This document shows, piece by piece, positions 1 through 64,000 of a stretch of DNA of 64,000 nt; the first letter of the stretch is position 1; each line of letters starts with the position of its first letter. Made by a program: the position numbers and the translations under genes. Source of the stretch: Gammaproteobacteria bacterium (GTDB lineage Bacteria; Pseudomonadota; Gammaproteobacteria; HyVt-429); NCBI GenBank assembly GCA_013152415.1, contig JAADGI010000029.1:1-64000 (forward strand), read 5' to 3'. Below the pieces are notes generated by a model. That model saw nothing but the letters and a program-made list of their open reading frames with translations. It was not told the DNA's origin and did not search any database.

Positions 1-44
1 TGTATTTTAAATGATTGACTGAATCTTGTTCCCATTCTTAGGGC

Positions 45-66
45 CCTCTAACTGATAAATTAGAGG
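45..66. other. Hairpin at the leader-distal end of the CRISPR array
   Basis: CCTCTAA and TTAGAGG form a perfect 7-bp stem around an 8-nt loop, just beyond the last degenerate repeat. On the strand in which the array is probably transcribed (minus) no T-run follows it, so it is at most a weak end-of-array structure. The rest of bases 1-70 shows no gene. Confidence 0.4.
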
Positions 67-70
67 CGAC

Positions 71-1704
71 AACTATCCTGACACAGGGGGCTTAGTAAGT
101 CCCGCCGGTCCGCCTGTCACTATAAAAAGAGAACCTTCCGTCGCAACGGACTCTCGTCCCTCAGTAAGTCACGCCCCTATGGTGAAAAGTACCAACACTA
201 TTGGAGCGCTGTCGCAACGGACTCTCGTCCCTCAGTAAGTCACGCCCTTAAAAGGAGAAAGAAAATGCTGATGAAAAGAACGTCGCAACGGACTCTCGTC
301 CCTTAGTAAGTCCCGCCCCCGACTCCGTGACGAGTGGCAATTGGGGCGTGTCGCAACGGACTCTCGTCCCTTAGTAAGTCCCGCCTACAAAATGCCGCCA
401 TCAAAATGTTCAACCCTCGGTCGCAACGGACTCTCGTCCCTTAGTAAGTCCCGCCCATATCTTTGCCTCCATATGTGCCAGCTATTGCAGTCGCAACGGA
501 CTCTCGTCCCTTAGTAAGTCCCGCCTTCTTTTCGCAGTTCATTCGTGAAAGAGTAGTAGAGTCGCAACGGACTCTCGTCCCTTAGTAAGTCCCGCCCTAG
601 AAGAAGTGCTTCCCAGAAACTAGCGGACTTAGTCGCAACGGACTCTCGTCCCTTAGTAAGTCCCGCCTTTAGGAGGGCATATCATGAAGGTAATTAAAGG
701 GTCGCAACGGACTCTCGTCCCTTAGTAAGTCCCGCCAGAAGTTACGCAAAGGCCAGTATTTTTACTGCGGTCGCAACGGACTCTCGTCCCTTAGTAAGTC
801 CCGCCAACAATACTGTCCTCATACATTCCCCTATGTCCGTCGCAACGGACTCTCGTCCCTTAGTAAGTCCCGCCTCCTCGAGCATGACGTACCTGGCCTT
901 GGGCAGCAGTCGCAACGGACTCTCGTCCCTTAGTAAGTCCCGCCACAAATGAGAGTCTTCATTATCGTAATTGGTGGGTCGCAACGGACTCTCGTCCCTT
1001 AGTAAGTCCCGCCGCTCGTCGGTTTCGTAATCGCTCCTATTGTGAGTGTCGCAACGGACTCTCGTCCCTTAGTAAGTCCCGCCGGAACGTTCAAAGTACA
1101 TTTAGCACCATGAAGTAGGTCGCAACGGACTCTCGTCCCTTAGTAAGTCCCGCCTGCTCTAACTATCATTGCGTTTGGCGCGGAAGTCGCAACGGACTCT
1201 CGTCCCTTAGTAAGTCCCGCCGCAAAGGACGGGCAGTTGTTCTCGTCTCATGAGTCGCAACGGACTCTCGTCCCTTAGTAAGTCCCGCCAATAATCTATT
1301 GCAAGGAGTCCTTTGATGAAAGTCGCAACGGACTCTCGTCCCTTAGTAAGTCCCGCCAATATTATGTACTAGACAATATTCTTAGATAAAAGTCGCAACG
1401 GACTCTCGTCCCTTAGTAAGTCCCGCCATTGTTGCCGGCCCGAAGTGCGTGCCGCTTTGGTCGCAACGGACTCTCGTCCCTTAGTAAGTCCCGCCCCTGT
1501 AAAGCACTCAGAAAGATGTCTCTTGATGGTCGCAACGGACTCTCGTCCCTTAGTAAGTCCCGCCGAAACTATCGAAATCATTGATTTTCTACAGGAGAGT
1601 CGCAACGGACTCTCGTCCCTTAGTAAGTCCCGCCGATTCCTGAAAAGATAATCAAAATCGCTTTTAGTGTCGCAACGGACTCTCGTCCCTTAGTAAGTCC
1701 CGCC
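71..1704 (-). CRISPR. CRISPR array, 24 repeats of 36 bp, 23 spacers
   Basis: The repeat on the plus strand is GTCGCAACGGACTCTCGTCC followed by CTTAGTAAGTCCCGCC. Repeats start at about 71 (degenerate), 140, 211, 282, 350, 420, 490, 561, 632, 701, 770, 839, 909, 978, 1048, 1119, 1186, 1254, 1322, 1392, 1460, 1529, 1599 and 1669; spacers are about 31-35 bp. Three observations place the leader on the right and transcription on the minus strand. First, repeats decay at the left end: the repeat at 71 has lost its first half, and those at 140 and 211 share CTCAG and CACGCC changes. Second, the right end abuts cas2. Third, on the minus strand the repeat folds as GGAC-GAGA-GTCC, a GNRA-loop hairpin, leaving the 8-nt tail GTTGCGAC, the usual length of a Cas6-generated 5' handle. 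The Cas6 domain of the RT-Cas1 fusion is the likely processing enzyme. The short ORFs listed here are repeat artefacts. Confidence 0.98.
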
Positions 1705-1865
1705 AGGGCACCGCTAAGTACCTGTTTTCGGGGTTGTTCTGCCCCGTATTTGGCGGATCGAACGGACCACTCTCTTTGTGCAGTGTTCTCATGGCGTTTC
1801 TCACTTGCAACCCCTTGATAGTAAACCTATGGCGTGATGTTGTCACCTGCCCAGACCTCACTCCT
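1705..1865 (-). promoter_or_regulatory. Probable CRISPR leader
   Basis: This 161-bp non-coding stretch lies between the cas2 stop codon and the newest-end repeat, on the side where repeats are perfect. It holds a small dyad (CGGGG at 1729-1733, CCCCG at 1742-1746). I could not assign a convincing -35/-10 pair. The array may be read from here or as an extension of the cas operon transcript, because the cas genes point into it. Confidence 0.6.
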
Positions 1866-2153
1866 TTACACCACGATGACCGCTGGATAGTCCATTATTT
1901 CTGACCCATCCAGGCTGAAGGACTCGCGCAGTGTGTTGCCGTTCATGCGATAGAAGCGGATGTTGGCGGGGTCCTCGTAGCGTCGGCACAGGCCATTTAA
2001 GCGCCCACGCAGTCGCCGCATCTGGGTGGTGTTGCGCATGGCCAGTTCAAAGACGGAGTGTTGTACGCGAAAACCATGCCTCATTAACTCCTTTACCACC
2101 CGGTAGCGCAGGCGGTCGTGATGGACATCGAAACAGGCCAAGTAGTATTGCAT
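1866..2153 (-). CDS. cas2: CRISPR-associated endoribonuclease-like protein Cas2
   Basis: The 95-residue protein has the Cas2 ferredoxin-like fold signature. It opens with YYLACFDVHHDRLRYRV, placing the conserved Asp at the end of strand 1 (residue 9), and continues with GFRVQHSVFE. In the family, a Cas2 dimer bridges two Cas1 dimers during spacer integration. It starts 3 bp after the stop of the Cas6-RT-Cas1 gene and is the last protein gene of the operon before the leader and array. Length is normal for the family (about 90-100 residues). Confidence 0.95.
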   Translation of the reverse strand: MQYYLACFDVHHDRLRYRVVKELMRHGFRVQHSVFELAMRNTTQMRRLRGRLNGLCRRYEDPANIRFYRMNGNTLRESFSLDGSEIMDYPAVIVV

Positions 2154-2156
2154 GGT

Positions 2157-5078
2157 TTATCTCTCCCTATAAGGCCGGAATGCACTTTCTTCCCGCAACC
2201 ATGCGATCAACGAACGATTCTGCCGGTGCAGGTGGCCGTGCAGGCCCCGTGGACGGTCGTCGCCCCAGGCTGTGACCCCGGCAACAAAGCGTTCTTGCAA
2301 CACGCGCAGGTAATCGCGCAAGGCGGTCCGTTCCATTTCGCAACGCCCACCGCGCATGGAGAAGTTGTCGGGGCTAATCATGCGCTTGCGGATGATGTGC
2401 AAGGCGGTGCGCTCTACCAAGTGGCGGAAAGGCTCCATCATGTCCGAGGCCAAGGCGGCATGACCGGCACGGCGCTGATGGTAAACGCCCAGGGCCGACA
2501 GCAGACCGTCTACGCGCAGAGCGGCATCGGTGTGGGCGTAGAGAATGCTGTAGCCAAGATCAAGCAGGACGTTGAATGGGTCGAGGGCGGGGTGCCGTTG
2601 ACGCCGTTTAAAGTTCCATTCAGACCCAAGAACGGTACGGATACCGGCGAAAAACTCACGGGTCGCCTCGCCCTCTACGCCGTTCAACTCGGCGATGTCG
2701 GCGACCTCCAGGGCCTTGTCCGCAGCCCGCTTGAGCCGGGGACGGGCGGCCTGGGCGTCTAATGGCAGGCGGCGCAACACCTCGCGAAGATTGCGGATGC
2801 GGGCGGCCACCAGTTCCCGGGCCGGTTCCAGTCCGTGGGCTGTCTCCAGCAAGCGGTCTAATTGTAAGCGCCACAGGGCCAACCGGCCTGCCTCGTGGGC
2901 GGCGGAGGTCGCCACACCAAGGTACTCACCCGAACGGCGGACGAAATGTACCGGCACGCCACGGCGCATGGCCCCGCGCAGTGCCGGGGTGGTGATATGC
3001 TGCGGCCCGACCAGAACCAGGGACTCGAGGGTGTCCACAGGACGGTCCAGAAGTATCTCGCCCTCCCGGGAGACCCGCAGATGACCCTCGCTGATAGCGA
3101 CTGTCGATGGCTTGCCGGTAACGGCCACCAGGGCGCCCACCTCCTCTACCCCAACCAGCGTGGGTGCTGCCGGTGTGTGCCCCACCAGGCGCTCTACAAG
3201 TTGCTCCACGCGTTCCGCCTTCTCCACCGGGTTGAGTGCCAAACGGGTCTCACAATTGTGCCTGTTTGGAAGGGGCTTGGCTGTGGTTGGCTGTGCCGGT
3301 GGATCATCCGTGACTTCGCCTTGTTTGAAGTACAGACCGAGATAACGAAAGCCCTGCTCAAAATCGGTCTCGGCAGTTTTGTCTTCGCGCAACATCAGCT
3401 TTAGCTCGGCCAGGGAACGGCGTACTTCGGCCTCGGCGTCTTCCAGGCGGGTCGCGTCTTTACAGAGCACGACAAAGTCGTCGGCATAGCGGATCATCTT
3501 GAAGTTTTCCGCCGCCAGGTCGCGGTCGAAATCGTCCAGGACAAGATTTGACAGCAGGGGGCTGAGCGGTGACCCCTGTGGCAACCCACGTAAACGGGTG
3601 AGTTCACGGCCCTCGGCGATCAGCGGGGCGCGCATCCAGGCAAGACAATGGTCCACGACCGGGTCATGCCGGTACAGGGCGCGCAGCCGCACTTCGATGT
3701 CGTGCCAATCGACACTGGTAAAAAAATCCTCAATGTCGGACTCGAAGACGTAACAATAGCCCGCCTCCCAGGCCCGGCGAATGGCCTCGGCGGCACTGTG
3801 GCGCGAGTGGCCCCGACGGTAGCCGTGGCTGTTGCGGTGAAAGTATTTGTTGAGCGCGGGGGCGAGCACCTGGACCACGGCACGTTGGGCAACGCGCTCG
3901 GCAAAGAGGGGCACCGCCAACATGCGCTGGCCACCGTTCTTTTTGGGCAGGGATCGCAGATGCAGCGAATCGACCTGGCTGTCTCCCGGCCGCAGCCGTG
4001 CCGTGAGGTCCTCTTTGTGCTTGTCCGTCAGCAGGCGTGGTTCCCGTTTGTTACGGGTGGCGGCGATGCGCCAAGCCTGCTCCAGATTATAGTCGAGGGC
4101 GGCCCGTTGCAGCAGCGAGGCAGCGGGTCTCAAGAGGGGCACGGCGTTGGCGGTCTCACCGTCGACCGTCTCCAACCGGTAGCGGCCCAGACCGAAGGCG
4201 GGTTGTTCACCCATGCCCAGGTGCTGGCCCAACACCAGGCAACCGATATGAAATGTGGACAGGTCAGGCAACGGTGGGAACTGCAGTTCTCCCAACAGAC
4301 CGCTCAGGTGCTTCCAACGGGCACCGCTCTTGTAGCTGTCCTCGACCCAAAAGACGCGGCATTCGCTAAAGTTACAAGCAGCGGCCTTTGGGGTCGGCTT
4401 GGGTTCCTCATGGCCATGGTGCTGGATCAACGCGCGCAGGGCCTCGACATTACGGTGCAACAAAAAATCTGCATCCAGGTCGCCGGGGTTACTGCAATAG
4501 CGGGGCTTGCCGTCGGTCGACTCCCGTTGCTCCCGTACCGCTGCGGGCAGCAACATGCGCAGGGGCGAGGTCCAGCGCCATACCAGTGGGTGTTCATGAA
4601 TATAGGCCTGCCACAGGTTCAGTTCGTGTTGGAAGCGCTCCCCGTCGTAGGAAATGAACCGTTCCGGATCGAAGTCGTCGCCCGTGGCCAGCCGATCACG
4701 AATAGACACCAGCCGCAGATTACCGCGAAAGGGATCATTGCGCCGTTTGTCCCGCTGGGCGGAGGCAGGTAAACCCTCCAGTTTTTGAATAAGCACCCGC
4801 AACAACGGCAGACCAGGCTCGAACGCGGTGATGCCGAACCGGTAACGCTCACCGGAACGGTAAAACACCCGCCCGTCCTCAGCGCTCTCCACCAACAACT
4901 TACCGGCATAACTCACCCCCCGGGCGTCAATCAGGGTACGGATAAAGCCCGTCAACTGCCCCCGGTGAAAAAACGGTAGACGGGTGGACTCGGTAAACTC
5001 AAGCGTGATCTCGAGGCAATAGAAGGGAAGGATTTTGGGGAGCCAGTCGGTCCGAAGTTTCGCGCTGTTGCCTGACAT
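2157..5078 (-). CDS. Cas6-reverse transcriptase-Cas1 fusion protein
   Basis: One continuous frame of about 973 residues holds three domains. Residues 1 to about 310 are a Cas6-like RAMP region ending in the glycine-rich stretch GMGEQPAFGLGRYRLE. Residues about 320-590 are a reverse transcriptase related to group II intron RTs, with ESDIEDFF, GLPQGSPLSPLLSNL and the active-site YADD near residue 530. Residues about 615-973 are Cas1, with NGVEGEATREFF (catalytic Glu near 800) and RAGHAALASDMMEPFR (catalytic His and acidic residues near 870-880). All catalytic motifs look intact. Characterised Cas6-RT-Cas1 fusions, such as that of Marinomonas mediterranea, process crRNA and acquire spacers from RNA. 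I chose ATG at 5078, which overlaps the upstream stop as TGATG; the track's TTG one codon earlier is possible. Confidence 0.96.
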   Translation of the reverse strand: MSGNSAKLRTDWLPKILPFYCLEITLEFTESTRLPFFHRGQLTGFIRTLIDARGVSYAGKLLVESAEDGRVFYRSGERYRFGITAFEPGLPLLRVLIQKLEGLPASAQRDKRRNDPFRGNLRLVSIRDRLATGDDFDPERFISYDGERFQHELNLWQAYIHEHPLVWRWTSPLRMLLPAAVREQRESTDGKPRYCSNPGDLDADFLLHRNVEALRALIQHHGHEEPKPTPKAAACNFSECRVFWVEDSYKSGARWKHLSGLLGELQFPPLPDLSTFHIGCLVLGQHLGMGEQPAFGLGRYRLETVDGETANAVPLLRPAASLLQRAALDYNLEQAWRIAATRNKREPRLLTDKHKEDLTARLRPGDSQVDSLHLRSLPKKNGGQRMLAVPLFAERVAQRAVVQVLAPALNKYFHRNSHGYRRGHSRHSAAEAIRRAWEAGYCYVFESDIEDFFTSVDWHDIEVRLRALYRHDPVVDHCLAWMRAPLIAEGRELTRLRGLPQGSPLSPLLSNLVLDDFDRDLAAENFKMIRYADDFVVLCKDATRLEDAEAEVRRSLAELKLMLREDKTAETDFEQGFRYLGLYFKQGEVTDDPPAQPTTAKPLPNRHNCETRLALNPVEKAERVEQLVERLVGHTPAAPTLVGVEEVGALVAVTGKPSTVAISEGHLRVSREGEILLDRPVDTLESLVLVGPQHITTPALRGAMRRGVPVHFVRRSGEYLGVATSAAHEAGRLALWRLQLDRLLETAHGLEPARELVAARIRNLREVLRRLPLDAQAARPRLKRAADKALEVADIAELNGVEGEATREFFAGIRTVLGSEWNFKRRQRHPALDPFNVLLDLGYSILYAHTDAALRVDGLLSALGVYHQRRAGHAALASDMMEPFRHLVERTALHIIRKRMISPDNFSMRGGRCEMERTALRDYLRVLQERFVAGVTAWGDDRPRGLHGHLHRQNRSLIAWLREESAFRPYRER

Positions 5079-8000
5079 CAATCGGGAGAATCGATTTCTG
5101 AGATAGGCTGTATCAGGGTAATTCTCTTTTTGACTTCAATGTAGAGAACTTCAATGTTTAGCGTAGCGTCCTTATCTCTCACAAACTCTTTCGCTTTGCC
5201 TGTTAATTCTTTCTCTTTTCCACCGATCTTCCATTTTTCCTCTGTAGAATCAAATGAAAGCCATCCGATGTTAGCGCCCCCTCTGCCTTGATGGAATGAG
5301 AAATAAGAAGGAACACAACCATCCGAATACAATTTCTCCGGGTTAGGCAGTTTATTATTAACCACATGCCAAGCGAAGAGCTCACGTTCAGACCAGGCAC
5401 GTATTAGAGGATCGTTACTGTACAAGGCATAACGCTGTGCCTTTGTCAGCGGATAGGTAATTAACTCATTTTCATCTCGTTGTTTCCCGATCTCTTGCAA
5501 GCATCGCAGTGTGCCGGGATCAACCAGTCTGCCGAGGTCATTGGGGTCTGATATAAAATCGCTGATAGATTTATCTTCCATGGCGACACCGTTTTCCTGT
5601 GTAAAACAGTCCTTTATATTTCGCTCTTTGATGCACTTTACCTCGACCCTCACAGACCCTAAGCCCAGGGGCTTGCCCAAGCCCAGTTTGTGCAGAAACT
5701 CACCTCCCGGCGCGATAGCGGTCAGCAGCAGCTTCATTTCATGATCGTTCAGGTTGTAGTAATGGATAGCAAACGTGAACGCCTGATTTCTTACAATTGG
5801 TTGGCATTTGGTTTTCTGTCCCTTGTTGTTCCCGATATCCAACGTTGCATAGCTATTCGGACTGACATCGTCCGGGCATTGACGCAGGTATTCCTTGCGG
5901 CCATTGGGAACAAGATGGCTACCTTCCTTGTGAAAATAAAGGTATTCCGATGGTGGTTCTGGCGAGGATAGAATCTTGATCGTCACTTGTTCTCTGCGCT
6001 CTGGATCATTGTTATTATCAATGAATTTCGCATCGGTAAAACGCAGACGGGAAGCAAGGTTCCTTTGCTTGCCTGGGGCGTTACTCGTATCTTCTTCCAC
6101 CACGCCCAGCAGCACCTCCGCTGGCGTCAGCCAATCCACACCACGTTTGATGCTGCCCCAAGGCAACAAGGCTTTACTTACGAAATTAAACGCGTCATGG
6201 GATGTTAAATAGTAAAAGGGTTTTCGCCAGATGGATGAGGGGCTAATTTCCGAGACTATAGCGTTGTCCGTTTTGTAGAAAATAGTTTTGCCCACCAGTT
6301 TTTCCATTGCAGGTTTTTCTATTATGCCTGGTGTTTTCAGGATATTTTCATATGTGGCAATGACATCAGGCGGCACATCGAGATCATTTGCTTCTCCTTC
6401 TGCCTGGATTTGCCATTGCTCCCCGTTTTTTATGAGCACCCCCTTACGCGTTAATCGTTCATTTTGAGATTTTCGTACACTGAAATAACGATTCTCCAAC
6501 ACCCGCAAACTGGACTGGCTCAGCGTTTCGATGACATTACCGATCATGCCCCGCAGGCTGTTGGCGGGGAAGGCGACGTAACCTGCGTGGCGGTAGGCAT
6601 GAACCGTGGTTTCTTTCTCCTTATCCGGTTGTTCATGCTCATTGCCCACCAGGGTGTCGGTGACGGTTGTCAATGTGCAAGCAATTATTCCGGTATGCCG
6701 TTCCGGGATATAGAGATCGTGGCGAATTCCTTTTTCTTTGATGTCATCATACGCCGGGCAATTACCGTCATTCCATAGTGCCTTGACCGGCACGAAGGCG
6801 TAGGGGTTCAGTTGTTTGCCATTGGCCCGATTGATCGTGGGTGTTCCATCCTCCACGACCGAAGGAATTTTATGTTCCGGCTCGCCACCGCAATCATCTG
6901 CTGTGGTCTTCTTTGTGGCTTCCTGTTTACTATTTTTGTAGTCTTCATCGATTGTCTGCTTGAGTGCCTCAACCCACTCAGAAGGATTATTGGCCACTTC
7001 TGGCCCGAATCCATTTGAGATTACAGTGGCGAGATCGATCTTTTTGCCCTTCTCGTCCTTTTCGACAAGTTTTAACAAACCATAGCCCTTGGCCTTACCC
7101 CAACCGACCCAGAAATGGCCATCGGTGATCTCGCGCAGGGCAAGGTAGAGCAGGCCACACTGCCAATCCTCCCATTTATCCTTTTTGTGGAGAATCAGGC
7201 CGCCACCCTCAAGCTTGCTCCCCGGTGGGATGGCGCATGCACAATAGAGCGCCCCGTCCTTCACACCCCCGGTAAAACGGTCGATGGCAATGAAGAACTG
7301 CGTGTGGACATCGTCACCCTTATAGACGGGGGCCTTCCATTGGACCCGGCTTGCCTGGTTTGTGTCACCAAAAATCTTGCTAACCAACGGGTTGGCCTCT
7401 TCGACCGCCTTGTTGGGATCGTCGATTCGATTGTTGATCAGAGTGGCGGCAATGCGGGTAGCGATGTCACGCAAGGCGCCGGTGAGGCTTTCCGGCGGCA
7501 AAGTCGCCTTCTGGTCTGCATTTCGGTAACACACCAAATCGGGTAGACCCTGATCCTCTTTCTCATGGTTTCCCTTCCGTTTCTTTGGTGCCTGGCCCGG
7601 ATCGTGGACGAGGACGGGCTGCTGGGTGATGAGTGTTAATGGAACGTCCAGCAACTGTTTTTCAATAGAAGCAATACTTACATCAACAGAGTCACCGAAT
7701 AACACGTCGATATCTCTCTTATCATTATCCTTCACAAACCAGTTATGGATTGCGTCGGTGGAGATGCTCCGGTAACTGCATTTCTCAACCTCGAGCACAC
7801 CCCAGGACTTGGTCTTTTTCGCACCCAGGCCGTGGGTCAGATCGCCATCCCAACGTTTCAGAGCCTCAATAAGACCGTCGATTTCGCTCTCATCCACCCA
7901 GTCCATTTCCAGTTCGGCGGTAAAGCGCGCACCCTGCGGATAGACCTCGTGATAAAATAGGCCCTTCCCGTCCTGGGTACCCGTCTCTGGTCTGATTTTG

Positions 8001-8443
8001 ATACCGCTGCGCAGCCCCGTCATGCGATCCGGATGCCAATAACTGACTAGCGTGGGGTCGCAACCATCATAACGCGCATCCATGACCCGGACGCAGCCTC
8101 CCCGGTGTTCTCCGGAGCCGATATCGTCCGGGCCAAAAAGTTCTTTTCGGCAATCGTTATTGCGCGTCAATCCTCGGCGCAGGAATCCACGCAAGGTGCT
8201 GCCAGGCAGGACGAGCCGCTCCGACGGTCGTGTGTAACAGCATTGGTATGTGCCATTTTCTTTCAGATTTTCTTTGCTCGCAATATCTCTTTCCGATCCA
8301 TAAATTTTGCAACGTTCCGCTTCGATCTTGACCGCCTCACGCCCGTCGCCGACATGAACATCGGTCTTACAAACGAGTTCGACAATGAACTGCACACGAT
8401 AATATCGTCTCTCGTGCTTTTCGCTGGTTCTGGTCTCGGGCAT
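5078..8443 (-). CDS. Triple Cas7-like RAMP fusion, type III effector backbone
   Basis: The protein of about 1121 residues carries three successive RAMP/Cas7-like modules. Module 1 (about 20-250) has HVGDG, LPGSTLRGFLRRG, ELFG and GGCVRVMDA, as in Csm3/Cmr4. Module 2 (about 265-500) has LPPESLTGALRD, a long FFIAIDRFTGGVKDGALY strand and GWGKAKGYGLLKL. Module 3 (about 570-980) has HTGIIACTLTTVTDTLVG and FPANSLRGMIGNVIETLS, resembling the TIGR03986 RAMP family, plus a C-terminal tail of about 150 residues of unclear fold. Such modules coat the crRNA and cut target RNA. The start is set at ATG 8443, not 8500, because GAGGAG sits 7 nt upstream and this removes a 53-bp overlap with the preceding gene. 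Catalytic aspartates could not be assigned by eye. Confidence 0.85.
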   Translation of the reverse strand: MPETRTSEKHERRYYRVQFIVELVCKTDVHVGDGREAVKIEAERCKIYGSERDIASKENLKENGTYQCCYTRPSERLVLPGSTLRGFLRRGLTRNNDCRKELFGPDDIGSGEHRGGCVRVMDARYDGCDPTLVSYWHPDRMTGLRSGIKIRPETGTQDGKGLFYHEVYPQGARFTAELEMDWVDESEIDGLIEALKRWDGDLTHGLGAKKTKSWGVLEVEKCSYRSISTDAIHNWFVKDNDKRDIDVLFGDSVDVSIASIEKQLLDVPLTLITQQPVLVHDPGQAPKKRKGNHEKEDQGLPDLVCYRNADQKATLPPESLTGALRDIATRIAATLINNRIDDPNKAVEEANPLVSKIFGDTNQASRVQWKAPVYKGDDVHTQFFIAIDRFTGGVKDGALYCACAIPPGSKLEGGGLILHKKDKWEDWQCGLLYLALREITDGHFWVGWGKAKGYGLLKLVEKDEKGKKIDLATVISNGFGPEVANNPSEWVEALKQTIDEDYKNSKQEATKKTTADDCGGEPEHKIPSVVEDGTPTINRANGKQLNPYAFVPVKALWNDGNCPAYDDIKEKGIRHDLYIPERHTGIIACTLTTVTDTLVGNEHEQPDKEKETTVHAYRHAGYVAFPANSLRGMIGNVIETLSQSSLRVLENRYFSVRKSQNERLTRKGVLIKNGEQWQIQAEGEANDLDVPPDVIATYENILKTPGIIEKPAMEKLVGKTIFYKTDNAIVSEISPSSIWRKPFYYLTSHDAFNFVSKALLPWGSIKRGVDWLTPAEVLLGVVEEDTSNAPGKQRNLASRLRFTDAKFIDNNNDPERREQVTIKILSSPEPPSEYLYFHKEGSHLVPNGRKEYLRQCPDDVSPNSYATLDIGNNKGQKTKCQPIVRNQAFTFAIHYYNLNDHEMKLLLTAIAPGGEFLHKLGLGKPLGLGSVRVEVKCIKERNIKDCFTQENGVAMEDKSISDFISDPNDLGRLVDPGTLRCLQEIGKQRDENELITYPLTKAQRYALYSNDPLIRAWSERELFAWHVVNNKLPNPEKLYSDGCVPSYFSFHQGRGGANIGWLSFDSTEEKWKIGGKEKELTGKAKEFVRDKDATLNIEVLYIEVKKRITLIQPISEIDSPD

Positions 8444-8447
8444 CCTG

Positions 8448-10301
8448 TTACTCCTCAATCGGTGGTTGCCAGCTTTCATGTAGCTCGAGATTGACGGCAA
8501 TCTCGCCCCAACCGTTCTCCCTGATCCAGGGATTCAGTTCCCAGGGTTTGGGTCTCGAATCTTCATCTTCCATACCAGAGGCATCCGTTACCTCTGAATC
8601 TTTATCTTTCATGCCGGGGGCACCCATGACTTGAGGCAGACCGAGACGCTGCCATTCCCTGATCTTCTCTTCGGCCTTTTCTCTGTCTTTGATATCGAAA
8701 ACAAACACGCTGCCGGCATCGGTAAATACCTGTGTCTGGTAGAGTGGTTTTGAGCATTTACCGTAACGTTTCCACCAATAGTCGCCGCCCATGAGTGTCT
8801 GCCGGGCGTAGTAATGACTGAGCCTGAGGCTTTCATTAGATAGTTCATCCCAGATGCATCGGTAGCATTTTAATAGCTCACCCCCACCACCCGTTTGCGG
8901 GATATCCTGGATATCCTCCACATTAAACAAACGGGCCGGGGTTTGCAGCGCGATCACTATTTGATTTTTCTCGATGGGACGTTCCTGAACCGCAAAATCG
9001 AATCCACCCGATACGATCTCGACAATAGCGGGTGTTTTGGTCTTGCCCAATGGCAGGAACGACTGGCCTTTTGCAATCTCAGCAAGAATCTTGAGAAATT
9101 CTCTGACATCGGAATCAGTCACGCCGTTGCCGTATTTGGGGAAATCGATATTGCACAGCCAGACCTGCTCGGGGTCCGGCTTGACCATCTCGACCGCGAA
9201 CAGACCTTTGTCCTCCGCTGCACGTTTATTCAGATCGTGTTTATTACGCACGACCAACATACGCTCGATCTCACCCGGCCAACCGAGTTCACTACGGGCG
9301 CTGTTGAGATGCCTTTGCTTCCAGTCAGGCTGGAAGGCGGGTGCCACCTGTTTGATCAGCCCAGGCTCCTCCATATATGCAACATCACGCAGGTCACCAC
9401 CGGCGAATACCAACGACAGGGGAGGCACCACTGGGCGACAGGTGGCCTGGTGGTTTACAGACAAGGCATGAGTGACCCGCACAGCGTCGAAAAGAGGTTT
9501 GATTTGTTGCCATTGGGATTGTTTTTTCGCAACACGGGCAATCACCGCCTTAATCGCCGCACCCGGGATCGAATCGCTGGAAACGAGGGCATTACTCTTC
9601 TTCGGCCCGTGAAGGGCAAAACAAAATGGCCATAGGGGCCGCAAGCGCAACCCTACCCGGCCAGTTTGAATAATGTGCGCGATGGTCTCTTTGTCCAATT
9701 CACGACTGGCGCTGGTAAGCACTGCAGGTGCGGCGGTATCAGTGATGTTCACTTCATGCATCCTGCCCAATCCAACCCCCTTTTCCCCACCCAGTGCCGG
9801 TGTCATGAGCAGTCCCTTACGAATCCATTCCTTCAATTCTTTATCGGGCTTGTCATCCAACAACAGTATGTGTCCGGAAAAGATTAACGGCTTTTCCGGG
9901 GCATTATCACCACTGCCGCGCTCCTTGTTGTCCAACACCTTTGCAACCTGCAGCATCTTGCTTCCCACCGACCGGGTCCCGTCGTCAATTTTGATGCGGA
10001 TGCGCTCATCCGGTACCGTCTCCCCGTCGAGCGTCCAGAAGGGCTCGAAGATCAGACAACCGCGCTGATCGAGAGTATCGTCACTCTCTCCCAGCCACTT
10101 TTTGATATCGACTGTGGCCCCCAGCTTGTTCAGGAGCATCCAATTCTCTTTGAGATTGCCCCGTATCAAGCTTCCCGGCAGCGCGTAGCGTCCCTGAGGG
10201 TCACGGAACATATCGGCATCAACACCAAACGGAAGCGCGCCACTCTGCCGACTGATCACCGGCGGCAGGATCGATAACGTTACGCGGTACCACATGCTCA
10301 T
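8448..10301 (-). CDS. Two-domain RAMP protein (Cas7-like plus Cas5/Csx10-like)
   Basis: This 617-residue protein has an N-terminal RAMP module (about 1-210) with YALPGSLIRGNLKENW, FEPFW and the glycine-rich GGEKGVGLGRMHEV. A second module (about 215-600) opens with GRVGLRLRPLWPFCF, has SIPGAAIKAVIARVAKK and ends in an Asp/Glu-rich linker and WGEIAVNLELHESW. The architecture resembles Csx10 and related type III-D proteins, which cap the crRNA 5' handle. Exact family membership is inferred from these motifs only. Its ATG overlaps the stop of the cas10-like gene (ATGA) and is preceded by AAGGGG; its stop lies 4 bp before the triple-RAMP start, so the genes are translationally coupled. Confidence 0.75.
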   Translation of the reverse strand: MSMWYRVTLSILPPVISRQSGALPFGVDADMFRDPQGRYALPGSLIRGNLKENWMLLNKLGATVDIKKWLGESDDTLDQRGCLIFEPFWTLDGETVPDERIRIKIDDGTRSVGSKMLQVAKVLDNKERGSGDNAPEKPLIFSGHILLLDDKPDKELKEWIRKGLLMTPALGGEKGVGLGRMHEVNITDTAAPAVLTSASRELDKETIAHIIQTGRVGLRLRPLWPFCFALHGPKKSNALVSSDSIPGAAIKAVIARVAKKQSQWQQIKPLFDAVRVTHALSVNHQATCRPVVPPLSLVFAGGDLRDVAYMEEPGLIKQVAPAFQPDWKQRHLNSARSELGWPGEIERMLVVRNKHDLNKRAAEDKGLFAVEMVKPDPEQVWLCNIDFPKYGNGVTDSDVREFLKILAEIAKGQSFLPLGKTKTPAIVEIVSGGFDFAVQERPIEKNQIVIALQTPARLFNVEDIQDIPQTGGGGELLKCYRCIWDELSNESLRLSHYYARQTLMGGDYWWKRYGKCSKPLYQTQVFTDAGSVFVFDIKDREKAEEKIREWQRLGLPQVMGAPGMKDKDSEVTDASGMEDEDSRPKPWELNPWIRENGWGEIAVNLELHESWQPPIEE

Positions 10302-11947
10302 GGTTTTCCCCTTTTAAGGGGATTCTGGAGGTACTCCCAATATTCCAACGCAAACAACCATGGCTGTAATGCACGAATAGCACCGTAATACTCTTCGTGC
10401 TCCTGCTGCACCGAACTGGACAAGGCCGAGTCCTGAAGAGATGCTTTGTCGATTAGCGGAAAAATATCGCTTACAATCTTTCCAATATCTTCAATCTTTT
10501 CAATCTCTCTGGAATCCCCAACCTCTTCCATACACGTCATTTTTGGCACCTTGGTGGCGGTTCTTTCATAGCTGTTGTAAAACTTCACCACGTCCCGCCG
10601 AAATGCACCATGGATGTTGATCCCGGCAATCTTTTCTGAAAAACTGTCGAGCTTATACATATCCTTGTTATCCTTGTCATCCTCCATATTTTCTGCATAT
10701 AGCGGTTTGAACGGCAAGATATGGGCGCCGCATTTTTCGTAACGGCGTTTCCAGTGGCGGCTGATACGTTCGGTAGGGTAGTCCTCCGATTCGAGCAGAA
10801 GCGGGAAATAGAGATCAACGTTGCGCGAAAACATCTTGGCGTGTTCGGCCAGCTCCCGGGCCAACCTGGAAACCCGTTGAATCGGAGTATTGTGGGAACA
10901 GAAGACAAGCCCACCCGCGTGGGTGAGGGAGACACCGTTGATTTCCAACCCTTCCATTTCTTGGTAGAAAAGATGCAGTGTCGCAAACCCCGCCCACGCA
11001 GGAACAACCAATAGAATCTCATCACCTCCCCAAAGCAGCACTTCCAGCCGTAATGCTTCACCATTTTTCATGGTCTCCTTTGACTTAAAACTATTCACTA
11101 ACGCCTTAAGAAGGCCGGTACGTTTCTCTCTCAGTTTATTGTCAAACTCCATGACTTTATTCAGGCTGAGTTCAGCCTGGTGCTTGTTGAAATGGTTTCC
11201 GTCGAAGTAGAGCACCGCGATCTTGTCCTTGCAGGCGGCCACCTCCGGCGACTCTTTTAAACTCCATTCGCTCAGATCTTTCAAATCTTTTGTGAATTTG
11301 TTTACATCCGGGGGGCAACCCATTTCCCGATTGATAAAACTATTTTTTTGATCGGCACCGTATTGATAACGAGCATGGACCGATCTAGATAGACATTCTT
11401 CTTTTTTATCTATTTTTTTCTTGCTCGACGCTGGGCGGCACCCTTCTAGGAAGCAGGCAGGAGTCTTTTCCGGGGAATCGTCATGTGCCGCCTCAAGATC
11501 ACCAAAATATATCGACGGTATACGCATTTGCTGCAATCGGTTCTTGGCAAGAAGCACCCGACGAGAAACTACCTCGGCTGTCGACGGTTCCATTTCCACC
11601 GCCGAAACAACAAAACCAATTTGTGGCAGCACTTTTCCCAGATTTTCACCCAACGCTGACTTGCCGGAACCATTTAGATGGCCCCGTAGCGTCCCCTCCA
11701 GTTCGGTTTTATTATTCTCATTCGCACGAAATCGGAACAAACCCGTCGAACCACCACTTCGGATCTCCTCAACCTCAGAAATACCTTTAGTGGATTTGAT
11801 CACTTTGTTGACCGCATGCACCGCCTCACGCATGGCAATGCTACCTCCACGGCGTACACTTAGCTGGCCGGTATCTTCAATCACCGAATCAATATTTACG
11901 GCCTCGACTTGTAGCAACCAAGCTGGTTCTGGAATCGTCAAGCACAT
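10298..11947 (-). CDS. Short Cas10-like palm-domain protein (GGDE)
   Basis: The 549-residue protein contains a nucleotide-cyclase/polymerase-type palm. IAVLYFDGNHFN carries the first metal-binding Asp near residue 248, and LLWGGDEILLVVP gives a GGDE turn near 306-309, with the spacing expected of Cas10 and GGDEF enzymes. A Cys-rich piece near 165-190 (ACFLEGC then EEC) may bind zinc. It is shorter than typical Cas10 (about 750-1000 residues) and I see no N-terminal HD nuclease motif, so target DNA cleavage by HD is probably absent. GGDE replaces the common GGDD, so cyclic oligoadenylate synthesis is possible but unproven. It lies 3 bp after the membrane protein gene and overlaps the Cas7-Cas5-like gene. 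Confidence 0.8.
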   Translation of the reverse strand: MCLTIPEPAWLLQVEAVNIDSVIEDTGQLSVRRGGSIAMREAVHAVNKVIKSTKGISEVEEIRSGGSTGLFRFRANENNKTELEGTLRGHLNGSGKSALGENLGKVLPQIGFVVSAVEMEPSTAEVVSRRVLLAKNRLQQMRIPSIYFGDLEAAHDDSPEKTPACFLEGCRPASSKKKIDKKEECLSRSVHARYQYGADQKNSFINREMGCPPDVNKFTKDLKDLSEWSLKESPEVAACKDKIAVLYFDGNHFNKHQAELSLNKVMEFDNKLREKRTGLLKALVNSFKSKETMKNGEALRLEVLLWGGDEILLVVPAWAGFATLHLFYQEMEGLEINGVSLTHAGGLVFCSHNTPIQRVSRLARELAEHAKMFSRNVDLYFPLLLESEDYPTERISRHWKRRYEKCGAHILPFKPLYAENMEDDKDNKDMYKLDSFSEKIAGINIHGAFRRDVVKFYNSYERTATKVPKMTCMEEVGDSREIEKIEDIGKIVSDIFPLIDKASLQDSALSSSVQQEHEEYYGAIRALQPWLFALEYWEYLQNPLKRGKP

Positions 11948-11950
11948 GGT

Positions 11951-14746
11951 TCAATCCTCATATCGTTTGTCCAGGCCGGTACAACGTTCAGGCAGGAACA
12001 GTTTCTTAAATAGAATCAAGCCAGCCAGGCTCACTATGACAAACAGTAACGTGGTTATCCCGATCAGCAATTTGCTATCAAAACCGACTAACCCGAGGAC
12101 GACGAAACAAACAAGAATTATGACTTGATACAGGGTCAGGAACAAAAGGTAGTGCAGCTTGATATTCCCCAGCCCAGGCATTCGCATAAGGTAGTGAAGC
12201 TTGGCATTCCCCAGCCCAAGCATTCGTATAAAGAGAAATATTACCGTAGTTGTCAGCAGCATTGAGAAAACAAACTGGACCATGAACGCCAGTGCGTTGG
12301 TAATGGGCTCCAGTGAACACACTGCCGGTTTGAACCAAGACAGCACATCCCGCAAAACCAGAAATGCTTGCTTGGTGAGGGATATGAGGTAGGCCGCAAC
12401 CGGCATACCGATAATCTCTTTTATCGCATCCACGCTCAGCAGACCAACAAAAACTGCGGCAAATGTAATGACCAAACCTACACAGGTCAGGCGATCCCGC
12501 ACTTTGCACTTTTCATAGTCTTCTGTCTTTTCGATCTCCTCCTTGACGATGTTATGCGACTCTTTAAACCCCATCGCCCGGCTCTGGAGCTCATAAATTT
12601 CCTTACCTTGCTGCTGCTCGGTGACCTCATGGAACCAATAGCGATTGGTAAATTCCATGAATTCGTCACGCAACTTACCAAGGATGTCATGTTTAGTTTT
12701 GCCTTCACGCGACCCACCCAACTCCTGCTTTGGGGTTTTCGACCCTTCTTTGTCAGTGGAAGAGGGGGTGGCTTCGCTGATCTTGAATTCATATCCGCTG
12801 AATAGTGATTGGTAAAACAGATTCAACACCGTCATCCGACCATAAATGTGTGGGACATGGATCGGGGCAATCCGCTCGCGCGCCTCCCTGGAGAGCCCCA
12901 TGTAAACATGCGAATGATCGGTGAAACCGTGTAAGCTTCCGAGCTCCTCCCAACGCCGATAAACCTGGTACTTTTGTTGCTCCTGGCAAAATTGCCGACT
13001 GTAGGCAAACTCTCCCGGACTCGTATCCTTTTGTCGATCAACATGCAAGGCGATATGGTGTATACGATTGAACTCCTGTTTTGCCCATTGATTCGATGGA
13101 ACAGGCCCTGCCAATGCATAGGCAACATTGACAAACATCCTGTCATTGCGGGATTCATCCATCAATCGTTCTCTTGCTCGATCAATGTCCTCTGAGTCCT
13201 GATAAAATTTCGAAAGCAGGTGCGTGATGACGGAATTGAAATCCTCGATCTTAAATGACGTCGCGGGTGGATCACTTGAAAGGTCCTTAATCTGCATATC
13301 GCAGATTTTTTTCTCCTTCCACTGCTCGAGAAAGCTGGGATAGAGGATGCGCACCATTTGTGTAAAGTTGAGCCATCTTTCCAACTGCACACATTCTGGA
13401 TTTTGTTTACGTTCAAATAAATCGTGCCACCAGTTGGTCTGATCCGCACATTTGGGATCATCCCAGGAATTGTTTACCGATACGGGCATTTCAATCCGGA
13501 ATGCCAGGAGATCATGTTTTAAATGGTGACGATACAAGGAAACATCTTTAACCTCGGCACCATCAAATGGTGGTTTGCATTGGGTATCAGCATCACACTG
13601 GATGAGCTTTAGTGTGATATTATCTAATGATTCATGGGGTAACGAATATTCCTCTATGGATTTGATACCGCTTTCGGGACTCTCACCCATATGAAAAATC
13701 TGTTCCCGCAGCCGTGGTGAGAAATAGCGCACAACCTGGGCCTTGATCGCATCATCCTTGTATTCTTCATAGGGCCGAATGCCTTCCGGCTCCAATTTTG
13801 GGAACGCATATTTTCCGATTGGCGTATTCTTGTACTCTTTCGCAACACCTTTAGTGCCTGGCGCAATACCTTTGATTTCTGGGCGTTTATCACCGACATA
13901 CCCTAGCGAACAATAGAAGGTGGCGGAATAATAGCGCAGGGGACGGCCGGACCAGAGTACGGTAGCAAGCATATCGCTCACCAAATCATTGACACTCCCA
14001 GGGTCGTAGCTTAAGAAGTTGATCTCAAATTCCAACGTATACCGCCCCAGCCTAAAAAACATCAGGCACCGTGAGCGCCAATACTCGGATACAAATAACG
14101 TCGAAAAATAATCTACAAAACGTGGCGCACCGATAAACGTAACGCGCTTTACTTTGTTCAGATCATCCACATCATTGCTGCCTACAAAACCAAGCAGTAA
14201 GGCTTGTTTCAGACGGGGTAACTCTCCCCTGGCAAGACACTCTGTATAACCATCCCAACCATCACGGTTGGGACGCAGGGTGAGTAGTTTCTTCTCTTCC
14301 CACTCGCCAAGTGTCAATTTGGTCAGCTTCAGGTCGTCCAGATCGACGTACGGGACCTTCTCAATGGAACCAAATTGTTTGCAAAAAAACTCCTCGGATT
14401 TCTCCCAGTCCTGTCCCCGTTCAGCAAGCCCCAGCCAATAGTCGCGCTCAAAGGCAGCCAGGGTCTGCTGCTCTTCGGATAAGGTCTTGCCCAACGCGAC
14501 GGCTGCACGCTCCAGTAGTCCTGCGCCCTGCTTTCGCAGATAACGGCGAAGGTGGCATTTTGGGTGATCGATGTTGGATAAGACGCCGGGGAGAAGAGTT
14601 TCACCGGCTATCTCAAATTTAGGTGTGTCTGCTTCCAGAAATGTGGCGCGGGGTGGTTCACCTGTATCGAGGAATTTAATTGATTCACGGATCGCCTCGT
14701 ACAACCGGCTTCCCTTGTTCTTCTGTTGTTCTGATTCTCCCCCCAT
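11951..14746 (-). CDS. Large CRISPR-linked protein with C-terminal membrane domain, function unknown
   Basis: I do not recognise this protein of about 931 residues. About 750 residues are soluble, with a charged linker (about 665-695) and a segment TNRYWFHEVTEQQQGKEIYE followed by a probable coiled coil (about 700-745). Then come four or five hydrophobic segments to the C terminus. This layout, a large cytosolic part, a helical stalk and terminal membrane helices, recalls CorA-type channels, some of which accompany type III CRISPR loci. I see no GMN selectivity motif, so this is only an analogy. It is the first gene of the cas operon and is tightly linked to the cas10-like gene, suggesting an effector or membrane anchor. 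ATG 14746 is preferred because AGGAG lies 7 nt upstream; the track starts 7 codons earlier at GTG. Confidence 0.6.
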   Translation of the reverse strand: MGGESEQQKNKGSRLYEAIRESIKFLDTGEPPRATFLEADTPKFEIAGETLLPGVLSNIDHPKCHLRRYLRKQGAGLLERAAVALGKTLSEEQQTLAAFERDYWLGLAERGQDWEKSEEFFCKQFGSIEKVPYVDLDDLKLTKLTLGEWEEKKLLTLRPNRDGWDGYTECLARGELPRLKQALLLGFVGSNDVDDLNKVKRVTFIGAPRFVDYFSTLFVSEYWRSRCLMFFRLGRYTLEFEINFLSYDPGSVNDLVSDMLATVLWSGRPLRYYSATFYCSLGYVGDKRPEIKGIAPGTKGVAKEYKNTPIGKYAFPKLEPEGIRPYEEYKDDAIKAQVVRYFSPRLREQIFHMGESPESGIKSIEEYSLPHESLDNITLKLIQCDADTQCKPPFDGAEVKDVSLYRHHLKHDLLAFRIEMPVSVNNSWDDPKCADQTNWWHDLFERKQNPECVQLERWLNFTQMVRILYPSFLEQWKEKKICDMQIKDLSSDPPATSFKIEDFNSVITHLLSKFYQDSEDIDRARERLMDESRNDRMFVNVAYALAGPVPSNQWAKQEFNRIHHIALHVDRQKDTSPGEFAYSRQFCQEQQKYQVYRRWEELGSLHGFTDHSHVYMGLSREARERIAPIHVPHIYGRMTVLNLFYQSLFSGYEFKISEATPSSTDKEGSKTPKQELGGSREGKTKHDILGKLRDEFMEFTNRYWFHEVTEQQQGKEIYELQSRAMGFKESHNIVKEEIEKTEDYEKCKVRDRLTCVGLVITFAAVFVGLLSVDAIKEIIGMPVAAYLISLTKQAFLVLRDVLSWFKPAVCSLEPITNALAFMVQFVFSMLLTTTVIFLFIRMLGLGNAKLHYLMRMPGLGNIKLHYLLFLTLYQVIILVCFVVLGLVGFDSKLLIGITTLLFVIVSLAGLILFKKLFLPERCTGLDKRYED
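12147..12230 (-). repeat. 42-bp tandem duplication inside the membrane protein gene
   Basis: Two adjacent 42-bp units (12147-12188 and 12189-12230) differ at a few positions. They encode the repeated peptide GLGNxKLHYL between two membrane segments. The frame is kept, adding 14 residues to a loop. Confidence 0.9.
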
Positions 14747-14827
14747 CCCTATGCTCCTGTCCATCACCAGTCTCTGCGGGCGTCACTTCTGGCTCCTCGC
14801 TCCGACCATACAATACAACGATTGTCA

Positions 14828-14843
14828 TGACGCAAACACGTCA
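14828..14843. promoter_or_regulatory. Candidate operator dyad upstream of the cas operon
   Basis: TGACG-N6-CGTCA is a perfect 5-bp dyad about 80 bp upstream of the chosen start of the first cas-operon gene, in the only long non-coding space before it. It may bind a dimeric regulator of the CRISPR operon. No good sigma-70 promoter was seen beside it, so this rests on the symmetry alone. Confidence 0.3.
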
Positions 14844-14899
14844 AGTTTCGAATCTGTAGAGGGCACTCTGTTATCAATTCTCACCCATTAGGACAAGAA

Positions 14900-15532
14900 C
14901 AGGGATATTTACTGGTTTTAGCGTTCCCTCACCCACCCTTGACCACATCTACCGACCGTTGCCTTTGATCGTGTCGATACCTCAATTCTGAGGATACTGG
15001 TGTAGGTGGTATTGATTTCCCCTGTGCACCTCAGGCCTCAACCCTGTGCTACCCGGCGTGAATAAAAGTCCAGTGGGTCGAGGTCGTCCTCCCAGACATG
15101 GGCTGGACCTTATCTGTGATAGCACGACGGACTCAAAAATACAATCACCACAGCAAAAACAGGGAATTCATTCCACCTTTTGCCCGTTTAACTGCTATCC
15201 CGTTAACCCCTCTCCCAGCAGGTTGGGGTGAGGGAGTCGAGGCAACCCATATATTTTATATATTCCCTCATCCTGGCCTTCTCCCGGAGGGAGAAGGTGT
15301 AAGTTCAATTTACAGGGGCGAGGGAGTCAAGATAACCCATTTGATTTTACTGGTAGGTTTTATCTGGACTCCGGCCTTCGCTGGAGTGACGGTGACTTTT
15401 CACACAGCCTTGAAAACGGGAATCCAGTAATGCATTGATTTTATTACTCTAGATTCCGGCTCTCCACTTCGCTGCGGAATGACGAATTAATCAGATGTTC
15501 CTTAGCATTAACTGTGAAGCCACAACCGCAGC
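14900..15532. repeat. Intergenic region with dispersed repeat fragments
   Basis: No credible gene is seen between the cas operon and the next CDS. The stretch holds low-complexity and repeated pieces: CTCTCCCAGCAGGTTGGGG and CTTCTCCCGGAGGGAGAAGG (a strong hairpin near 15280-15300), then the pair GACTCCGGCCTTCGCTGGAG and GATTCCGGCTCTCCACTTCG, the latter ending in GCTGCGGAATGACG. These are typical of dispersed intergenic repeats. They separate the CRISPR locus from the housekeeping genes. Confidence 0.6.
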
Positions 15533-16030
15533 CTAAAAGACCACCTTAATCCGCTGATTATTGACCCTCAATAAATAGTACCGGCCCTTGCCGTCTAGTA
15601 CGCGAACAATCACGTCTACCGAACTGCCGGGCTTCCAGAGGGGCCCCTCACGGGCAATGCGTTCGTATTGATGCCGCCGGGCCGGGTCTTTGAGTCGAAC
15701 CTCGTCAGAGAACTCCCCTTGCCAAATGTCACCACCCTGAATGAGCCATACGCTATCGGCATGGATATCGTCGGAGATCGGATCTTTATCTACGGCACTG
15801 ACCCAGATCAACACCAACATGGGTCGCTGAAGTGATGGATCTTCTCTCCTGGGGATACGATTTCGCCACATATCCGCCTGCAGGCGGTAATCACGGCCAT
15901 CGATGCTGATTTGCTCCTGGGCAAGGCTCAAGTCCATAGTCCCTACAGCGGGCAAGGTGTGCTCCGTTGCCTGACAAGTGCCAACCCATGCAAACAGCAT
16001 CACATATATACTTAAGTACAAGGCCTTCAA
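15533..16030 (-). CDS. Secreted protein of unknown function
   Basis: The 165-residue product has a signal peptide (MKALYLSIYVMLFAWVGTCQA, probable cleavage after about residue 21) followed by a beta-rich periplasmic domain. Notable stretches are ISIDGRDYRLQADMWRNRIPRRED, VWLIQGGDIWQGEFSDE and YYLLRVNNQRIKVVF. I do not recognise a family. A conserved-looking pattern of Trp residues and a final strand suggest a small beta domain. It lies about 45 bp downstream of relA on the same strand, so it could be read from the relA transcript, but nothing ties it to that function. Confidence 0.65.
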   Translation of the reverse strand: MKALYLSIYVMLFAWVGTCQATEHTLPAVGTMDLSLAQEQISIDGRDYRLQADMWRNRIPRREDPSLQRPMLVLIWVSAVDKDPISDDIHADSVWLIQGGDIWQGEFSDEVRLKDPARRHQYERIAREGPLWKPGSSVDVIVRVLDGKGRYYLLRVNNQRIKVVF

Positions 16031-16076
16031 ACTACTCGCCCTCTAATCGAGCTTGTATTGCACCTGAATATAACCA

Positions 16077-18302
16077 TCATTGTTGGCGACGCCGCACCTC
16101 AGTAACATTAGGGAGTTGGGTCATGCGGCCCAAGACCCGGCTCAGCTTATCCAGGTCCGGAATTTCCAAGGTGATCACCATGTGCGTGATATTGGTACGT
16201 TTATCCATCTGGGTATTCACCGCCACCACATTCACCTTTTCATTGGCCAATACTGCGCTAATGTCCCGGAGCAAACCATGGCGGTCATAGGCGATGATCT
16301 CGATATCCACCGGGTAGGTGGCAAGTGCACGGGGCCCCCACTGGACCTCCACCAACCTTTCCTTGCCATCAATAATATAGCGCAGAATATTGGGGCAATC
16401 ACTCCTGTGAATGGTGATGCCACGGCCGTGGGTGATGTAACCGGAAATAGAATCACCGGGTAAGGGCTTGCAACAACCCGCCATATGGGTCAATAAATTT
16501 CCCACCCCCTCTATACTGACCGCCGCAGTGGGACTGCTTGATGTGGAACGGCGCTGTGGCAGGGGCGTTACTTGCTTGTGGGGATCGGATGTCACCAGCG
16601 CCTGGGCGGCACCACTGATCTGGGCATGGCGTATCTCACCACGGCCAATGGCCGCCAACATGTCGTCCACTTTCTTAAACTTCAAACCCTCGGCGATCTT
16701 GTCGTGACCAATGTCACTGACCCCCAAGCGGCGCAATTCACGGTCCAAGGCACTACGACCATCGGTTACATTTTGATCGTAGTTTTGTTGCTTGAACCAG
16801 GCCTGTACCTTGGCCCGGGCCCTGGAGGTGGCTAAATAACCCAGATCACGATTCATCCAGTCACGACTGGGTCCGCCCCTTTTCACCGTGAGTACTTCCA
16901 CTTGCTCGCCGGTCTTGAGACGATAGGTCAGAGGCACCATGCGACCGTTGACCTTGGCACCCCGGCAACGGTGGCCCACTTCGGTATGGATGCGATAGGC
17001 AAAATCCAGGGGGGTCGCCCCCAGAGGTAAGTCGATCACCATACCCACCGGGGTAAACACATAGACCCGGTCTTCAAACACTTCTGACTTAAATTGATCG
17101 ACAAAATCACTGGCGTCGGCAACCTCGTCTTTCCACTCCAATAACTGCCTTAGCCAGGCAATTTTGTCGTCAAAACCAGAATCAGCTCCGGAATCAATCT
17201 TGGCGCCTTCTTTGTATCGCCAATGGGCGGCAATACCCAATTCCGACTGACGGTGCATGCCATAAGTACGAATCTGCACTTCAATGGTCTTGCCCATGGG
17301 ACCCACCACTGCGGTATGGATCGATTGATAATTATTTTCCTTGGGGGTGGCTACATAGTCATCAAATTCACCGGCGATATAGGGCCACTGGGAATGCACT
17401 ACCCCCAGTGCGGCATAACAAGCCTTGATGTCATCCACCAACACCCGCACCGCTAAAATATCGAAGATGTTTTCAAACGAGACATGTTTGCGCTGCATCT
17501 TGCGCCAAATGCTATAGATATGTTTGGGTCGTCCGCTTACTTCGGCATCGACACCCGCTTCATGCAACTCCGCGCACAGGGTCTCCACAAAGCCTTCCAC
17601 AAAGCGTTCCCGGTCTACGCGACGCTCTGAAAGCCAACCTGCTATCTGTTGGTAGGATTCAGGATCTAAATAACGAAATGACAGATCTTCCAATTCCCAC
17701 TTCACCTGCCAAATCCCCAGGCGATTGGCCAGGGGCGCAAAGATATCCAGGGTCTCTTGGGCGATAGCGCGTTGACGGGTCTCGGACAGGGCACCCAGGG
17801 TACGCATATTATGGAGCCGATCGGCAAGCTTGATGAGCACCACGCGCACGTCCTGGACCATAGCCAACAACATCTTGCGCAGGCTCTCGGCCTCGGCATG
17901 GACCTTGAAGGCCTTCTGGGAGGGACTGGAAAAGTTCTGGATCACGTCCATCTTGGTCACCCCATCCACCAAAATGGCCACCTCCTCACCGAACTGTTCA
18001 CGGATCTGATTGAGACTGACATCGCTGTCTTCCACCACATCGTGGAGCATGGCAGCGGCCACCGTGGCGGCATCGAGATGAATAGAGTCCAGAATGCGCG
18101 CCACTGCCATAGCATGACTTACATAGGGTTCACCGGAAGCCCGGTACTGGCCCGCATGGGCCGCCAGGGCCAACATCCCGGCCTTTTGGATCAAGGCCAT
18201 CTCCGTTTCATCCCTTACTCCGGCCACCTCCTGTAACCACAGGTCTAAACGCTCTGCGGCATCAGTATCTGTCATGATGGCCTCATACGGCTGTGTCTTC
18301 AT
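16077..18302 (-). CDS. relA: (p)ppGpp synthetase RelA-type protein
   Basis: This 741-residue stringent-response enzyme has the order HD domain (about 30-190), synthetase (about 230-350), TGS (about 405-465) and a C-terminal ACT (about 660-735). The synthetase motif EFDDYVATPKENNYQSIHT has the EXDD signature of RelA rather than the RXKD of SpoT/Rel, and MHRQSELGIAAHWRYKEG agrees. Unusually for RelA, the HD domain keeps SHAMAVARIL, MLHDVVEDSD and KLADRLHNMRT, so hydrolysis residues may be present. RelA makes pppGpp from ATP and GTP on stalled ribosomes. Two starts are plausible: the first ATG follows GGGGAAGT, and a second (MTDTDAAE) lies nine codons in. Confidence 0.93.
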   Translation of the reverse strand: MKTQPYEAIMTDTDAAERLDLWLQEVAGVRDETEMALIQKAGMLALAAHAGQYRASGEPYVSHAMAVARILDSIHLDAATVAAAMLHDVVEDSDVSLNQIREQFGEEVAILVDGVTKMDVIQNFSSPSQKAFKVHAEAESLRKMLLAMVQDVRVVLIKLADRLHNMRTLGALSETRQRAIAQETLDIFAPLANRLGIWQVKWELEDLSFRYLDPESYQQIAGWLSERRVDRERFVEGFVETLCAELHEAGVDAEVSGRPKHIYSIWRKMQRKHVSFENIFDILAVRVLVDDIKACYAALGVVHSQWPYIAGEFDDYVATPKENNYQSIHTAVVGPMGKTIEVQIRTYGMHRQSELGIAAHWRYKEGAKIDSGADSGFDDKIAWLRQLLEWKDEVADASDFVDQFKSEVFEDRVYVFTPVGMVIDLPLGATPLDFAYRIHTEVGHRCRGAKVNGRMVPLTYRLKTGEQVEVLTVKRGGPSRDWMNRDLGYLATSRARAKVQAWFKQQNYDQNVTDGRSALDRELRRLGVSDIGHDKIAEGLKFKKVDDMLAAIGRGEIRHAQISGAAQALVTSDPHKQVTPLPQRRSTSSSPTAAVSIEGVGNLLTHMAGCCKPLPGDSISGYITHGRGITIHRSDCPNILRYIIDGKERLVEVQWGPRALATYPVDIEIIAYDRHGLLRDISAVLANEKVNVVAVNTQMDKRTNITHMVITLEIPDLDKLSRVLGRMTQLPNVTEVRRRQQ

Positions 18303-18700
18303 ACTTCCCCGTTACAAATCCATGTCTGATTCACCCACCTATCTTAGCCCAGTTGCCAATATTTTTTTTACGCCCCCAAAAACCGGCCCCAAGTGTGTGC
18401 CCAATAGCCTTACCAGTAGCCTTAAATAGACCCTGAGATTTTGAGCATTCGTTTATCCCGCACATCAAGGCGGACCTACAGGGGACGGTTTACACGGCGA
18501 TTGGGCGATCAATCTGGGCCATCAATAGACCCACAATCGACTGAATCGGCGCAAAGTAATTGTTTGGCGTAGTTTTTGCTTACTTCTTGTGTCAATCAGC
18601 CTTTTCTAAAGGCTCAAATGTAAGGGTGCCATCAAAACCAGGGCCGCCCGGGGTCCAGATGTGATTCAAAAACAATGTAGTACTAACTGGGTTAAATAAA
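18303..18700. other. Intergenic region between divergent relA and chemoreceptor genes
   Basis: No gene is seen in these 398 bp. The one clear structure is the hairpin AGCCTTT-TCT-AAAGGCT at 18598-18614, about 90 bp before the chemoreceptor start. The region must hold promoters for both divergent genes, but I could not identify -35/-10 pairs with confidence. Confidence 0.5.
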
Positions 18701-20398
18701 ATGAAATTCCTGACTCATAGTCTGTTGTCCAAGATGATCATCCCCATCCTGGTGATTTTTGGTCTTGCTCTCGTTTTCCTGATCTATTACATCCCCCGTG
18801 AGATTGATGCCCGCATGGTAGAACAGGCGAAGTTTGCCGGCCAGCAGACCGCCACTCAGTTCAAGGCCTTACGTAAATACTACGTCAAAAATATAGTGAA
18901 TAAAGTCGTCAAAGGCTCAGACTTGCGCCCGGCAATCAATCATAAGGACAACGAAAAGACGTTCCCATTACCGGCGACCCTGATACACGACCTCAGCGAT
19001 ATATTAAAGAACGAAGGCACACAGGTGTCATTGTACAGCGCCTACCCCTTTCCAAATCGCAAACAACGAAAACTGGATGCGTTCCAGAGTAGTGCGTGGG
19101 AACATTTAAAAAAAGACCCCGAGTCGGTCCATCTGAAAAAGGAGAAGCTCAATGGCAATACTTATTTAAGAATCGCCATAGCCGACAGGATGGTTGCGGA
19201 TACGTGTGTCCGCTGTCACAACTCCCACCCCCAAACACCAAAGAATGACTGGAAGTTGGGCGATGTACGTGGAGTATTGGAGATACGCAGTGACATCTCT
19301 ACACAGGTAGCCGCCAACAATACGACCAGTATTAAAATAATTGCGGTACTCATCCTGGTTCTGGTGGCTATCATCGCAACGATTGTTGTCGTTTATCGGC
19401 GTGTCGTCACGCACAAGCTGGATCAGGTGCGCAACACACTCGAACAACTGGCAAAGGGTGAAGGAGACCTCACGGTCCGCATCGATGAAGTGGGTAATGA
19501 TGAAATCACGGACGTGGCCCATTGGATCAATGAGTTTTTAGGCCAGCATCGAAACTTCATTAATCAGATTGCCGATTCCACCGCACAACTTGCGGCGTCG
19601 GCCGAGGAGTTGGCAGCCATCACTGTTGAGACCAGCACAGGACTCAGCTCTCAGGAAACACAGACCGATATGGTGGCCACCGCCGTAAACGAAATGGCGG
19701 CCACCGTTCAGGAAGTGGCCACCAACGCTGCCAACGCCGAATCGGCAGCGAAGGAAGCCGACCGAGAGGCACAGGGCGGACGGGCTGTCGTCAGTCAGAG
19801 CGCCGAGTCCATTCGATTACTGGCACAAGAAGTTGAGAATGCCTCGGATGTGATCAAACACCTGCACTCCGATAGTGAAGACATCGGTGGTGTCCTCGAT
19901 GTCATCAAAGGTATCGCCGAACAAACCAATCTGTTGGCCCTGAATGCAGCGATTGAGGCCGCACGGGCGGGGGAAAAGGGCCGTGGTTTCGCTGTGGTGG
20001 CAGACGAGGTAAGAACTCTCGCCAGTCGAACCCAGCAGTCCACCAACGAGATACAGGAAATGATCGAACGCCTGCAACAGGGCACCCAAAATGCCGTTGA
20101 GGTCATGGAGAGAGGCCGGGCAGCGGCAGAAGCCAGTGTCGAACAGTCGGCTGAGGCTGGCAATTCACTGGATGCCATTACCCGGACAGTGAGCCGCATC
20201 TCCGAGATTAACGTCCAGATTGCCAGTGCTGCGGAGGAACAGAGCACCGTAGCAGAAGAAATCAACAGGAATGTCATTAGTATTAACGATATTGCCCAAC
20301 AAACCTCCAATGGCGGACAAAATATTACCCAGGCAAGCGAAGAATTGACCAAGCTGGCCCACACCTTACAAAAGGCTATCGGTCGCTACAAATATTAA
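18701..20398 (+). CDS. Methyl-accepting chemotaxis protein with c-heme sensor domain
   Basis: The 565-residue receptor has an N-terminal membrane helix (about 10-30), then a periplasmic domain of about 180 residues. That domain carries [12 protein letters not shown] near residue 168, a CxxCH c-type heme site as in Tll0287-like/DUF3365 sensors. A second membrane helix (about 208-232), a HAMP region (about 233-285) and a long coiled-coil signalling domain follow. The conserved hairpin tip is the [32 protein letters not shown] stretch. The heme suggests sensing of redox state, oxygen or NO, relayed to CheA. It is a single gene with no chemotaxis genes beside it. Confidence 0.9.
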
Positions 20399-20430
20399 CT
20401 GTCCCACATGCGTCGTCGCCCCCGGCACCC

Positions 20431-20460
20431 CCTCCAAAGGATTTTTTTGCCCTTTGGAGG
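20431..20460. terminator. Perfect 10-bp hairpin after the chemoreceptor gene
   Basis: CCTCCAAAGG and CCTTTGGAGG pair perfectly around a 10-nt loop containing a T7 run, 32 bp after the stop codon. No T-run follows the stem, so it is not a textbook intrinsic terminator; it may still stop or protect the transcript. Confidence 0.5.
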
Positions 20461-20653
20461 AGATCTATCCAGGCCCCATCTAAGCTGATTTCTTTGGTTG
20501 GCACTATCATTGTGCATCTGCTTGGTCGCGCAAACATAAGCGACATCCTTAACGTTCCCCTGGAACCCGCTTCCCTGTAAAGTACACGGCCTTTCGCAGC
20601 AGTGACATTCACAACTGTAGTCCCATGATGACACGAACCGGGAATCGCTTTAA

Positions 20654-22333
20654 ATGAGTTTTGTAAACGGCCTTCACTTTAATAATATCCGTGGCGATAT
20701 CTATGGTGGCCTTACCGCTGCCGTAGTCGCCCTGCCCCTGGCCCTGGCCTTTGGGGTCTCTTCCGGTGCCGGCCCTATCGCCGGTGTCTACGGTGCCATC
20801 TTTGTGGGTTTTTTTGCCGCCCTTTTTGGCGGTACTCCGGCCCAGGTCTCGGGTCCCACCGGTCCCATGACCGTGGTGATGGCACTTATATTCACCCAAT
20901 ACACCGCCATGTTTCCAAACGACCCAGGCCACGGTGCTGCCCTGGCCTTCACCGTGGTCGTCATGGGCGGATTATTTCAGATACTCTTTGGCGTGATCAA
21001 GATCGGACGTTTTATTCAACTGGTCCCTCACCCGGTGACATCCGGATTCATGAGTGGCATCGGGGTGATCATTATTTTGCTGCAACTGGGGCCCTTACTC
21101 GGACACGCCACGACGGGCGGGCCTCTAAGCTCAGCCCAGGCCCTGCCTGAGATCTTTGCCAACCCCGCAGTTTATGCCTTATTGCTGGGCTTGCTGTCTT
21201 TGGCAATCGTCTACTTCCTGCCCAAACGCATTAACCAGATAATCCCTTCGCCACTGGTGGCACTATTAGCAGGCACTGGGACGCTTTTGCTTTTTATCCC
21301 CGAGGGCGAGGTAAGTCTCCTCGGTGAGGTCCCCACCGGCCTGCCCGGCCTGCACCTGCCGATACTCAACCTGGACTGGAGCCTGTTGACGGACATGGTG
21401 AAGTCAGCATTGGTATTAGCCATGCTCGGCACCATCGACTCCCTGCTGACTTCTTTAGTAGCCGACAATATCACCCGCACCCACCATAAATCCGACCGTG
21501 AGTTGATCGGTCAGGGTATTGGCAATACCGTGGCGGGATTATTTGGTGGCCTGCCGGGAGCCGGTGCCACCATGCGCACCGTAGTCAATGTACATGCCGG
21601 GGGACGTACACCCCTATCCGGTGCCTTGCACGCATTGATCCTTTTGGCGGTGGTGCTGGGTGCAGGTGGATTGGCACAGTATATTCCCCACGCGGTGCTC
21701 GCCGGAATTCTGATTAAGGTCGGCACCGACATCATCGACTGGGATTATCTGAAGCGATTGCGCAATGCACCCAAGGCCGGCGTGGCAATCATGTTTGTGG
21801 TGTTTTTTGTTACCGTCTTCGTGGACCTCATCTCAGCCGTTGCTATCGGCATGGTCATGGCCAGCTTTCTCTTTCTGCAACGCATGACCGACCTGCAGGT
21901 AAAAAGCATTACCGCGATTAACCATCCCCATGAAGAGGCACCACTGACCGATCACGAGGCCACTATCCTTGGCGAAACCAAAGGCCAGATTCTGCTCTAC
22001 CATATGGAAGGTCCTCTGAGCTTTGGCGCCGCCAAAGGCATGGTTAAACGCTGGGCCGAATTCAATGACTACCAGGCTCTGGTGATGGACCTGACCGATG
22101 TGCCGGCGCTCGACTTTACCGCCACCCGTGCCATTGATGACATGATCAGCGACACCCTGGCGATGAAACGCGTTGTATTTCTGGTCAGCGCACGACCCAG
22201 GGTTATGAAGTTTTTGGTATCGCAAGGTGTCATTGCCAAACTCAACCCAAATCACATACACAAAACCCGAGTCGGTGCCTTGTGTCACGCTGCCCAAATA
22301 TTAGACTTTGAACCCGAGGGCTGTGAGACCTAA
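20654..22333 (+). CDS. SulP family inorganic anion transporter with STAS domain
   Basis: This 559-residue membrane protein begins with NIRGDIYGGLTAAVVALPLALAFGVSSGAGP, the SulP signature, and has about 11-14 hydrophobic segments to residue about 420. A cytosolic STAS domain follows (about 440-545; LVMDLTDVPALDFTATRAIDD). SulP carriers import sulfate, bicarbonate or other anions; the substrate cannot be read here. The compact form resembles BicA-like proteins, but this is not decisive. It converges with another SulP gene only 31 bp away. Confidence 0.9.
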   Translation: MSFVNGLHFNNIRGDIYGGLTAAVVALPLALAFGVSSGAGPIAGVYGAIFVGFFAALFGGTPAQVSGPTGPMTVVMALIFTQYTAMFPNDPGHGAALAFTVVVMGGLFQILFGVIKIGRFIQLVPHPVTSGFMSGIGVIIILLQLGPLLGHATTGGPLSSAQALPEIFANPAVYALLLGLLSLAIVYFLPKRINQIIPSPLVALLAGTGTLLLFIPEGEVSLLGEVPTGLPGLHLPILNLDWSLLTDMVKSALVLAMLGTIDSLLTSLVADNITRTHHKSDRELIGQGIGNTVAGLFGGLPGAGATMRTVVNVHAGGRTPLSGALHALILLAVVLGAGGLAQYIPHAVLAGILIKVGTDIIDWDYLKRLRNAPKAGVAIMFVVFFVTVFVDLISAVAIGMVMASFLFLQRMTDLQVKSITAINHPHEEAPLTDHEATILGETKGQILLYHMEGPLSFGAAKGMVKRWAEFNDYQALVMDLTDVPALDFTATRAIDDMISDTLAMKRVVFLVSARPRVMKFLVSQGVIAKLNPNHIHKTRVGALCHAAQILDFEPEGCET

Positions 22334-22364
22334 GTTTTATAGTGATCCGGGAGAAACTGGAAAA

Positions 22365-24512
22365 TCAAGCAGATTGCGGGCTCAACGGACAATCTTTGGC
22401 GTGGCCTTCACCGAGTTCCACCCATATATGCCTTAAGGCATGATCTTCACTACGGAAAAACCGCTCACTCCCCGCTTTGTCATAAAAACCGGAACGCTTG
22501 AGCACATCCAAGGCCTGGCGCTTGAGTCCGGCAAACAACATCTCGATGCCTATACTTTCGAGGCGTTCTACCAAGACGGTAAGCATCTCCTCACCGGTGG
22601 CATCAATATAGTTAATTCCATCCGACACCACGACGACATAGCGCAATTCAGGCTTTTGTGAACTGCGCTCCAATACCTTATCTTCAAAATAACTGGTATT
22701 GGCAAAATATAATGAGCCATCAAAACGTATCATGGAGATATTCGGGCAAGTTTCCAGATCATAGAGTTCTGCATCACGAAAGGTCCCGTCTTTGTGCCGG
22801 CCCAGTATAGCGACCCGAGGGCGCATGGTACGAAACAGATACAAACCCAAGGCCATACCGGCACCCATAATGATGCCGTAGTCCAAATGAGGCGCCAGCG
22901 CCAGGGTCAGGAAAAAACTGGCGGCGGCCACAAAACCGTCATAAGGTTGTGCCTTCCAAATATGCACAAAGGCCTTGGGGTGAACCAGACCGGCTACCGC
23001 CATCATGATGACCGCCGCCAGGGTGGCCTGGGGCAGGTGATAAAGTAACGGGGTAAAAAATAACAACACCGCCACCACCACAAAGGTGGTGACTACCGAT
23101 GAGAAACCGGTTATGGCCCCCGCACCGATATTCACTGCGGATCGTGAGAATGACCCGGATACCGGATAGCTCTGAAACAAACTGCCGACAATATTACCCA
23201 GCCCCTGGCCGATCAATTCCTGATTGGCATCAACACGTTGACGGGTACGCGTCGCCATGGCCTTGGCTATGGAGATGGCTTCCATAAAGCCAAGCAAGGC
23301 GATGGTGATGGCGGCAGGGATAAGCTGAACCATAACACCGATATTAAATTCTGGAATTCTGAATGCGGGTAGCCCCTGTGGAACCTTGCCGACTACTGCG
23401 CCACCCCCGCTGAGGACGAGCTCACCTTTGCTGTTAATCAGCGATAAATGCCACAGATGGCCGTCGGTCTGGAGTCCCTTGGGTAATTCGTCATTCAAGT
23501 AGTAATGTGCCAGACCATCTTTTTTTGATAGCGCCTGCCTGAACCGCACTGCCTTGAGTTCATCGAGTTCTGACTTAATGGTCCTTTTACGCCGCTCCTT
23601 TTTTAAACGCAAAGAATCCAGACGGTGCTTGGCATCTAAGGTGTGAGTGTTGTCGAGCCCATGCTCCGCCAAGGTCGCATCAAACTCTTGAGTCGCCACC
23701 TGTAAAAGTTCATCAAACTCGATAAACTCTTTACGTGCACTGATCTGGCGAATGACCAGATCCCTTAAGGTGGAATTCACAATCTGTTTGGTCTTTACCT
23801 TCTCTATTCGCTCAAAGTTGGTGAAATAGGAAATCAGGGTCGTCACCACCACCGCAATCAACACATAGGGCAAGCGTGGCAAAAAGCGGCCTACCAGGAT
23901 AATGATCGAGAACGCCAACACCGCAAGACCAAGGGTAGGCCAGTGAGTGCTGTGAACAATAGCAACAAGCGTATTCCATATAGTCTCGGCATAGTAGGCC
24001 CCCTTTTCTGCATGCACCCCAAAGACCTTGCTCAACTGTGATGTGGCAATGATAATCGCGGCGGCATTGGTAAAACCCACAATGACAGGATGAGCCAGAA
24101 AATTAACCAAGGCACCTAGCCTGAGCATTCCCAAACACAGTTCAAATATGCCCACCATAAGTGACAAGGTGATGGCGTAAGCAATAAAGCCTTCGGTCCC
24201 CGCAGTGGCCAGGGGCTCCAGGGCCGCAGCGGTAAGAATGGAAACGATAGCCACCGGCCCGGTCTGCAACTGGCGGGAAGAACCAAACAGGGCCGATACC
24301 ATGGGAGGCATGAAGGCAGCATATAACCCATAGTAGGCTGGCATACCCGCCAACTGGGCATAGGCCATAGACTGGGGTATCAACACCAGGGCAACGGTAA
24401 TGCCGGCCATAACGTCGGTGCGCAACACACTCTTGTCACGCAATTCACCGAGCCAGGCCGAGGCTGGAAACAAACGCCTCACCCACAAATGCAGGACAGT
24501 GCTATTGATCAC
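22365..24512 (-). CDS. SulP family transporter with STAS domain and a large charged insert
   Basis: The 715-residue transporter has the SulP opening (DVMAGITVALVLIPQSMAYAQLAGMPAYYGLYAA), a second conserved block (ANQELIGQGLGNIVGSLFQSYPVSGSFSRSAVN) and a C-terminal STAS domain (about 585-690). It differs from normal SulP proteins (about 550-600 residues) by an insert of about 125 residues at about 230-360. The insert is rich in Lys, Arg and Glu (KKERRKRTIKSELDELKAVR) and predicted helical, and lies between two membrane segments. Anion specificity is unknown. It is transcribed convergently to the smaller SulP gene and is not closely related to it by eye, so it is not a simple tandem copy. Confidence 0.88.
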   Translation of the reverse strand: MINSTVLHLWVRRLFPASAWLGELRDKSVLRTDVMAGITVALVLIPQSMAYAQLAGMPAYYGLYAAFMPPMVSALFGSSRQLQTGPVAIVSILTAAALEPLATAGTEGFIAYAITLSLMVGIFELCLGMLRLGALVNFLAHPVIVGFTNAAAIIIATSQLSKVFGVHAEKGAYYAETIWNTLVAIVHSTHWPTLGLAVLAFSIIILVGRFLPRLPYVLIAVVVTTLISYFTNFERIEKVKTKQIVNSTLRDLVIRQISARKEFIEFDELLQVATQEFDATLAEHGLDNTHTLDAKHRLDSLRLKKERRKRTIKSELDELKAVRFRQALSKKDGLAHYYLNDELPKGLQTDGHLWHLSLINSKGELVLSGGGAVVGKVPQGLPAFRIPEFNIGVMVQLIPAAITIALLGFMEAISIAKAMATRTRQRVDANQELIGQGLGNIVGSLFQSYPVSGSFSRSAVNIGAGAITGFSSVVTTFVVVAVLLFFTPLLYHLPQATLAAVIMMAVAGLVHPKAFVHIWKAQPYDGFVAAASFFLTLALAPHLDYGIIMGAGMALGLYLFRTMRPRVAILGRHKDGTFRDAELYDLETCPNISMIRFDGSLYFANTSYFEDKVLERSSQKPELRYVVVVSDGINYIDATGEEMLTVLVERLESIGIEMLFAGLKRQALDVLKRSGFYDKAGSERFFRSEDHALRHIWVELGEGHAKDCPLSPQSA

Positions 24513-24713
24513 TTTGGAACAACACAGAAACGAACGCAGGAATAGGATTATGCACGATACTCAATCTTAGCCATGTGTATGTTATACAGCCTGCAACAAC
24601 TTCAAACCAACATTGATGACCTTTCCAGAAGGGGGGGTCTGTTAGAAGTAAGCCGGATTTATTTCTTACTGGTTTCAACGACATGCGTGATGAAACGCGA
24701 CTACAAAACTATC

Positions 24714-25802
24714 CTATCCACGACTTTGATGCAAGCTTGGGCGGCTCTCCCGCCTGCTGTCATCGCGGTACGCCACCAGCTCGCGCAACACACTGGTGGC
24801 ATAGCTTCCAGCGGCCAAATCGAATTGCAGGATGAGCTGTTGATCCATCCATTCCCAGGTGAAATTTTTGACCGGACAACGTAAAGATCGGCGTGCCGAT
24901 TCCAGGCCAGCGGCCTCCAGACCTGCACACCAATCTGATAACGGTTCCAAGACCTGTCGCTCCCACTCTACTATTGATGCAGGCAGTGGACCCCGCCCCC
25001 ACAGGGGGCCGGTGGGGTGTATCGCCTGATCCGTAATACGCTCCACTACCGTGTCATCAACGTCATCCTGGTAAAATACATTACGCCGACCGTCAAGTAT
25101 AAATACATCCCCAGGCTGAGCCTTGTTCCAGGTTCCGGCCTCAACCCTTTGTGACAAGACCGCGTTAAACAACATTGAGCGGGCGGCGGAAAAATAGAGC
25201 CCCCGTTGGTGCCGGTTCTTGACTCGCCGCCCCTTAAACAGGGCAACCGCCCAATCGAGATTACGATTCTCGATCCCAAAGCGTTGCTCACCAAAATAGT
25301 TGGGCACCCCCTCCTTGGCGATGACTTGGAGACGCGCCTGCAGCGCCTCGGGTACCACAGCAATATCCCGCAAGCTGATACGAAAGCGGTTAGCCTTGAG
25401 GGCACCAGGCCGAAGCTTACGGCTGTGGCGACGGGTCTCGACTATACGGATATCAGGGGCTTCCAATTGCTGAAGCGGACTCTCTCTGTCCCGAGGGAGG
25501 CGCAGACTAAACCATTGCCTTGTCAGGGCATGACGATCCTTGAGCCCAGCGTAGCCTATATCCACTTTGGGCAGCGACAATAGCTTGGCCAATTGACGAA
25601 TCACCCAGTCGGTATTGGTATTGCGTTTTTCGATTTGCACCAAGAGATGCTCACCACTACCAGTGGGGATGAAGCTCAATTGCTCATCGACAACAAAATC
25701 CTCCGGTGTGCAACGTATGGCCGCCTGGACCTCGGGCCGACCCCAGGCATAGGCCAGATTGAACACCGAAGGTCCAATACTGAATGTCGAAACAGTATCC
25801 AT
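24714..25802 (-). CDS. truD: tRNA pseudouridine(13) synthase TruD
   Basis: TruD isomerises uridine 13 in tRNA-Glu. The family signature GYAGLKDRHALTRQWFSL holds the catalytic Asp near residue 83. The N terminus has the typical RCTPEDFVVDEQLSFIPTGSGEHLLVQIEKRNTNT stretch, and NYFGEQRFG lies near the middle. Length (about 362) is normal. ATG at 25802 is preferred; the track extends two codons to a TTG. It stands alone: in many gammaproteobacteria truD sits with ispF and surE, but not here. Confidence 0.93.
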   Translation of the reverse strand: MDTVSTFSIGPSVFNLAYAWGRPEVQAAIRCTPEDFVVDEQLSFIPTGSGEHLLVQIEKRNTNTDWVIRQLAKLLSLPKVDIGYAGLKDRHALTRQWFSLRLPRDRESPLQQLEAPDIRIVETRRHSRKLRPGALKANRFRISLRDIAVVPEALQARLQVIAKEGVPNYFGEQRFGIENRNLDWAVALFKGRRVKNRHQRGLYFSAARSMLFNAVLSQRVEAGTWNKAQPGDVFILDGRRNVFYQDDVDDTVVERITDQAIHPTGPLWGRGPLPASIVEWERQVLEPLSDWCAGLEAAGLESARRSLRCPVKNFTWEWMDQQLILQFDLAAGSYATSVLRELVAYRDDSRRESRPSLHQSRG

Positions 25803-25888
25803 GAGCAAATTAAATTGATTTAATAAACTGCATTAGATTCATTACTGCTCTATTCTTACGTAAACTAGACAATGATAAAGGGTTGAAT

Positions 25889-26707
25889 ATGACAGCAAGA
25901 CACTTTCCCCTCATCTTGCCCCCGAGTGAATTGGTCCCTCGACTGGGTGAGGACGATCTGGTCATCGTCGATGTCGATGCGACCGAGTCTTTCCTTCAGG
26001 GGCACATCCCGGGTGCGCTGCACCTGGACTATGCCGACATCATCAAAGTCAGTAAACCCGCCATGGGTTTACTGCCCGATGCTGCACAGGTGTCAAGCGT
26101 CTTGTCCGAATTGGGCATTCAATCTGACAGCCATATCGTCGCCTATGATGATGAGGGTGGTGGCCGAGCCGGCCGCCTGTTATGGACCCTGGCAGCAATG
26201 GGGCACAAGCACTACTCGCTGCTGGATGGGGGTATTCGTGCCTGGCGGCACGACAAATACCCTGTCAATCAGGAGCTAAAAGAAGTCACCAAGAGTCAAT
26301 ACCAGACCACCTTTGCCGGGGACGCCGTTGCAGATCGAGACTATGTATTGGCCCACCTCGACGACAAGAACATTGCCTTACTCGATACCCGTTCGCCACA
26401 AGAGTATCACGGCGAAAAGAAACTCGCCGACCGGGTTGGCCACATCCCCGGTGCGGTCAATTACAATTGGGTCCTGGCCATGGATCACCGTAACAGTCTG
26501 CGGCTACGGCCTGAAACAGAGTTGCGCCAGGAAATGATCGAGCTTGGAGTTACCGAGGACAAGGAGATTATCGTCTATTGTCAGACCCACCACCGCTCTG
26601 CCCACACCTATATCATGCTAAAGGCCCTGGGCTATCCACGGCTACGGGCCTACCCTGGGTCCTGGTCCGAATGGGGCAACCTGGCTGACACGCCCATTGA
26701 GATATAA
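25889..26707 (+). CDS. Two-domain rhodanese sulfurtransferase
   Basis: The protein of 272 residues carries two rhodanese domains. The N-terminal one (about 10-120, SFLQGHIPGALHLDY) is the non-catalytic copy. The C-terminal one (about 145-270) has the active-site loop CQTHHRS, with the persulfide Cys and the Arg six residues on. Such enzymes transfer sulfane sulfur from thiosulfate or 3-mercaptopyruvate to acceptors such as cyanide; the CQTHHRS loop does not settle which donor. ATG 25889 is chosen over the track's TTG because AAAGGG lies 6 nt upstream. Confidence 0.88.
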   Translation: MTARHFPLILPPSELVPRLGEDDLVIVDVDATESFLQGHIPGALHLDYADIIKVSKPAMGLLPDAAQVSSVLSELGIQSDSHIVAYDDEGGGRAGRLLWTLAAMGHKHYSLLDGGIRAWRHDKYPVNQELKEVTKSQYQTTFAGDAVADRDYVLAHLDDKNIALLDTRSPQEYHGEKKLADRVGHIPGAVNYNWVLAMDHRNSLRLRPETELRQEMIELGVTEDKEIIVYCQTHHRSAHTYIMLKALGYPRLRAYPGSWSEWGNLADTPIEI

Positions 26708-26804
26708 GAAGGACGGTGTTCTCGCAAAGGCGCAAGGAAAGACGGGTATTCCTTCGCTCAAACAATACGAGCAGAAGTTCTGGTAGCGTGGTTCTTAGGG
26801 CCTG

Positions 26805-27437
26805 CTAGCCAACTCGACCCAACAGCCGACGCCGAAATCCAACACCCAGGTCTTCGGCGATGCGCTCACAGGCAGCAATATCCACACCGTCCAGACCATC
26901 AATAGCGGTCAGCGTAATCTTGGGGACATAACGGCGAGCACGGCCAACAAAATCCAGCATGGCGTCGTAGGATCGAGGCAATGATGGGCGACAGTGATAC
27001 TCGTAGGTCGTAGCATCCTGGGCATTGAGGGAGACGGACAAGGCGTCCACCCGGCCCTCTAATTGTGGGGTTATATCCTGGTTGTAGAGCAGATTGGCAA
27101 GACCATCGGTGTTGACCCTGACCTTGTTTCCCTGGGCACGCACCTGGGAAGCCACCGATAACAGGGTATCAAGACGTTGGCTAGGCTCACCGAGCCCACA
27201 AAACACGACCTCCCGGTAACCCTTTAGATCGCCCAAATCACTCAGTATCTCACTCACATCTGGGTCCTGGGGCAAACGTAGCCTATACCCCTGCACATCC
27301 CACTGGTGATTGAATTTAGGGCAAAAACGGCAACGTAGGCTACAACGATTGGTGATGTTGAGATAGAGATTATTGTGCAGGGTGTAGGTGATGATGGGGG
27401 CATCACTGTCTTTTATGGAATCAAGTGGCGGCGACAT
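26805..27437 (-). CDS. Radical SAM protein of the TatD-link type
   Basis: This short radical SAM protein of 210 residues has NRCSLRCRFCPK, the CxxxCxxC cluster motif, near residue 32. FCGLGEPSQRLD is a GGEP-like SAM-binding strand. Size and motifs fit the small 'TatD-linked radical SAM' group (TIGR04038), whose role is unknown. Unlike the usual setting, no tatD gene adjoins it here. It is divergent from the DAHP synthase gene across about 290 bp. Confidence 0.75.
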   Translation of the reverse strand: MSPPLDSIKDSDAPIITYTLHNNLYLNITNRCSLRCRFCPKFNHQWDVQGYRLRLPQDPDVSEILSDLGDLKGYREVVFCGLGEPSQRLDTLLSVASQVRAQGNKVRVNTDGLANLLYNQDITPQLEGRVDALSVSLNAQDATTYEYHCRPSLPRSYDAMLDFVGRARRYVPKITLTAIDGLDGVDIAACERIAEDLGVGFRRRLLGRVG

Positions 27438-27728
27438 GGTGAGTGCAGACTATCCCACCACCCGAGACACCTCATTGACCTGGATCAACACACCCCTTGC
27501 AGCGTCAATAAGGGCCCCTGGATTTGCTTGGGTAGCGTCATTTTCGTAAGGCCTGCCCCTGCCATAATCGGGGCACTGAGGGCCGACAGGACGAACGTAT
27601 CGGAGCGAGCCTGGAAAATCTCGACGTTTTCTGTAAATTTTTTGACAAAAAAACGTGCCTTCTGCGCGGCAATTGTTAAAATACGCGCCCCTATGAACAG
27701 TCCGACGACCCGGAAAGGTCCCTCTTCG

Positions 27729-28847
27729 ATGATAGTTATACTCAAATCCGATCTCGACAGAAACAGCGCAGAATTCAAAAAGATTTTCGATTTCCTGAAA
27801 AATCGGAAAAATATCTCCACCCGTATCCACGAAGAAGTCGGGGTGCAACAAACCCTGACTGAGATTTACCTGGTGGGCGATACCGCGACCTTGGAAAAAT
27901 CGGAGATCGAAGGCCTGCCCGGTGTGGAGCGGGTGGTCCGGGTGTCGCGGGAATATCGCATCCTGGGACGTCATCGGGATGACAACCGCCCCACCGGATT
28001 TGACTACAACGGGGTACGGTTTTCTCAAGACACCCTCAACATCTTTGCCGGTCTGTGTGCGGTGGACATACCCAAGCACGTGGAGATGATGATGAAGGCC
28101 CTGCAGCAGCACGGCCAGGTTTGCACCCGCATGGGGGCCTACAAGCCCCGCACCAACCCCTATTCCTTTCAGGGCCACGGCAAAAGCTGCCTGCCCTGGG
28201 TCTTTGAACTCGCCGGCAAATATGGCATCAAGGTCATCGCCATGGAGATTACCCACGAGGACCATGTCGACGAGGTCCGTGAGGCCCTCCACCAGACCGG
28301 CAATCCCACCGGGGTGCTGTTACAGATCGGCACCCGCAACACCCAGAATTTTGAACTGCTCAAAAGTGTGGGCCGTCAAAGGGAGTTTCCAGTACTGCTC
28401 AAACGGGGCTTCGGTATCACCCTGGAGGAATCTTTAAACGCAGCGGAATACCTGGCCAGCGAAGGCAACCACAAGGTCATCTTTGGCCTGCGCGGCATGA
28501 AGACCAATATGGGTGATCCCCATCGCAACTTCGTCGACTTCGCCCACGTCGCCGCCGTCAAACGCCTCACCCGTATGCCCATCTGTATCGATCCCTCCCA
28601 TTCAGTGGGGTTCCGGCACCGGGCACCGGATGGCCTGCTTGATGTCCAGCACGTCACCGCCCAGGGCGTCATCGCCGGTGCCAATATGATCCTGGTGGAT
28701 TTTCACCCGGTACCGGAAAAGGCCCTGGTGGACGGACCCCAGGCCCTGACCCTGAAAGAACTGCCCTTCTTTCTGGAAGACGTCGCCATCGCCCGGGAGG
28801 CCTATCTCAAACGTGTGACCCTGGCAAAAAAGGCGTTGAGTTCGTAA
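27729..28847 (+). CDS. aroF: 3-deoxy-7-phosphoheptulonate (DAHP) synthase, type I-beta
   Basis: The enzyme condenses phosphoenolpyruvate with erythrose 4-phosphate at the entry to aromatic amino acid synthesis. A small ferredoxin-like N-terminal domain (MIVILKSDLDRNSAEFKK, about 1-80), typical of feedback-regulated I-beta enzymes, precedes the barrel. Conserved barrel pieces include RMGAYKPRTNPYSFQG, LLKRGF, GLRGMKTNM, IDPSHSVGFRH and NMILVDFHP. The track ORF starts 354 bp upstream inside non-coding sequence. ATG 27729 gives the usual MIVxLK start and follows GGAAAGG by about 10 nt; ATG 27693 is an alternative. Confidence 0.92.
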   Translation: MIVILKSDLDRNSAEFKKIFDFLKNRKNISTRIHEEVGVQQTLTEIYLVGDTATLEKSEIEGLPGVERVVRVSREYRILGRHRDDNRPTGFDYNGVRFSQDTLNIFAGLCAVDIPKHVEMMMKALQQHGQVCTRMGAYKPRTNPYSFQGHGKSCLPWVFELAGKYGIKVIAMEITHEDHVDEVREALHQTGNPTGVLLQIGTRNTQNFELLKSVGRQREFPVLLKRGFGITLEESLNAAEYLASEGNHKVIFGLRGMKTNMGDPHRNFVDFAHVAAVKRLTRMPICIDPSHSVGFRHRAPDGLLDVQHVTAQGVIAGANMILVDFHPVPEKALVDGPQALTLKELPFFLEDVAIAREAYLKRVTLAKKALSS

Positions 28848-28886
28848 GTTACTGCCCTTCGCGTCTCTGCGTCGGAAACCGCATTA

Positions 28887-29071
28887 AACGCAAAGATCGC
28901 GGAGGCGCAAAGAACGCAGAGTAAAAAGAGTTCAGTTATTCCCTGGGTCAACCTGAACAGTAAATAGCGAGCGAGTGTTTTTAATACCACTTAAGGCCTA
29001 GAGCAACTTTATCTATAAATTATACTGATCGATCTACTTTGCGGCCTCTGCGCCTCCGCGATCTTTGCGTT
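28887..29071. repeat. Palindromic intergenic element with 23-bp arms
   Basis: AACGCAAAGATCGCGGAGGC plus GCA at 28887-28909 is matched perfectly, inverted, at 29049-29071. The roughly 185-bp unit fills the gap between the DAHP synthase and queD genes and holds no ORF. It belongs to a family of CGCAAAG-armed elements seen repeatedly in this window. Confidence 0.8.
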
Positions 29072-29105
29072 AAATCCCCGAACTAAAAAAATCCACAGGA
29101 TACAT

Positions 29106-29462
29106 TTATCCCCCGGTATAGACACACCCGGCAGTACAGGTCTCCTGAATAACGACCTTGGACAATAGGGGCAGTTCCGGCTGCAGCCGCTGCCAGATCC
29201 AGTGGGCCAGATTCTCGCTGGTGGGGTTTTCCAAACCTTCGATCTCATTGAGATAATGGTGATCAAGCTGCTCAAACAGCGGCTTGAAGGCCGCAGACAA
29301 GTCCGCAAAATCCTGTACCCAGCCCTCCGGCTCCTGCACCGGGCCGGATACATGAATCTCCACCCGAAAACTGTGGCCATGCAGACGCCGGCACTTGTGC
29401 CCTGCGGGGACATTGGGCAGGGAGTGGGCGGCCTCGATATAGAAAACTTTGAATATTTCCAT
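29106..29462 (-). CDS. queD: 6-carboxy-5,6,7,8-tetrahydropterin synthase QueD
   Basis: The product of 118 residues shows the zinc-binding histidines [22 protein letters not shown] (catalytic Cys within the same block) and the C-terminal [11 protein letters not shown] and [13 protein letters not shown]. In the queuosine/deazaguanine pathway QueD converts dihydroneopterin triphosphate to carboxytetrahydropterin. The start is set at [13 protein letters not shown], because the extra 14 residues in the track ([10 protein letters not shown]...) are not family-like. It lies 48 bp downstream of hemN on the same strand, so co-transcription is possible. Confidence 0.92.
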
Positions 29463-29510
29463 TGGCTCAATGCGACAACAAGGTGTGCCTGGCGGATGCC
29501 ACAAACGCGG

Positions 29511-30920
29511 TCAGATCACCTTGGAAAAACGCTGCCCGTCACCATCGATCTGCCGATAGGCATCGAACACCATACTGATATTACGTATCAATAACCGCCC
29601 CTTGGGGGTGACCAGCAGTTGTCTATCTCCGGATGTCATCAGCCCATCGGCCATCATGGCCTCAAGATTTTTCAACTCCACATCAAAATACTCTTCAAAT
29701 TCAATGCCATGGGCCTTTTCGATGGCATCAAAGTCAATCGCAAATTGACACATCAGTTGGTTGATGACATCGCGCCGAATAAGGTCGTCGCGAGTAAGGA
29801 CGACACCACGCTGTATCGCCAATTGGCTGCTGTCGATGAGCCGGTAATAGTCTTCCAGATCATGGGCATTTTGGGCATAACAGTCCCCGACCCGGGAGAT
29901 GGCACTGGTCCCCATCGCCACGAGCTCACAATCCGCATGGGTGGCATAGCCCTGGAAGTTTCGATACAGGCTGCCATTTTCCAGGGCAAGACTCAGGTCA
30001 TCTTCTTTACGCGCAAAGTGGTCCATACCGATGTAGACATAGCCTGCATCCAACAGGCCCTCGATGCTCGCCCGCAAGATGGCCAGCTTGGTCTCGGCAC
30101 TCGGCAGGTCTTCTTCATTGATCTGACGCTGCACCTTAAACCGCTGTGGTAAATGGGCATAGTTGAATATAGACAGGCGATCCGGCTGGGCGTCGATCAC
30201 CAACTGTAGGGTTTTGCTGAAGCTCTCCGGAGTCTGTAGAGGCAGGCCGTAGATCAGATCCAGGCTCACCGATTTGAATTTGAGTGCCCTGGCCCGCACC
30301 AGGGTGCTGAAGGTCAGCTCGGCAGGCTGTATCCGGTTTACCGCCGCCTGGACCTGGGGATCCAGGTCCTGAACCCCCATGGACAACCTGTTAAAGCCGA
30401 TGTCGCGCAGGGTGTCGAGGGTGTCGGCCTCCAAGGCCCGTGGATCGATCTCGATGCCGTATTCGCCCTCGTCATTGTCCAACAGGGTGAAATTCCGCCT
30501 GCTGTGGCCCATCAAATCCACCATCTGCTGGGTACTGAGGAAGGTGGGGGTCCCACCTCCCCAATGGAGCTGGGTGACGACCCGTTCGCGGGGAAAAAGA
30601 TAGCCCATCATCTGGATCTCACGGTGCAAACGCCTTAAATAATCTGCGGCATGTTTGCGATTCTTGGTGACAATCTTGTTGCAGGCGCAGTAGTAACACA
30701 CCGTGTCACAGAAGGGGATGTGAAAATACAGTGACAGGGGCCTGAGACGATTACCCGCATTGCTAAGAACAGTTTGCCGACGGAAACTGCCGGCATCAAA
30801 ATCAGGGGTAAATTCCACGGCGGTGGGATAGGAGGTGTAGCGGGGCCCCGCCCGGTCATATTTTTCCAGCAAGGCCTGATCAAATTCCAGCCCATAACGG
30901 TGTCTTGGGTGTATCGCCAT
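29511..30920 (-). CDS. hemN: Oxygen-independent coproporphyrinogen III oxidase HemN
   Basis: This 469-residue radical SAM enzyme decarboxylates coproporphyrinogen III to protoporphyrinogen IX without oxygen. The cluster motif is FHIPFCDTVCYYCACNKIVTK (CxxxCxxC followed by C), and LHWGGGTPTFLS and SMGVQDLDPQVQAAVNRIQ follow. The N-terminal YDRAGPRYTSYPTA and full length mark true HemN rather than HemW. A near-consensus FNR/Anr site lies upstream, consistent with induction at low oxygen. Confidence 0.95.
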   Translation of the reverse strand: MAIHPRHRYGLEFDQALLEKYDRAGPRYTSYPTAVEFTPDFDAGSFRRQTVLSNAGNRLRPLSLYFHIPFCDTVCYYCACNKIVTKNRKHAADYLRRLHREIQMMGYLFPRERVVTQLHWGGGTPTFLSTQQMVDLMGHSRRNFTLLDNDEGEYGIEIDPRALEADTLDTLRDIGFNRLSMGVQDLDPQVQAAVNRIQPAELTFSTLVRARALKFKSVSLDLIYGLPLQTPESFSKTLQLVIDAQPDRLSIFNYAHLPQRFKVQRQINEEDLPSAETKLAILRASIEGLLDAGYVYIGMDHFARKEDDLSLALENGSLYRNFQGYATHADCELVAMGTSAISRVGDCYAQNAHDLEDYYRLIDSSQLAIQRGVVLTRDDLIRRDVINQLMCQFAIDFDAIEKAHGIEFEEYFDVELKNLEAMMADGLMTSGDRQLLVTPKGRLLIRNISMVFDAYRQIDGDGQRFSKVI

Positions 30921-30981
30921 TACATATTAACCCTGTGTTCGAAAACTGATGCCTTTTACCCTGATAGACCCAGGGCCTGCA

Positions 30982-30995
30982 TTGATCCAGAACAA
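30982..30995. promoter_or_regulatory. Possible FNR/Anr box upstream of hemN
   Basis: TTGATCCAGAACAA matches TTGAT-N4-ATCAA at 9 of 10 positions and lies about 62-75 bp before the hemN start codon. hemN is a classic FNR/Anr target. No fnr gene is in the window and no -10 element was confidently found, so this is tentative. Confidence 0.4.
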
Positions 30996-31197
30996 GTCAC
31001 ACCTCTAAATATCGGCCTGATGGGCAAAAAAATTTACTTTGGAGGGGAACTTTTTCGAAATCGCTATTGTCCCACTTCCCATGCATGGTTGTCCTGAACG
31101 TCTCCGTCGTGCCGCCCCAACGGCAACTGGAAGAACGAAGATCGGCCATGATGTTAGGTCTTAACAATCAACCTGAGTTTCCAAAGGAGACAGGAAT

Positions 31198-31461
31198 ATG
31201 TCAGTAGCTAAGAAAATCTCTGGTTTTGCCCTCGCCACGGCCGCCGCCGCCATGTTCGCCGGCGCACCGATGATGGCATCCGCAGCCGAAGCCGATGGTG
31301 CCACCATCCATTGTATGGGTGTGAACGCCTGTAAGGGTAAATCCAGCTGCAAAACCGCCAGTAGCGCCTGTAAGGGTCAAAACAGTTGTAAAGGTAAGGG
31401 ATACGTAAAAGTTTCCAAGGAAACTTGCGACCAACTGGGTGGTGAAGTAGGCAAGCATTAG
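31198..31461 (+). CDS. Bufferin-type metal-binding precursor peptide, BufA2-like
   Basis: The 87-residue product has a signal peptide (MSVAKKISGFALATAAAAMFAGAPMMASA). A small Cys-rich core follows with repeated spacing: CMGVNACKGKSSCK, SACKGQNSCKGKG and KETCDQLGG. This matches the BufA2/DUF2282-like group of RiPP precursors. In characterised systems, cysteines of bufferins are modified by a DUF692 (MNIO) enzyme and the periplasmic product sequesters copper. The next two genes are that enzyme and its DUF2063 partner. A strong Shine-Dalgarno AAAGGAG lies 8 nt before ATG. Confidence 0.88.
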   Translation: MSVAKKISGFALATAAAAMFAGAPMMASAAEADGATIHCMGVNACKGKSSCKTASSACKGQNSCKGKGYVKVSKETCDQLGGEVGKH

Positions 31462-31485
31462 TCCTACTGTTGTAATGTAGACAGA

Positions 31486-31516
31486 CGGCCGGGTCGCCCT
31501 ACGGGCTTCCCGGCCG
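31486..31516 (+). terminator. Intercistronic hairpin between bufA and bufB
   Basis: CGGCCGGG and CCCGGCCG form an 8-bp stem, extended inward by GCCC-TAC-GGGC, and ATCTTATTT follows. It is placed 24 bp after the bufA stop and before bufB. It probably acts as a partial terminator or mRNA stabiliser, giving more precursor peptide than modifying enzyme. Confidence 0.65.
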
Positions 31517-31541
31517 ATCTTATTTCTGACAGACTCATCTC

Positions 31542-32393
31542 ATGAGCAAAAACAAGACCCCCACTCGACCCTATCTGGGCTTCGGCCTTGGACTGCGTAC
31601 CGATCACTACGACGCGGTTATCAAGCAAAAGCCCGATGTGGATTGGTTCGAGATTATTTCAGAAAACTATATGGTGCCAGGGGGCAAGCCCCTCTATTAC
31701 CTGGACAAGATTCGTCAGGACTACCCCATGGTCATGCACGGAGTGTCCATGTCCCTGGGCAGCAGTGACCCCCTCAATCAAGCCTACCTAAAAGACCTCA
31801 AGGCCCTGATAAAAAGGGTTGAGCCACAGTGGGTCTCCGATCACCTGTGTTGGGGGGGCGTACACGGCAAGAATCTGCATGACCTACTGCCCCTGCCCTA
31901 CAACGAAGACACCATTGCCTATGTGGCGGACCGCATCAATCAGGTCCAGGACACCCTGGGTCGGCAAATACTGATCGAGAATGTGTCCAGTTACGTAAGC
32001 TATACCGCCTCTACCATGAGCGAGTGGGAATTTTTAGCCACCCTCACGGAACGGGCAGATTGCCTGATCCTGCTCGACATCAACAATATCTATGTCAGCG
32101 CCTTTAACCACGAATTCGATGCCCTCGAATACCTGAATGCAATCCCTATCGAACGAGTACAACAATTCCACCTCGCCGGTCACCAGAACAACGGCCACTA
32201 TATCGTCGATACCCACGACCACCCGGTCATCGACCCGGTGTGGGAACTCTATGCCCATGCCGTACGGCGCTTCGGCGCGGTGTCTACCATGATCGAACGT
32301 GATGACAATATTCCACCTCTTGAGGCACTGCTGACAGAACTCGATCATGCCCGTAGCATCGCCAAACCGATTCTTGAGGAGTCTGTCGCGTGA
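31542..32393 (+). CDS. bufB: DUF692 multinuclear iron enzyme BufB (MNIO)
   Basis: The 283-residue TIM-barrel protein has family hallmarks. These are GFGLGLRTDHYDAV, DWFEIISENYM, VMHGVSMSLGS, WVSDHLCWGG, ILIENVSSY, LLDINNIYVSAFNH, FHLAGHQN and DTHDHPV, which carry the His/Asp/Glu ligands of the iron centre. MNIO enzymes oxidatively modify cysteines of precursor peptides; here the substrate is presumably the preceding bufferin peptide. Its stop overlaps the GTG start of the next gene. Confidence 0.93.
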   Translation: MSKNKTPTRPYLGFGLGLRTDHYDAVIKQKPDVDWFEIISENYMVPGGKPLYYLDKIRQDYPMVMHGVSMSLGSSDPLNQAYLKDLKALIKRVEPQWVSDHLCWGGVHGKNLHDLLPLPYNEDTIAYVADRINQVQDTLGRQILIENVSSYVSYTASTMSEWEFLATLTERADCLILLDINNIYVSAFNHEFDALEYLNAIPIERVQQFHLAGHQNNGHYIVDTHDHPVIDPVWELYAHAVRRFGAVSTMIERDDNIPPLEALLTELDHARSIAKPILEESVA

Positions 32394-33169
32394 CTGCCCT
32401 GGAACAATTACAGACTGATTTTCAGAATTTCCTGCTCACACTCGGCGACAGTATGGATGAACATGTCGTAGGTACCACCAAGTTCGGAACGCAGGAACGA
32501 TTGGCCGTCTACGCAGATGCCTACCGCCTGCGTCTGTTAGAGGCACTGGAAGACAATTACCCGGCCTTGCACACTTTGCTCGGTGATGAAGAGTTTGATC
32601 GCCTGGGCCGACGTTATATTGATGCCCACCCCTCTAGCCATCCTTCCATTCGGTGGTTTGGCCACAAAATGCATGAACTGCTCCGCGAAGAAACGCCCTA
32701 TCGGAGTCAACCGGTATTGAGTGAAATGGCGCTATTTGAGTGGACCTTGCGGGGTGCCTTTGATGCAGCAGATGAATCGGTGTGTGCCATTGATGACATA
32801 ACCGGGGTGACCCCGCAGGCCTGGCCAAAAATGCGATTACAATTTCACCCCTCGGTAACGCGCCTGAACCTGGTCTGGAACGTACCCGCCCTGTGGAAGA
32901 AAATCGATCAAGACAAGGCACCAGACAAACCAAAAGCAGAAGAATATCCGGCCTCATGGGTCATCTGGCGGCAGGAACTACAACAGTTCTACCGTTCCGT
33001 CGCGACAGACGAAGGCTGGGCCCTGGATGCCATGATCGATGGCCAGAACTTCGGTGATATTTGTGGTGGCCTGTGCGAATGGATAGACGAACAAAACGTT
33101 GCCGTACGAGCCGCAGGGTTTTTGAAACAATGGATCAACGACGGCATGGTGACATCGATTAATGTTTAA
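32390..33169 (+). CDS. bufC: DUF2063 partner protein BufC
   Basis: This protein of 259 residues has an N-terminal DUF2063 domain (ALEQLQTDFQNFLL, LAVYADAYRLRLLEALEDNYPALHTLLGDEEFDRLGRRYIDAHPS) and a C-terminal winged region with Trp motifs. DUF2063 proteins pair with DUF692 enzymes and are thought to present the precursor peptide. The GTG start overlaps the bufB stop (GTGA) and has GAGGAG 8 nt upstream, so the two are translationally coupled. Confidence 0.9.
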   Translation: MTALEQLQTDFQNFLLTLGDSMDEHVVGTTKFGTQERLAVYADAYRLRLLEALEDNYPALHTLLGDEEFDRLGRRYIDAHPSSHPSIRWFGHKMHELLREETPYRSQPVLSEMALFEWTLRGAFDAADESVCAIDDITGVTPQAWPKMRLQFHPSVTRLNLVWNVPALWKKIDQDKAPDKPKAEEYPASWVIWRQELQQFYRSVATDEGWALDAMIDGQNFGDICGGLCEWIDEQNVAVRAAGFLKQWINDGMVTSINV

Positions 33170-33180
33170 TACACACTTAG

Positions 33181-33354
33181 CCGCAAAGACGCCAAGGCGC
33201 AAAGATTCATTCTTAAATTCAAACACAAACCCCAGTTTACTGCTCTACCTTTGCAGCCAAAGGTCTTTAAAAAGACGTTGGCTGTGTTGAGTTTCGCTAC
33301 GCTCAGCCCAACCTACATTTTTATCTTTTTCTTTGCGCCTTGGCGTCTTTGCGG
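33181..33354. repeat. Palindromic intergenic element with perfect 25-bp arms
   Basis: CCGCAAAGACGCCAAGGCGC plus AAAGA at 33181-33205 recurs inverted at 33330-33354. Between the arms lies a second palindromic piece (GTTGGCTGTGTTGAGTTTCG, then CTACGCTCAGCCCAAC). The element occupies nearly the whole gap between bufC and msrP and likely affects transcription between the two units. Confidence 0.85.
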
Positions 33355-33384
33355 CAAAAGTGCATAACAAACCAGATTGCCATA

Positions 33385-34365
33385 ATGATCAAAAAGCATC
33401 ACTCAGACATAAAGCCATCGGAGATTACGGACAAGGAAACCTATCTCAATCGCCGGCAATTCCTGCAGGGCGGGGCAGCCCTGGCGCTGGGACTTGGTTT
33501 GCCGGGCTGTGATGCCTCCGAACCCAAACTTGCTGCGCCCCCTCCTGCAAGCTCCAGAAAGAAATTAGCATCAACAAAAAATGGGGCCTTTAGTATTAAC
33601 GAGGCCCAAACAAGCTACAAAGACATCACCCGTTACAATAATTTTTACGAATTCTCTACCGATAAGGCAGGTCCGGCAAAATTATCCAAGGCCTTTGTTA
33701 CCCGGCCCTGGACCCTTACTGTAGACGGTGAGGTCAGCAAACCCCAGACCTTTGATATCGAAGACATATTAAAAAGCTTCCCCCTGGAAGAGCGTATCTA
33801 TCGTCTGCGTTGTGTGGAGGCCTGGTCCATGGTGATCCCTTGGATCGGTTTTCCCCTGGCCGACCTCATCAAAAAAACAGACCCCACCTCACGAGCCAAG
33901 TATGTGGCCTTTGAAACCCTCTACGACCCCAAACAAATGCCGGGGCAACAAACGGGACTCTTCGGTAGCGGCCTTAAGTGGCCCTATGTGGAGGGATTAC
34001 GTATAGACGAGGCCATGCACCCCCTCACCCTGCTCTCGGTAGGGCTTTATGGCGAGGTGTTAGCTAATCAAAATGGTGCCCCTATTCGGCTTGTGGTGCC
34101 CTGGAAGTATGGATTCAAAAGCATCAAGTCCATCGTCAAAATAACGCTGCTCGAAAAACAACCCCCCACGACCTGGAATATTTCGGCCCCCAGAGAATAC
34201 GGGTTTTATTCCAACGTCAATCCCAAGGTGCCCCACCCACGCTGGAGCCAGGCCCGGGAACGCCGCATTGGTGAATTCAGCAAACGCAAGACCTTGATGT
34301 TTAATGGCTACGCCGACCAAGTGACGTCCCTTTATACGGGGATGGATTTGAAAAAATTTTATTAG
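33385..34365 (+). CDS. msrP: Periplasmic methionine sulfoxide reductase, molybdopterin subunit MsrP
   Basis: The protein of 326 residues has a Tat-type leader ([23 protein letters not shown]). Its sulfite-oxidase-fold domain has the molybdenum-binding Cys in [23 protein letters not shown] and the conserved [27 protein letters not shown] and [13 protein letters not shown] blocks. MsrP repairs methionine sulfoxide in periplasmic proteins, taking electrons from membrane-bound MsrQ, which is encoded 200 bp downstream. ATG 33385 is used, because the earlier track start lies in the flanking repeat. Confidence 0.94.
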
Positions 34366-34412
34366 ATGAGGGGAATATAATATGGCTCATCAAAATTACT
34401 TTGAGTAATGAT

Positions 34413-34536
34413 GCTCTCGCCAAGACGCAAAGCCCGCGGAGATAGAGCAAATGTAGTATGGATGTCGGGCTAAAGCCCGACCTACAAGCCGAGGGCAATA
34501 ATGATTCCTTTGCGTACTTGGCGGCTTGGCGAGAGC
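34413..34536. repeat. Palindromic intergenic element between msrP and msrQ
   Basis: GCTCTCGCCAAGACGCAAAG at 34413-34432 pairs with an inverted arm at 34508-34536 that has a 9-bp insertion. A nested hairpin, GTCGGGCTAAAGCCCGAC, lies between. Same family as the other CGCAAAG-armed elements. Confidence 0.75.
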
Positions 34537-34565
34537 AATACTATTCTCACTTGTAACTATTCTTT

Positions 34566-35273
34566 ATGATATCCATGATTTCCCGATCAGAGTTCATCAT
34601 CCACTGGGTCAAGCCCACTCTCTTCATCCTGGCCCTATTACCCCTGGCGAATTTGCTATGGGATGGCTATACCGACGCACTGGGTGCTGAACCCATTGAG
34701 GCCATCAGCCAACGCAGTGGCGACTGGATTCTTCGATTTCTGCTGCTGACCCTGACGATTACCCCCCTACGGCGTATTAGCGGTTGGAACGAGTTGGCAC
34801 GACTGCGGCGTATGCTCGGCCTGTTTGCCTTCTTTTACGCCTGCCTGCACTTTCTCAACTACCTTGTCCTCGACCAGGGTTTGGACCTGGCCTTTATCAT
34901 GGAGGATGTGATTGAACATAAATATGTCCTTATTGGCTTTAGCAGCTTTTTATTACTGATTCCCCTGGCCCTCACCTCCACTAAGGCTATGATCCGCCGC
35001 CTGGGGGGACGCCGCTGGCAGAAACTCCACCGCCTGATCTATCTCATCAGCATCGGTGGTGTGGTGCATTACTACTGGTTGGTCAAGTCGGATATCCGCG
35101 AGCCCTTACTCTATGCCTTTTTGCTGACAGTATTGCTCGGCTATCGCTGGTATCATCACCGGTCACGAACAATGTCTGGGGCGGCACAAAATGGCCAAAT
35201 AAATCCGGCCCTACAAAACATTGTAGGTGCGAATTCATTCGCACATAAAGGAAACTCTGCGAAGGACAACTAA
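34566..35273 (+). CDS. msrQ: Heme-binding membrane subunit MsrQ
   Basis: This 235-residue polytopic protein has about six membrane helices. Characteristic pieces are RSGDWILRFLLLTLTITPLRR, RRMLGLFAFFYACLHFLNYLVLDQ and GGRRWQKLHRLIYLISIGGVVHYYW, with heme-ligand histidines. MsrQ carries electrons from the respiratory chain to MsrP. The last 28 or so residues (GQINPALQNIVGANSFAHKG...) are encoded by a dispersed repeat, so the native C terminus was probably near residue 205. Confidence 0.92.
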   Translation: MISMISRSEFIIHWVKPTLFILALLPLANLLWDGYTDALGAEPIEAISQRSGDWILRFLLLTLTITPLRRISGWNELARLRRMLGLFAFFYACLHFLNYLVLDQGLDLAFIMEDVIEHKYVLIGFSSFLLLIPLALTSTKAMIRRLGGRRWQKLHRLIYLISIGGVVHYYWLVKSDIREPLLYAFLLTVLLGYRWYHHRSRTMSGAAQNGQINPALQNIVGANSFAHKGNSAKDN

Positions 35274-35334
35274 AATGACCGAATAAATTCGACCTTACAA
35301 AATATTGTAGGTGCGAATTCATTCGCACATAAAG
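35188..35334. repeat. 63-bp direct repeat overlapping the 3' end of msrQ
   Basis: Two copies (35188-35250 and 35272-35334) are offset by exactly 84 bp and nearly identical. Each ends in the hairpin GTGCGAATTCATTCGCAC. The first copy lies inside the msrQ reading frame. Confidence 0.9.
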
Positions 35335-35357
35335 TCCCACAAAAACCGAAGAATGGA

Positions 35358-35439
35358 CTCTCGCAAAGAATGGTTGGGTTTATTCGACTGATAATATTCA
35401 GTCGCCTTTAACTTTGCGTTCTCAGCGCCTTTGCGAGAG
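35358..35439. repeat. Small palindromic element with CTCTCGCAAAG arms
   Basis: CTCTCGCAAAG at 35358-35368 is mirrored by CTTTGCGAGAG at 35429-35439. It is a short member of the CGCAAAG-armed family and lies just upstream of the ABC exporter gene. Confidence 0.65.
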
Positions 35440-35489
35440 CATCACGCTTTTCCCATAAAACGATACGAGCCGACTTAAACAAATCATTC

Positions 35490-37316
35490 ATGCGCCCGAG
35501 ACGAACCGACCTCCCCGCCAGATCACGAAACGATTGGAAAACACTCGGCACCCTCATGCCCTACCTGTGGACCTTTCGGGTCCGCATTGGCATTGCCATG
35601 CTGTTCCTGATGCTGGCCAAACTGGCCAACATTGGGGTGCCCGTTACACTCAAACATATTGTCGATGCCCTGGATATAAACCAACACGAGGCCATCGTCG
35701 CGGTCCCCTTGGCCCTGTTGGTAGCCTACGGCCTATTGCGCCTGGGGACATCACTCTTTAACGAATTACGCAATGCCATCTTTGCCCGTGCCTCCCAACA
35801 GTCCATTCGCCAGGTTGCACTAAAAGTTTTCCGTCATCTGCATGACCTGTCACTGCGCTTTCATCTTGACCGTCAGACAGGTGGCCTGTCCCGGGACCTG
35901 GAGCGGGGGACGCGCAGCATCAGTCAACTGTTGCACTACCTGGTATTTAGCATCCTGCCCACCTTTTTTGAGATTGCTGTAGTGACGACTATCTTACTGC
36001 TCAACTACGACAGCAGCTTTGCCATCGTCACCTTCATCACCGTCGTCTGTTATGTCATCTATACCTATTATGTCACCAACTGGCGCACTAAATTCCGGGT
36101 GTGGATGAACCGCATGGATTCGGAGGCCAATACCCGGGCCATTGATTCCTTGATTAACTACGAGACCGTTAAATATTTTGGCAACGAAGAATACGAGGCC
36201 CTACGTTATGACCACCGCATGAAAGAGTGGGAACAGGCCTCGGTCAAAAGCCAGACCTCGTTGGCACTATTGAACACCGGTCAGGGTGTTATCATTGCCA
36301 GCGGCCTGACCGTTCTCATGATCATGGCAGGACAAGGCGTGGCCCAGGGTAAATTAACGCTGGGGGACTTTGTCCTGATCAACGCCTTTCTCATACAACT
36401 CTATATCCCCCTCAATTTCCTGGGCTCCGTCTTCCGAGAAATCAGTCACTGTTTGACCGACATGGATCGCTTGTTTGGTCTGCTGGATGAGACCACCGAT
36501 ATTATTGACCCGATTGATGCCAAGTCATTAAATATTGGCAACGGTGAAGTCTGCTTTGAAAATGTTAGTTTCTCTTATCGGGATGATCGCCCTATCCTGC
36601 GTGACGTGAGCTTCACCATCGCCGCAGGTCACAAGGCCGCTATTGTGGGCACCAGCGGCGCAGGTAAGTCCACCCTTGCCAGATTATTATTTCGTTTTTA
36701 TGACGTTGATCAGGGCCGAGTCACCATCAATGGCCAGGACATCCGGGACGTATCCCTAAAAAGTCTGCGTAAAACCATTGGTATCGTACCCCAAGACACG
36801 GTGCTGTTTAACGACACTATTTTTTACAACATCCGCTATGGCCGTCCAACCGCCAGCCGTGATGAGGTTGAACAGGCGGCACAACTTGCCCACTTGCATA
36901 CATTTATTGCCTCGCTACCGGAAGGCTACGAGACACGGGTGGGTGAACGGGGCCTCAAACTGTCCGGCGGTGAAAAGCAGCGTATTGCCATCGCCCGCGC
37001 AGTGTTAAAGGACCCTAAAATCCTGATCTTCGATGAGGCCACCTCGGCCCTGGACTCCCATTCGGAACAGGCCATCCAGCAGGCCTTGAGTGAAGTGGCC
37101 ATGAACCACACCACCCTGGTTATCGCCCATCGCCTCTCCACCATAATTGATGCCGATGAGATACTGGTGCTGGAGCAAGGTCAAGTCGTTGAGCGCGGCA
37201 GTCACCCACAGTTACTGAGCTTAGAAGGTGTCTATGCCCGTATGTGGGCACTACAATTACAAGACTCCCCCACGACCCCACCATCTCCTTCACGGCAAAA
37301 AATTAACACCTTTTAA
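35490..37316 (+). CDS. Atm1-type ABC transporter (fused permease and ATPase)
   Basis: The 608-residue half-transporter has six membrane helices (about 25-310) and a nucleotide-binding domain with Walker A GTSGAGKST, signature LSGGEKQR and Walker B ILIFDEATSALDS. The membrane-domain motif DSLINYETVKYFGNEEYE and overall sequence style match Atm1/HMT1 exporters, which move glutathione-linked sulfur or metal compounds. Its position after the bufferin and msrPQ genes suits a role in metal or thiol stress, but no operon is implied because repeats fill the gap. The last 4 bp overlap the convergent FAD enzyme gene. Confidence 0.9.
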   Translation: MRPRRTDLPARSRNDWKTLGTLMPYLWTFRVRIGIAMLFLMLAKLANIGVPVTLKHIVDALDINQHEAIVAVPLALLVAYGLLRLGTSLFNELRNAIFARASQQSIRQVALKVFRHLHDLSLRFHLDRQTGGLSRDLERGTRSISQLLHYLVFSILPTFFEIAVVTTILLLNYDSSFAIVTFITVVCYVIYTYYVTNWRTKFRVWMNRMDSEANTRAIDSLINYETVKYFGNEEYEALRYDHRMKEWEQASVKSQTSLALLNTGQGVIIASGLTVLMIMAGQGVAQGKLTLGDFVLINAFLIQLYIPLNFLGSVFREISHCLTDMDRLFGLLDETTDIIDPIDAKSLNIGNGEVCFENVSFSYRDDRPILRDVSFTIAAGHKAAIVGTSGAGKSTLARLLFRFYDVDQGRVTINGQDIRDVSLKSLRKTIGIVPQDTVLFNDTIFYNIRYGRPTASRDEVEQAAQLAHLHTFIASLPEGYETRVGERGLKLSGGEKQRIAIARAVLKDPKILIFDEATSALDSHSEQAIQQALSEVAMNHTTLVIAHRLSTIIDADEILVLEQGQVVERGSHPQLLSLEGVYARMWALQLQDSPTTPPSPSRQKINTF

Positions 37317-38974
37317 CTCGGCACACGTCGATAGTAATCTCTCAGCTCATCAATATTGCTCTGTTTTTCGCTGGCATTCCACGACAACGCATCCGCCATC
37401 ACCCCGGCGCAATATTCTATCGCAGACTCGCTGGGCTGTCCCAAGCCACCAATCCCAAGACGACGTACCATCAAGTCGGTCAATTTTACCACCATCTCAT
37501 GCTCAAGGACGTAGAGTACTTCTGCCTTAATGGAACACGGGGTGCCTGGAATGCGCTCTTTCATGGCCTCATCCTTGTCCACATAGGACATAATACGGTC
37601 TATATTCGTGCCATAATGCCTTGTCATGTTTTCAATCACGGCCTTATCGACAAGGCCTGATAGTTTTTCCTGCTGGTAATTTTGGAACGCAGAAAAATTC
37701 TTAATCTCCCCCCCATACAGAGGTGTATAGCGGGACACAGATGCCGGGCCACACTTCCCGGAGCGCACCTCAACCAGATCAATGGTCTTTTCTGCAACAC
37801 TGCGGGCGGTGGTATATTTAACACCAAAGACCGACACCAGACCCTCCAGCCCACTCACTTTTTTATGATCCGTTGTTATGGTCTCTTCTGACAACATTGG
37901 GAACACGTTCTCTTTGAATCTCTTTTTCACAGGGACAAGACCGATATGCACATGCGACGGCTTAATAGCCAAGTCTTTCTCCAGAGAGCACAGTGTTACT
38001 ACATCTTCCACACAAACATCCAACTGTGCCTGGGTTAAGGCATTATCCTTTTCTGGATCTTCGGCCGGGAAATACCAGGTACCCACCATAGATGATCCCT
38101 TCCAGGGTGCGGAAAATAAAAGCCTGCTGCTTAGTGGGCCTGTACCGGAAGATGACTGGACTTTTGCCCCAAAGGCCTTGTTGGATACCTCAAACGGATA
38201 TACGAGATTGACAGCCTTGGCAAACTCACCCTGAGCGGTGCCATCAGGCAACCACTTATGGTGGTTAAGCTTGCTCCACGGACCGGTTGCATCAATAACA
38301 AAGTTGGCGTTGACTGTTACGGGGCCTCCACTTAGCAGGTCTGATGCAGATACCCCTTCAACCCGGCCCTGGTTTAACACAAGCCCGCTTACCGCCATGT
38401 AATTATAGACATGGGCACCCCGTGCCTTGGCCGACATGATAAACGACAACACCATCCGTTCCGAATCGTAGACCTGCGCGTCATACCATTGCGTGCCACC
38501 GTTTGTCTTGTGTTGGGCATGAGCTGATATGTTGTCGCCAATATAGACCCTTGATACCCGCCTCGCCTCAAGGCCTTTGCTGTCAGTTTTTGATACCCAA
38601 TCATCGTAGCGACTAAGCAGGTTGTAGAGGAGCGCTCCTACAGCAGTCGCAAGCTTTCCCTTAGCTGTCCAGGGATAAGAAGGCATGATGCATTCCATGG
38701 GCTGCACCAGATGGGGAGCGATACGCATATAGGTATCTCGCTCTCGCTTTGAATCAAGAACACGCTTGATATTTAGCGTTTGCAGGTAGCGGATACCGCC
38801 GTGTATGACCTTGAGACTGTTGGCCGAGGTTGCTGAACCGAAATCACCCTTCTCAAGCAAAATTACGGACAGGCCCCGCGAAGCCGCCTCCCAGGCATGG
38901 GCAGCACCGTATATGCCGCCACCCACCACCACAACATCGTATTGGTCATGAATAAGGACTTGCCTGGCTTTCAT
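37313..38974 (-). CDS. GlpD-like FAD-dependent oxidoreductase
   Basis: The 553-residue protein starts with an FAD Rossmann motif (YDVVVVGGGIYGAAHAWEAASRGLSVILLEKGDFGSATSANS). It continues with HGGIRYLQTLNIKRV and ends with the alpha-glycerophosphate oxidase C-terminal domain (about 430-530). This is the GlpA/GlpD architecture. Neighbouring glycosyltransferases, and no glycerol uptake genes, suggest it may serve a lipid or polysaccharide pathway rather than glycerol catabolism. It is followed upstream, 10 bp away, by the GT4 gene, so the three genes probably form one transcript. Confidence 0.78.
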   Translation of the reverse strand: MKARQVLIHDQYDVVVVGGGIYGAAHAWEAASRGLSVILLEKGDFGSATSANSLKVIHGGIRYLQTLNIKRVLDSKRERDTYMRIAPHLVQPMECIMPSYPWTAKGKLATAVGALLYNLLSRYDDWVSKTDSKGLEARRVSRVYIGDNISAHAQHKTNGGTQWYDAQVYDSERMVLSFIMSAKARGAHVYNYMAVSGLVLNQGRVEGVSASDLLSGGPVTVNANFVIDATGPWSKLNHHKWLPDGTAQGEFAKAVNLVYPFEVSNKAFGAKVQSSSGTGPLSSRLLFSAPWKGSSMVGTWYFPAEDPEKDNALTQAQLDVCVEDVVTLCSLEKDLAIKPSHVHIGLVPVKKRFKENVFPMLSEETITTDHKKVSGLEGLVSVFGVKYTTARSVAEKTIDLVEVRSGKCGPASVSRYTPLYGGEIKNFSAFQNYQQEKLSGLVDKAVIENMTRHYGTNIDRIMSYVDKDEAMKERIPGTPCSIKAEVLYVLEHEMVVKLTDLMVRRLGIGGLGQPSESAIEYCAGVMADALSWNASEKQSNIDELRDYYRRVPS

Positions 38975-38984
38975 AAGCGATGAT

Positions 38985-40169
38985 TCAAGATTCGTCAGAT
39001 TGGTGTTTAACGAAGCTTTCTACTCTCGCATAAATGCCATTCACTGTTTCTTTGAATTTATCGTAGCTATGCTCCCTTTTGACATACTCTTTTGCATTGG
39101 CCGACAGCTTCCGACACAAACTGGCATCTGCCTCCAGTTTTAACAGACCGCTAGAAAAAGACCTTTCATCGGGCTCTACCAACAGAGAAATATCGTCGTT
39201 CAGGACCTGGGTGTGGGTGGGAAGATCCGTCGCCAGCACGGGAACACCGGAATCCAGATAAGAATATATTTTCATGGGTGTATTGATGCCCTGGGTACGC
39301 GGTGAGACCAGCGTATCGGCCTGACTCATATAGTGGCCAATTTCATCTACACCACGCGGACCCAAAAAGTGTACCGTACCCCCCAAGCCAAGATCACCCA
39401 CCATGGTCCGATATTTCTCAATATCATCTACTCGTCCCCCCACGACAAGCAGGCTTAAACTTCCGGATTGGGCTTGAGCCAACTTGAATGCGCCCAACAG
39501 CAAATCGATCCCCTGGTAAGGCTCCAGATTGCCGATATACATCACAACAAATCCTTGCAGATTGAGTTCATCCCGAAGGAGTGACGGCGCTGCATCGGTC
39601 CCATTCGACCTTAGCAGGGACACATCACACAACACTACAATACTATCGTCACTCCTGTAAGCACGAATATCATCGGCCAGGGCATCACACATGGGTACCA
39701 CCATGCAGGCATATCGTATAGGCAAAGACTCCATCCACCGCAACAAAGCACCACAATTTTTCAAGACCGGATAACGATCAATCACCTGCGCAGACAACAG
39801 AGAATCCATGTCTGCGATATAGGGCGTAGAAGTGAAGGGTTTGGTTAACATGGCCATAAATGCAGATTCCTCAACTGCATGTATGACGTCATAGCGGACC
39901 CTGGCCAAGCGGGACAACATGCTAAAGAAAAATAATATGTCACATACTATTTTTTTAAAGGAAATACCGGGACGCACATTAGAAAGACCCAGCATTTTAG
40001 GGGTCCTAAAGACACGAAGCCTGGGATATTCGCGATCACGCCCCTCATGATAAGTCAACAAATCAACTTCATCGCCACGATCACTCAAGACATTGAGCAA
40101 CATATCAACAGCGATGGGTGTACCACGCTCCTGATAATAGGGGTGAGGGGCCAGTACCAGTACTTTCAC
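38985..40169 (-). CDS. Group 1 (GT4-type) glycosyltransferase
   Basis: The 394-residue enzyme has two Rossmann-like halves. The N terminus is MKVLVLAPHPYYQERGTPIAVDMLLNVLS. The C-terminal half contains VVMYIGNLEPYQGIDLLLGAF, VHFLGPRGVDEIGHYMSQADTLVSP and the EX7E-like TPMKIYSYLDSGVPVLATDLPTH. It likely adds a sugar from a nucleotide donor in surface glycan synthesis. The GTG start overlaps the stop of the upstream membrane glycosyltransferase by 4 bp. Confidence 0.85.
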   Translation of the reverse strand: MKVLVLAPHPYYQERGTPIAVDMLLNVLSDRGDEVDLLTYHEGRDREYPRLRVFRTPKMLGLSNVRPGISFKKIVCDILFFFSMLSRLARVRYDVIHAVEESAFMAMLTKPFTSTPYIADMDSLLSAQVIDRYPVLKNCGALLRWMESLPIRYACMVVPMCDALADDIRAYRSDDSIVVLCDVSLLRSNGTDAAPSLLRDELNLQGFVVMYIGNLEPYQGIDLLLGAFKLAQAQSGSLSLLVVGGRVDDIEKYRTMVGDLGLGGTVHFLGPRGVDEIGHYMSQADTLVSPRTQGINTPMKIYSYLDSGVPVLATDLPTHTQVLNDDISLLVEPDERSFSSGLLKLEADASLCRKLSANAKEYVKREHSYDKFKETVNGIYARVESFVKHQSDES

Positions 40170-42028
40170 CGGCGAGCCCGAATAAGCATTCTTGACACTG
40201 CAATATCACGAATAACGACTGACGACGGACCCAGCGCAGGGTCAAAGCGAATACGATGGCACTTCTTAAAAGCTATTGGAAACACAATCTCTTCATCACC
40301 TGACTTATAGGTGTATTTTAGAGAATTCTCTTCCTTGAAACCCCCACCATCATCCACATAAATTCTGAAAATACCACGTTGGGCCGTATTTAATCTCAAT
40401 CGCAGCAGTGTATTACCTTTTATATAACGGCATAACCTGGACGACCAAACTACCCATGGATCATCCCCGGTAGACGTAAACCGGATTTCAGAACGCTGTC
40501 GATTGACTTTTAGATTATTAACTTTCTCCGCCACCAAATCCTTATACTTTATGGGCTGAAACCCACTTAGCTTCACATCATAGAGGGGTGGTTTGTAATA
40601 GGGTATGACGTAGTTTGTCAGTGCATCCACATGTACAGCGACAACCCCCGCTATCGCCACAACTACAATACCCCTATAGAGTGTCTTTGATGTAATCTGT
40701 ATCGACTTGACTTGAAATAGCGCCCATTTCCCGCGCAAGCCAACATACACTGTATCCCATGCCATAAAAAATAATATCAACACAGCCATCAGGGCTGGAA
40801 GCAAATATTTACCTTGTATCTGGATATCGTTATGTATATTGGTCCAGGTATACATGAATACCTGAAAAACACATGCGCCAAACAATAGGGATTCAAAAAT
40901 AAAGCGCCGAATATTCTTCTTATCCAGTTTTTGTCGCAGGCCGCTATATGAAAAATCTGCCAAGCGAAACACATAATACAACATTGCTATTGCAAAAATG
41001 GACTGATAAAACACATATTGCAAGTTTCCAACTCTTAATCGTAACCAATCCAAATTACCAATCGTCGATTTTAAGCTCTCACCAATAAAATTCCTATAGT
41101 TGTCCAGCCATAGACCACGAAATCCAATATTTATCGCCGCAAAACCGTGCGCCTGGCTCACCATTAATCTCCGGTGCTTATCAACCATATCTTGTTGAAT
41201 CTGCATGGCCAGAGGATCATCGATACCGTAGTGATATATGTTAAATAAAATCCACCAGCCACCCCCGATAATCACCATGACTAATGCCAAAACGCTATAC
41301 CGTGCCCATTGCACCGGTCGCAACGTAGTCAGTGCCACATAAGCTATAAACAACAACACAAAGGGCACTATTAACCATGCGCTGAATTTAGACAGAATCA
41401 CCAGGCCCGTCGCTATACCCAACTGAGCAAATCGAAAGGGAGTCAAGCCTTGACGGTAAGTAATCACCATAAACGTAAATAGTAGAGTAGCGGAAAATAT
41501 GGCTGCACTATCATCATTGTTGTACGAGGCAATAAAAGCCACCTGAGGTAACAAACCAAATAGTGTGGCACCCAATAGCGCCAAAAATGGGCTTTGCGAC
41601 AAAACAAAAAAACAGTAAAAACTTATCGCTACTGCTGCGGCTATCAATAAAGCCGAGCCTTTACGAAAAGCAATAAAGCGTTTTTTTTCGCTTTCGGTAT
41701 CGTATAACTGCGCAACTGCCGCTGATACGATATAGCTTAGAGGGGGACGTAATGTGCGCGTACCGCCATGGGAGGTGAAATACACTTGTTGCTCATCGTC
41801 TGGCAGTACTGCTAGTCGATGGTGATTAAAAATAAAAGCCGTGGCCTCATTATTAGAACGATAATCAGGGCCAGCACCTTGAGGAAGAATGCTGGAGGCC
41901 CAAAGATAGTAGACCAAAAATACAAGGAAAACCCCAAAGCTGGCAAGGAGGATCTTATTGTTATTTAATAATACGGGCGACTTCCGAAAGATGTCATACA
42001 TAATGGGGAATATATCAGTCCCAACCAC
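40166..42028 (-). CDS. Polytopic membrane glycosyltransferase, GT39/ArnT-like
   Basis: The 620-residue protein has about 11 hydrophobic segments and an early acidic loop (QGAGPDYRSNNEATAFIFNHHRLAVL) where GT-C enzymes carry their catalytic Asp. RPPLSYIVSAAVAQLYD and GLLPQVAFIASYNNDDSAAIF are typical of dolichyl-phosphate or polyprenyl-phosphate-sugar transferases. The C terminus (about 520-620) is a soluble beta domain. I infer transfer of a lipid-linked sugar to a periplasmic acceptor. The start is uncertain: GTG 42028 in the track, or ATG 42001 (MYDIFRKS). Confidence 0.7.
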   Translation of the reverse strand: MVGTDIFPIMYDIFRKSPVLLNNNKILLASFGVFLVFLVYYLWASSILPQGAGPDYRSNNEATAFIFNHHRLAVLPDDEQQVYFTSHGGTRTLRPPLSYIVSAAVAQLYDTESEKKRFIAFRKGSALLIAAAVAISFYCFFVLSQSPFLALLGATLFGLLPQVAFIASYNNDDSAAIFSATLLFTFMVITYRQGLTPFRFAQLGIATGLVILSKFSAWLIVPFVLLFIAYVALTTLRPVQWARYSVLALVMVIIGGGWWILFNIYHYGIDDPLAMQIQQDMVDKHRRLMVSQAHGFAAINIGFRGLWLDNYRNFIGESLKSTIGNLDWLRLRVGNLQYVFYQSIFAIAMLYYVFRLADFSYSGLRQKLDKKNIRRFIFESLLFGACVFQVFMYTWTNIHNDIQIQGKYLLPALMAVLILFFMAWDTVYVGLRGKWALFQVKSIQITSKTLYRGIVVVAIAGVVAVHVDALTNYVIPYYKPPLYDVKLSGFQPIKYKDLVAEKVNNLKVNRQRSEIRFTSTGDDPWVVWSSRLCRYIKGNTLLRLRLNTAQRGIFRIYVDDGGGFKEENSLKYTYKSGDEEIVFPIAFKKCHRIRFDPALGPSSVVIRDIAVSRMLIRARR

Positions 42029-42102
42029 ATTCGCACAACGAACTGGAGCTAATAGTTCAATACAAATTGAAAAAGGACTAACTTAAAAATGAAATCGGCG
42101 GG

Positions 42103-42130
42103 CAAAAAAAATGCGCCACATAAAGCGCAT
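42103..42130 (-). terminator. Rho-independent terminator of the helical protein gene
   Basis: On the minus strand ATGCGC-TTTATGTG-GCGCAT is followed by a run of eight T. It lies 36 bp past the stop codon of the gene that starts at 43395. Confidence 0.88.
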
Positions 42131-42165
42131 CTGATGATATTATTGCGGCCTGAGCCGTGTACCCG

Positions 42166-43395
42166 CTAACTAAGGCGTGTACTCAAGTCTGCTTCTGCAG
42201 CCACCTTGGCCAGCAGTAACTCTTCTCCAATATGCTCCCATTCGGAAGATACCAAGCCGATGATACCCGACAGGCGCTTGGAAAAATTGGGATAGCTCTC
42301 GCTGGCGTCTTCGTGCAGACAGGAACCTGCCGACTCAAGAAACGGGATCATGCCCTCAATCTTGCGCAGCTTCTCCATCTTGATTCGAATATCCTCGTCT
42401 TCTTGCTTGGCGTCGAAGTATTCCTCCGGGTTGGCCGCCAGGGTCTCAGCCGCCTTATTGAAATTGGTAAAATCCAGGCTAAACATACCAAAGGCACGTT
42501 GGTAGAGCTTAAAATAGTCGAGCACAAAGTCCTGGATCTTACCCAAACGCGGGTATTTCTTCAGCGCAACGACGAACAACTTGAAGATATCCTGGTAGGG
42601 CTTGGCATTCAGGCTCACCACCCGATCCGGCTCACGCATCTCCGGATTCTTGGCCATCTGGCACATGCAGCGTAAGCCTTCCAATAACTCGGTAATATCA
42701 TTGCCCTTTAATCGGGATGCACGCTGGGCATCGGCCAGATTGCTACGGGCCTCGGCATAATCGAAGGTCTCCAGTAGCTCCTGCTTGATATTGGCTTCAA
42801 GCTCATCGGTGGTGTCTTTAACACCCTTGGATTCTGAGGTTCCCAGCTTACCGGACAGGCGCTCTTTCAACCGCACGCTGGCCTCCTGGGCGATACGGTG
42901 TTCGTGGGTGCGTTTGGCCTCAATTTCCTTACAAGTCAGATAGGCCTCCATGTGGCGATTGAAGGCGATGATGCTGTTCTGGAAATTCTGGGTAAAGGTG
43001 ACGAAGGGTCCGAAAAAGGCATCCCCCTCATCCGGGGTAATATTGAGGCGCGAGACGTACTGCTTGAGATAGTTAACCTTTTTGCTGATGACACCAACAC
43101 TGGTCCCTACCCGAGCGCTAATCTTGGCAATGGCACTGAAGGCATGATGAAGGTCCTTGTTGATCCGCAGGATCTCGACCAGCTTGCGCAACATGGTCTC
43201 TTCACCACTGGCGCGCATAAACAATGCCCGTACGCTACGCTTGGCATCGTCCAGTTGGGCCCCCGATAGCAGGGCATTCTGTTCGATATAGACCAAGCCC
43301 GTCATCACCACAAGCATCTCTTTGTGCTTGGATGTGGCCGGTTTAGTATCCGGTCGCACCTGATAGCTGGTGCGTAATTGTGAAACAATGCCCAT
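42166..43395 (-). CDS. Helical protein of unknown function
   Basis: I do not recognise this 409-residue protein. It has no signal peptide or membrane segment and is largely alpha-helical with a highly charged centre (KEIEAKRTHEHRIAQEASVRLKERLSGKLG). The N-terminal half resembles a helical bundle (SAIAKISARVGTSVGVISKKVNYLKQYVSRLN). It stands alone with its own terminator. Codon use looks like its neighbours, so it appears to be a resident cytosolic gene. Confidence 0.75.
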   Translation of the reverse strand: MGIVSQLRTSYQVRPDTKPATSKHKEMLVVMTGLVYIEQNALLSGAQLDDAKRSVRALFMRASGEETMLRKLVEILRINKDLHHAFSAIAKISARVGTSVGVISKKVNYLKQYVSRLNITPDEGDAFFGPFVTFTQNFQNSIIAFNRHMEAYLTCKEIEAKRTHEHRIAQEASVRLKERLSGKLGTSESKGVKDTTDELEANIKQELLETFDYAEARSNLADAQRASRLKGNDITELLEGLRCMCQMAKNPEMREPDRVVSLNAKPYQDIFKLFVVALKKYPRLGKIQDFVLDYFKLYQRAFGMFSLDFTNFNKAAETLAANPEEYFDAKQEDEDIRIKMEKLRKIEGMIPFLESAGSCLHEDASESYPNFSKRLSGIIGLVSSEWEHIGEELLLAKVAAEADLSTRLS

Positions 43396-43699
43396 GGAAG
43401 CGTTTTATCAGCAGTTCATCTCGTACAAGTCCAAAGTTGCTGTAATGCCAAAGCTCCGTTTCTGACAAGGTCAACACGCGTAATTTCAGCATGCGAGCCG
43501 GTATGCCCATCCCACAACCGACTGTCACCACTATAGCAAGCTTCCTTAGACTAAGCACAACAAATATAGGCAAAAATCGACCGGCGGCGGGTATTTTCCG
43601 ATGGCCTGAAGAACCCTCACTGCCTCTGTTTGGCGGGTTTATTGCCCACGGCACACCCACCCCCCGTAACCCCATTTATGGGGTCTGCAGGAATGGCTC
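43396..43699. other. Intergenic region downstream of der
   Basis: No gene is seen in these 304 bp. A small hairpin, ACCCCA-TTTA-TGGGGT at 43669-43684, lies 16 bp past the der stop and may end the bamB-der transcript, although no T-run follows it. Confidence 0.4.
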
Positions 43700-45070
43700 T
43701 CACCCCCTTTGCCGACCTTTGCCCCCTCTACCCCCTCTTTTAGGGACGCTCTTTCGCCCTTTATAGGGGTTCTCACCTGCTTGAAAATCGATTCGCACCG
43801 GAGTGCCCTCAAGCTTCAGGGCCTTGCGGAATTGGTTGGCCAGGTAACGTCGATAGGCCTTGGGGACCTGCTCTACCTGATTGCCATGGATACGGATCAG
43901 GGGTGGGTTTCGCCCCGCCTGATGGGCAAATTTCAACTTAATGGGGCGACCACGTCCCATAGGAGGGGCGGTATTACGGATGGCCTGTTCAAGGATACGA
44001 TTGAGCTTTGAAGTGGCGCATTCGGCCATGGCCGATCGATAGGCCCGATCTATCGCTGGGAACAAATCCCCCACGCCGGTGCCATGCAGGGCTGAGATGA
44101 AATGGGGTTCCAGGAATCTCAAAAATGGCAACTTACGGTGGACTTCCCGGCGGATCCAGTCCCTTTGTCCGGCCTCAAGCTTGTCCCACTTATTGACTGC
44201 CAGCACCATAGACTTGCCTGCATCCAACACAAACCCAGCCAGTGAGGCATCCTGGGCACTCACCTCCCTTTGGGCATCGAGCAAAAATACGACCACATTG
44301 GAGGCCTCAATAGCCTGCAAAGTCTTGATGACTGAAAACTTTTCCAGGGTATCGTCGATACGTGAGCGCCGTCTCACCCCGGCAGTATCGATCAATACGT
44401 AAGGCTTGCCCTTTCGCTCCAAGGGGATATGAATACTGTCCCGCGTGGTTCCGGGTTCATCGAATACCACTACCCTCTGTTCCCCGAGGAGCGCATTGAC
44501 CAAAGTAGACTTTCCAGCGTTGGGGCGACCGGCAACGGCAACATGGGGGACGTCCTTATCTACTGCCTCAGTCTCAATCACGGGCAAATGACTCAGGGCC
44601 CGCTCCATGAGTGCAGTCACTCCCTGACCATGGGCCGCCGAGATGGGGACAGGCTCACCAAGGCCCAGTGCAAAAAAAGCTGCTGCGGCCAGTTCCTTTT
44701 CTATACCCTCAGACTTATTGACCACCACCAACACAGGTTTTTGGGCGCGGCGTAGTGTATTGGCAATATCCTGATCAAGCCCTGTCAGCCCCTCTTTGTT
44801 GTCGGTTAAGAACAACACCACATCGGCCTCGTCGATGGCCTGGGTAGTTTGACTGAACACAAGCCCGGTGAGTCCATCCAGGTCACCCTCCAGACCACCC
44901 GTATCTACGATCAGGTAGGGACGGTCACCAATACGGCCTATGCCATACAAGCGGTCACGTGTCAGACCGGGTGTATCGGCCACCAAGGCATCACGACTGC
45001 GTGTCAAGCGATTAAATAATGTGGACTTACCTACATTAGGCCGCCCCACTAATACCACAACAGACGTCAT
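43700..45070 (-). CDS. der: Ribosome biogenesis GTPase Der
   Basis: The 456-residue protein has two tandem GTPase domains with P-loops GRPNVGKSTLFN (near residue 8) and GRPNAGKSTLVN (near 185). G4 motifs are VNKSE and VNKWDK, and a KH-like C-terminal domain ends in a basic tail. Der assists 50S subunit maturation. It follows bamB in the same direction with a 61-bp gap, the usual gammaproteobacterial order. Confidence 0.97.
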   Translation of the reverse strand: MTSVVVLVGRPNVGKSTLFNRLTRSRDALVADTPGLTRDRLYGIGRIGDRPYLIVDTGGLEGDLDGLTGLVFSQTTQAIDEADVVLFLTDNKEGLTGLDQDIANTLRRAQKPVLVVVNKSEGIEKELAAAAFFALGLGEPVPISAAHGQGVTALMERALSHLPVIETEAVDKDVPHVAVAGRPNAGKSTLVNALLGEQRVVVFDEPGTTRDSIHIPLERKGKPYVLIDTAGVRRRSRIDDTLEKFSVIKTLQAIEASNVVVFLLDAQREVSAQDASLAGFVLDAGKSMVLAVNKWDKLEAGQRDWIRREVHRKLPFLRFLEPHFISALHGTGVGDLFPAIDRAYRSAMAECATSKLNRILEQAIRNTAPPMGRGRPIKLKFAHQAGRNPPLIRIHGNQVEQVPKAYRRYLANQFRKALKLEGTPVRIDFQAGENPYKGRKSVPKRGGRGGKGRQRG

Positions 45071-45131
45071 TGATTAGGGGCCACCCTACAAGACGTCAAA
45101 CTACAGCTTGGATAAACCCAAAGACCGCGCA

Positions 45132-46295
45132 TCAAGTACCGACATGAAATACCGTCAGTTCCCCCTTCGGTGTCAGCAAAAACATCCTTGAGCCCGACGC
45201 AATCGGTCGTGTTACTGTCAATGTATGGCCCACCTTCAGACGGCCTACCAAACGTCCATCCGAAACTGTCATCACGTACAGATAACCACGCTCATCCAAC
45301 ACCACCAGATATTCACCAACCCGAGTCGGTGCCGTTAACCCACGGCCCTTTAAATCTTTCTGCAGCCAGATTGGCTTGCCCCCGGCACGATCCAGGGCAA
45401 GGACCCCGGCTTTTTCGTCGGACACGAAAACCTTGTCATCATCAACTGCAATATCATTGAAAGTGGAGGCCTTTTGTTCCCATAGGATACGCCCGCTTTT
45501 CAGGTCCATGGCAACCACCTTACCCTGATACGCTGCAGTGTAGAGCACATCACCGACTGCCACTGGTTGCGCATCCACATCAATGAGACGCTCAAGCTCA
45601 TTGCGCCCATGGGCAAAACCTACACTGCTTTCCCACAACACCCCGCCACTTTGCAGGTCGTTGGCCGCCAACTTACCACTGGCAAAACCATTTATGACCT
45701 TGGTACCATGAATGTATGGGGCCGCGGTACCGCGCAGACTCAGGCTCGGTACGCCACGTTCGTATATCCAAATGCTATGACCGTCTTCAGCGGCCAAACC
45801 AAAAACCTTGCCGTCCACAGTACGCGCCACCACGATACCCTGATTGGCCACTGGAGGTGACAATATCTCGCTCGATAATTGACTGCGCCAGCTCATCTTT
45901 CCGTTGACCGCATCAAGTGCAATGACTTCACCATCTCGTGTCCCGACCAATACCAGCCCTTCACCGACACCGGTTGCACCTGTAACCGGTAGTTTGGTTT
46001 GGATGCTCCACAATGTTTTTCCCGTCTGGGCATCGTACGCACTGACTTGCCCACGGCTATCGGCTACATAGACAACATCATTCAGAACCGCAGGCACCAA
46101 CTTTAGAAAAACCTTTGCGCTGCCACTTCCCGTGTCACGCTCCCAAATCTTCTTGACCGAAACCGAAGATCTAATATCCTTTAATGCCCCTGAGGTGGCC
46201 GATGACGCACTGGCCTTACGATTCTTCAAAAAGGACAACCCACCACAGGCCGAAAGAAAAGACACCAACACAATTGTAGTCACTATTTTTTTCAT
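45132..46295 (-). CDS. bamB: Outer membrane assembly lipoprotein BamB
   Basis: The 387-residue lipoprotein has a signal with lipobox LSAC (Cys 17). Repeated PQQ-type blades follow, such as LVLVGTRDGEVIALDAVNGKMSWRSQL and AYQGKVVAMDLKSGRILWEQ, forming an eight-bladed propeller. BamB supports BamA in inserting outer-membrane beta-barrels. It starts 5 bp after yfgM and belongs to the hisS-yfgM-bamB-der order. Confidence 0.95.
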   Translation of the reverse strand: MKKIVTTIVLVSFLSACGGLSFLKNRKASASSATSGALKDIRSSVSVKKIWERDTGSGSAKVFLKLVPAVLNDVVYVADSRGQVSAYDAQTGKTLWSIQTKLPVTGATGVGEGLVLVGTRDGEVIALDAVNGKMSWRSQLSSEILSPPVANQGIVVARTVDGKVFGLAAEDGHSIWIYERGVPSLSLRGTAAPYIHGTKVINGFASGKLAANDLQSGGVLWESSVGFAHGRNELERLIDVDAQPVAVGDVLYTAAYQGKVVAMDLKSGRILWEQKASTFNDIAVDDDKVFVSDEKAGVLALDRAGGKPIWLQKDLKGRGLTAPTRVGEYLVVLDERGYLYVMTVSDGRLVGRLKVGHTLTVTRPIASGSRMFLLTPKGELTVFHVGT

Positions 46296-46300
46296 GATCT

Positions 46301-46939
46301 TTAACCCGCCTCCACCATATCATCCAACTTCATTCTGATAACCCTTTGCGCATCTGTTAAACCAGGGGCCAGGCTAGCCAATGCCTTTCGGTATTTTTCT
46401 CTGGCCAGCGATGTATCACCCTGTGCAGCCAACAGGTCAGCCTCCAATTCCAGATACTGGGCAGTGTAGCCCCCTGTTTGTTCTCTACGCACCAACTTCA
46501 GCGCCGCATCCAACTCCCCTTTATCCTCCAGTATACGTGCCAAACGTAAACGGGCGACATGAACCGTCGACGGCTCAATGGCATTGTCTATCGCCCATTG
46601 CAGTTGACGCTGAGCATTATCAATATCACCGGTTTGATAACTCACATGTGCGATAAACAGCGCACCCTTACCGGCATAGGGCGTGGCTGCATAATCCTTC
46701 ATCAATCTGCCTCCAAGTTTTTGTGCGGCCTCGGTCTGTTTTGATGCATTTTGAATCATCATCTGTTCAAATATCTTCGAGGCGTTTTCGGCCCGTTGCA
46801 CGCGGTAGTCTTTCCACCAGTTATTTCCAAAAACAAGGGCCGCACCAATAACCAAACCAGCAACAGTGGAGCTACCATTCTTCTTCCACCATTCTCTAAC
46901 CTTCTCAAACTCTTGGTCTTCGCTCTCAAACGGATCCAA
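46301..46939 (-). CDS. YfgM-like tetratricopeptide protein of the SecYEG periplasmic chaperone network
   Basis: The protein of 212 residues has a short cytosolic N terminus (DPFESEDQEFEKVREWWKKNG), one membrane anchor (STVAGLVIGAALVFGNNWW) and periplasmic TPR-like helices. The family links SecYEG to periplasmic chaperones. I set the start at TTG 46939, because AGGAG lies 7 nt upstream and this gives the family-like N terminus; the track's ATG nine codons earlier lacks such a site. Confidence 0.88.
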   Translation of the reverse strand: MDPFESEDQEFEKVREWWKKNGSSTVAGLVIGAALVFGNNWWKDYRVQRAENASKIFEQMMIQNASKQTEAAQKLGGRLMKDYAATPYAGKGALFIAHVSYQTGDIDNAQRQLQWAIDNAIEPSTVHVARLRLARILEDKGELDAALKLVRREQTGGYTAQYLELEADLLAAQGDTSLAREKYRKALASLAPGLTDAQRVIRMKLDDMVEAG

Positions 46940-47012
46940 AATAATGCTCCTATAAAATATTACCAAACAGAAAGATCGTATATGCGGTTTAACCGCTGTC
47001 CCGCTAATTAAT

Positions 47013-47100
47013 TACCGTCATGCTGGAAACGGCGAAGCCGTTATCCGGTATCCAGCAAACTATAGAAAAACTGGATTCCGGGTCAAGCCCAAAATGACGA
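47013..47100. repeat. Dispersed intergenic repeat before yfgM
   Basis: The stretch between hisS and yfgM contains CCGTCATGCTGGAAACGGCG followed by CCGGTATCCAG and the inverted CTGGATTCCGG, then AAAATGACGA. This is a common kind of dispersed non-coding repeat. It resembles the GATTCCGG pieces near 15.4 kb. Confidence 0.6.
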
Positions 47101-47159
47101 ACCCTTATATTTCGAGATTCTATCTCACAACTTACCGCCAAAGGGCAGAAAGAATTTAT

Positions 47160-48434
47160 CTAGTCTATTTGATCAAGCTTCTCTGCTAAATACCGGGCCA
47201 CCGATCCCATGGCGATTTGCTGCTGGGGCACCTCATGGCGTAACGGCTTAACCGTTGCATGGTTGGCAGCCATCTCATCATCTCCCAATATCACCGCATA
47301 ACGGGCACCGCTTCGATCGGCCCGCTTCATTTGTGCCTTGAAACTGCCACCATTGCAATTGCATTGAACCTGCAAGCCGGCATCCCGCATCTCTTCAGCC
47401 ACCGCTATACCACGGATCTGAGCGGCATCACCGACCATGATCATAAAAACAGCCGGATCCGTGCTATCACCCGGGATCTGCTGCTCTGACATCAACTCCA
47501 CCAAACGTTCCATGCCCAAGGCAAAGCCTATGGCCGGGGTCGGCTTGCCCCCCAGCTGAACGACCAGACCATCGTAGCGACCACCAGCACACACCGTTCC
47601 CTGGGCTCCCAGGCTTTGAGTGGTCCACTCAAATACGGTGCGGACATAATAGTCCAATCCACGCACCAAACGAGGGTTCACATTATAGGTAATGCCTGCA
47701 TTGTCCAGCGAGGCCTGTAATTGCCCGAAGTGCTCAACGGATTCCTGGTCGAGAAAATCCAGCAAACTGGGGGCAGCTTGAATAACAGCCTGCATATCGG
47801 GGTTTTTACTGTCCAGGATACGCAGTGGGTTGTGCTCCAACCGGCGCACACTATCGGCATCCAATTCGCTCTCGTGCGCACTAAAATAGGTTACCAAGGC
47901 CTGTCGATAGACCTCCCGTGACTGGGGGGTCCCCAGGGAGTTGATCTCAAGATTTAAATCTTTTAAACCCAGGCTACGCCATAGCCGGGCAGACATCACA
48001 ACAAGTTCTGCATCGATATCGGGGCCCGGTACACCGAAGGCTTCAACCCCCATCTGATAAAACTGGCGATAGCGTCCCCGTTGAGGGCGCTCATGACGAA
48101 ACATGGGGCCGGCATACCACCAACGCTGTAATTGACTGCGAAAGTCCCCAGATTGAATACCGGCACGCACCACACCTGCAGTGCCCTCCGGGCGCAGACT
48201 GAGCTTGTCCCCATTTCGATCAGCAAAGGAGTACATCTCCTTTTCAACAATGTCGGTGTGCTGACCAATGGATCGAGCAAACAACTCTGTCTTCTCGAGA
48301 ATAGGCAGACGTACTTCACGGTATCCATAGGCATGGAACACCGAACGGGCTACGCGCTCAACACGCTGCCAGCGCTCTAGTCGCTCGGGAAGAAGGTCAT
48401 TCATCCCACGAATGGCCTGAATAGAATTACTCAC
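47160..48434 (-). CDS. hisS: Histidyl-tRNA synthetase
   Basis: This 424-residue class II synthetase has motif 1 and 2 stretches ([53 protein letters not shown]). The histidine-specific motifs are [15 protein letters not shown] and [10 protein letters not shown], followed by motif 3 [11 protein letters not shown]-terminal anticodon-binding domain starts near 325. The gene lies 13 bp or so downstream of rodZ, the conserved order. Confidence 0.97.
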
Positions 48435-48447
48435 AATGAAACCTTAT

Positions 48448-49392
48448 TTACGGGTCGGCTTGGCTGTTCCCCAACTCCAATCGCGCGAACTCACGCCGCA
48501 CATAGGGGGTTAAGTCTACAGGTTTGCCATTGTAATGAAGTTTGACCCCGGCGGCATTGCCAAAAAACAATTGTAACGGGGGTTTGCCGTCGACGATAAG
48601 AGACTTCCCTGCAGGAATTGTATCGTACACCAAACGCTTTTGTTGGGCATCACGAATATCGGTCCAGCAGGCTTGAGTGAAATCCAACCTGAGACGGGCA
48701 TAGCCAGGTTGAAGTACCGTGGCACTGTCTACAGATGCAGGGCTGACAAGTGTAGGCACGGTGTCTTCACCGGCTTCACCGCCAACTTCCTGCGGAGACA
48801 AAACCTCAGGGGATGGCGTTACGGGAGTTATGGTGGCATCGGCTACTGGGGCATTCGAGACAACAACTGGGCTCACCTCGAGCTCTGATAGCTGCGGTTT
48901 AGTCCCTACACCTGCACCCACACCAACGCCAGGTACCTCCAGCGGAACTTCGACACCACCATCGAGTGTGGCCAATTTTGATTCTTCGCGACCCTGCCAC
49001 CACACGATCAACATCCCCATCAGTACACCCGCTAAAAGATAGCTGAATAATTTAACGTGCCGATCACTGCTTTTAACTTCGTGTTGGGCCTGAGGGCTGA
49101 CCTCACATGGTGACTCACTACCCTCGACTGGAGTCGGTTGGGATTCTTGGATCACCTCGGTCTCAGACAATCCCACCAGCCGGGCATAATTGCGCAGATA
49201 ACCACGCACATAGGTTGGACCCGGCAGGGCCTGATAATCATCCTGCTCCAAGGCAGAGATCTGCCGTGGCGACAGACGTAACTCTGAAGCGACATCCTCG
49301 ACGCTCATACCCAATTCGGTTCGTGCCCTCACCAACATATTTCCGGGACCGGGGGGGGTGGAGCTTAATCTTGGTTCTTCTGATTCTGTCAC
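48448..49392 (-). CDS. rodZ: Cytoskeletal protein RodZ
   Basis: The protein of about 314 residues has an N-terminal helix-turn-helix domain that in RodZ binds MreB (LVRARTELGMSVEDVASELRLSPRQISALEQDDYQALPGPTYVRGYLRNYARL). One membrane helix (LFSYLLAGVLMGMLIVWW), a Pro/Val-rich periplasmic linker and a C-terminal DUF4115 beta domain (LRLDFTQACWTDIRDA) follow. It sets rod shape. I prefer GTG 49392, with AGGAAAA just upstream, to the track's GTG 11 codons earlier, which would overlap pilW. Confidence 0.9.
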   Translation of the reverse strand: MTESEEPRLSSTPPGPGNMLVRARTELGMSVEDVASELRLSPRQISALEQDDYQALPGPTYVRGYLRNYARLVGLSETEVIQESQPTPVEGSESPCEVSPQAQHEVKSSDRHVKLFSYLLAGVLMGMLIVWWQGREESKLATLDGGVEVPLEVPGVGVGAGVGTKPQLSELEVSPVVVSNAPVADATITPVTPSPEVLSPQEVGGEAGEDTVPTLVSPASVDSATVLQPGYARLRLDFTQACWTDIRDAQQKRLVYDTIPAGKSLIVDGKPPLQLFFGNAAGVKLHYNGKPVDLTPYVRREFARLELGNSQADP

Positions 49393-49411
49393 TAACTTTT
49401 CCTGGTTGTAG

Positions 49412-50176
49412 TTATCTACGAGCACGTTGATTCAGTTGCTGGGCCTCTTTGGAACTTGGAAACCGTGCCCGTAATCGACGCAAATATCGATCCGCAACTT
49501 CGCTATCACCTAATTTGCGTTCAGTTCGTACCCCCCAGTAGAGGATAGCGGGAGTATCGGGTCCGATCTCGAAATAACGCTGAACATAGGCCCGTGCAGA
49601 AAGATAGTTGCGCCGCTGATAACTGATTTTAGCCATGTGTTCGAGCGCGGGGTGAAGACGAGGGTTGAGGGTGAGGGCAGTACGAAAATAACGCTCAGCG
49701 GCACTGGTGTCCGGTCTGGCTCGACTCAGTATGCACTCACCCGCTTTGAGATTGACTAATTCTGGGGTACGGTACAGGGGGTTGGTCAAGGCCATCTTAA
49801 AATGCTCAAAGGCCTCCTTATACTTTCCCTGCTTACACAAGAATACACCGTACTCTTGCTGCGCCTCTGCATACTCCGGTTTTCTGGATATGGCACGGCG
49901 AAAATGGGTCTCGGCCCCTTTATCGTTGCCCAACCGTAGCTGCAACACCGCCATCACATAATTGGCCACGGGATGGGCGCTGTCGATCTCCAGGGCTTGA
50001 TTCAATTCCTGTAAGGCCACCTTATACTGATTTCGCTGCATGTAGCTGGCACCCAACTGGGCATGGAGCAAGGCACGCCTATCTGTCGGTTTTTCCTTGA
50101 CCAGGGTACTTCCCGAACAACCGACAAGAAACAGGGCCAAAACCAAAACCACATGCGCCAATCGAAAATTTTTCAT
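49412..50176 (-). CDS. pilW: Type IV pilus biogenesis/stability lipoprotein PilW
   Basis: This 254-residue outer-membrane lipoprotein has a signal with LVGC lipobox (Cys about 20). TPR repeats follow ([39 protein letters not shown] and onward). PilW/PilF pilotin is needed for PilQ secretin assembly. Its ATG overlaps the rlmN stop (ATGA), giving the conserved rlmN-pilW-rodZ-hisS arrangement. Confidence 0.93.
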
Positions 50177-51267
50177 AGGCTCAACCCGCCGAGAAGTTGA
50201 CCTGAACGCCGGGTGCGGTCCTGCACCTTGCCTGCCAACTGGCCACAGGCAGCATCAATATCTTCACCACGGGTTTTACGTGTCATGGTGACTATCCCGC
50301 CACGGTGCAATATCTCACGAAATCGATCAATGGCCTGCTCGCTGGAACGCTGATAGCCACTTCCAGGAAAGGGATTGAATGGAATAAGATTCACCTTCGC
50401 CGGAACATCACTGAGAAGGCCCAGTAGCTGATGCGCCTGGGACTCATTATCGTTAATACCGTCTAACATCGTGTACTCAAAGGTAACGCGACTGCGGGGC
50501 TGATGCCTGACATAGCGCCGACAAGCCGCCAGCAACGGGGCAATGGGGTATTTACGATTCAGCGGCACCAGTTGATCGCGAAGTTCGTCGTTGGGGGCAT
50601 GCAGAGACACCGCCAGACTCACAGCACAGATCTCGGCCAATCGATCAATACCCGGGATCACGCCAGCAGTACTGAGTGTGACCCGGCGACGGGAAAGCCC
50701 ATAGGCCATGTCATCCAGCATGAGGTTCATGGCCGGCACCACATTATCGAAATTGAGCAAGGGTTCGCCCATGCCCATTAACACCACATTGCTGATCACC
50801 CGTGCGGTACCCGGCCCGGAGCCCAGAGCCTGACTCGCCAACCACAGTTGTCCAATAATCTCACCGGTGCTCAGACTCCGACTGTAGCCCTGCCGGGCAG
50901 TCGCACAGAAAGTACAATTCAAGACACAGCCCACCTGGGAAGAGACACACAGAGTGCCCCGATCGGCCTCGGGGATAAACACCGTCTCAATACAATTGCC
51001 ATCGGACAGGCCTAACAACCACTTATAAGTGCCATCAATAGAGACTTGCTCGTTGACAATCTGCGGCAACTCCACCGCCGCGACCTCGTCGAGACGGGAA
51101 CGCAGGGCCTTGCCCAGATTCGTCATGTGCGCGAAATCACACACACCGGATTGATGTATCCACTTGGTCACCTGATCAGAACGAAATGGTTTTTCTGCAA
51201 GCCCTGAAAAGAAACCGCGCAAACCTTGTCTGTCCAGGTCAAGTAAATTCGTCCGATTAGCCGGCAT
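50173..51267 (-). CDS. rlmN: Dual-specificity 23S rRNA/tRNA adenine C2 methyltransferase RlmN
   Basis: The 364-residue radical SAM enzyme has the cluster motif [15 protein letters not shown] (CxxxCxxC), [17 protein letters not shown], and the C-terminal catalytic Cys in [10 protein letters not shown]. It methylates A2503 of 23S rRNA and A37 of some tRNAs. The usual upstream ndk gene is absent; 133 bp without a gene separate it from mtaB. Confidence 0.97.
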
Positions 51268-51400
51268 GAAATGAGAGAACCCCGTTTATATACGCTACAA
51301 CACTATACGCCATCTTGCTTGGCCCCAAACGGGTCCCACTCGTCCCAGAGGGTGACGAGCAGACACAAGACCCGTGAAAATTTGATCGCGTAGTTTAACG

Positions 51401-52777
51401 TCAAGCCCTGGGCCGGGCAATGAGGCCATCTTGATAAAGGGCCTCATAATCCACCCACAGCCACTCACCCGGAGCCGCCGCCCGCTGGGGCACATACACC
51501 GAGGTGTAGTCTGCGGCGCGACCACGCCGATAGCCTGGCGGTGGGTGACCCCCTCCCTCCACCAAAATACGCCGCCGATGGCCAATTTGACTCTGCAAGT
51601 GGGCCTTGCGCACCAAACCCGTAGCCTCCCGCAAACAAGCGGCACGTCGCTTACGCTCAAGCTTGGGCACCTGCTTGGGGATACTGGCCGCCGGGGTATC
51701 CGGCCGATTTGAATAACTGAAGATATGCGGATAACAGATTTCTAGTGCCTGGGCCATCTCCAGGGTGTCGTCGAAGGCGGCTTTGGTCTCGGTGGGGAAA
51801 CCCACCATAAGATCGGCCCCAAGCACCAACCCGGGTACGGCCTCGCGTAACTGACCGATACGCCGATAAACCTCTTCGGCACTATAACGCCGCTTCATGC
51901 GTTTAAGGATGAGGGTATTACCACTTTGCAGGGACAAATGGAGATGGGGACAAAGCCGCTGATCCTTTGCCATCAGGCTCATCAACTCGGTGCTGATATG
52001 GGCCGGATCGATAGAGCTAATGCGTATCCTAAAATCACCTTCGACGCCCAGTAACCCCTCTAATAAGGTCACAAGGCTGTGTGTGTGGGTATGGCCGATA
52101 TTCAGGTCAGCCCCATAGGCCCCCACGTCTACACCACAGAGCACGATCTCACGATAGCCATTTAGCAACAGGCGTTCCATCTGGTGACGAATCAGACTCG
52201 GGGCCAGGGAACGTTGTGGTCCACGGGCACGATGGATAATGCAGTAGGTACAGGACTGATCGCAGCCCTGCTGAATTTGAACAAAGGCCCGGGTGTGCCC
52301 CTCCAGGCCAGTGATCAATTGTTCCGGCAGGGTGACCTGCTCATGTAAATCACCCACCATCACCCGCGCCAGTTTTCCTGCTTCCAACAACGGCAACAAT
52401 CGGTGCAATTCCAACTTGCGGTCATTGCCAAGCACCAGGTCGACACCGGGAATGCGGGCACAGGCCTGGGGATCCATCTGTGCGTAACAACCGGTGACCA
52501 CCACCCAGGCCCCTGGATTGCGCCGTATTGCCCTGCGAACCAATTGGCGGGCCTGGCGATCGGCCTCTGCGGTCACCGTACAGGTATTGATGATAGTCAT
52601 ATCGGCACCTGCCTGATGATCTACCACTTGCCACTGGTTGCCGCGCAGAGACTCGCCGATGACCTCGGACTCAAAAAAGTTGACCTTGCAACCCATGGTC
52701 TCGATGGCAACGCGTCGCGACGCACTGCGCTCTTTTTGGGAGATGAGCCCGCTCAGGGGGATCGTGGCTGTTGCCAT
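51401..52777 (-). CDS. mtaB: tRNA t6A37 methylthiotransferase MtaB
   Basis: The 458-residue protein has an N-terminal UPF0004 domain with three Cys (TMGCKVNFFES, NTCTVT, VVTGCYAQ) for one iron-sulfur cluster. A radical SAM domain (QQGCDQSCTYCIIHRARG) and a C-terminal TRAM-like end follow. MtaB adds a methylthio group to t6A37. CGVDVGAYG and MKRRYSAEEVY favour MtaB over MiaB and RimO. Confidence 0.9.
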   Translation of the reverse strand: MATATIPLSGLISQKERSASRRVAIETMGCKVNFFESEVIGESLRGNQWQVVDHQAGADMTIINTCTVTAEADRQARQLVRRAIRRNPGAWVVVTGCYAQMDPQACARIPGVDLVLGNDRKLELHRLLPLLEAGKLARVMVGDLHEQVTLPEQLITGLEGHTRAFVQIQQGCDQSCTYCIIHRARGPQRSLAPSLIRHQMERLLLNGYREIVLCGVDVGAYGADLNIGHTHTHSLVTLLEGLLGVEGDFRIRISSIDPAHISTELMSLMAKDQRLCPHLHLSLQSGNTLILKRMKRRYSAEEVYRRIGQLREAVPGLVLGADLMVGFPTETKAAFDDTLEMAQALEICYPHIFSYSNRPDTPAASIPKQVPKLERKRRAACLREATGLVRKAHLQSQIGHRRRILVEGGGHPPPGYRRGRAADYTSVYVPQRAAAPGEWLWVDYEALYQDGLIARPRA

Positions 52778-52815
52778 ATTAGCTCTTTTGCCCTTCCAAA
52801 AAATATAACATTTTT

Positions 52816-53004
52816 CTTTGCCACAGAGACACAGAGGGCACAGACCTCGGCACCCCCTCGTGGGGTAGAATACACTGCATGCTACGCTTGTTGGCCGTCA
52901 TAATGACTTGGGTGCACCCCGTTGCCTTAGGCAGCACAAATGATGATGGGCAAGCACTGACCAGGTTTATTTCTTTGTGGACTCTTATGTGTCTCTGTGA
53001 CAAA
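52816..53004. repeat. Palindromic intergenic element between mtaB and iscX
   Basis: TTTGCCACAGAGACACAGAG at 52816-52835 is mirrored with few mismatches by TATGTGTCTCTGTGACAAA at 52986-53004. The roughly 190-bp size matches the other palindromic elements although the arm sequence differs. Confidence 0.65.
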
Positions 53005-53033
53005 TCACGTGGACACCCAAACAAAAAAGGGTG

Positions 53034-53228
53034 TTAGCCCGCTTCTTCGATCCAGGTCATCTGGATGGCCTCAAGAATTTTTTCGCCACAGTGCTCTGGA
53101 TCGTCATCAAATCCTTCAAGTGCCGCCACCCAAGCCATCAAATCCGGAAAAGATATCGTCAACGGATCCACATCGGGGTGTCGATCGGCCAGGGCGATGG
53201 CAATCTCTCGGCTGTCTGTCCATTTCAT
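53034..53228 (-). CDS. iscX: Iron-sulfur assembly protein IscX
   Basis: The 64-residue acidic protein MKWTDSREIAIALADRHPDVDP matches IscX in length and in its WVAALEGFDDDPEHCGEKILEAIQMTWIEE end. It binds IscS and iron and tunes cluster assembly. It is the last gene of the isc operon, 15 bp after fdx. Confidence 0.95.
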   Translation of the reverse strand: MKWTDSREIAIALADRHPDVDPLTISFPDLMAWVAALEGFDDDPEHCGEKILEAIQMTWIEEAG

Positions 53229-53243
53229 AATCGGTATCCTCTA

Positions 53244-53582
53244 TCAGTGAGCTTCAGAAGCAAGATTGATGGTGTAACGGGGAATCTCGACCACCACGTC
53301 CTCGGTACCCACGATAGTCTGGCAACTCAAGCGTGATTCGGGTTCCAGACCCCAGGCCTTGTCCAACAGATCTTCCTCTTCCTCTTGCGGTTCATTGAGG
53401 CCATCAAAGCCCTGACGAATAATGACATGGCAAGTGGTACAGGCGCAGGCCTTTTCACAGGCATGCTCAATGTCGATACCCTGGTCCAGGGCCGCATCGC
53501 AAATGCTGGTCCCCGAGGGGACTTCAATTTCGGCACCCTCGGGACAAATCTCAGCATGGGGCAAGAAGGTAATCTTGGGCAT
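53244..53582 (-). CDS. fdx: Isc-type [2Fe-2S] ferredoxin
   Basis: The 112-residue protein MPKITFLPHAEICPEGAEIE has the cluster cysteines in HACEKACACTTCHV and, distally, SRLSCQT. It supplies electrons to the IscU scaffold. The track ORF begins 27 codons upstream inside hscA; the internal ATG gives the family start and an 8-bp spacing from the hscA stop. Confidence 0.96.
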   Translation of the reverse strand: MPKITFLPHAEICPEGAEIEVPSGTSICDAALDQGIDIEHACEKACACTTCHVIIRQGFDGLNEPQEEEEDLLDKAWGLEPESRLSCQTIVGTEDVVVEIPRYTINLASEAH

Positions 53583-53589
53583 TACACGC

Positions 53590-55467
53590 TTAGTCCTTAA
53601 ATTCGTCGATGCGGTGACCCGCCAGGGCCTGACGAATCCCGGCATCCATACGTCGAGCGGCAAACTCCTGGGTCGCGGCGTTGAGTGCTTCTATGGCACG
53701 TTTTATAACAAGGTAGTCATTGCCGTCCCGTGCAACCATCAATTCCTGGATTCGGGAATTGATCAACTCACGCTCATCTTTATTGAGCAAGGTCTCGCCG
53801 TCTTGCAGCAAGGCCGATCGAAGCGCTTCGATACTGCGATCTGCATCCACTCTTTGTTCACTCAGGCTACGTGCCGTCACATCATCACCAGCATGCTCGA
53901 TGGCATCACGGAGCATGGTTTCGATCTCTTGCTCACTCAGGCCGTAAGAGGGTTTGACCTCCACATGGCTTTCGACCCCGCTGGTCTGCTCCCGTGCCTT
54001 CACTGCCAACAGGCCATCGGCATCCACCTGAAAAGTGACCTGAATACGTGCCGCCCCGGCTACCATAGGCGGTATGCCGCGCAACTCAAAATGAGACAGG
54101 GAACGACAGTCTGATACCAACTCCCGTTCACCTTGCAACACATGCACCGATAGGGCGGTCTGACCATCCTTAAAGGTAGTAAAGGTCTGTGCCCGGGCAG
54201 TGGGAATGGTTGAATTCCGAGGGATAATCTTCTCCACCATCCCCCCCATGATCTCAATCCCCAGTGACAACGGAATAACATCCAGCAACAACAGGTCACT
54301 GTCAGACTGATTACCAACCAATATGTCGGCCTGTAGCGCCGCCCCCATAGCCACGACCTTGTCAGGGTCAATATCGTCCAAGGGGGGGCGACCGAAAAAT
54401 GCCGCCACCGTTTTCCTCACCAAAGGGACCCGGGTTGAACCCCCCACCAACACCACACCCTGTATGTCACCCGCATTTAGGTCAGCGTCTCGTAAGGTGC
54501 GTCGACACGACAACATGGTCTTCTTGATCGCAGGGGCAATCAGCTCGTCCAAAGTCTCACGGTCCAGGCTGCCGCGCCACTCACCACCCTGGGGACGCTG
54601 CAAAACCCACTCGGTCGAATCGGCATTGCTTAAGGTCTCCTTGGCGGCCCGGGCAAGCTTAAGGAGCCGTCGCTGTAGGTGCAGATCACCGTCCAAGCTT
54701 ATATCGACCTGAGACATGATCCACCGGGCAATGGCATGATCGAGGTCATCACCCCCCAGGGCCGAATCCCCCCCCGTGGCTAAAACCTCAAACACACCCC
54801 GATGCAGGCGCAATATGGATATATCGAAAGTCCCGCCACCCAGGTCATAGACTGCATATACGCCTTCCGGGTTCTGCTCGAGCCCATAGGCAATAGCTGC
54901 CGCAGTGGGTTCACTCAGTAAGCGCAATACATTGATCCCCGCAATCCTGGCAGCATCTTTGGTAGCTTGACGCTGGGCCTCATCAAAATAGGCCGGCACG
55001 GTAATCACAGCACCGTTGAGTTCACCACCAAGAGATTGTTCGGCCCGTTGTTTAAGATCAAGCAGGATATCAGCGGAGATTTCCACCGGACTGTAATTGC
55101 CGGCAACCGTCTTGATACGGGGCATATCCGATTGTGACGGCTCAAACTCATAGGGCAGGACATCACCCAAACCCTTTACATCCCCCACACCACGCCCCAT
55201 CAAGCGCTTTACGGAAGACACCGTGTTGAGGGGATCTTGCTGCAACATCTCGGCCGCAGCCTGGCCCACTACCGGCTGGGCCGCAGCTCGATAACGAACC
55301 ACAGAGGGTAGCAAATGCTGACCCTGGGCATCGGCCAGGGTTTCGGCCACGCCACTACGCACCGTGGCAACCAGCGAATTGGTCGTGCCCAAATCAATAC
55401 CCACCGCCAGTCGATGCTGGTGGGGTGCGGTTGAAAGTCCCGGCTCGCTGATTTGTAATAAGGCCAT
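53590..55467 (-). CDS. hscA: Fe-S assembly chaperone HscA
   Basis: This 625-residue Hsp70-family protein has [29 protein letters not shown] and [13 protein letters not shown] in the ATPase domain, and a substrate domain after about 390. HscA acts with HscB to release clusters from IscU by binding its LPPVK motif. In the isc operon it follows hscB after 326 bp, an unusually wide gap. Confidence 0.96.
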
Positions 55468-55793
55468 GTTATATCCGACAAATTAAAGAAGAAGGCTAAG
55501 CAAAGGAATTTGTGGGTCATTCAAGCTGGTGATTGGCTCTGGCAAAGGCACCAAGCCCGCAAAAAATGATCGGGCTTATTTAACAAGGCATTTGACCCTG
55601 CGGACAATACCGTTCTTCATCAGGAAATTCACTGAAGTTCGACCCTCAATATCGCTTCTACCCTTAACCGCCTTTGCGAGAGTATCAGTTCTGAAATCAT
55701 ACACTTGGCCGTTTCCCTGCGTCGAGATTTACCCACAGATTTTCCTGATGAGTCAATTAAAGAATGTTAGCGCTAGATTCAGGCACAGGAAGT
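55468..55793. other. Intergenic insertion between hscB and hscA
   Basis: No gene is seen in these 326 bp. The stretch contains CGCAAAG-like arms (GGCAAAGGCACCAAGCCCGC near 55548 and CGCCTTTGCGAGAG near 55670), so a palindromic element has apparently inserted within the isc operon. Confidence 0.55.
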
Positions 55794-56333
55794 CTAACCG
55801 AGTTCTTCTTCCAGTTCTTCGACTTCCCGTTGGAGTTTGCTGAGAAACTGCATTTCCCGCACCAGATTCCGGGCCCGCTTAAGGGCCTCCTCTCCTTCCT
55901 CGGCCAAGGCCACCTCAAGAGAGGCGATATTTTTATCCAATAGTCGTGTCACATCATTGGCCAGCGTCACTATCCGCTCACCTGGATTATCACTGCCACG
56001 TACCGCATCCAGTGTCTCACGCAAGGCCATCTGCTCCATGAGAAACTCCGGGTCCATGACGGTATCGGTCTCGGCATTGATATCGATACCCCGCAGGCCA
56101 AGCATATAACACCCTCGCTGCAGGGGGTCTTTAAGGGATTGATAGGCCTCGTTGACCCGAGCCGTCATCTGCATGGATAACCGCCGCTCCTGGTCGGTGG
56201 CGTTTACAAAACGATCTGGGTGTATACGGCGCTGAAGGTCCCTGTAGCGCAAAGAAAGCCTGCCAAGGTCTACTTGAAAGTCGACCGGGATTTCAAACAA
56301 CTCAAAATAATTCTTTCCAAGGCCGGCCTGCAT
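55794..56333 (-). CDS. hscB: Co-chaperone HscB
   Basis: The protein of about 179 residues has an N-terminal J domain (NYFELFEIPVDFQVDLGRLSLRYRDLQRRIHPDRF, with HPD) and a C-terminal helical domain that binds IscU. ATG 56333 (MQAGLGKNYFELF) gives a typical N terminus. The track's TTG at 56357 would overlap the iscA stop (TTGA) and is an alternative. Confidence 0.94.
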   Translation of the reverse strand: MQAGLGKNYFELFEIPVDFQVDLGRLSLRYRDLQRRIHPDRFVNATDQERRLSMQMTARVNEAYQSLKDPLQRGCYMLGLRGIDINAETDTVMDPEFLMEQMALRETLDAVRGSDNPGERIVTLANDVTRLLDKNIASLEVALAEEGEEALKRARNLVREMQFLSKLQREVEELEEELG

Positions 56334-56353
56334 GGCTGATAGTCCGCCCTGAG

Positions 56354-56677
56354 TCAAACTGTAAAGCTTTCACCACAACCACAGGTATCCTTCACATTTG
56401 GATTGTTGAACTGAAAGCCCTCATTCAACCCCTCCTTGGTATAATCCAACTCTGTGCCGTCCAGGTGCAACAAACTTTTGGGGTCCACAAACAGTTTGAC
56501 GCCGTAGGATTCAAAAACCTGGTCACTGCTATCGACCTCATCTACAAACTCCAGCACATAGGCAAACCCGGAGCAACCCGTAGTCTTTATACCCACACGA
56601 ATCCCGGCGCCCTTACCACGATTCTCTAAAAATTTACGCACATGGTCTGCTGCGCCTTCGGTCATGCTGATCGCCAT
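56354..56677 (-). CDS. iscA: A-type iron-sulfur carrier IscA
   Basis: The 107-residue protein [23 protein letters not shown] carries the three conserved cysteines in [13 protein letters not shown] and DTCGCGESF. It delivers clusters or iron. The start is placed 15 codons inside the track ORF to match the family N terminus. Confidence 0.95.
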
Positions 56678-56729
56678 ATCCGTTCCCATCTGTTTAGCAC
56701 CAATACCCAATAGCGTAGTCAATTGTCAC

Positions 56730-57137
56730 TCAGGCAGCGCCTTCACTGCCTGAAATTTCACCGCGCTTTTCACGAATATTCGTAACTGCCGCCTTGATTG
56801 CATCCTCGGCCAGCACCGAACAATGAATTTTTACCGGCGGCAAGGCAAGCTCTTCAGCAATCTGTGTGTTCTTGATTTCTGCCGCCTCATCCAGGGTTTT
56901 GCCCTTGACCCATTCGGTCACCAATGAACTGGAAGCGATGGCAGAGCCGCATCCATAGGTTTTGAAACGCGCATCTTCGATGATGCCGTCTTCACTGACC
57001 CTGATCTGAAGTTTCATGACATCACCGCAGGCTGGGGCACCCACCATGCCGGTACCGATGGAGGCATCTTCTTTGTCGAAGGAACCTACATTGCGTGGAT
57101 GTTCGTAGTGATCTAGAACCTTATCGCTATACGCCAT
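56730..57137 (-). CDS. iscU: Iron-sulfur cluster scaffold IscU
   Basis: This 135-residue scaffold begins MAYSDKVLDHYEHPRNVGSF. The three cluster ligands are GAPACGDVM, TYGCGSAIASSS and IHCSVLAED, and the HscA-binding LPPVK precedes the last one. It lies 40 bp after iscS. Confidence 0.97.
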   Translation of the reverse strand: MAYSDKVLDHYEHPRNVGSFDKEDASIGTGMVGAPACGDVMKLQIRVSEDGIIEDARFKTYGCGSAIASSSLVTEWVKGKTLDEAAEIKNTQIAEELALPPVKIHCSVLAEDAIKAAVTNIREKRGEISGSEGAA

Positions 57138-57177
57138 AACATCTATACTCCTGAATGTGCCACTTTATCAGCACGGC

Positions 57178-58392
57178 TTAATGGGCCGCCCACTGAACTG
57201 AATTTAAATCAACACCGTCTTTAAACATTTCCCACAACGGCGACAGGTCGCGTAATCGCCCAATACTGTCCCGAACCACTTTAATGGCGTAGTCGACTTC
57301 TTCTTCGCTGCTGAACCGGCCCAGAGTGAAGCGAATAGAACTATGCGCCAATTCGTCGTTACGTCCCAGAGCACGCAATACATAAGACGGTTCCAGACTG
57401 GCCGAAGTACATGCCGAACCACTGGAAACGGCCATGTCCTTGAGGGCCATAATCAGGGATTCGCCCTCAACGAAATTGAAGCTGATATTTAAGTTGCCAG
57501 CGATGCGCTGGTCCATATCTCCATTGACATAGACCTCTTCCATATCCTGTAGCCCTTGGTATAGACGGTCTCGTAGGTGGCGGATACGATCTGTCTCCAC
57601 GGCCATCTCTTCCCTGGCAAGACGGAAGGCCTCTCCCATACCCACAATCTGGTGAGTGGGCAGAGTCCCGGAACGCAGACCCCGTTCGTGACCACCCCCA
57701 TGCATCTGGGCCTCCAGGCGCACCCGGGGTTTACGCCGCACATAGAGTGCACCGATACCCTTGGGGCCATAGACCTTGTGGGCTGAAAAGGACATCAAAT
57801 CCACATTCATCTCATTGACGTCTACGGCTACCTTACCGGCGCTCTGGGCTGCATCGCTGTGAAAAATAATTTTTCGTTCCCGAGTCAGCTTGCCAATGGC
57901 AGCAAGGTCCTGGACAACACCAATTTCATTGTTGACGTGCATAATCGACACCAGGATGGTGTCATCACGCAAGGCGGCCTCGAGTTTGGCAAGATCTATT
58001 AGCCCATTTTCCTCGGGCTCGAGGTAGGTCACCTCATAACCCTCCCGTTCCAACTGACGGCAGGTATCGAGAACGGCTTTGTGCTCTGTTTTGCAGGTGA
58101 CAATGTGCTTGCCCTTTTTGTGATAGAAATGGGCAGCACCCTTGATGGCCAGATTGTCCGACTCGGTGGCCCCCGAGGTCCAAATGACCTCACGAGGATC
58201 GGCCCCTATCAACGCAGCCACCTCCCTACGCGCCTGCTCAACGGCCTTTTCAGCCGACCAACCGAAGCTGTGTGAGCGCGATGCCGGATTACCAAACTCA
58301 CCCTCGGCGGTGAGGTACTGCATCATCTCTTCCGCCACCCTCGGGTCTACCGGGGTGGTCGCAGAATAATCCATGTAAATCGGCTTTTTCAT
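57178..58392 (-). CDS. iscS: Cysteine desulfurase IscS
   Basis: The PLP enzyme of 404 residues begins [19 protein letters not shown]. It has [11 protein letters not shown], the PLP lysine in [17 protein letters not shown] and the mobile-loop Cys in [21 protein letters not shown]. It supplies sulfur for clusters and tRNA thiolation. ATG 58392 has GGAGAAATGT upstream; the track adds 13 non-family residues. Confidence 0.97.
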
Positions 58393-58477
58393 ACATTTCT
58401 CCGCAGACTTCTGGCGTCTGCATTCGACCACGCATCCCTGTCGGCCATGGTATTTTTAAACCTCAAACACACCAGCC

Positions 58478-58939
58478 TTATAAATCGGAGAGACTGGCCT
58501 CGGCACGATTCGCTTGACGCGAGGCGACTTCCTGGACGTTGGGTCGATTCACCAACTCGGCCAGACTGATGCCACTAAGAAACTCACGGATGCGCTCACT
58601 CAGGTCTTCCCACAGATAGTGGGTAAGACAACGCTCATCACTGGAACAATTTTGATCCCCACCACAGCGGGTGGCATCAATCTGCTCATTGATGGCAATA
58701 ATAATCTCGGCCACCGATATCTTGTCTGGAACCATGGCCAGTGTATAGCCCCCCCCGGGTCCACGGGTGCTCTTGACCAGACCCTGGCGCCGTAATCGCG
58801 CAAACAGCTGCTCAAGATAAGAAAGTGAAATCCCCTGACGTGCGGCAATCTGGGCCAGGGTAACGGCGCCCTTATCAAAATGTATCGCCAAATCCAACAT
58901 GGCCGTGACCGCATAGCGGCCCTTGGTCGTTAATTTCAT
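58478..58939 (-). CDS. iscR: Fe-S responsive transcriptional regulator IscR
   Basis: The 153-residue Rrf2-family winged-helix protein begins [20 protein letters not shown]. It has the [2Fe-2S] cysteines in [13 protein letters not shown] (three Cys), followed by [12 protein letters not shown]. Holo-IscR represses its own operon. The start is placed 20 codons inside the track ORF. The first gene of the isc operon, it has a matching site upstream. Confidence 0.96.
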
Positions 58940-59069
58940 AAATCTACCCCATTGTACGTGCTTACTGCGGAAGCGGTATTCCGGCCACCGCACGAACATG
59001 CGGTGTCTCGCAGATCGCGAGCGGCTATCCCAAGCGCTGTTCTGGTACGCCGACTATCTCTACCCTGCT

Positions 59070-59100
59070 AGTGTAGCCATTCCTGACCACTTTAGTCAAC
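59070..59100 (-). promoter_or_regulatory. isc operon promoter with IscR type 1-like site
   Basis: On the minus strand TTGACT (59094-59099) and TACACT (59070-59075) are 18 bp apart. The -35 lies in TTGACTAAAGTGGTCAGG, a near-palindrome resembling IscR type 1 sites. It overlaps the cysE stop codon and would give a leader of about 120 nt before iscR. Confidence 0.7.
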
Positions 59101-59880
59101 TTTTCCTTCCCGGGGTTCCGTACCCCCCCCAGGGGGCTCATCTTCAAGTTTATCCACCGCCAAAACGGGCAACTCCACCTGCTCCAGGTTTATCCCGGAC
59201 TGCTTGAGCTTTTGACACATCATCTCCATCTTGGCATCCACCGCATGGAGGTGGTCAAGGATGGTATCCACCGCCTGGGCCACCGGATCGGATACCTGCC
59301 TGGCCTGACCATAGGCATCAAAACCGATCTTCTTTGCCATCTCCACCTGCCTGGCACCGGGTTTACTGGGTTGGGTCACCACATGAGCCGGTATCCCCAC
59401 CACCGTGGCCCCCTCCGGCACGTCTTTAACCACTACCGAGTTCGAGCCCACCCGTACGCCGTTGCCGAGCTTGATGGGACCGAGGATCTTGGCCCCCGCA
59501 CCCACCACCACATTATCACCCAGGGTAGGATGGCGCTTCACCGCTTGCCACGTGGTCCCTCCCAAGGTGACACCATGATACAGGGTGCAGTCGTCGCCAA
59601 TCTGGGCGGTCTCTCCAATCACCACCCCCATACCATGGTCGATAAAAAAGCGCCGGCCAATCTGGGCACCGGGGTGTATTTCAATCCCGGTAAACCAGCG
59701 TGCCACATGAGACAGAACCCGTGCCAACCACAGAAAACGCCACCCCCATAGCCTGTGGGTCAGGCGGTGAAACAACACCGCATGGACCCCTGGATAGGCA
59801 GTCAGGATCTCGATGGTGGAACGGGCTGCGGGGTCCCGTTCAAAAACGCAGTGGATATCCTCTTTCAGACGGGCAAACAT
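59092..59880 (-). CDS. cysE: Serine O-acetyltransferase CysE
   Basis: The 262-residue enzyme makes O-acetylserine for cysteine synthesis. It has an N-terminal helical domain ([21 protein letters not shown]) and a left-handed beta-helix of hexapeptide repeats ([31 protein letters not shown]), with the catalytic His in DHGMG and the YHGVTLGGT loop. ATG 59880 has GAGAGGAG directly upstream. Cysteine supply and the isc operon adjoin, as in related bacteria. Confidence 0.94.
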
Positions 59881-59930
59881 GGCTCTCCTCTCTAGGGCTG
59901 AGCGCATTAGGCAATTCCCGACTATTTCTG

Positions 59931-60686
59931 TCAAGGTTGACGGGGCTGCTGTTTTTGTACCTGGGTCAAAATACCACGCAAAATATTGACCTCTTCGGCC
60001 GTCAGGTCTGTGCGGTTAAACATCCGTGTCAGCTTGCGCATGAGTCTGCGTGGGTGCTCGGGGTCAAGAAAATCAAGTTCAACCAAAACCCGCTCCAGGT
60101 GCTCATAAAAACCCTGGCGATTCTGCTGGGTGGCCAAGGCAGGCGATGTCCCCATGGGGGATGACGCCACTACAGGGACATCGGTACGGGCACTCCCATG
60201 GGCCAACAGGATCTCATAGGCCATGATTTGCACCGCAGAGGCAAGATTCAAGGATGTAAACTCTCCCTGGGTGGGGATGGTCACCAGGTAACGACATTGA
60301 TCCACCGCCTCGTTAGTAAGCCCGGCCCGCTCCTGACCAAACAACAGGGCAACGGTGGCGTGTTCAAGCGTGGCGTGTTCAAGCAGGGTTTGGGCACATT
60401 CTCGAGGGGTCAACATCGGCCACTCAATACTCCGGCGACGGGCACTGGTACCGATGACCAAACCACAATCGGCAATGGCCTCATCTAATGTATGACATAC
60501 CATGGCCCCCTCAAGCACGGCATCGGCACCTGAGGCCCGGGCGGTCGCCTCTGCACCGGGAAAACCCTGGGGTGAGACCAGGCAGAGCTGGCTCAGGCCC
60601 ATATTCTTCATGGCCCGGGCCGCACCGCCGATATTGCCCGGGTGAGTGGTGTCGACAAGAACGATACGAATACGATCTAAGGACAT
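59931..60686 (-). CDS. trmJ: tRNA (cytidine/uridine-32-2'-O)-methyltransferase TrmJ
   Basis: This 251-residue SPOUT methyltransferase shows [61 protein letters not shown] and [15 protein letters not shown], forming the knotted SAM site. It modifies position 32 of tRNAs. It is 50 bp upstream of cysE in the same direction. Confidence 0.95.
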
Positions 60687-60712
60687 CTGTGTTTTTTCAC
60701 CCTGCCGATCCC

Positions 60713-60856
60713 CTCACCAAGACGCCAAGCACACCAAGGCAAAGACGATTCTGTGAATCCCTCAGCGGGGGCGAAAACTTCACGCGTATGTTCGATCTCA
60801 TTGTTGTTGAATATATTCAATCATTCGTTTGCGGGCTTGGCGCCTTGATGAGAGCC
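60713..60856. repeat. Palindromic element in the trmJ-suhB intergenic region
   Basis: CTCACCAAGACGCCAAGC near 60713 is mirrored imperfectly by GCTTGGCGCCTTGATGAGAG ending at about 60856. The surrounding 415 bp between divergent trmJ and suhB contain no gene. Confidence 0.6.
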
Positions 60857-61101
60857 CATTATCCGCTTGGCGTCCACAAATTGTGCTGTAGGGCCATCTT
60901 TCCAATATTACCCCTGCGGCCGATGCTGTAATTTGCTAAAGTCCCGGCCCGGCCCGATAGGGTATGGCCCCACGCATTCAAGCGTTGTGCCCTTCTCTAA
61001 AAACATAGAAAACGACTCATGCCTAATGACCTACAAGGCTGGAGTGTAACAGTCCACAGGTCTGACACCGATTTCCATCAACAGTAATTACGGAGCACTC
61101 C

Positions 61102-61899
61102 ATGCATCCCATGCTCAACACTGCGGTCAAGGCAGCACGCCAAGCCGGAAACATCATCATGCGCCACATGGGCCGAATCGATCAGTTAACGATCGAAAGC
61201 AAGGGCCGCCACGATTTTGTGACTGAAATTGATCGAAACGCGGAATTTGCCATCATCGAAACCATCCGCTCGGCCTACCCTGGGCATGCCATTATCGCCG
61301 AAGAGAGCGGCCAGCATCCCGGTGAGGGCTATGAATGGATCATCGACCCACTTGATGGCACCACCAATTACTTGCATGGGCTCCCTCAGTTTGCGGTATC
61401 CATATGTGTCAGCAAAAACGGGGTCCTCGATCAAGCCGTGATCTTCGACCCGGTCAAAAACGAGTTATTCACGGCCTCTCGCGGCCAGGGGGCCCAGCTC
61501 AATAGCCGACGTTTGCGCGTCAGCACAGTATCGCACATGTCCGACACCCTGCTGGCCACGGGATTTCCCATCCGCCAGCCCGAGCACATGGATGCCTGGG
61601 TCAAGATGTTCAGTGCCATCCTGCCACGAACCAGCGGTATACGCCGGGCAGGCTCTGCGGCCCTGGATCTGGCCTACGTGGCAGCCGGCCGTTTCGATGG
61701 CTTCTGGGAGATCGGCCTGCATTCCTGGGATATGGCCGCAGGCTGCCTGTTGATACAAGAGGCAGGGGGGATGACGGGAGACTTTCTCGGCGGACAAAAA
61801 GTCCTCGAGAGTGGCAATATTATCGCCGGCAATCCCGATATTTATCCACAGCTCCTGCGCTTGATCGGCCCCCATGTCACTGCCAAGCTCAGCATCTGA
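61102..61899 (+). CDS. suhB: Inositol-1-monophosphatase family protein SuhB
   Basis: The 265-residue phosphatase carries the metal-binding motifs EIDRNAEFAI, AEESG, the DPLDGTTNYLHG block and WDMAAGCLLIQEAGG. SuhB also joins rRNA transcription antitermination complexes in E. coli. GGAGC lies shortly before ATG. Confidence 0.94.
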   Translation: MHPMLNTAVKAARQAGNIIMRHMGRIDQLTIESKGRHDFVTEIDRNAEFAIIETIRSAYPGHAIIAEESGQHPGEGYEWIIDPLDGTTNYLHGLPQFAVSICVSKNGVLDQAVIFDPVKNELFTASRGQGAQLNSRRLRVSTVSHMSDTLLATGFPIRQPEHMDAWVKMFSAILPRTSGIRRAGSAALDLAYVAAGRFDGFWEIGLHSWDMAAGCLLIQEAGGMTGDFLGGQKVLESGNIIAGNPDIYPQLLRLIGPHVTAKLSI

Positions 61900-61963
61900 G
61901 CTGTGCCAGTCTGCACCGAAGATTTTAGTTTAAACTGAGCCGGAGAGCATTCGGAACCCAAAC

Positions 61964-64000
61964 ATGCAACAACAATTGTTCAACGGTAGCGACGGAACCG
62001 GCACTGACGAGGCCACCCTCGTCACCAGTCAATCCGATCTGTCGGGCCACACCCCCATGATGCAGCAATACCTGCGTATCAAGGCCGAGCAACCCGACAT
62101 GCTGCTGCTGTATCGCATGGGCGATTTCTACGAACTGTTTTTTGATGATGCCGCCCGTGCCTCTGAACTGTTGGATATTGTGCTGACCTCCCGGGGCAGT
62201 TCAGCGGGAGAGCCGATCCCCATGGCAGGTATTCCGGTGCACGCCCTGGAACAGTATTTGGTCAAACTGGTCAATCAAGACCAGGCGGTGGCTATTTGTG
62301 AACAGATCGGTGAACCCGGAAAGACCAAGGGGCCCGTAGAGAGAAAGGTGGTACGCATTGTCACCCCCGGGACCCTGACCGACGAGGCCCTGCTCGATGA
62401 GCGCCAGGACAATTTTTTGGTCGCCCTCTACCAGGACAGCGATATTTACGGCCTGGCGGCATTGGCACTTTCCAGCGGCCACTTCATCATTCAGGAATGT
62501 CAGGATCACGAGGCCCTGCTCGATGAATTGGCCCGGATCAGCCCGGCTGAAATCCTGACTCAACAACATAGCGACTGGACTCTAGGTGAATTTCAAAAGA
62601 GAGTACGTCAACTGTCGACACGCTTCTATGAAATTGATACTGCGCCACAAACCCTGAGTGAGCATTTTGCTGGCGAGGATCTGGCTGACCTGGGCTGTAC
62701 CGATCTCAAGGTGGCCACTGTGGCGGCAGCCTGCCTGTTGCGCTATGCAACAGACACCCAGCGCAGTGGCCTGCCCCATATCCAGAAATTGCATGTTGAA
62801 TATCGCCACCAACATCTTGTGCTCGACCCTGCCAGTCGCCGCAACCTGGAAATCGATATTAACCTCAAGGGCGGTCGCGACAACACCCTGCTCGCCGTTC
62901 TCGATAACTGCAGTACCGCCATGGGGGCACGGTTGTTACGTCACTGGCTACACACCCCGTTGCGTGATCACGACGCCATACGCCAGCGCCTGCAGGTTGT
63001 CACCGCACTACTGGATAAGCACGCCTTCGAAGACATCCATAGCACCCTGCGTCGGGTAGGCGACATCGAACGTATCCTCGCTCGATTGGCCTTAGGTAGC
63101 GCACGCCCACGTGATCTATTGCGCCTGGGCGTTGCCTTGGCCAGCCTGCCGCAATTGCGGACACAGTTACAGCCTTTTGATTCACCGCTGCTGCACAGCC
63201 TGGTAGAGGAGATGGGTGAGTTTGCCGAGATTGTCGAATTACTCAATCGCGCATTGGTCGATGAGCCGCCCCAATCGATCCGGGATGGCGGTGTCATACG
63301 GACCGGCTACGATGGTCCATTGGATAAACTGCGCCAACTAAGCGACAACGCCGGTAATTATTTAATAGAACTTGAAGCGCGGGAACAATCCCGTACCGGC
63401 ATCCCAAAGCTCCGGGTACGCTACAACCGGGTACACGGCTACTATATTGAGATCAGCAAGGCCCAGACGGGTGATATTCCGTCGGACTACAGTCGACGAC
63501 AAACCCTCAAAAATGTAGAACGCTACATCACCCCGGAGCTCAAGACCCTGGAAGATCAGGTGCTGGGGGCAAAAGAAAAGTCCCTGGCATTAGAGAAGGC
63601 TCTGTACGAGGACCTATTGGACCGATTAAAGGAGCACCTGGCACCACTGCAATCATGCAGTCGCGCCCTGGCGCAACTGGACGTGCTTAATAACTTTGCT
63701 GAACGGGCCCATGCCCTCAATCTCACTGCGGCTATTCTTAGCGACACCCCGGGCATCCAAATTTGTGGTGGCCGCCATCTCATCGTAGAAAAAAATATTG
63801 GCCAGGCCTTTATTGCCAATGATATTGAGTTAGACCAGGATCGGCGCATGCTGGTCATCACCGGGCCTAATATGGGCGGCAAGTCTACCTACATGCGCCA
63901 AACCGCCATCATCGCACTACTCGCCCATACAGGCAGTTTCATCCCTGCCACATCCGCGCGTATTGGCCCCATGGACCGCATCTTTACCCGCATTGGCGCC
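61964..64000 (+). CDS. mutS: DNA mismatch repair protein MutS (5' part, runs off window)
   Basis: The open frame from ATG 61964 continues past the window end (679 codons seen), so it is missing from the ORF track. The mismatch-binding domain has [17 protein letters not shown] and [14 protein letters not shown], including the Phe-X-Glu wedge. The clamp and lever regions follow, and the Walker [17 protein letters not shown] appears near residue 630. The C-terminal ATPase end is outside. The N terminus is about 30 residues longer than in E. coli ([15 protein letters not shown]...). Confidence 0.96.

What the first reader, a model, noticed from the sequence alone, without database searches (positions are those of the whole stretch)
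247..1321. Spacers carrying translation start sites with identical 7-nt spacing
Seen: AAGGAGAAAGAAAATG (spacer 247-281), AGGAGGGCATATCATG (668-700) and AAGGAGTCCTTTGATG (1290-1321) on the plus strand, and TGGAGGCAAAGATATG on the minus strand of spacer 456-489. Each has a Shine-Dalgarno hexamer, 7 nt, then ATG. Spacer 945-977 also starts like a gene (ATGAGAGTCTTC...). With minus-strand transcription, the first three crRNAs would be antisense to mRNA starts. Inferred: the RT-Cas1 machinery may sample mRNA 5' regions, or selection favours blocking them.
Basis: partly seen in the sequence, partly recalled or inferred. Interest (0 to 1): 0.78.

Follow-up and report, generated by a model that had tools for sequence, protein, structure and literature searches.

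The report
CRISPR memories of foreign gene starts
A bacterial immune memory built by a reverse-transcriptase CRISPR system holds several short sequences that look like the starts of foreign genes, nearly all in the direction needed to recognise the messenger RNA; related systems show the same tendency, but the effect is modest and the source genes are unknown.

Summary
Four of 22 complete spacers carry a Shine-Dalgarno hexamer, 7 nt and ATG, against about 0.3-0.4 expected. The array belongs to a type III-D-like system with a Cas6-RT-Cas1 fusion. Trailer degeneration, repeat 3' end and cas2-side leader show that crRNAs are read from the minus strand, so three of the four are antisense to an apparent mRNA start. 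The identical 7-nt gap is ordinary: 7 is the modal gap in phages, and two of the four shift by one when aligned to the anti-SD.

I tested the idea on 185 spacers from independent RT-Cas1 arrays (gamma/zeta, Vibrio). SD-ATG motifs lay 8:0 on the crRNA-complementary strand. Start-like spacers were 9.2%, against 4.1% of random sense fragments of phages, 4.0% of non-RT type III spacers and about 3% per strand of 1,814 non-RT spacers. That is a roughly two-fold excess (p 0.004-0.025, thresholds chosen after looking).

No convincing protospacer was found for the window. One spacer shares 28 contiguous nt with phage contigs exactly at a gene start, which is suggestive only.

Orientation is best explained by selection for mRNA targeting. 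Whether capture or selection causes the start excess is unresolved.

The parts
140..1704 (-). CRISPR array, 23 repeats of 36 nt and 22 complete spacers (31-35 nt); crRNA strand is minus; the repeats at 140 and 211 are degenerate, so the trailer end is at low coordinates
   Evidence: 2 mismatches each in the repeats at 140 and 211; repeat 3' end on minus strand GTTGCGAC resembles GTTGAGAC/GTTAGGAC of Vibrio RT-Cas1 repeats
107..139 (-). Probable oldest spacer, bounded by a truncated repeat (about 91-106)
   Evidence: sequence
1705..1865 (-). Leader between cas2 and the first repeat; weak minus-strand promoter-like match at 1846-1818
   Evidence: position; (consensus match only, 2 found vs 1.2 by chance)
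247..281 (+). Spacer with SD-7-ATG (target sense); 28 contiguous nt match IMG/VR contigs at the start of a T5orf172-domain gene
456..489 (-). Spacer with SD-7-ATG on the crRNA strand; plus strand is also an open frame, so this one may be coincidence
668..700 (+). Spacer with SD-7-ATG (target sense), start score 2.49, the highest of the 210 gamma/zeta/Vibrio RT-linked spacers
945..977 (+). Spacer beginning ACAAATG with open frame MRVFIIVIGG; SD would lie outside the spacer
   Evidence: score 0.64
1290..1321 (+). Spacer with SD-7-ATG (target sense), score 2.29
1565..1598 (+). Spacer ending in CAGGAGA: possible SD with the start codon cut off
   Evidence: score -0.08, so not supported by the model
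1866..2153 (-). cas2
   Evidence: PF09827 1.9e-13; TIGR01573
2157..5081 (-). Cas6-RT-Cas1 fusion, 974 aa, RT motif YADD at aa 532
   Evidence: 7kft Cas6-RT-Cas1 7.7e-125 over aa 17-962; MMB-1 Cas6 6dd5 over aa 7-308; RVT_1 and Cas1; motif
5078..8500 (-). Cas7-like multi-domain RAMP (TIGR03986 / Csm3-type fusion)
   Evidence: TIGR03986 over cut-off
8448..10301 (-). Csm4/Cas5-like RAMP
   Evidence: PDLC01408 1.3e-34
10298..11947 (-). Cas10, palm motif GGDE
   Evidence: PDLC01418 5e-24
11951..14767 (-). CorA-like membrane accessory protein
   Evidence: PDLC01174 6.6e-69

Best explanation
This is an active-looking type III-D-like CRISPR locus with a Cas6-RT-Cas1 adaptation protein. Supported here by sequence evidence: crRNAs are read from the minus strand; several spacers look like translation-initiation regions (SD + start codon) of genes not found in the host genome; in this and related RT-Cas1 arrays such spacers lie almost always so that the crRNA is complementary to the mRNA; they are about twice as frequent as random sampling of phage mRNA would give. 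Inferred: RT-Cas1/Cas2 captures transcripts (and DNA) of invaders broadly; a type III effector works only when the crRNA pairs with transcript, so selection keeps antisense spacers and discards the rest, which explains the strand bias. The excess of initiation regions is then added either by selection (5'-proximal, weakly structured, first-transcribed target sites are best) or by capture (RNA fragments around start codons are more available). I favour selection plus accessibility over a dedicated start-sampling mechanism.
For: Motifs and strand. Leader/trailer polarity: degenerate repeats at the low end, leader on the cas2 side, same polarity in Vibrio arrays such as L165. Independent RT arrays, 185 spacers: SD-ATG 8 sense: 0 antisense, from eight different loci (two-sided p=0.008); 8 against 2.7 expected from sense phage fragments (p=0.0066). 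Start score above 1: 17/185 sense, 2/185 anti; phage random sense 49/1200 (p=0.004); non-RT type III 9/226 sense, 7/226 anti. Paired sense-vs-anti score p=1.5e-6. Own I-F array 0/48. Cas6-RT-Cas1 identity. One mapped protospacer of a Vibrio RT array matches the coding strand, 34/38, in the interior of a plasmid gene. Type III strand bias by selection is documented in Thermus (PMC7515739); transcription-dependent interference and slight intrinsic orientation are documented for RT-Cas1 (PMC5576922).
Against: The two-fold start excess depends on scoring choices: significant at thresholds 0.5 and 1, not at 1.5; the score distribution as a whole does not differ from random sense phage fragments (Mann-Whitney p=0.40). 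Simple motif counts in independent RT arrays against non-RT arrays on either strand are not significant (8/185 vs 44/1814, p=0.10). Cyanobacterial RT arrays show sense bias but no start excess (3.9%), though their SD use may differ. No convincing protospacer was located for the window spacers, so 'gene start' rests on sequence resemblance. A part of the window signal is one crRNA-sense motif that selection would not explain.
Confidence: 0.6

Rival explanations
1. Capture bias: RT-Cas1/Cas2 preferentially takes up RNA fragments around start codons (for example pieces protected by initiating ribosomes, or 5'-end decay products), so native arrays are enriched for initiation regions before any selection.
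For: Start codon sits at a median of 20.5 nt into start-like RT spacers vs 15 for phage random windows (KS p=0.07), so these spacers mostly include the full RBS, like an initiation footprint. RT spacer ends are A-rich (last three positions A 36% vs 29% inside, p=4e-5), in line with 3'-dA tailing of RNA reported in PMC11014452.
Against: Marinomonas RT-Cas1 spacers were uniformly distributed along genes (PMC11014452; intergenic spacers excluded). Offsets are spread from -1 to 35, without a sharp footprint. A-richness is seen at both ends, so it is no clean tail signature.
Confidence: 0.2
2. Chance plus composition: four hits in one array were noticed because the reader looked for patterns; sense orientation makes SD-like purine-rich strings more likely.
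For: Post-hoc choice of array and motif; moderate p-values; spacer 247-281 is A-rich and finds chance-like matches elsewhere, also at a tauD gene start in a Rhizobium plasmid.
Against: Independent arrays repeat the direction (8:0) and the excess; the score uses each spacer's own composition as background.
Confidence: 0.2
3. Spacers come mostly from early phage regions with many short genes, which raises the number of start codons per kb without any preference for starts.
For: Protective type III spacers in Thermus targeted early genes (PMC7515739).
Against: Random sense windows in regions of short early genes score only 3.6-6.4% (ICP1, KVP40, lambda, AD45), below 9.2-9.5% in RT arrays, though the upper end comes close.
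Confidence: 0.2
4. crRNAs aimed at start sites act as antisense translation blockers of the target or of host genes (regulation rather than immunity).
For: Antisense to SD-ATG in three window spacers.
Against: No spacer matches its own genome outside the array at E<=1; type III effectors act by transcript binding and Cas10 activation, so blocking is not needed.
Confidence: 0.03

Closest known systems
Cas6-RT-Cas1 type III adaptation systems (Thiomicrospira 7KFT/7KFU; Marinomonas mediterranea MMB-1 III-B; Vibrio vulnificus III-D)
   Same: Same Cas6-RT-Cas1 domain order over nearly the full length, RT YADD motif, cas2 next to it, type III effector genes, array beside the adaptation genes
   Different: 36-nt repeat of its own; Cas10 with GGDE; CorA-like accessory gene; best identity to relatives found only 42%. 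Start-site excess not reported for Marinomonas spacers (PMC11014452)
Type III-A adaptation in Streptococcus thermophilus (Zhang et al. 2021, as reviewed in PMC9048733)
   Same: Spacers enriched near start codons, strand-biased
   Different: No RT; enrichment 10-50 bp downstream of start codons on the coding strand, measured on newly acquired host spacers, explained there by displaced ssDNA; here SD-spanning spacers in native arrays
Thermus thermophilus type III spacers selected by phage (PMC7515739)
   Same: Strong bias for spacers complementary to phage transcripts
   Different: No RT; bias shown to arise by selection; positional bias to one early region rather than to start codons

Membership tests
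RT-Cas1 (Cas6-RT-Cas1) type III CRISPR-Cas | Cas6, RT and Cas1 domains in one protein | tested here: met
   7kft aligned over aa 17-962; RVT_1 379-584 and Cas1 654-929
RT-Cas1 (Cas6-RT-Cas1) type III CRISPR-Cas | Intact RT catalytic motif (YxDD) | tested here: met
   YADD at aa 532
RT-Cas1 (Cas6-RT-Cas1) type III CRISPR-Cas | cas2 and a CRISPR array beside RT-cas1 | tested here: met
RT-Cas1 (Cas6-RT-Cas1) type III CRISPR-Cas | Spacers acquired from RNA | not testable with these tools
   A-rich spacer ends are only weakly suggestive
Type III CRISPR-Cas | Cas10 with palm domain and Cas5/Cas7 RAMP subunits | tested here: met
   (GGDE motif)
Subtype III-D | Csx10 (Cas5) and III-D-type Cas7 fusions | tested here: inconclusive
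   PADLOC III-D models match; TIGR03986 over cut-off, Csx10 model far below cut-off
Start-site-targeting spacer array (hypothesis) | Protospacers mapped at start codons on the coding strand | tested here: inconclusive
   No certain protospacer; 28-nt match of 247-281 at a phage gene start

The most novel reading that the evidence does not exclude
Cas6-RT-Cas1 systems preferentially store translation-initiation regions of invader mRNAs, for example fragments shielded by initiating ribosomes, so that native RT-linked arrays are a record of start sites of transcripts being translated at infection.
Probability: 0.18. Interest if true: 0.75.

Novelty: new member of a known kind. Interest (0 to 1): 0.45.

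Why it matters
The origin of spacers in RT-linked arrays is an open question: Silas et al. 2017 could trace almost none (PMC5513706), and the Vibrio RT spacers here found no phage match either. A preference for translation-initiation regions on the mRNA strand would be a signature of RNA origin or of selection that can be read from arrays without knowing the protospacer. It is directly testable on published acquisition datasets and on larger array collections.

Tried and rejected
Spacers against INPHARED phages, PLSDB plasmids and the own genome: no convincing protospacer. Exact 20-27 nt patterns of five window spacers in IMG/VR: nothing for 456, 668 and 945; one 20-nt match for 1290 with only 23/32 overall (not a protospacer); for 247 a 28-nt contiguous match in five related contigs, kept as suggestive only because a Rhizobium plasmid gene start matches it in as many positions (28/35). 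The Staphylococcus phage and Enterococcus hits of the same spacer lie inside ribonucleotide reductase genes (22-nt exact runs) and were judged chance. 87 Vibrio RT spacers against phages: none at E<=0.5, but 38 Vibrio I-F spacers gave none either, so this says nothing about RT. RT-Cas1 relatives in IMG/VR: none. Identical 7-nt spacing as a special feature: rejected. Early-short-gene explanation: insufficient alone. The open-frame test of orientation was uninformative.

Full report
WHAT IS THERE. The window begins with a CRISPR array at 140-1704: 23 repeats of 36 nt (GTCGCAACGGACTCTCGTCCCTTAGTAAGTCCCGCC on the plus strand) and 22 complete spacers of 31-35 nt. A truncated repeat (about 91-106) bounds one more at 107-139. 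The repeats at 140 and 211 carry two changes each, as expected of a trailer end; the other end faces cas2. Reading from the cas2 side, the crRNA strand is minus, with a repeat 3' end of GTTGCGAC. Repeats of RT-Cas1 loci in Vibrionaceae end in GTTGAGAC, GTTAGGAC and the like, with degenerate repeats also at the opposite end. Behind the array, all on the minus strand, lie cas2, a Cas6-RT-Cas1 fusion (7kft E 7.7e-125 over aa 17-962; YADD), a multi-domain Cas7-type RAMP (TIGR03986), a Csm4/Cas5-like RAMP, Cas10 (GGDE) and a CorA-like protein. This is a type III-D-like, RT-linked system. The same genome has a second short array of the same repeat (3 spacers, G000:C16) and a type I-F system with a 48-spacer array, which serves as a control from the same host.

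THE OBSERVATION. The four SD-7-ATG spacers and the start-like spacer 945-977 are exactly as described. Three of the four lie on the strand complementary to the crRNA, as needed if the target is an mRNA; one (456-489) lies on the crRNA strand, and its other strand is an open frame too, so it may be coincidence. Under dinucleotide shuffling 0.25 hits are expected. Random 34-mers on the sense strand of five annotated phage genomes carry the loose motif in 1.47% and the strict one in 0.75%, so 0.2-0.4 would be expected in 25 spacers, with 3 seen in sense (p=0.006 and 0.0008). 1,814 spacers of non-RT systems of Pseudomonadota carry it in 2.4%/1.3% on either strand; the host's own I-F array in 0 of 48. 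Because the pattern was found by eye, these p-values overstate the case. The identical gap of 7 is unremarkable: 7 is the commonest gap between such hexamers and ATG in phage sense strands (11 of 42), and aligned to the anti-SD the four gaps are 6, 7, 6, 7.

INDEPENDENT TEST. I collected RT-Cas1 loci by protein search of genome contigs, Pseudomonadota genomes, Vibrionaceae genomes and plasmids, extracted arrays, oriented them by repeat 3' end and by leader or trailer position, and applied the same motif definitions as before. In 185 spacers from gamma-, zetaproteobacterial and Vibrio arrays, the loose motif occurs 8 times on the crRNA-complementary strand and never on the other, once in each of eight different loci; 2.7 would be expected in random sense phage fragments (p=0.0066). 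The strict motif gives 5 against 1.4 (p=0.013).

A position-weight model of phage gene starts, which also credits partial overlaps, gives scores above 1 to 17/185 sense and 2/185 antisense spacers, against 49/1200 random sense phage fragments (p=0.004). Oriented non-RT type III spacers give 9/226 sense and 7/226 antisense (p=0.025 against RT). Cyanobacterial RT arrays show sense bias (10:3 of 255) but no excess (3.9%). The whole sense-versus-antisense score difference is strong (p=1.5e-6 in the independent set) and also present, more weakly, in non-RT type III (p=0.0006). So the robust part is orientation. The start excess is about two-fold, moderate in significance, and no longer significant at the stricter threshold 1.5.

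PROTOSPACERS. None was found for the window in INPHARED, PLSDB or the own genome. In IMG/VR, spacer 247-281 shares 28 contiguous nucleotides with five related phage contigs, with mismatches only at the two ends. The match sits at the RBS and ATG of a 191-aa T5orf172-domain gene just after the ribonucleotide reductase gene, in the same register. A Rhizobium plasmid gene start matches the same spacer in 28 of 35 positions, also in register. I therefore take this as support that 247-281 is a gene-start sequence, not as an identified target. One Vibrio RT spacer (L165) maps at 34/38 to the coding strand inside a gene of a V. nigripulchritudo plasmid: right strand, not a start.

HOW IT PROBABLY WORKS. 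Type III effectors need a crRNA complementary to transcript. In Thermus, strand bias of phage spacers arises by selection of survivors (PMC7515739); in Marinomonas, RT-Cas1 itself orients spacers only slightly (PMC5576922) and samples genes uniformly (PMC11014452; spacers between annotated genes were left out of that count). The simplest account is broad capture of invader transcripts by RT-Cas1/Cas2, followed by selection for mRNA-complementary spacers, which gives the orientation. The extra weight on initiation regions could come from selection (first-transcribed, accessible sites) or from capture (abundant RNA fragments around start codons). Start codons in start-like RT spacers sit a little deeper than in phage random windows (median 20.5 vs 15, p=0.07), so the RBS is mostly complete; this leans toward an RBS-centred effect but is not significant. 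Spacer ends are A-rich in RT arrays, compatible with 3'-dA tailing of RNA, yet at both ends. Early phage regions with short genes raise the background to at most 6.4% and do not fully explain 9%.

VERDICT. Observation confirmed; interpretation partly supported. The locus is a new member of a known kind. The start-site tendency in RT-linked arrays is a modest, testable statistical signal and not yet a demonstrated mechanism.

Noticed in passing
G000:C16:208647-208884 (L032:18648-18884): Second short array of the same repeat family at a contig end, with degenerate and one truncated repeat; all three spacers begin with AT-rich xxTAAA- or ATAAA-like starts (ATAAAAC, CGTAAAC, CTTAAAC).
   Followed up: partly
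G000:C8:63018-65925 (L157): Type I-F array with 48 spacers in the same genome, with I-F-like Cas1 nearby (75729-76529); none of its spacers carries an SD-ATG motif.
   Followed up: yes
window 12146-12231: 42-nt direct duplication (88% match, no indels) inside the CorA-like gene near its C-terminus.
   Followed up: no
window 10298-11947: Short Cas10 (549 aa) with GGDE in place of GGDD and no obvious HD domain, beside a CorA-like protein whose GMN-like loop may read GMP.
   Followed up: no
RT-linked arrays pooled (210 spacers): Spacer ends are A-rich and C-poor (last three positions A 36%, C 13%; inside A 29%, C 20%), not seen in 1,814 non-RT spacers.
   Followed up: partly
L184:1501-1538 (Vibrio nigripulchritudo plasmid pVNTG2): 34/38 match to a spacer of the Vibrio RT-Cas1 array L165, on the coding strand inside a hypothetical gene: one of the rare traceable RT-linked spacers.
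   Followed up: partly
window 211-193, minus strand: Terminator-like hairpin with a T-rich tail within the trailer-end spacer 176-210; may be chance (3 found, 2.1 expected).
   Followed up: no
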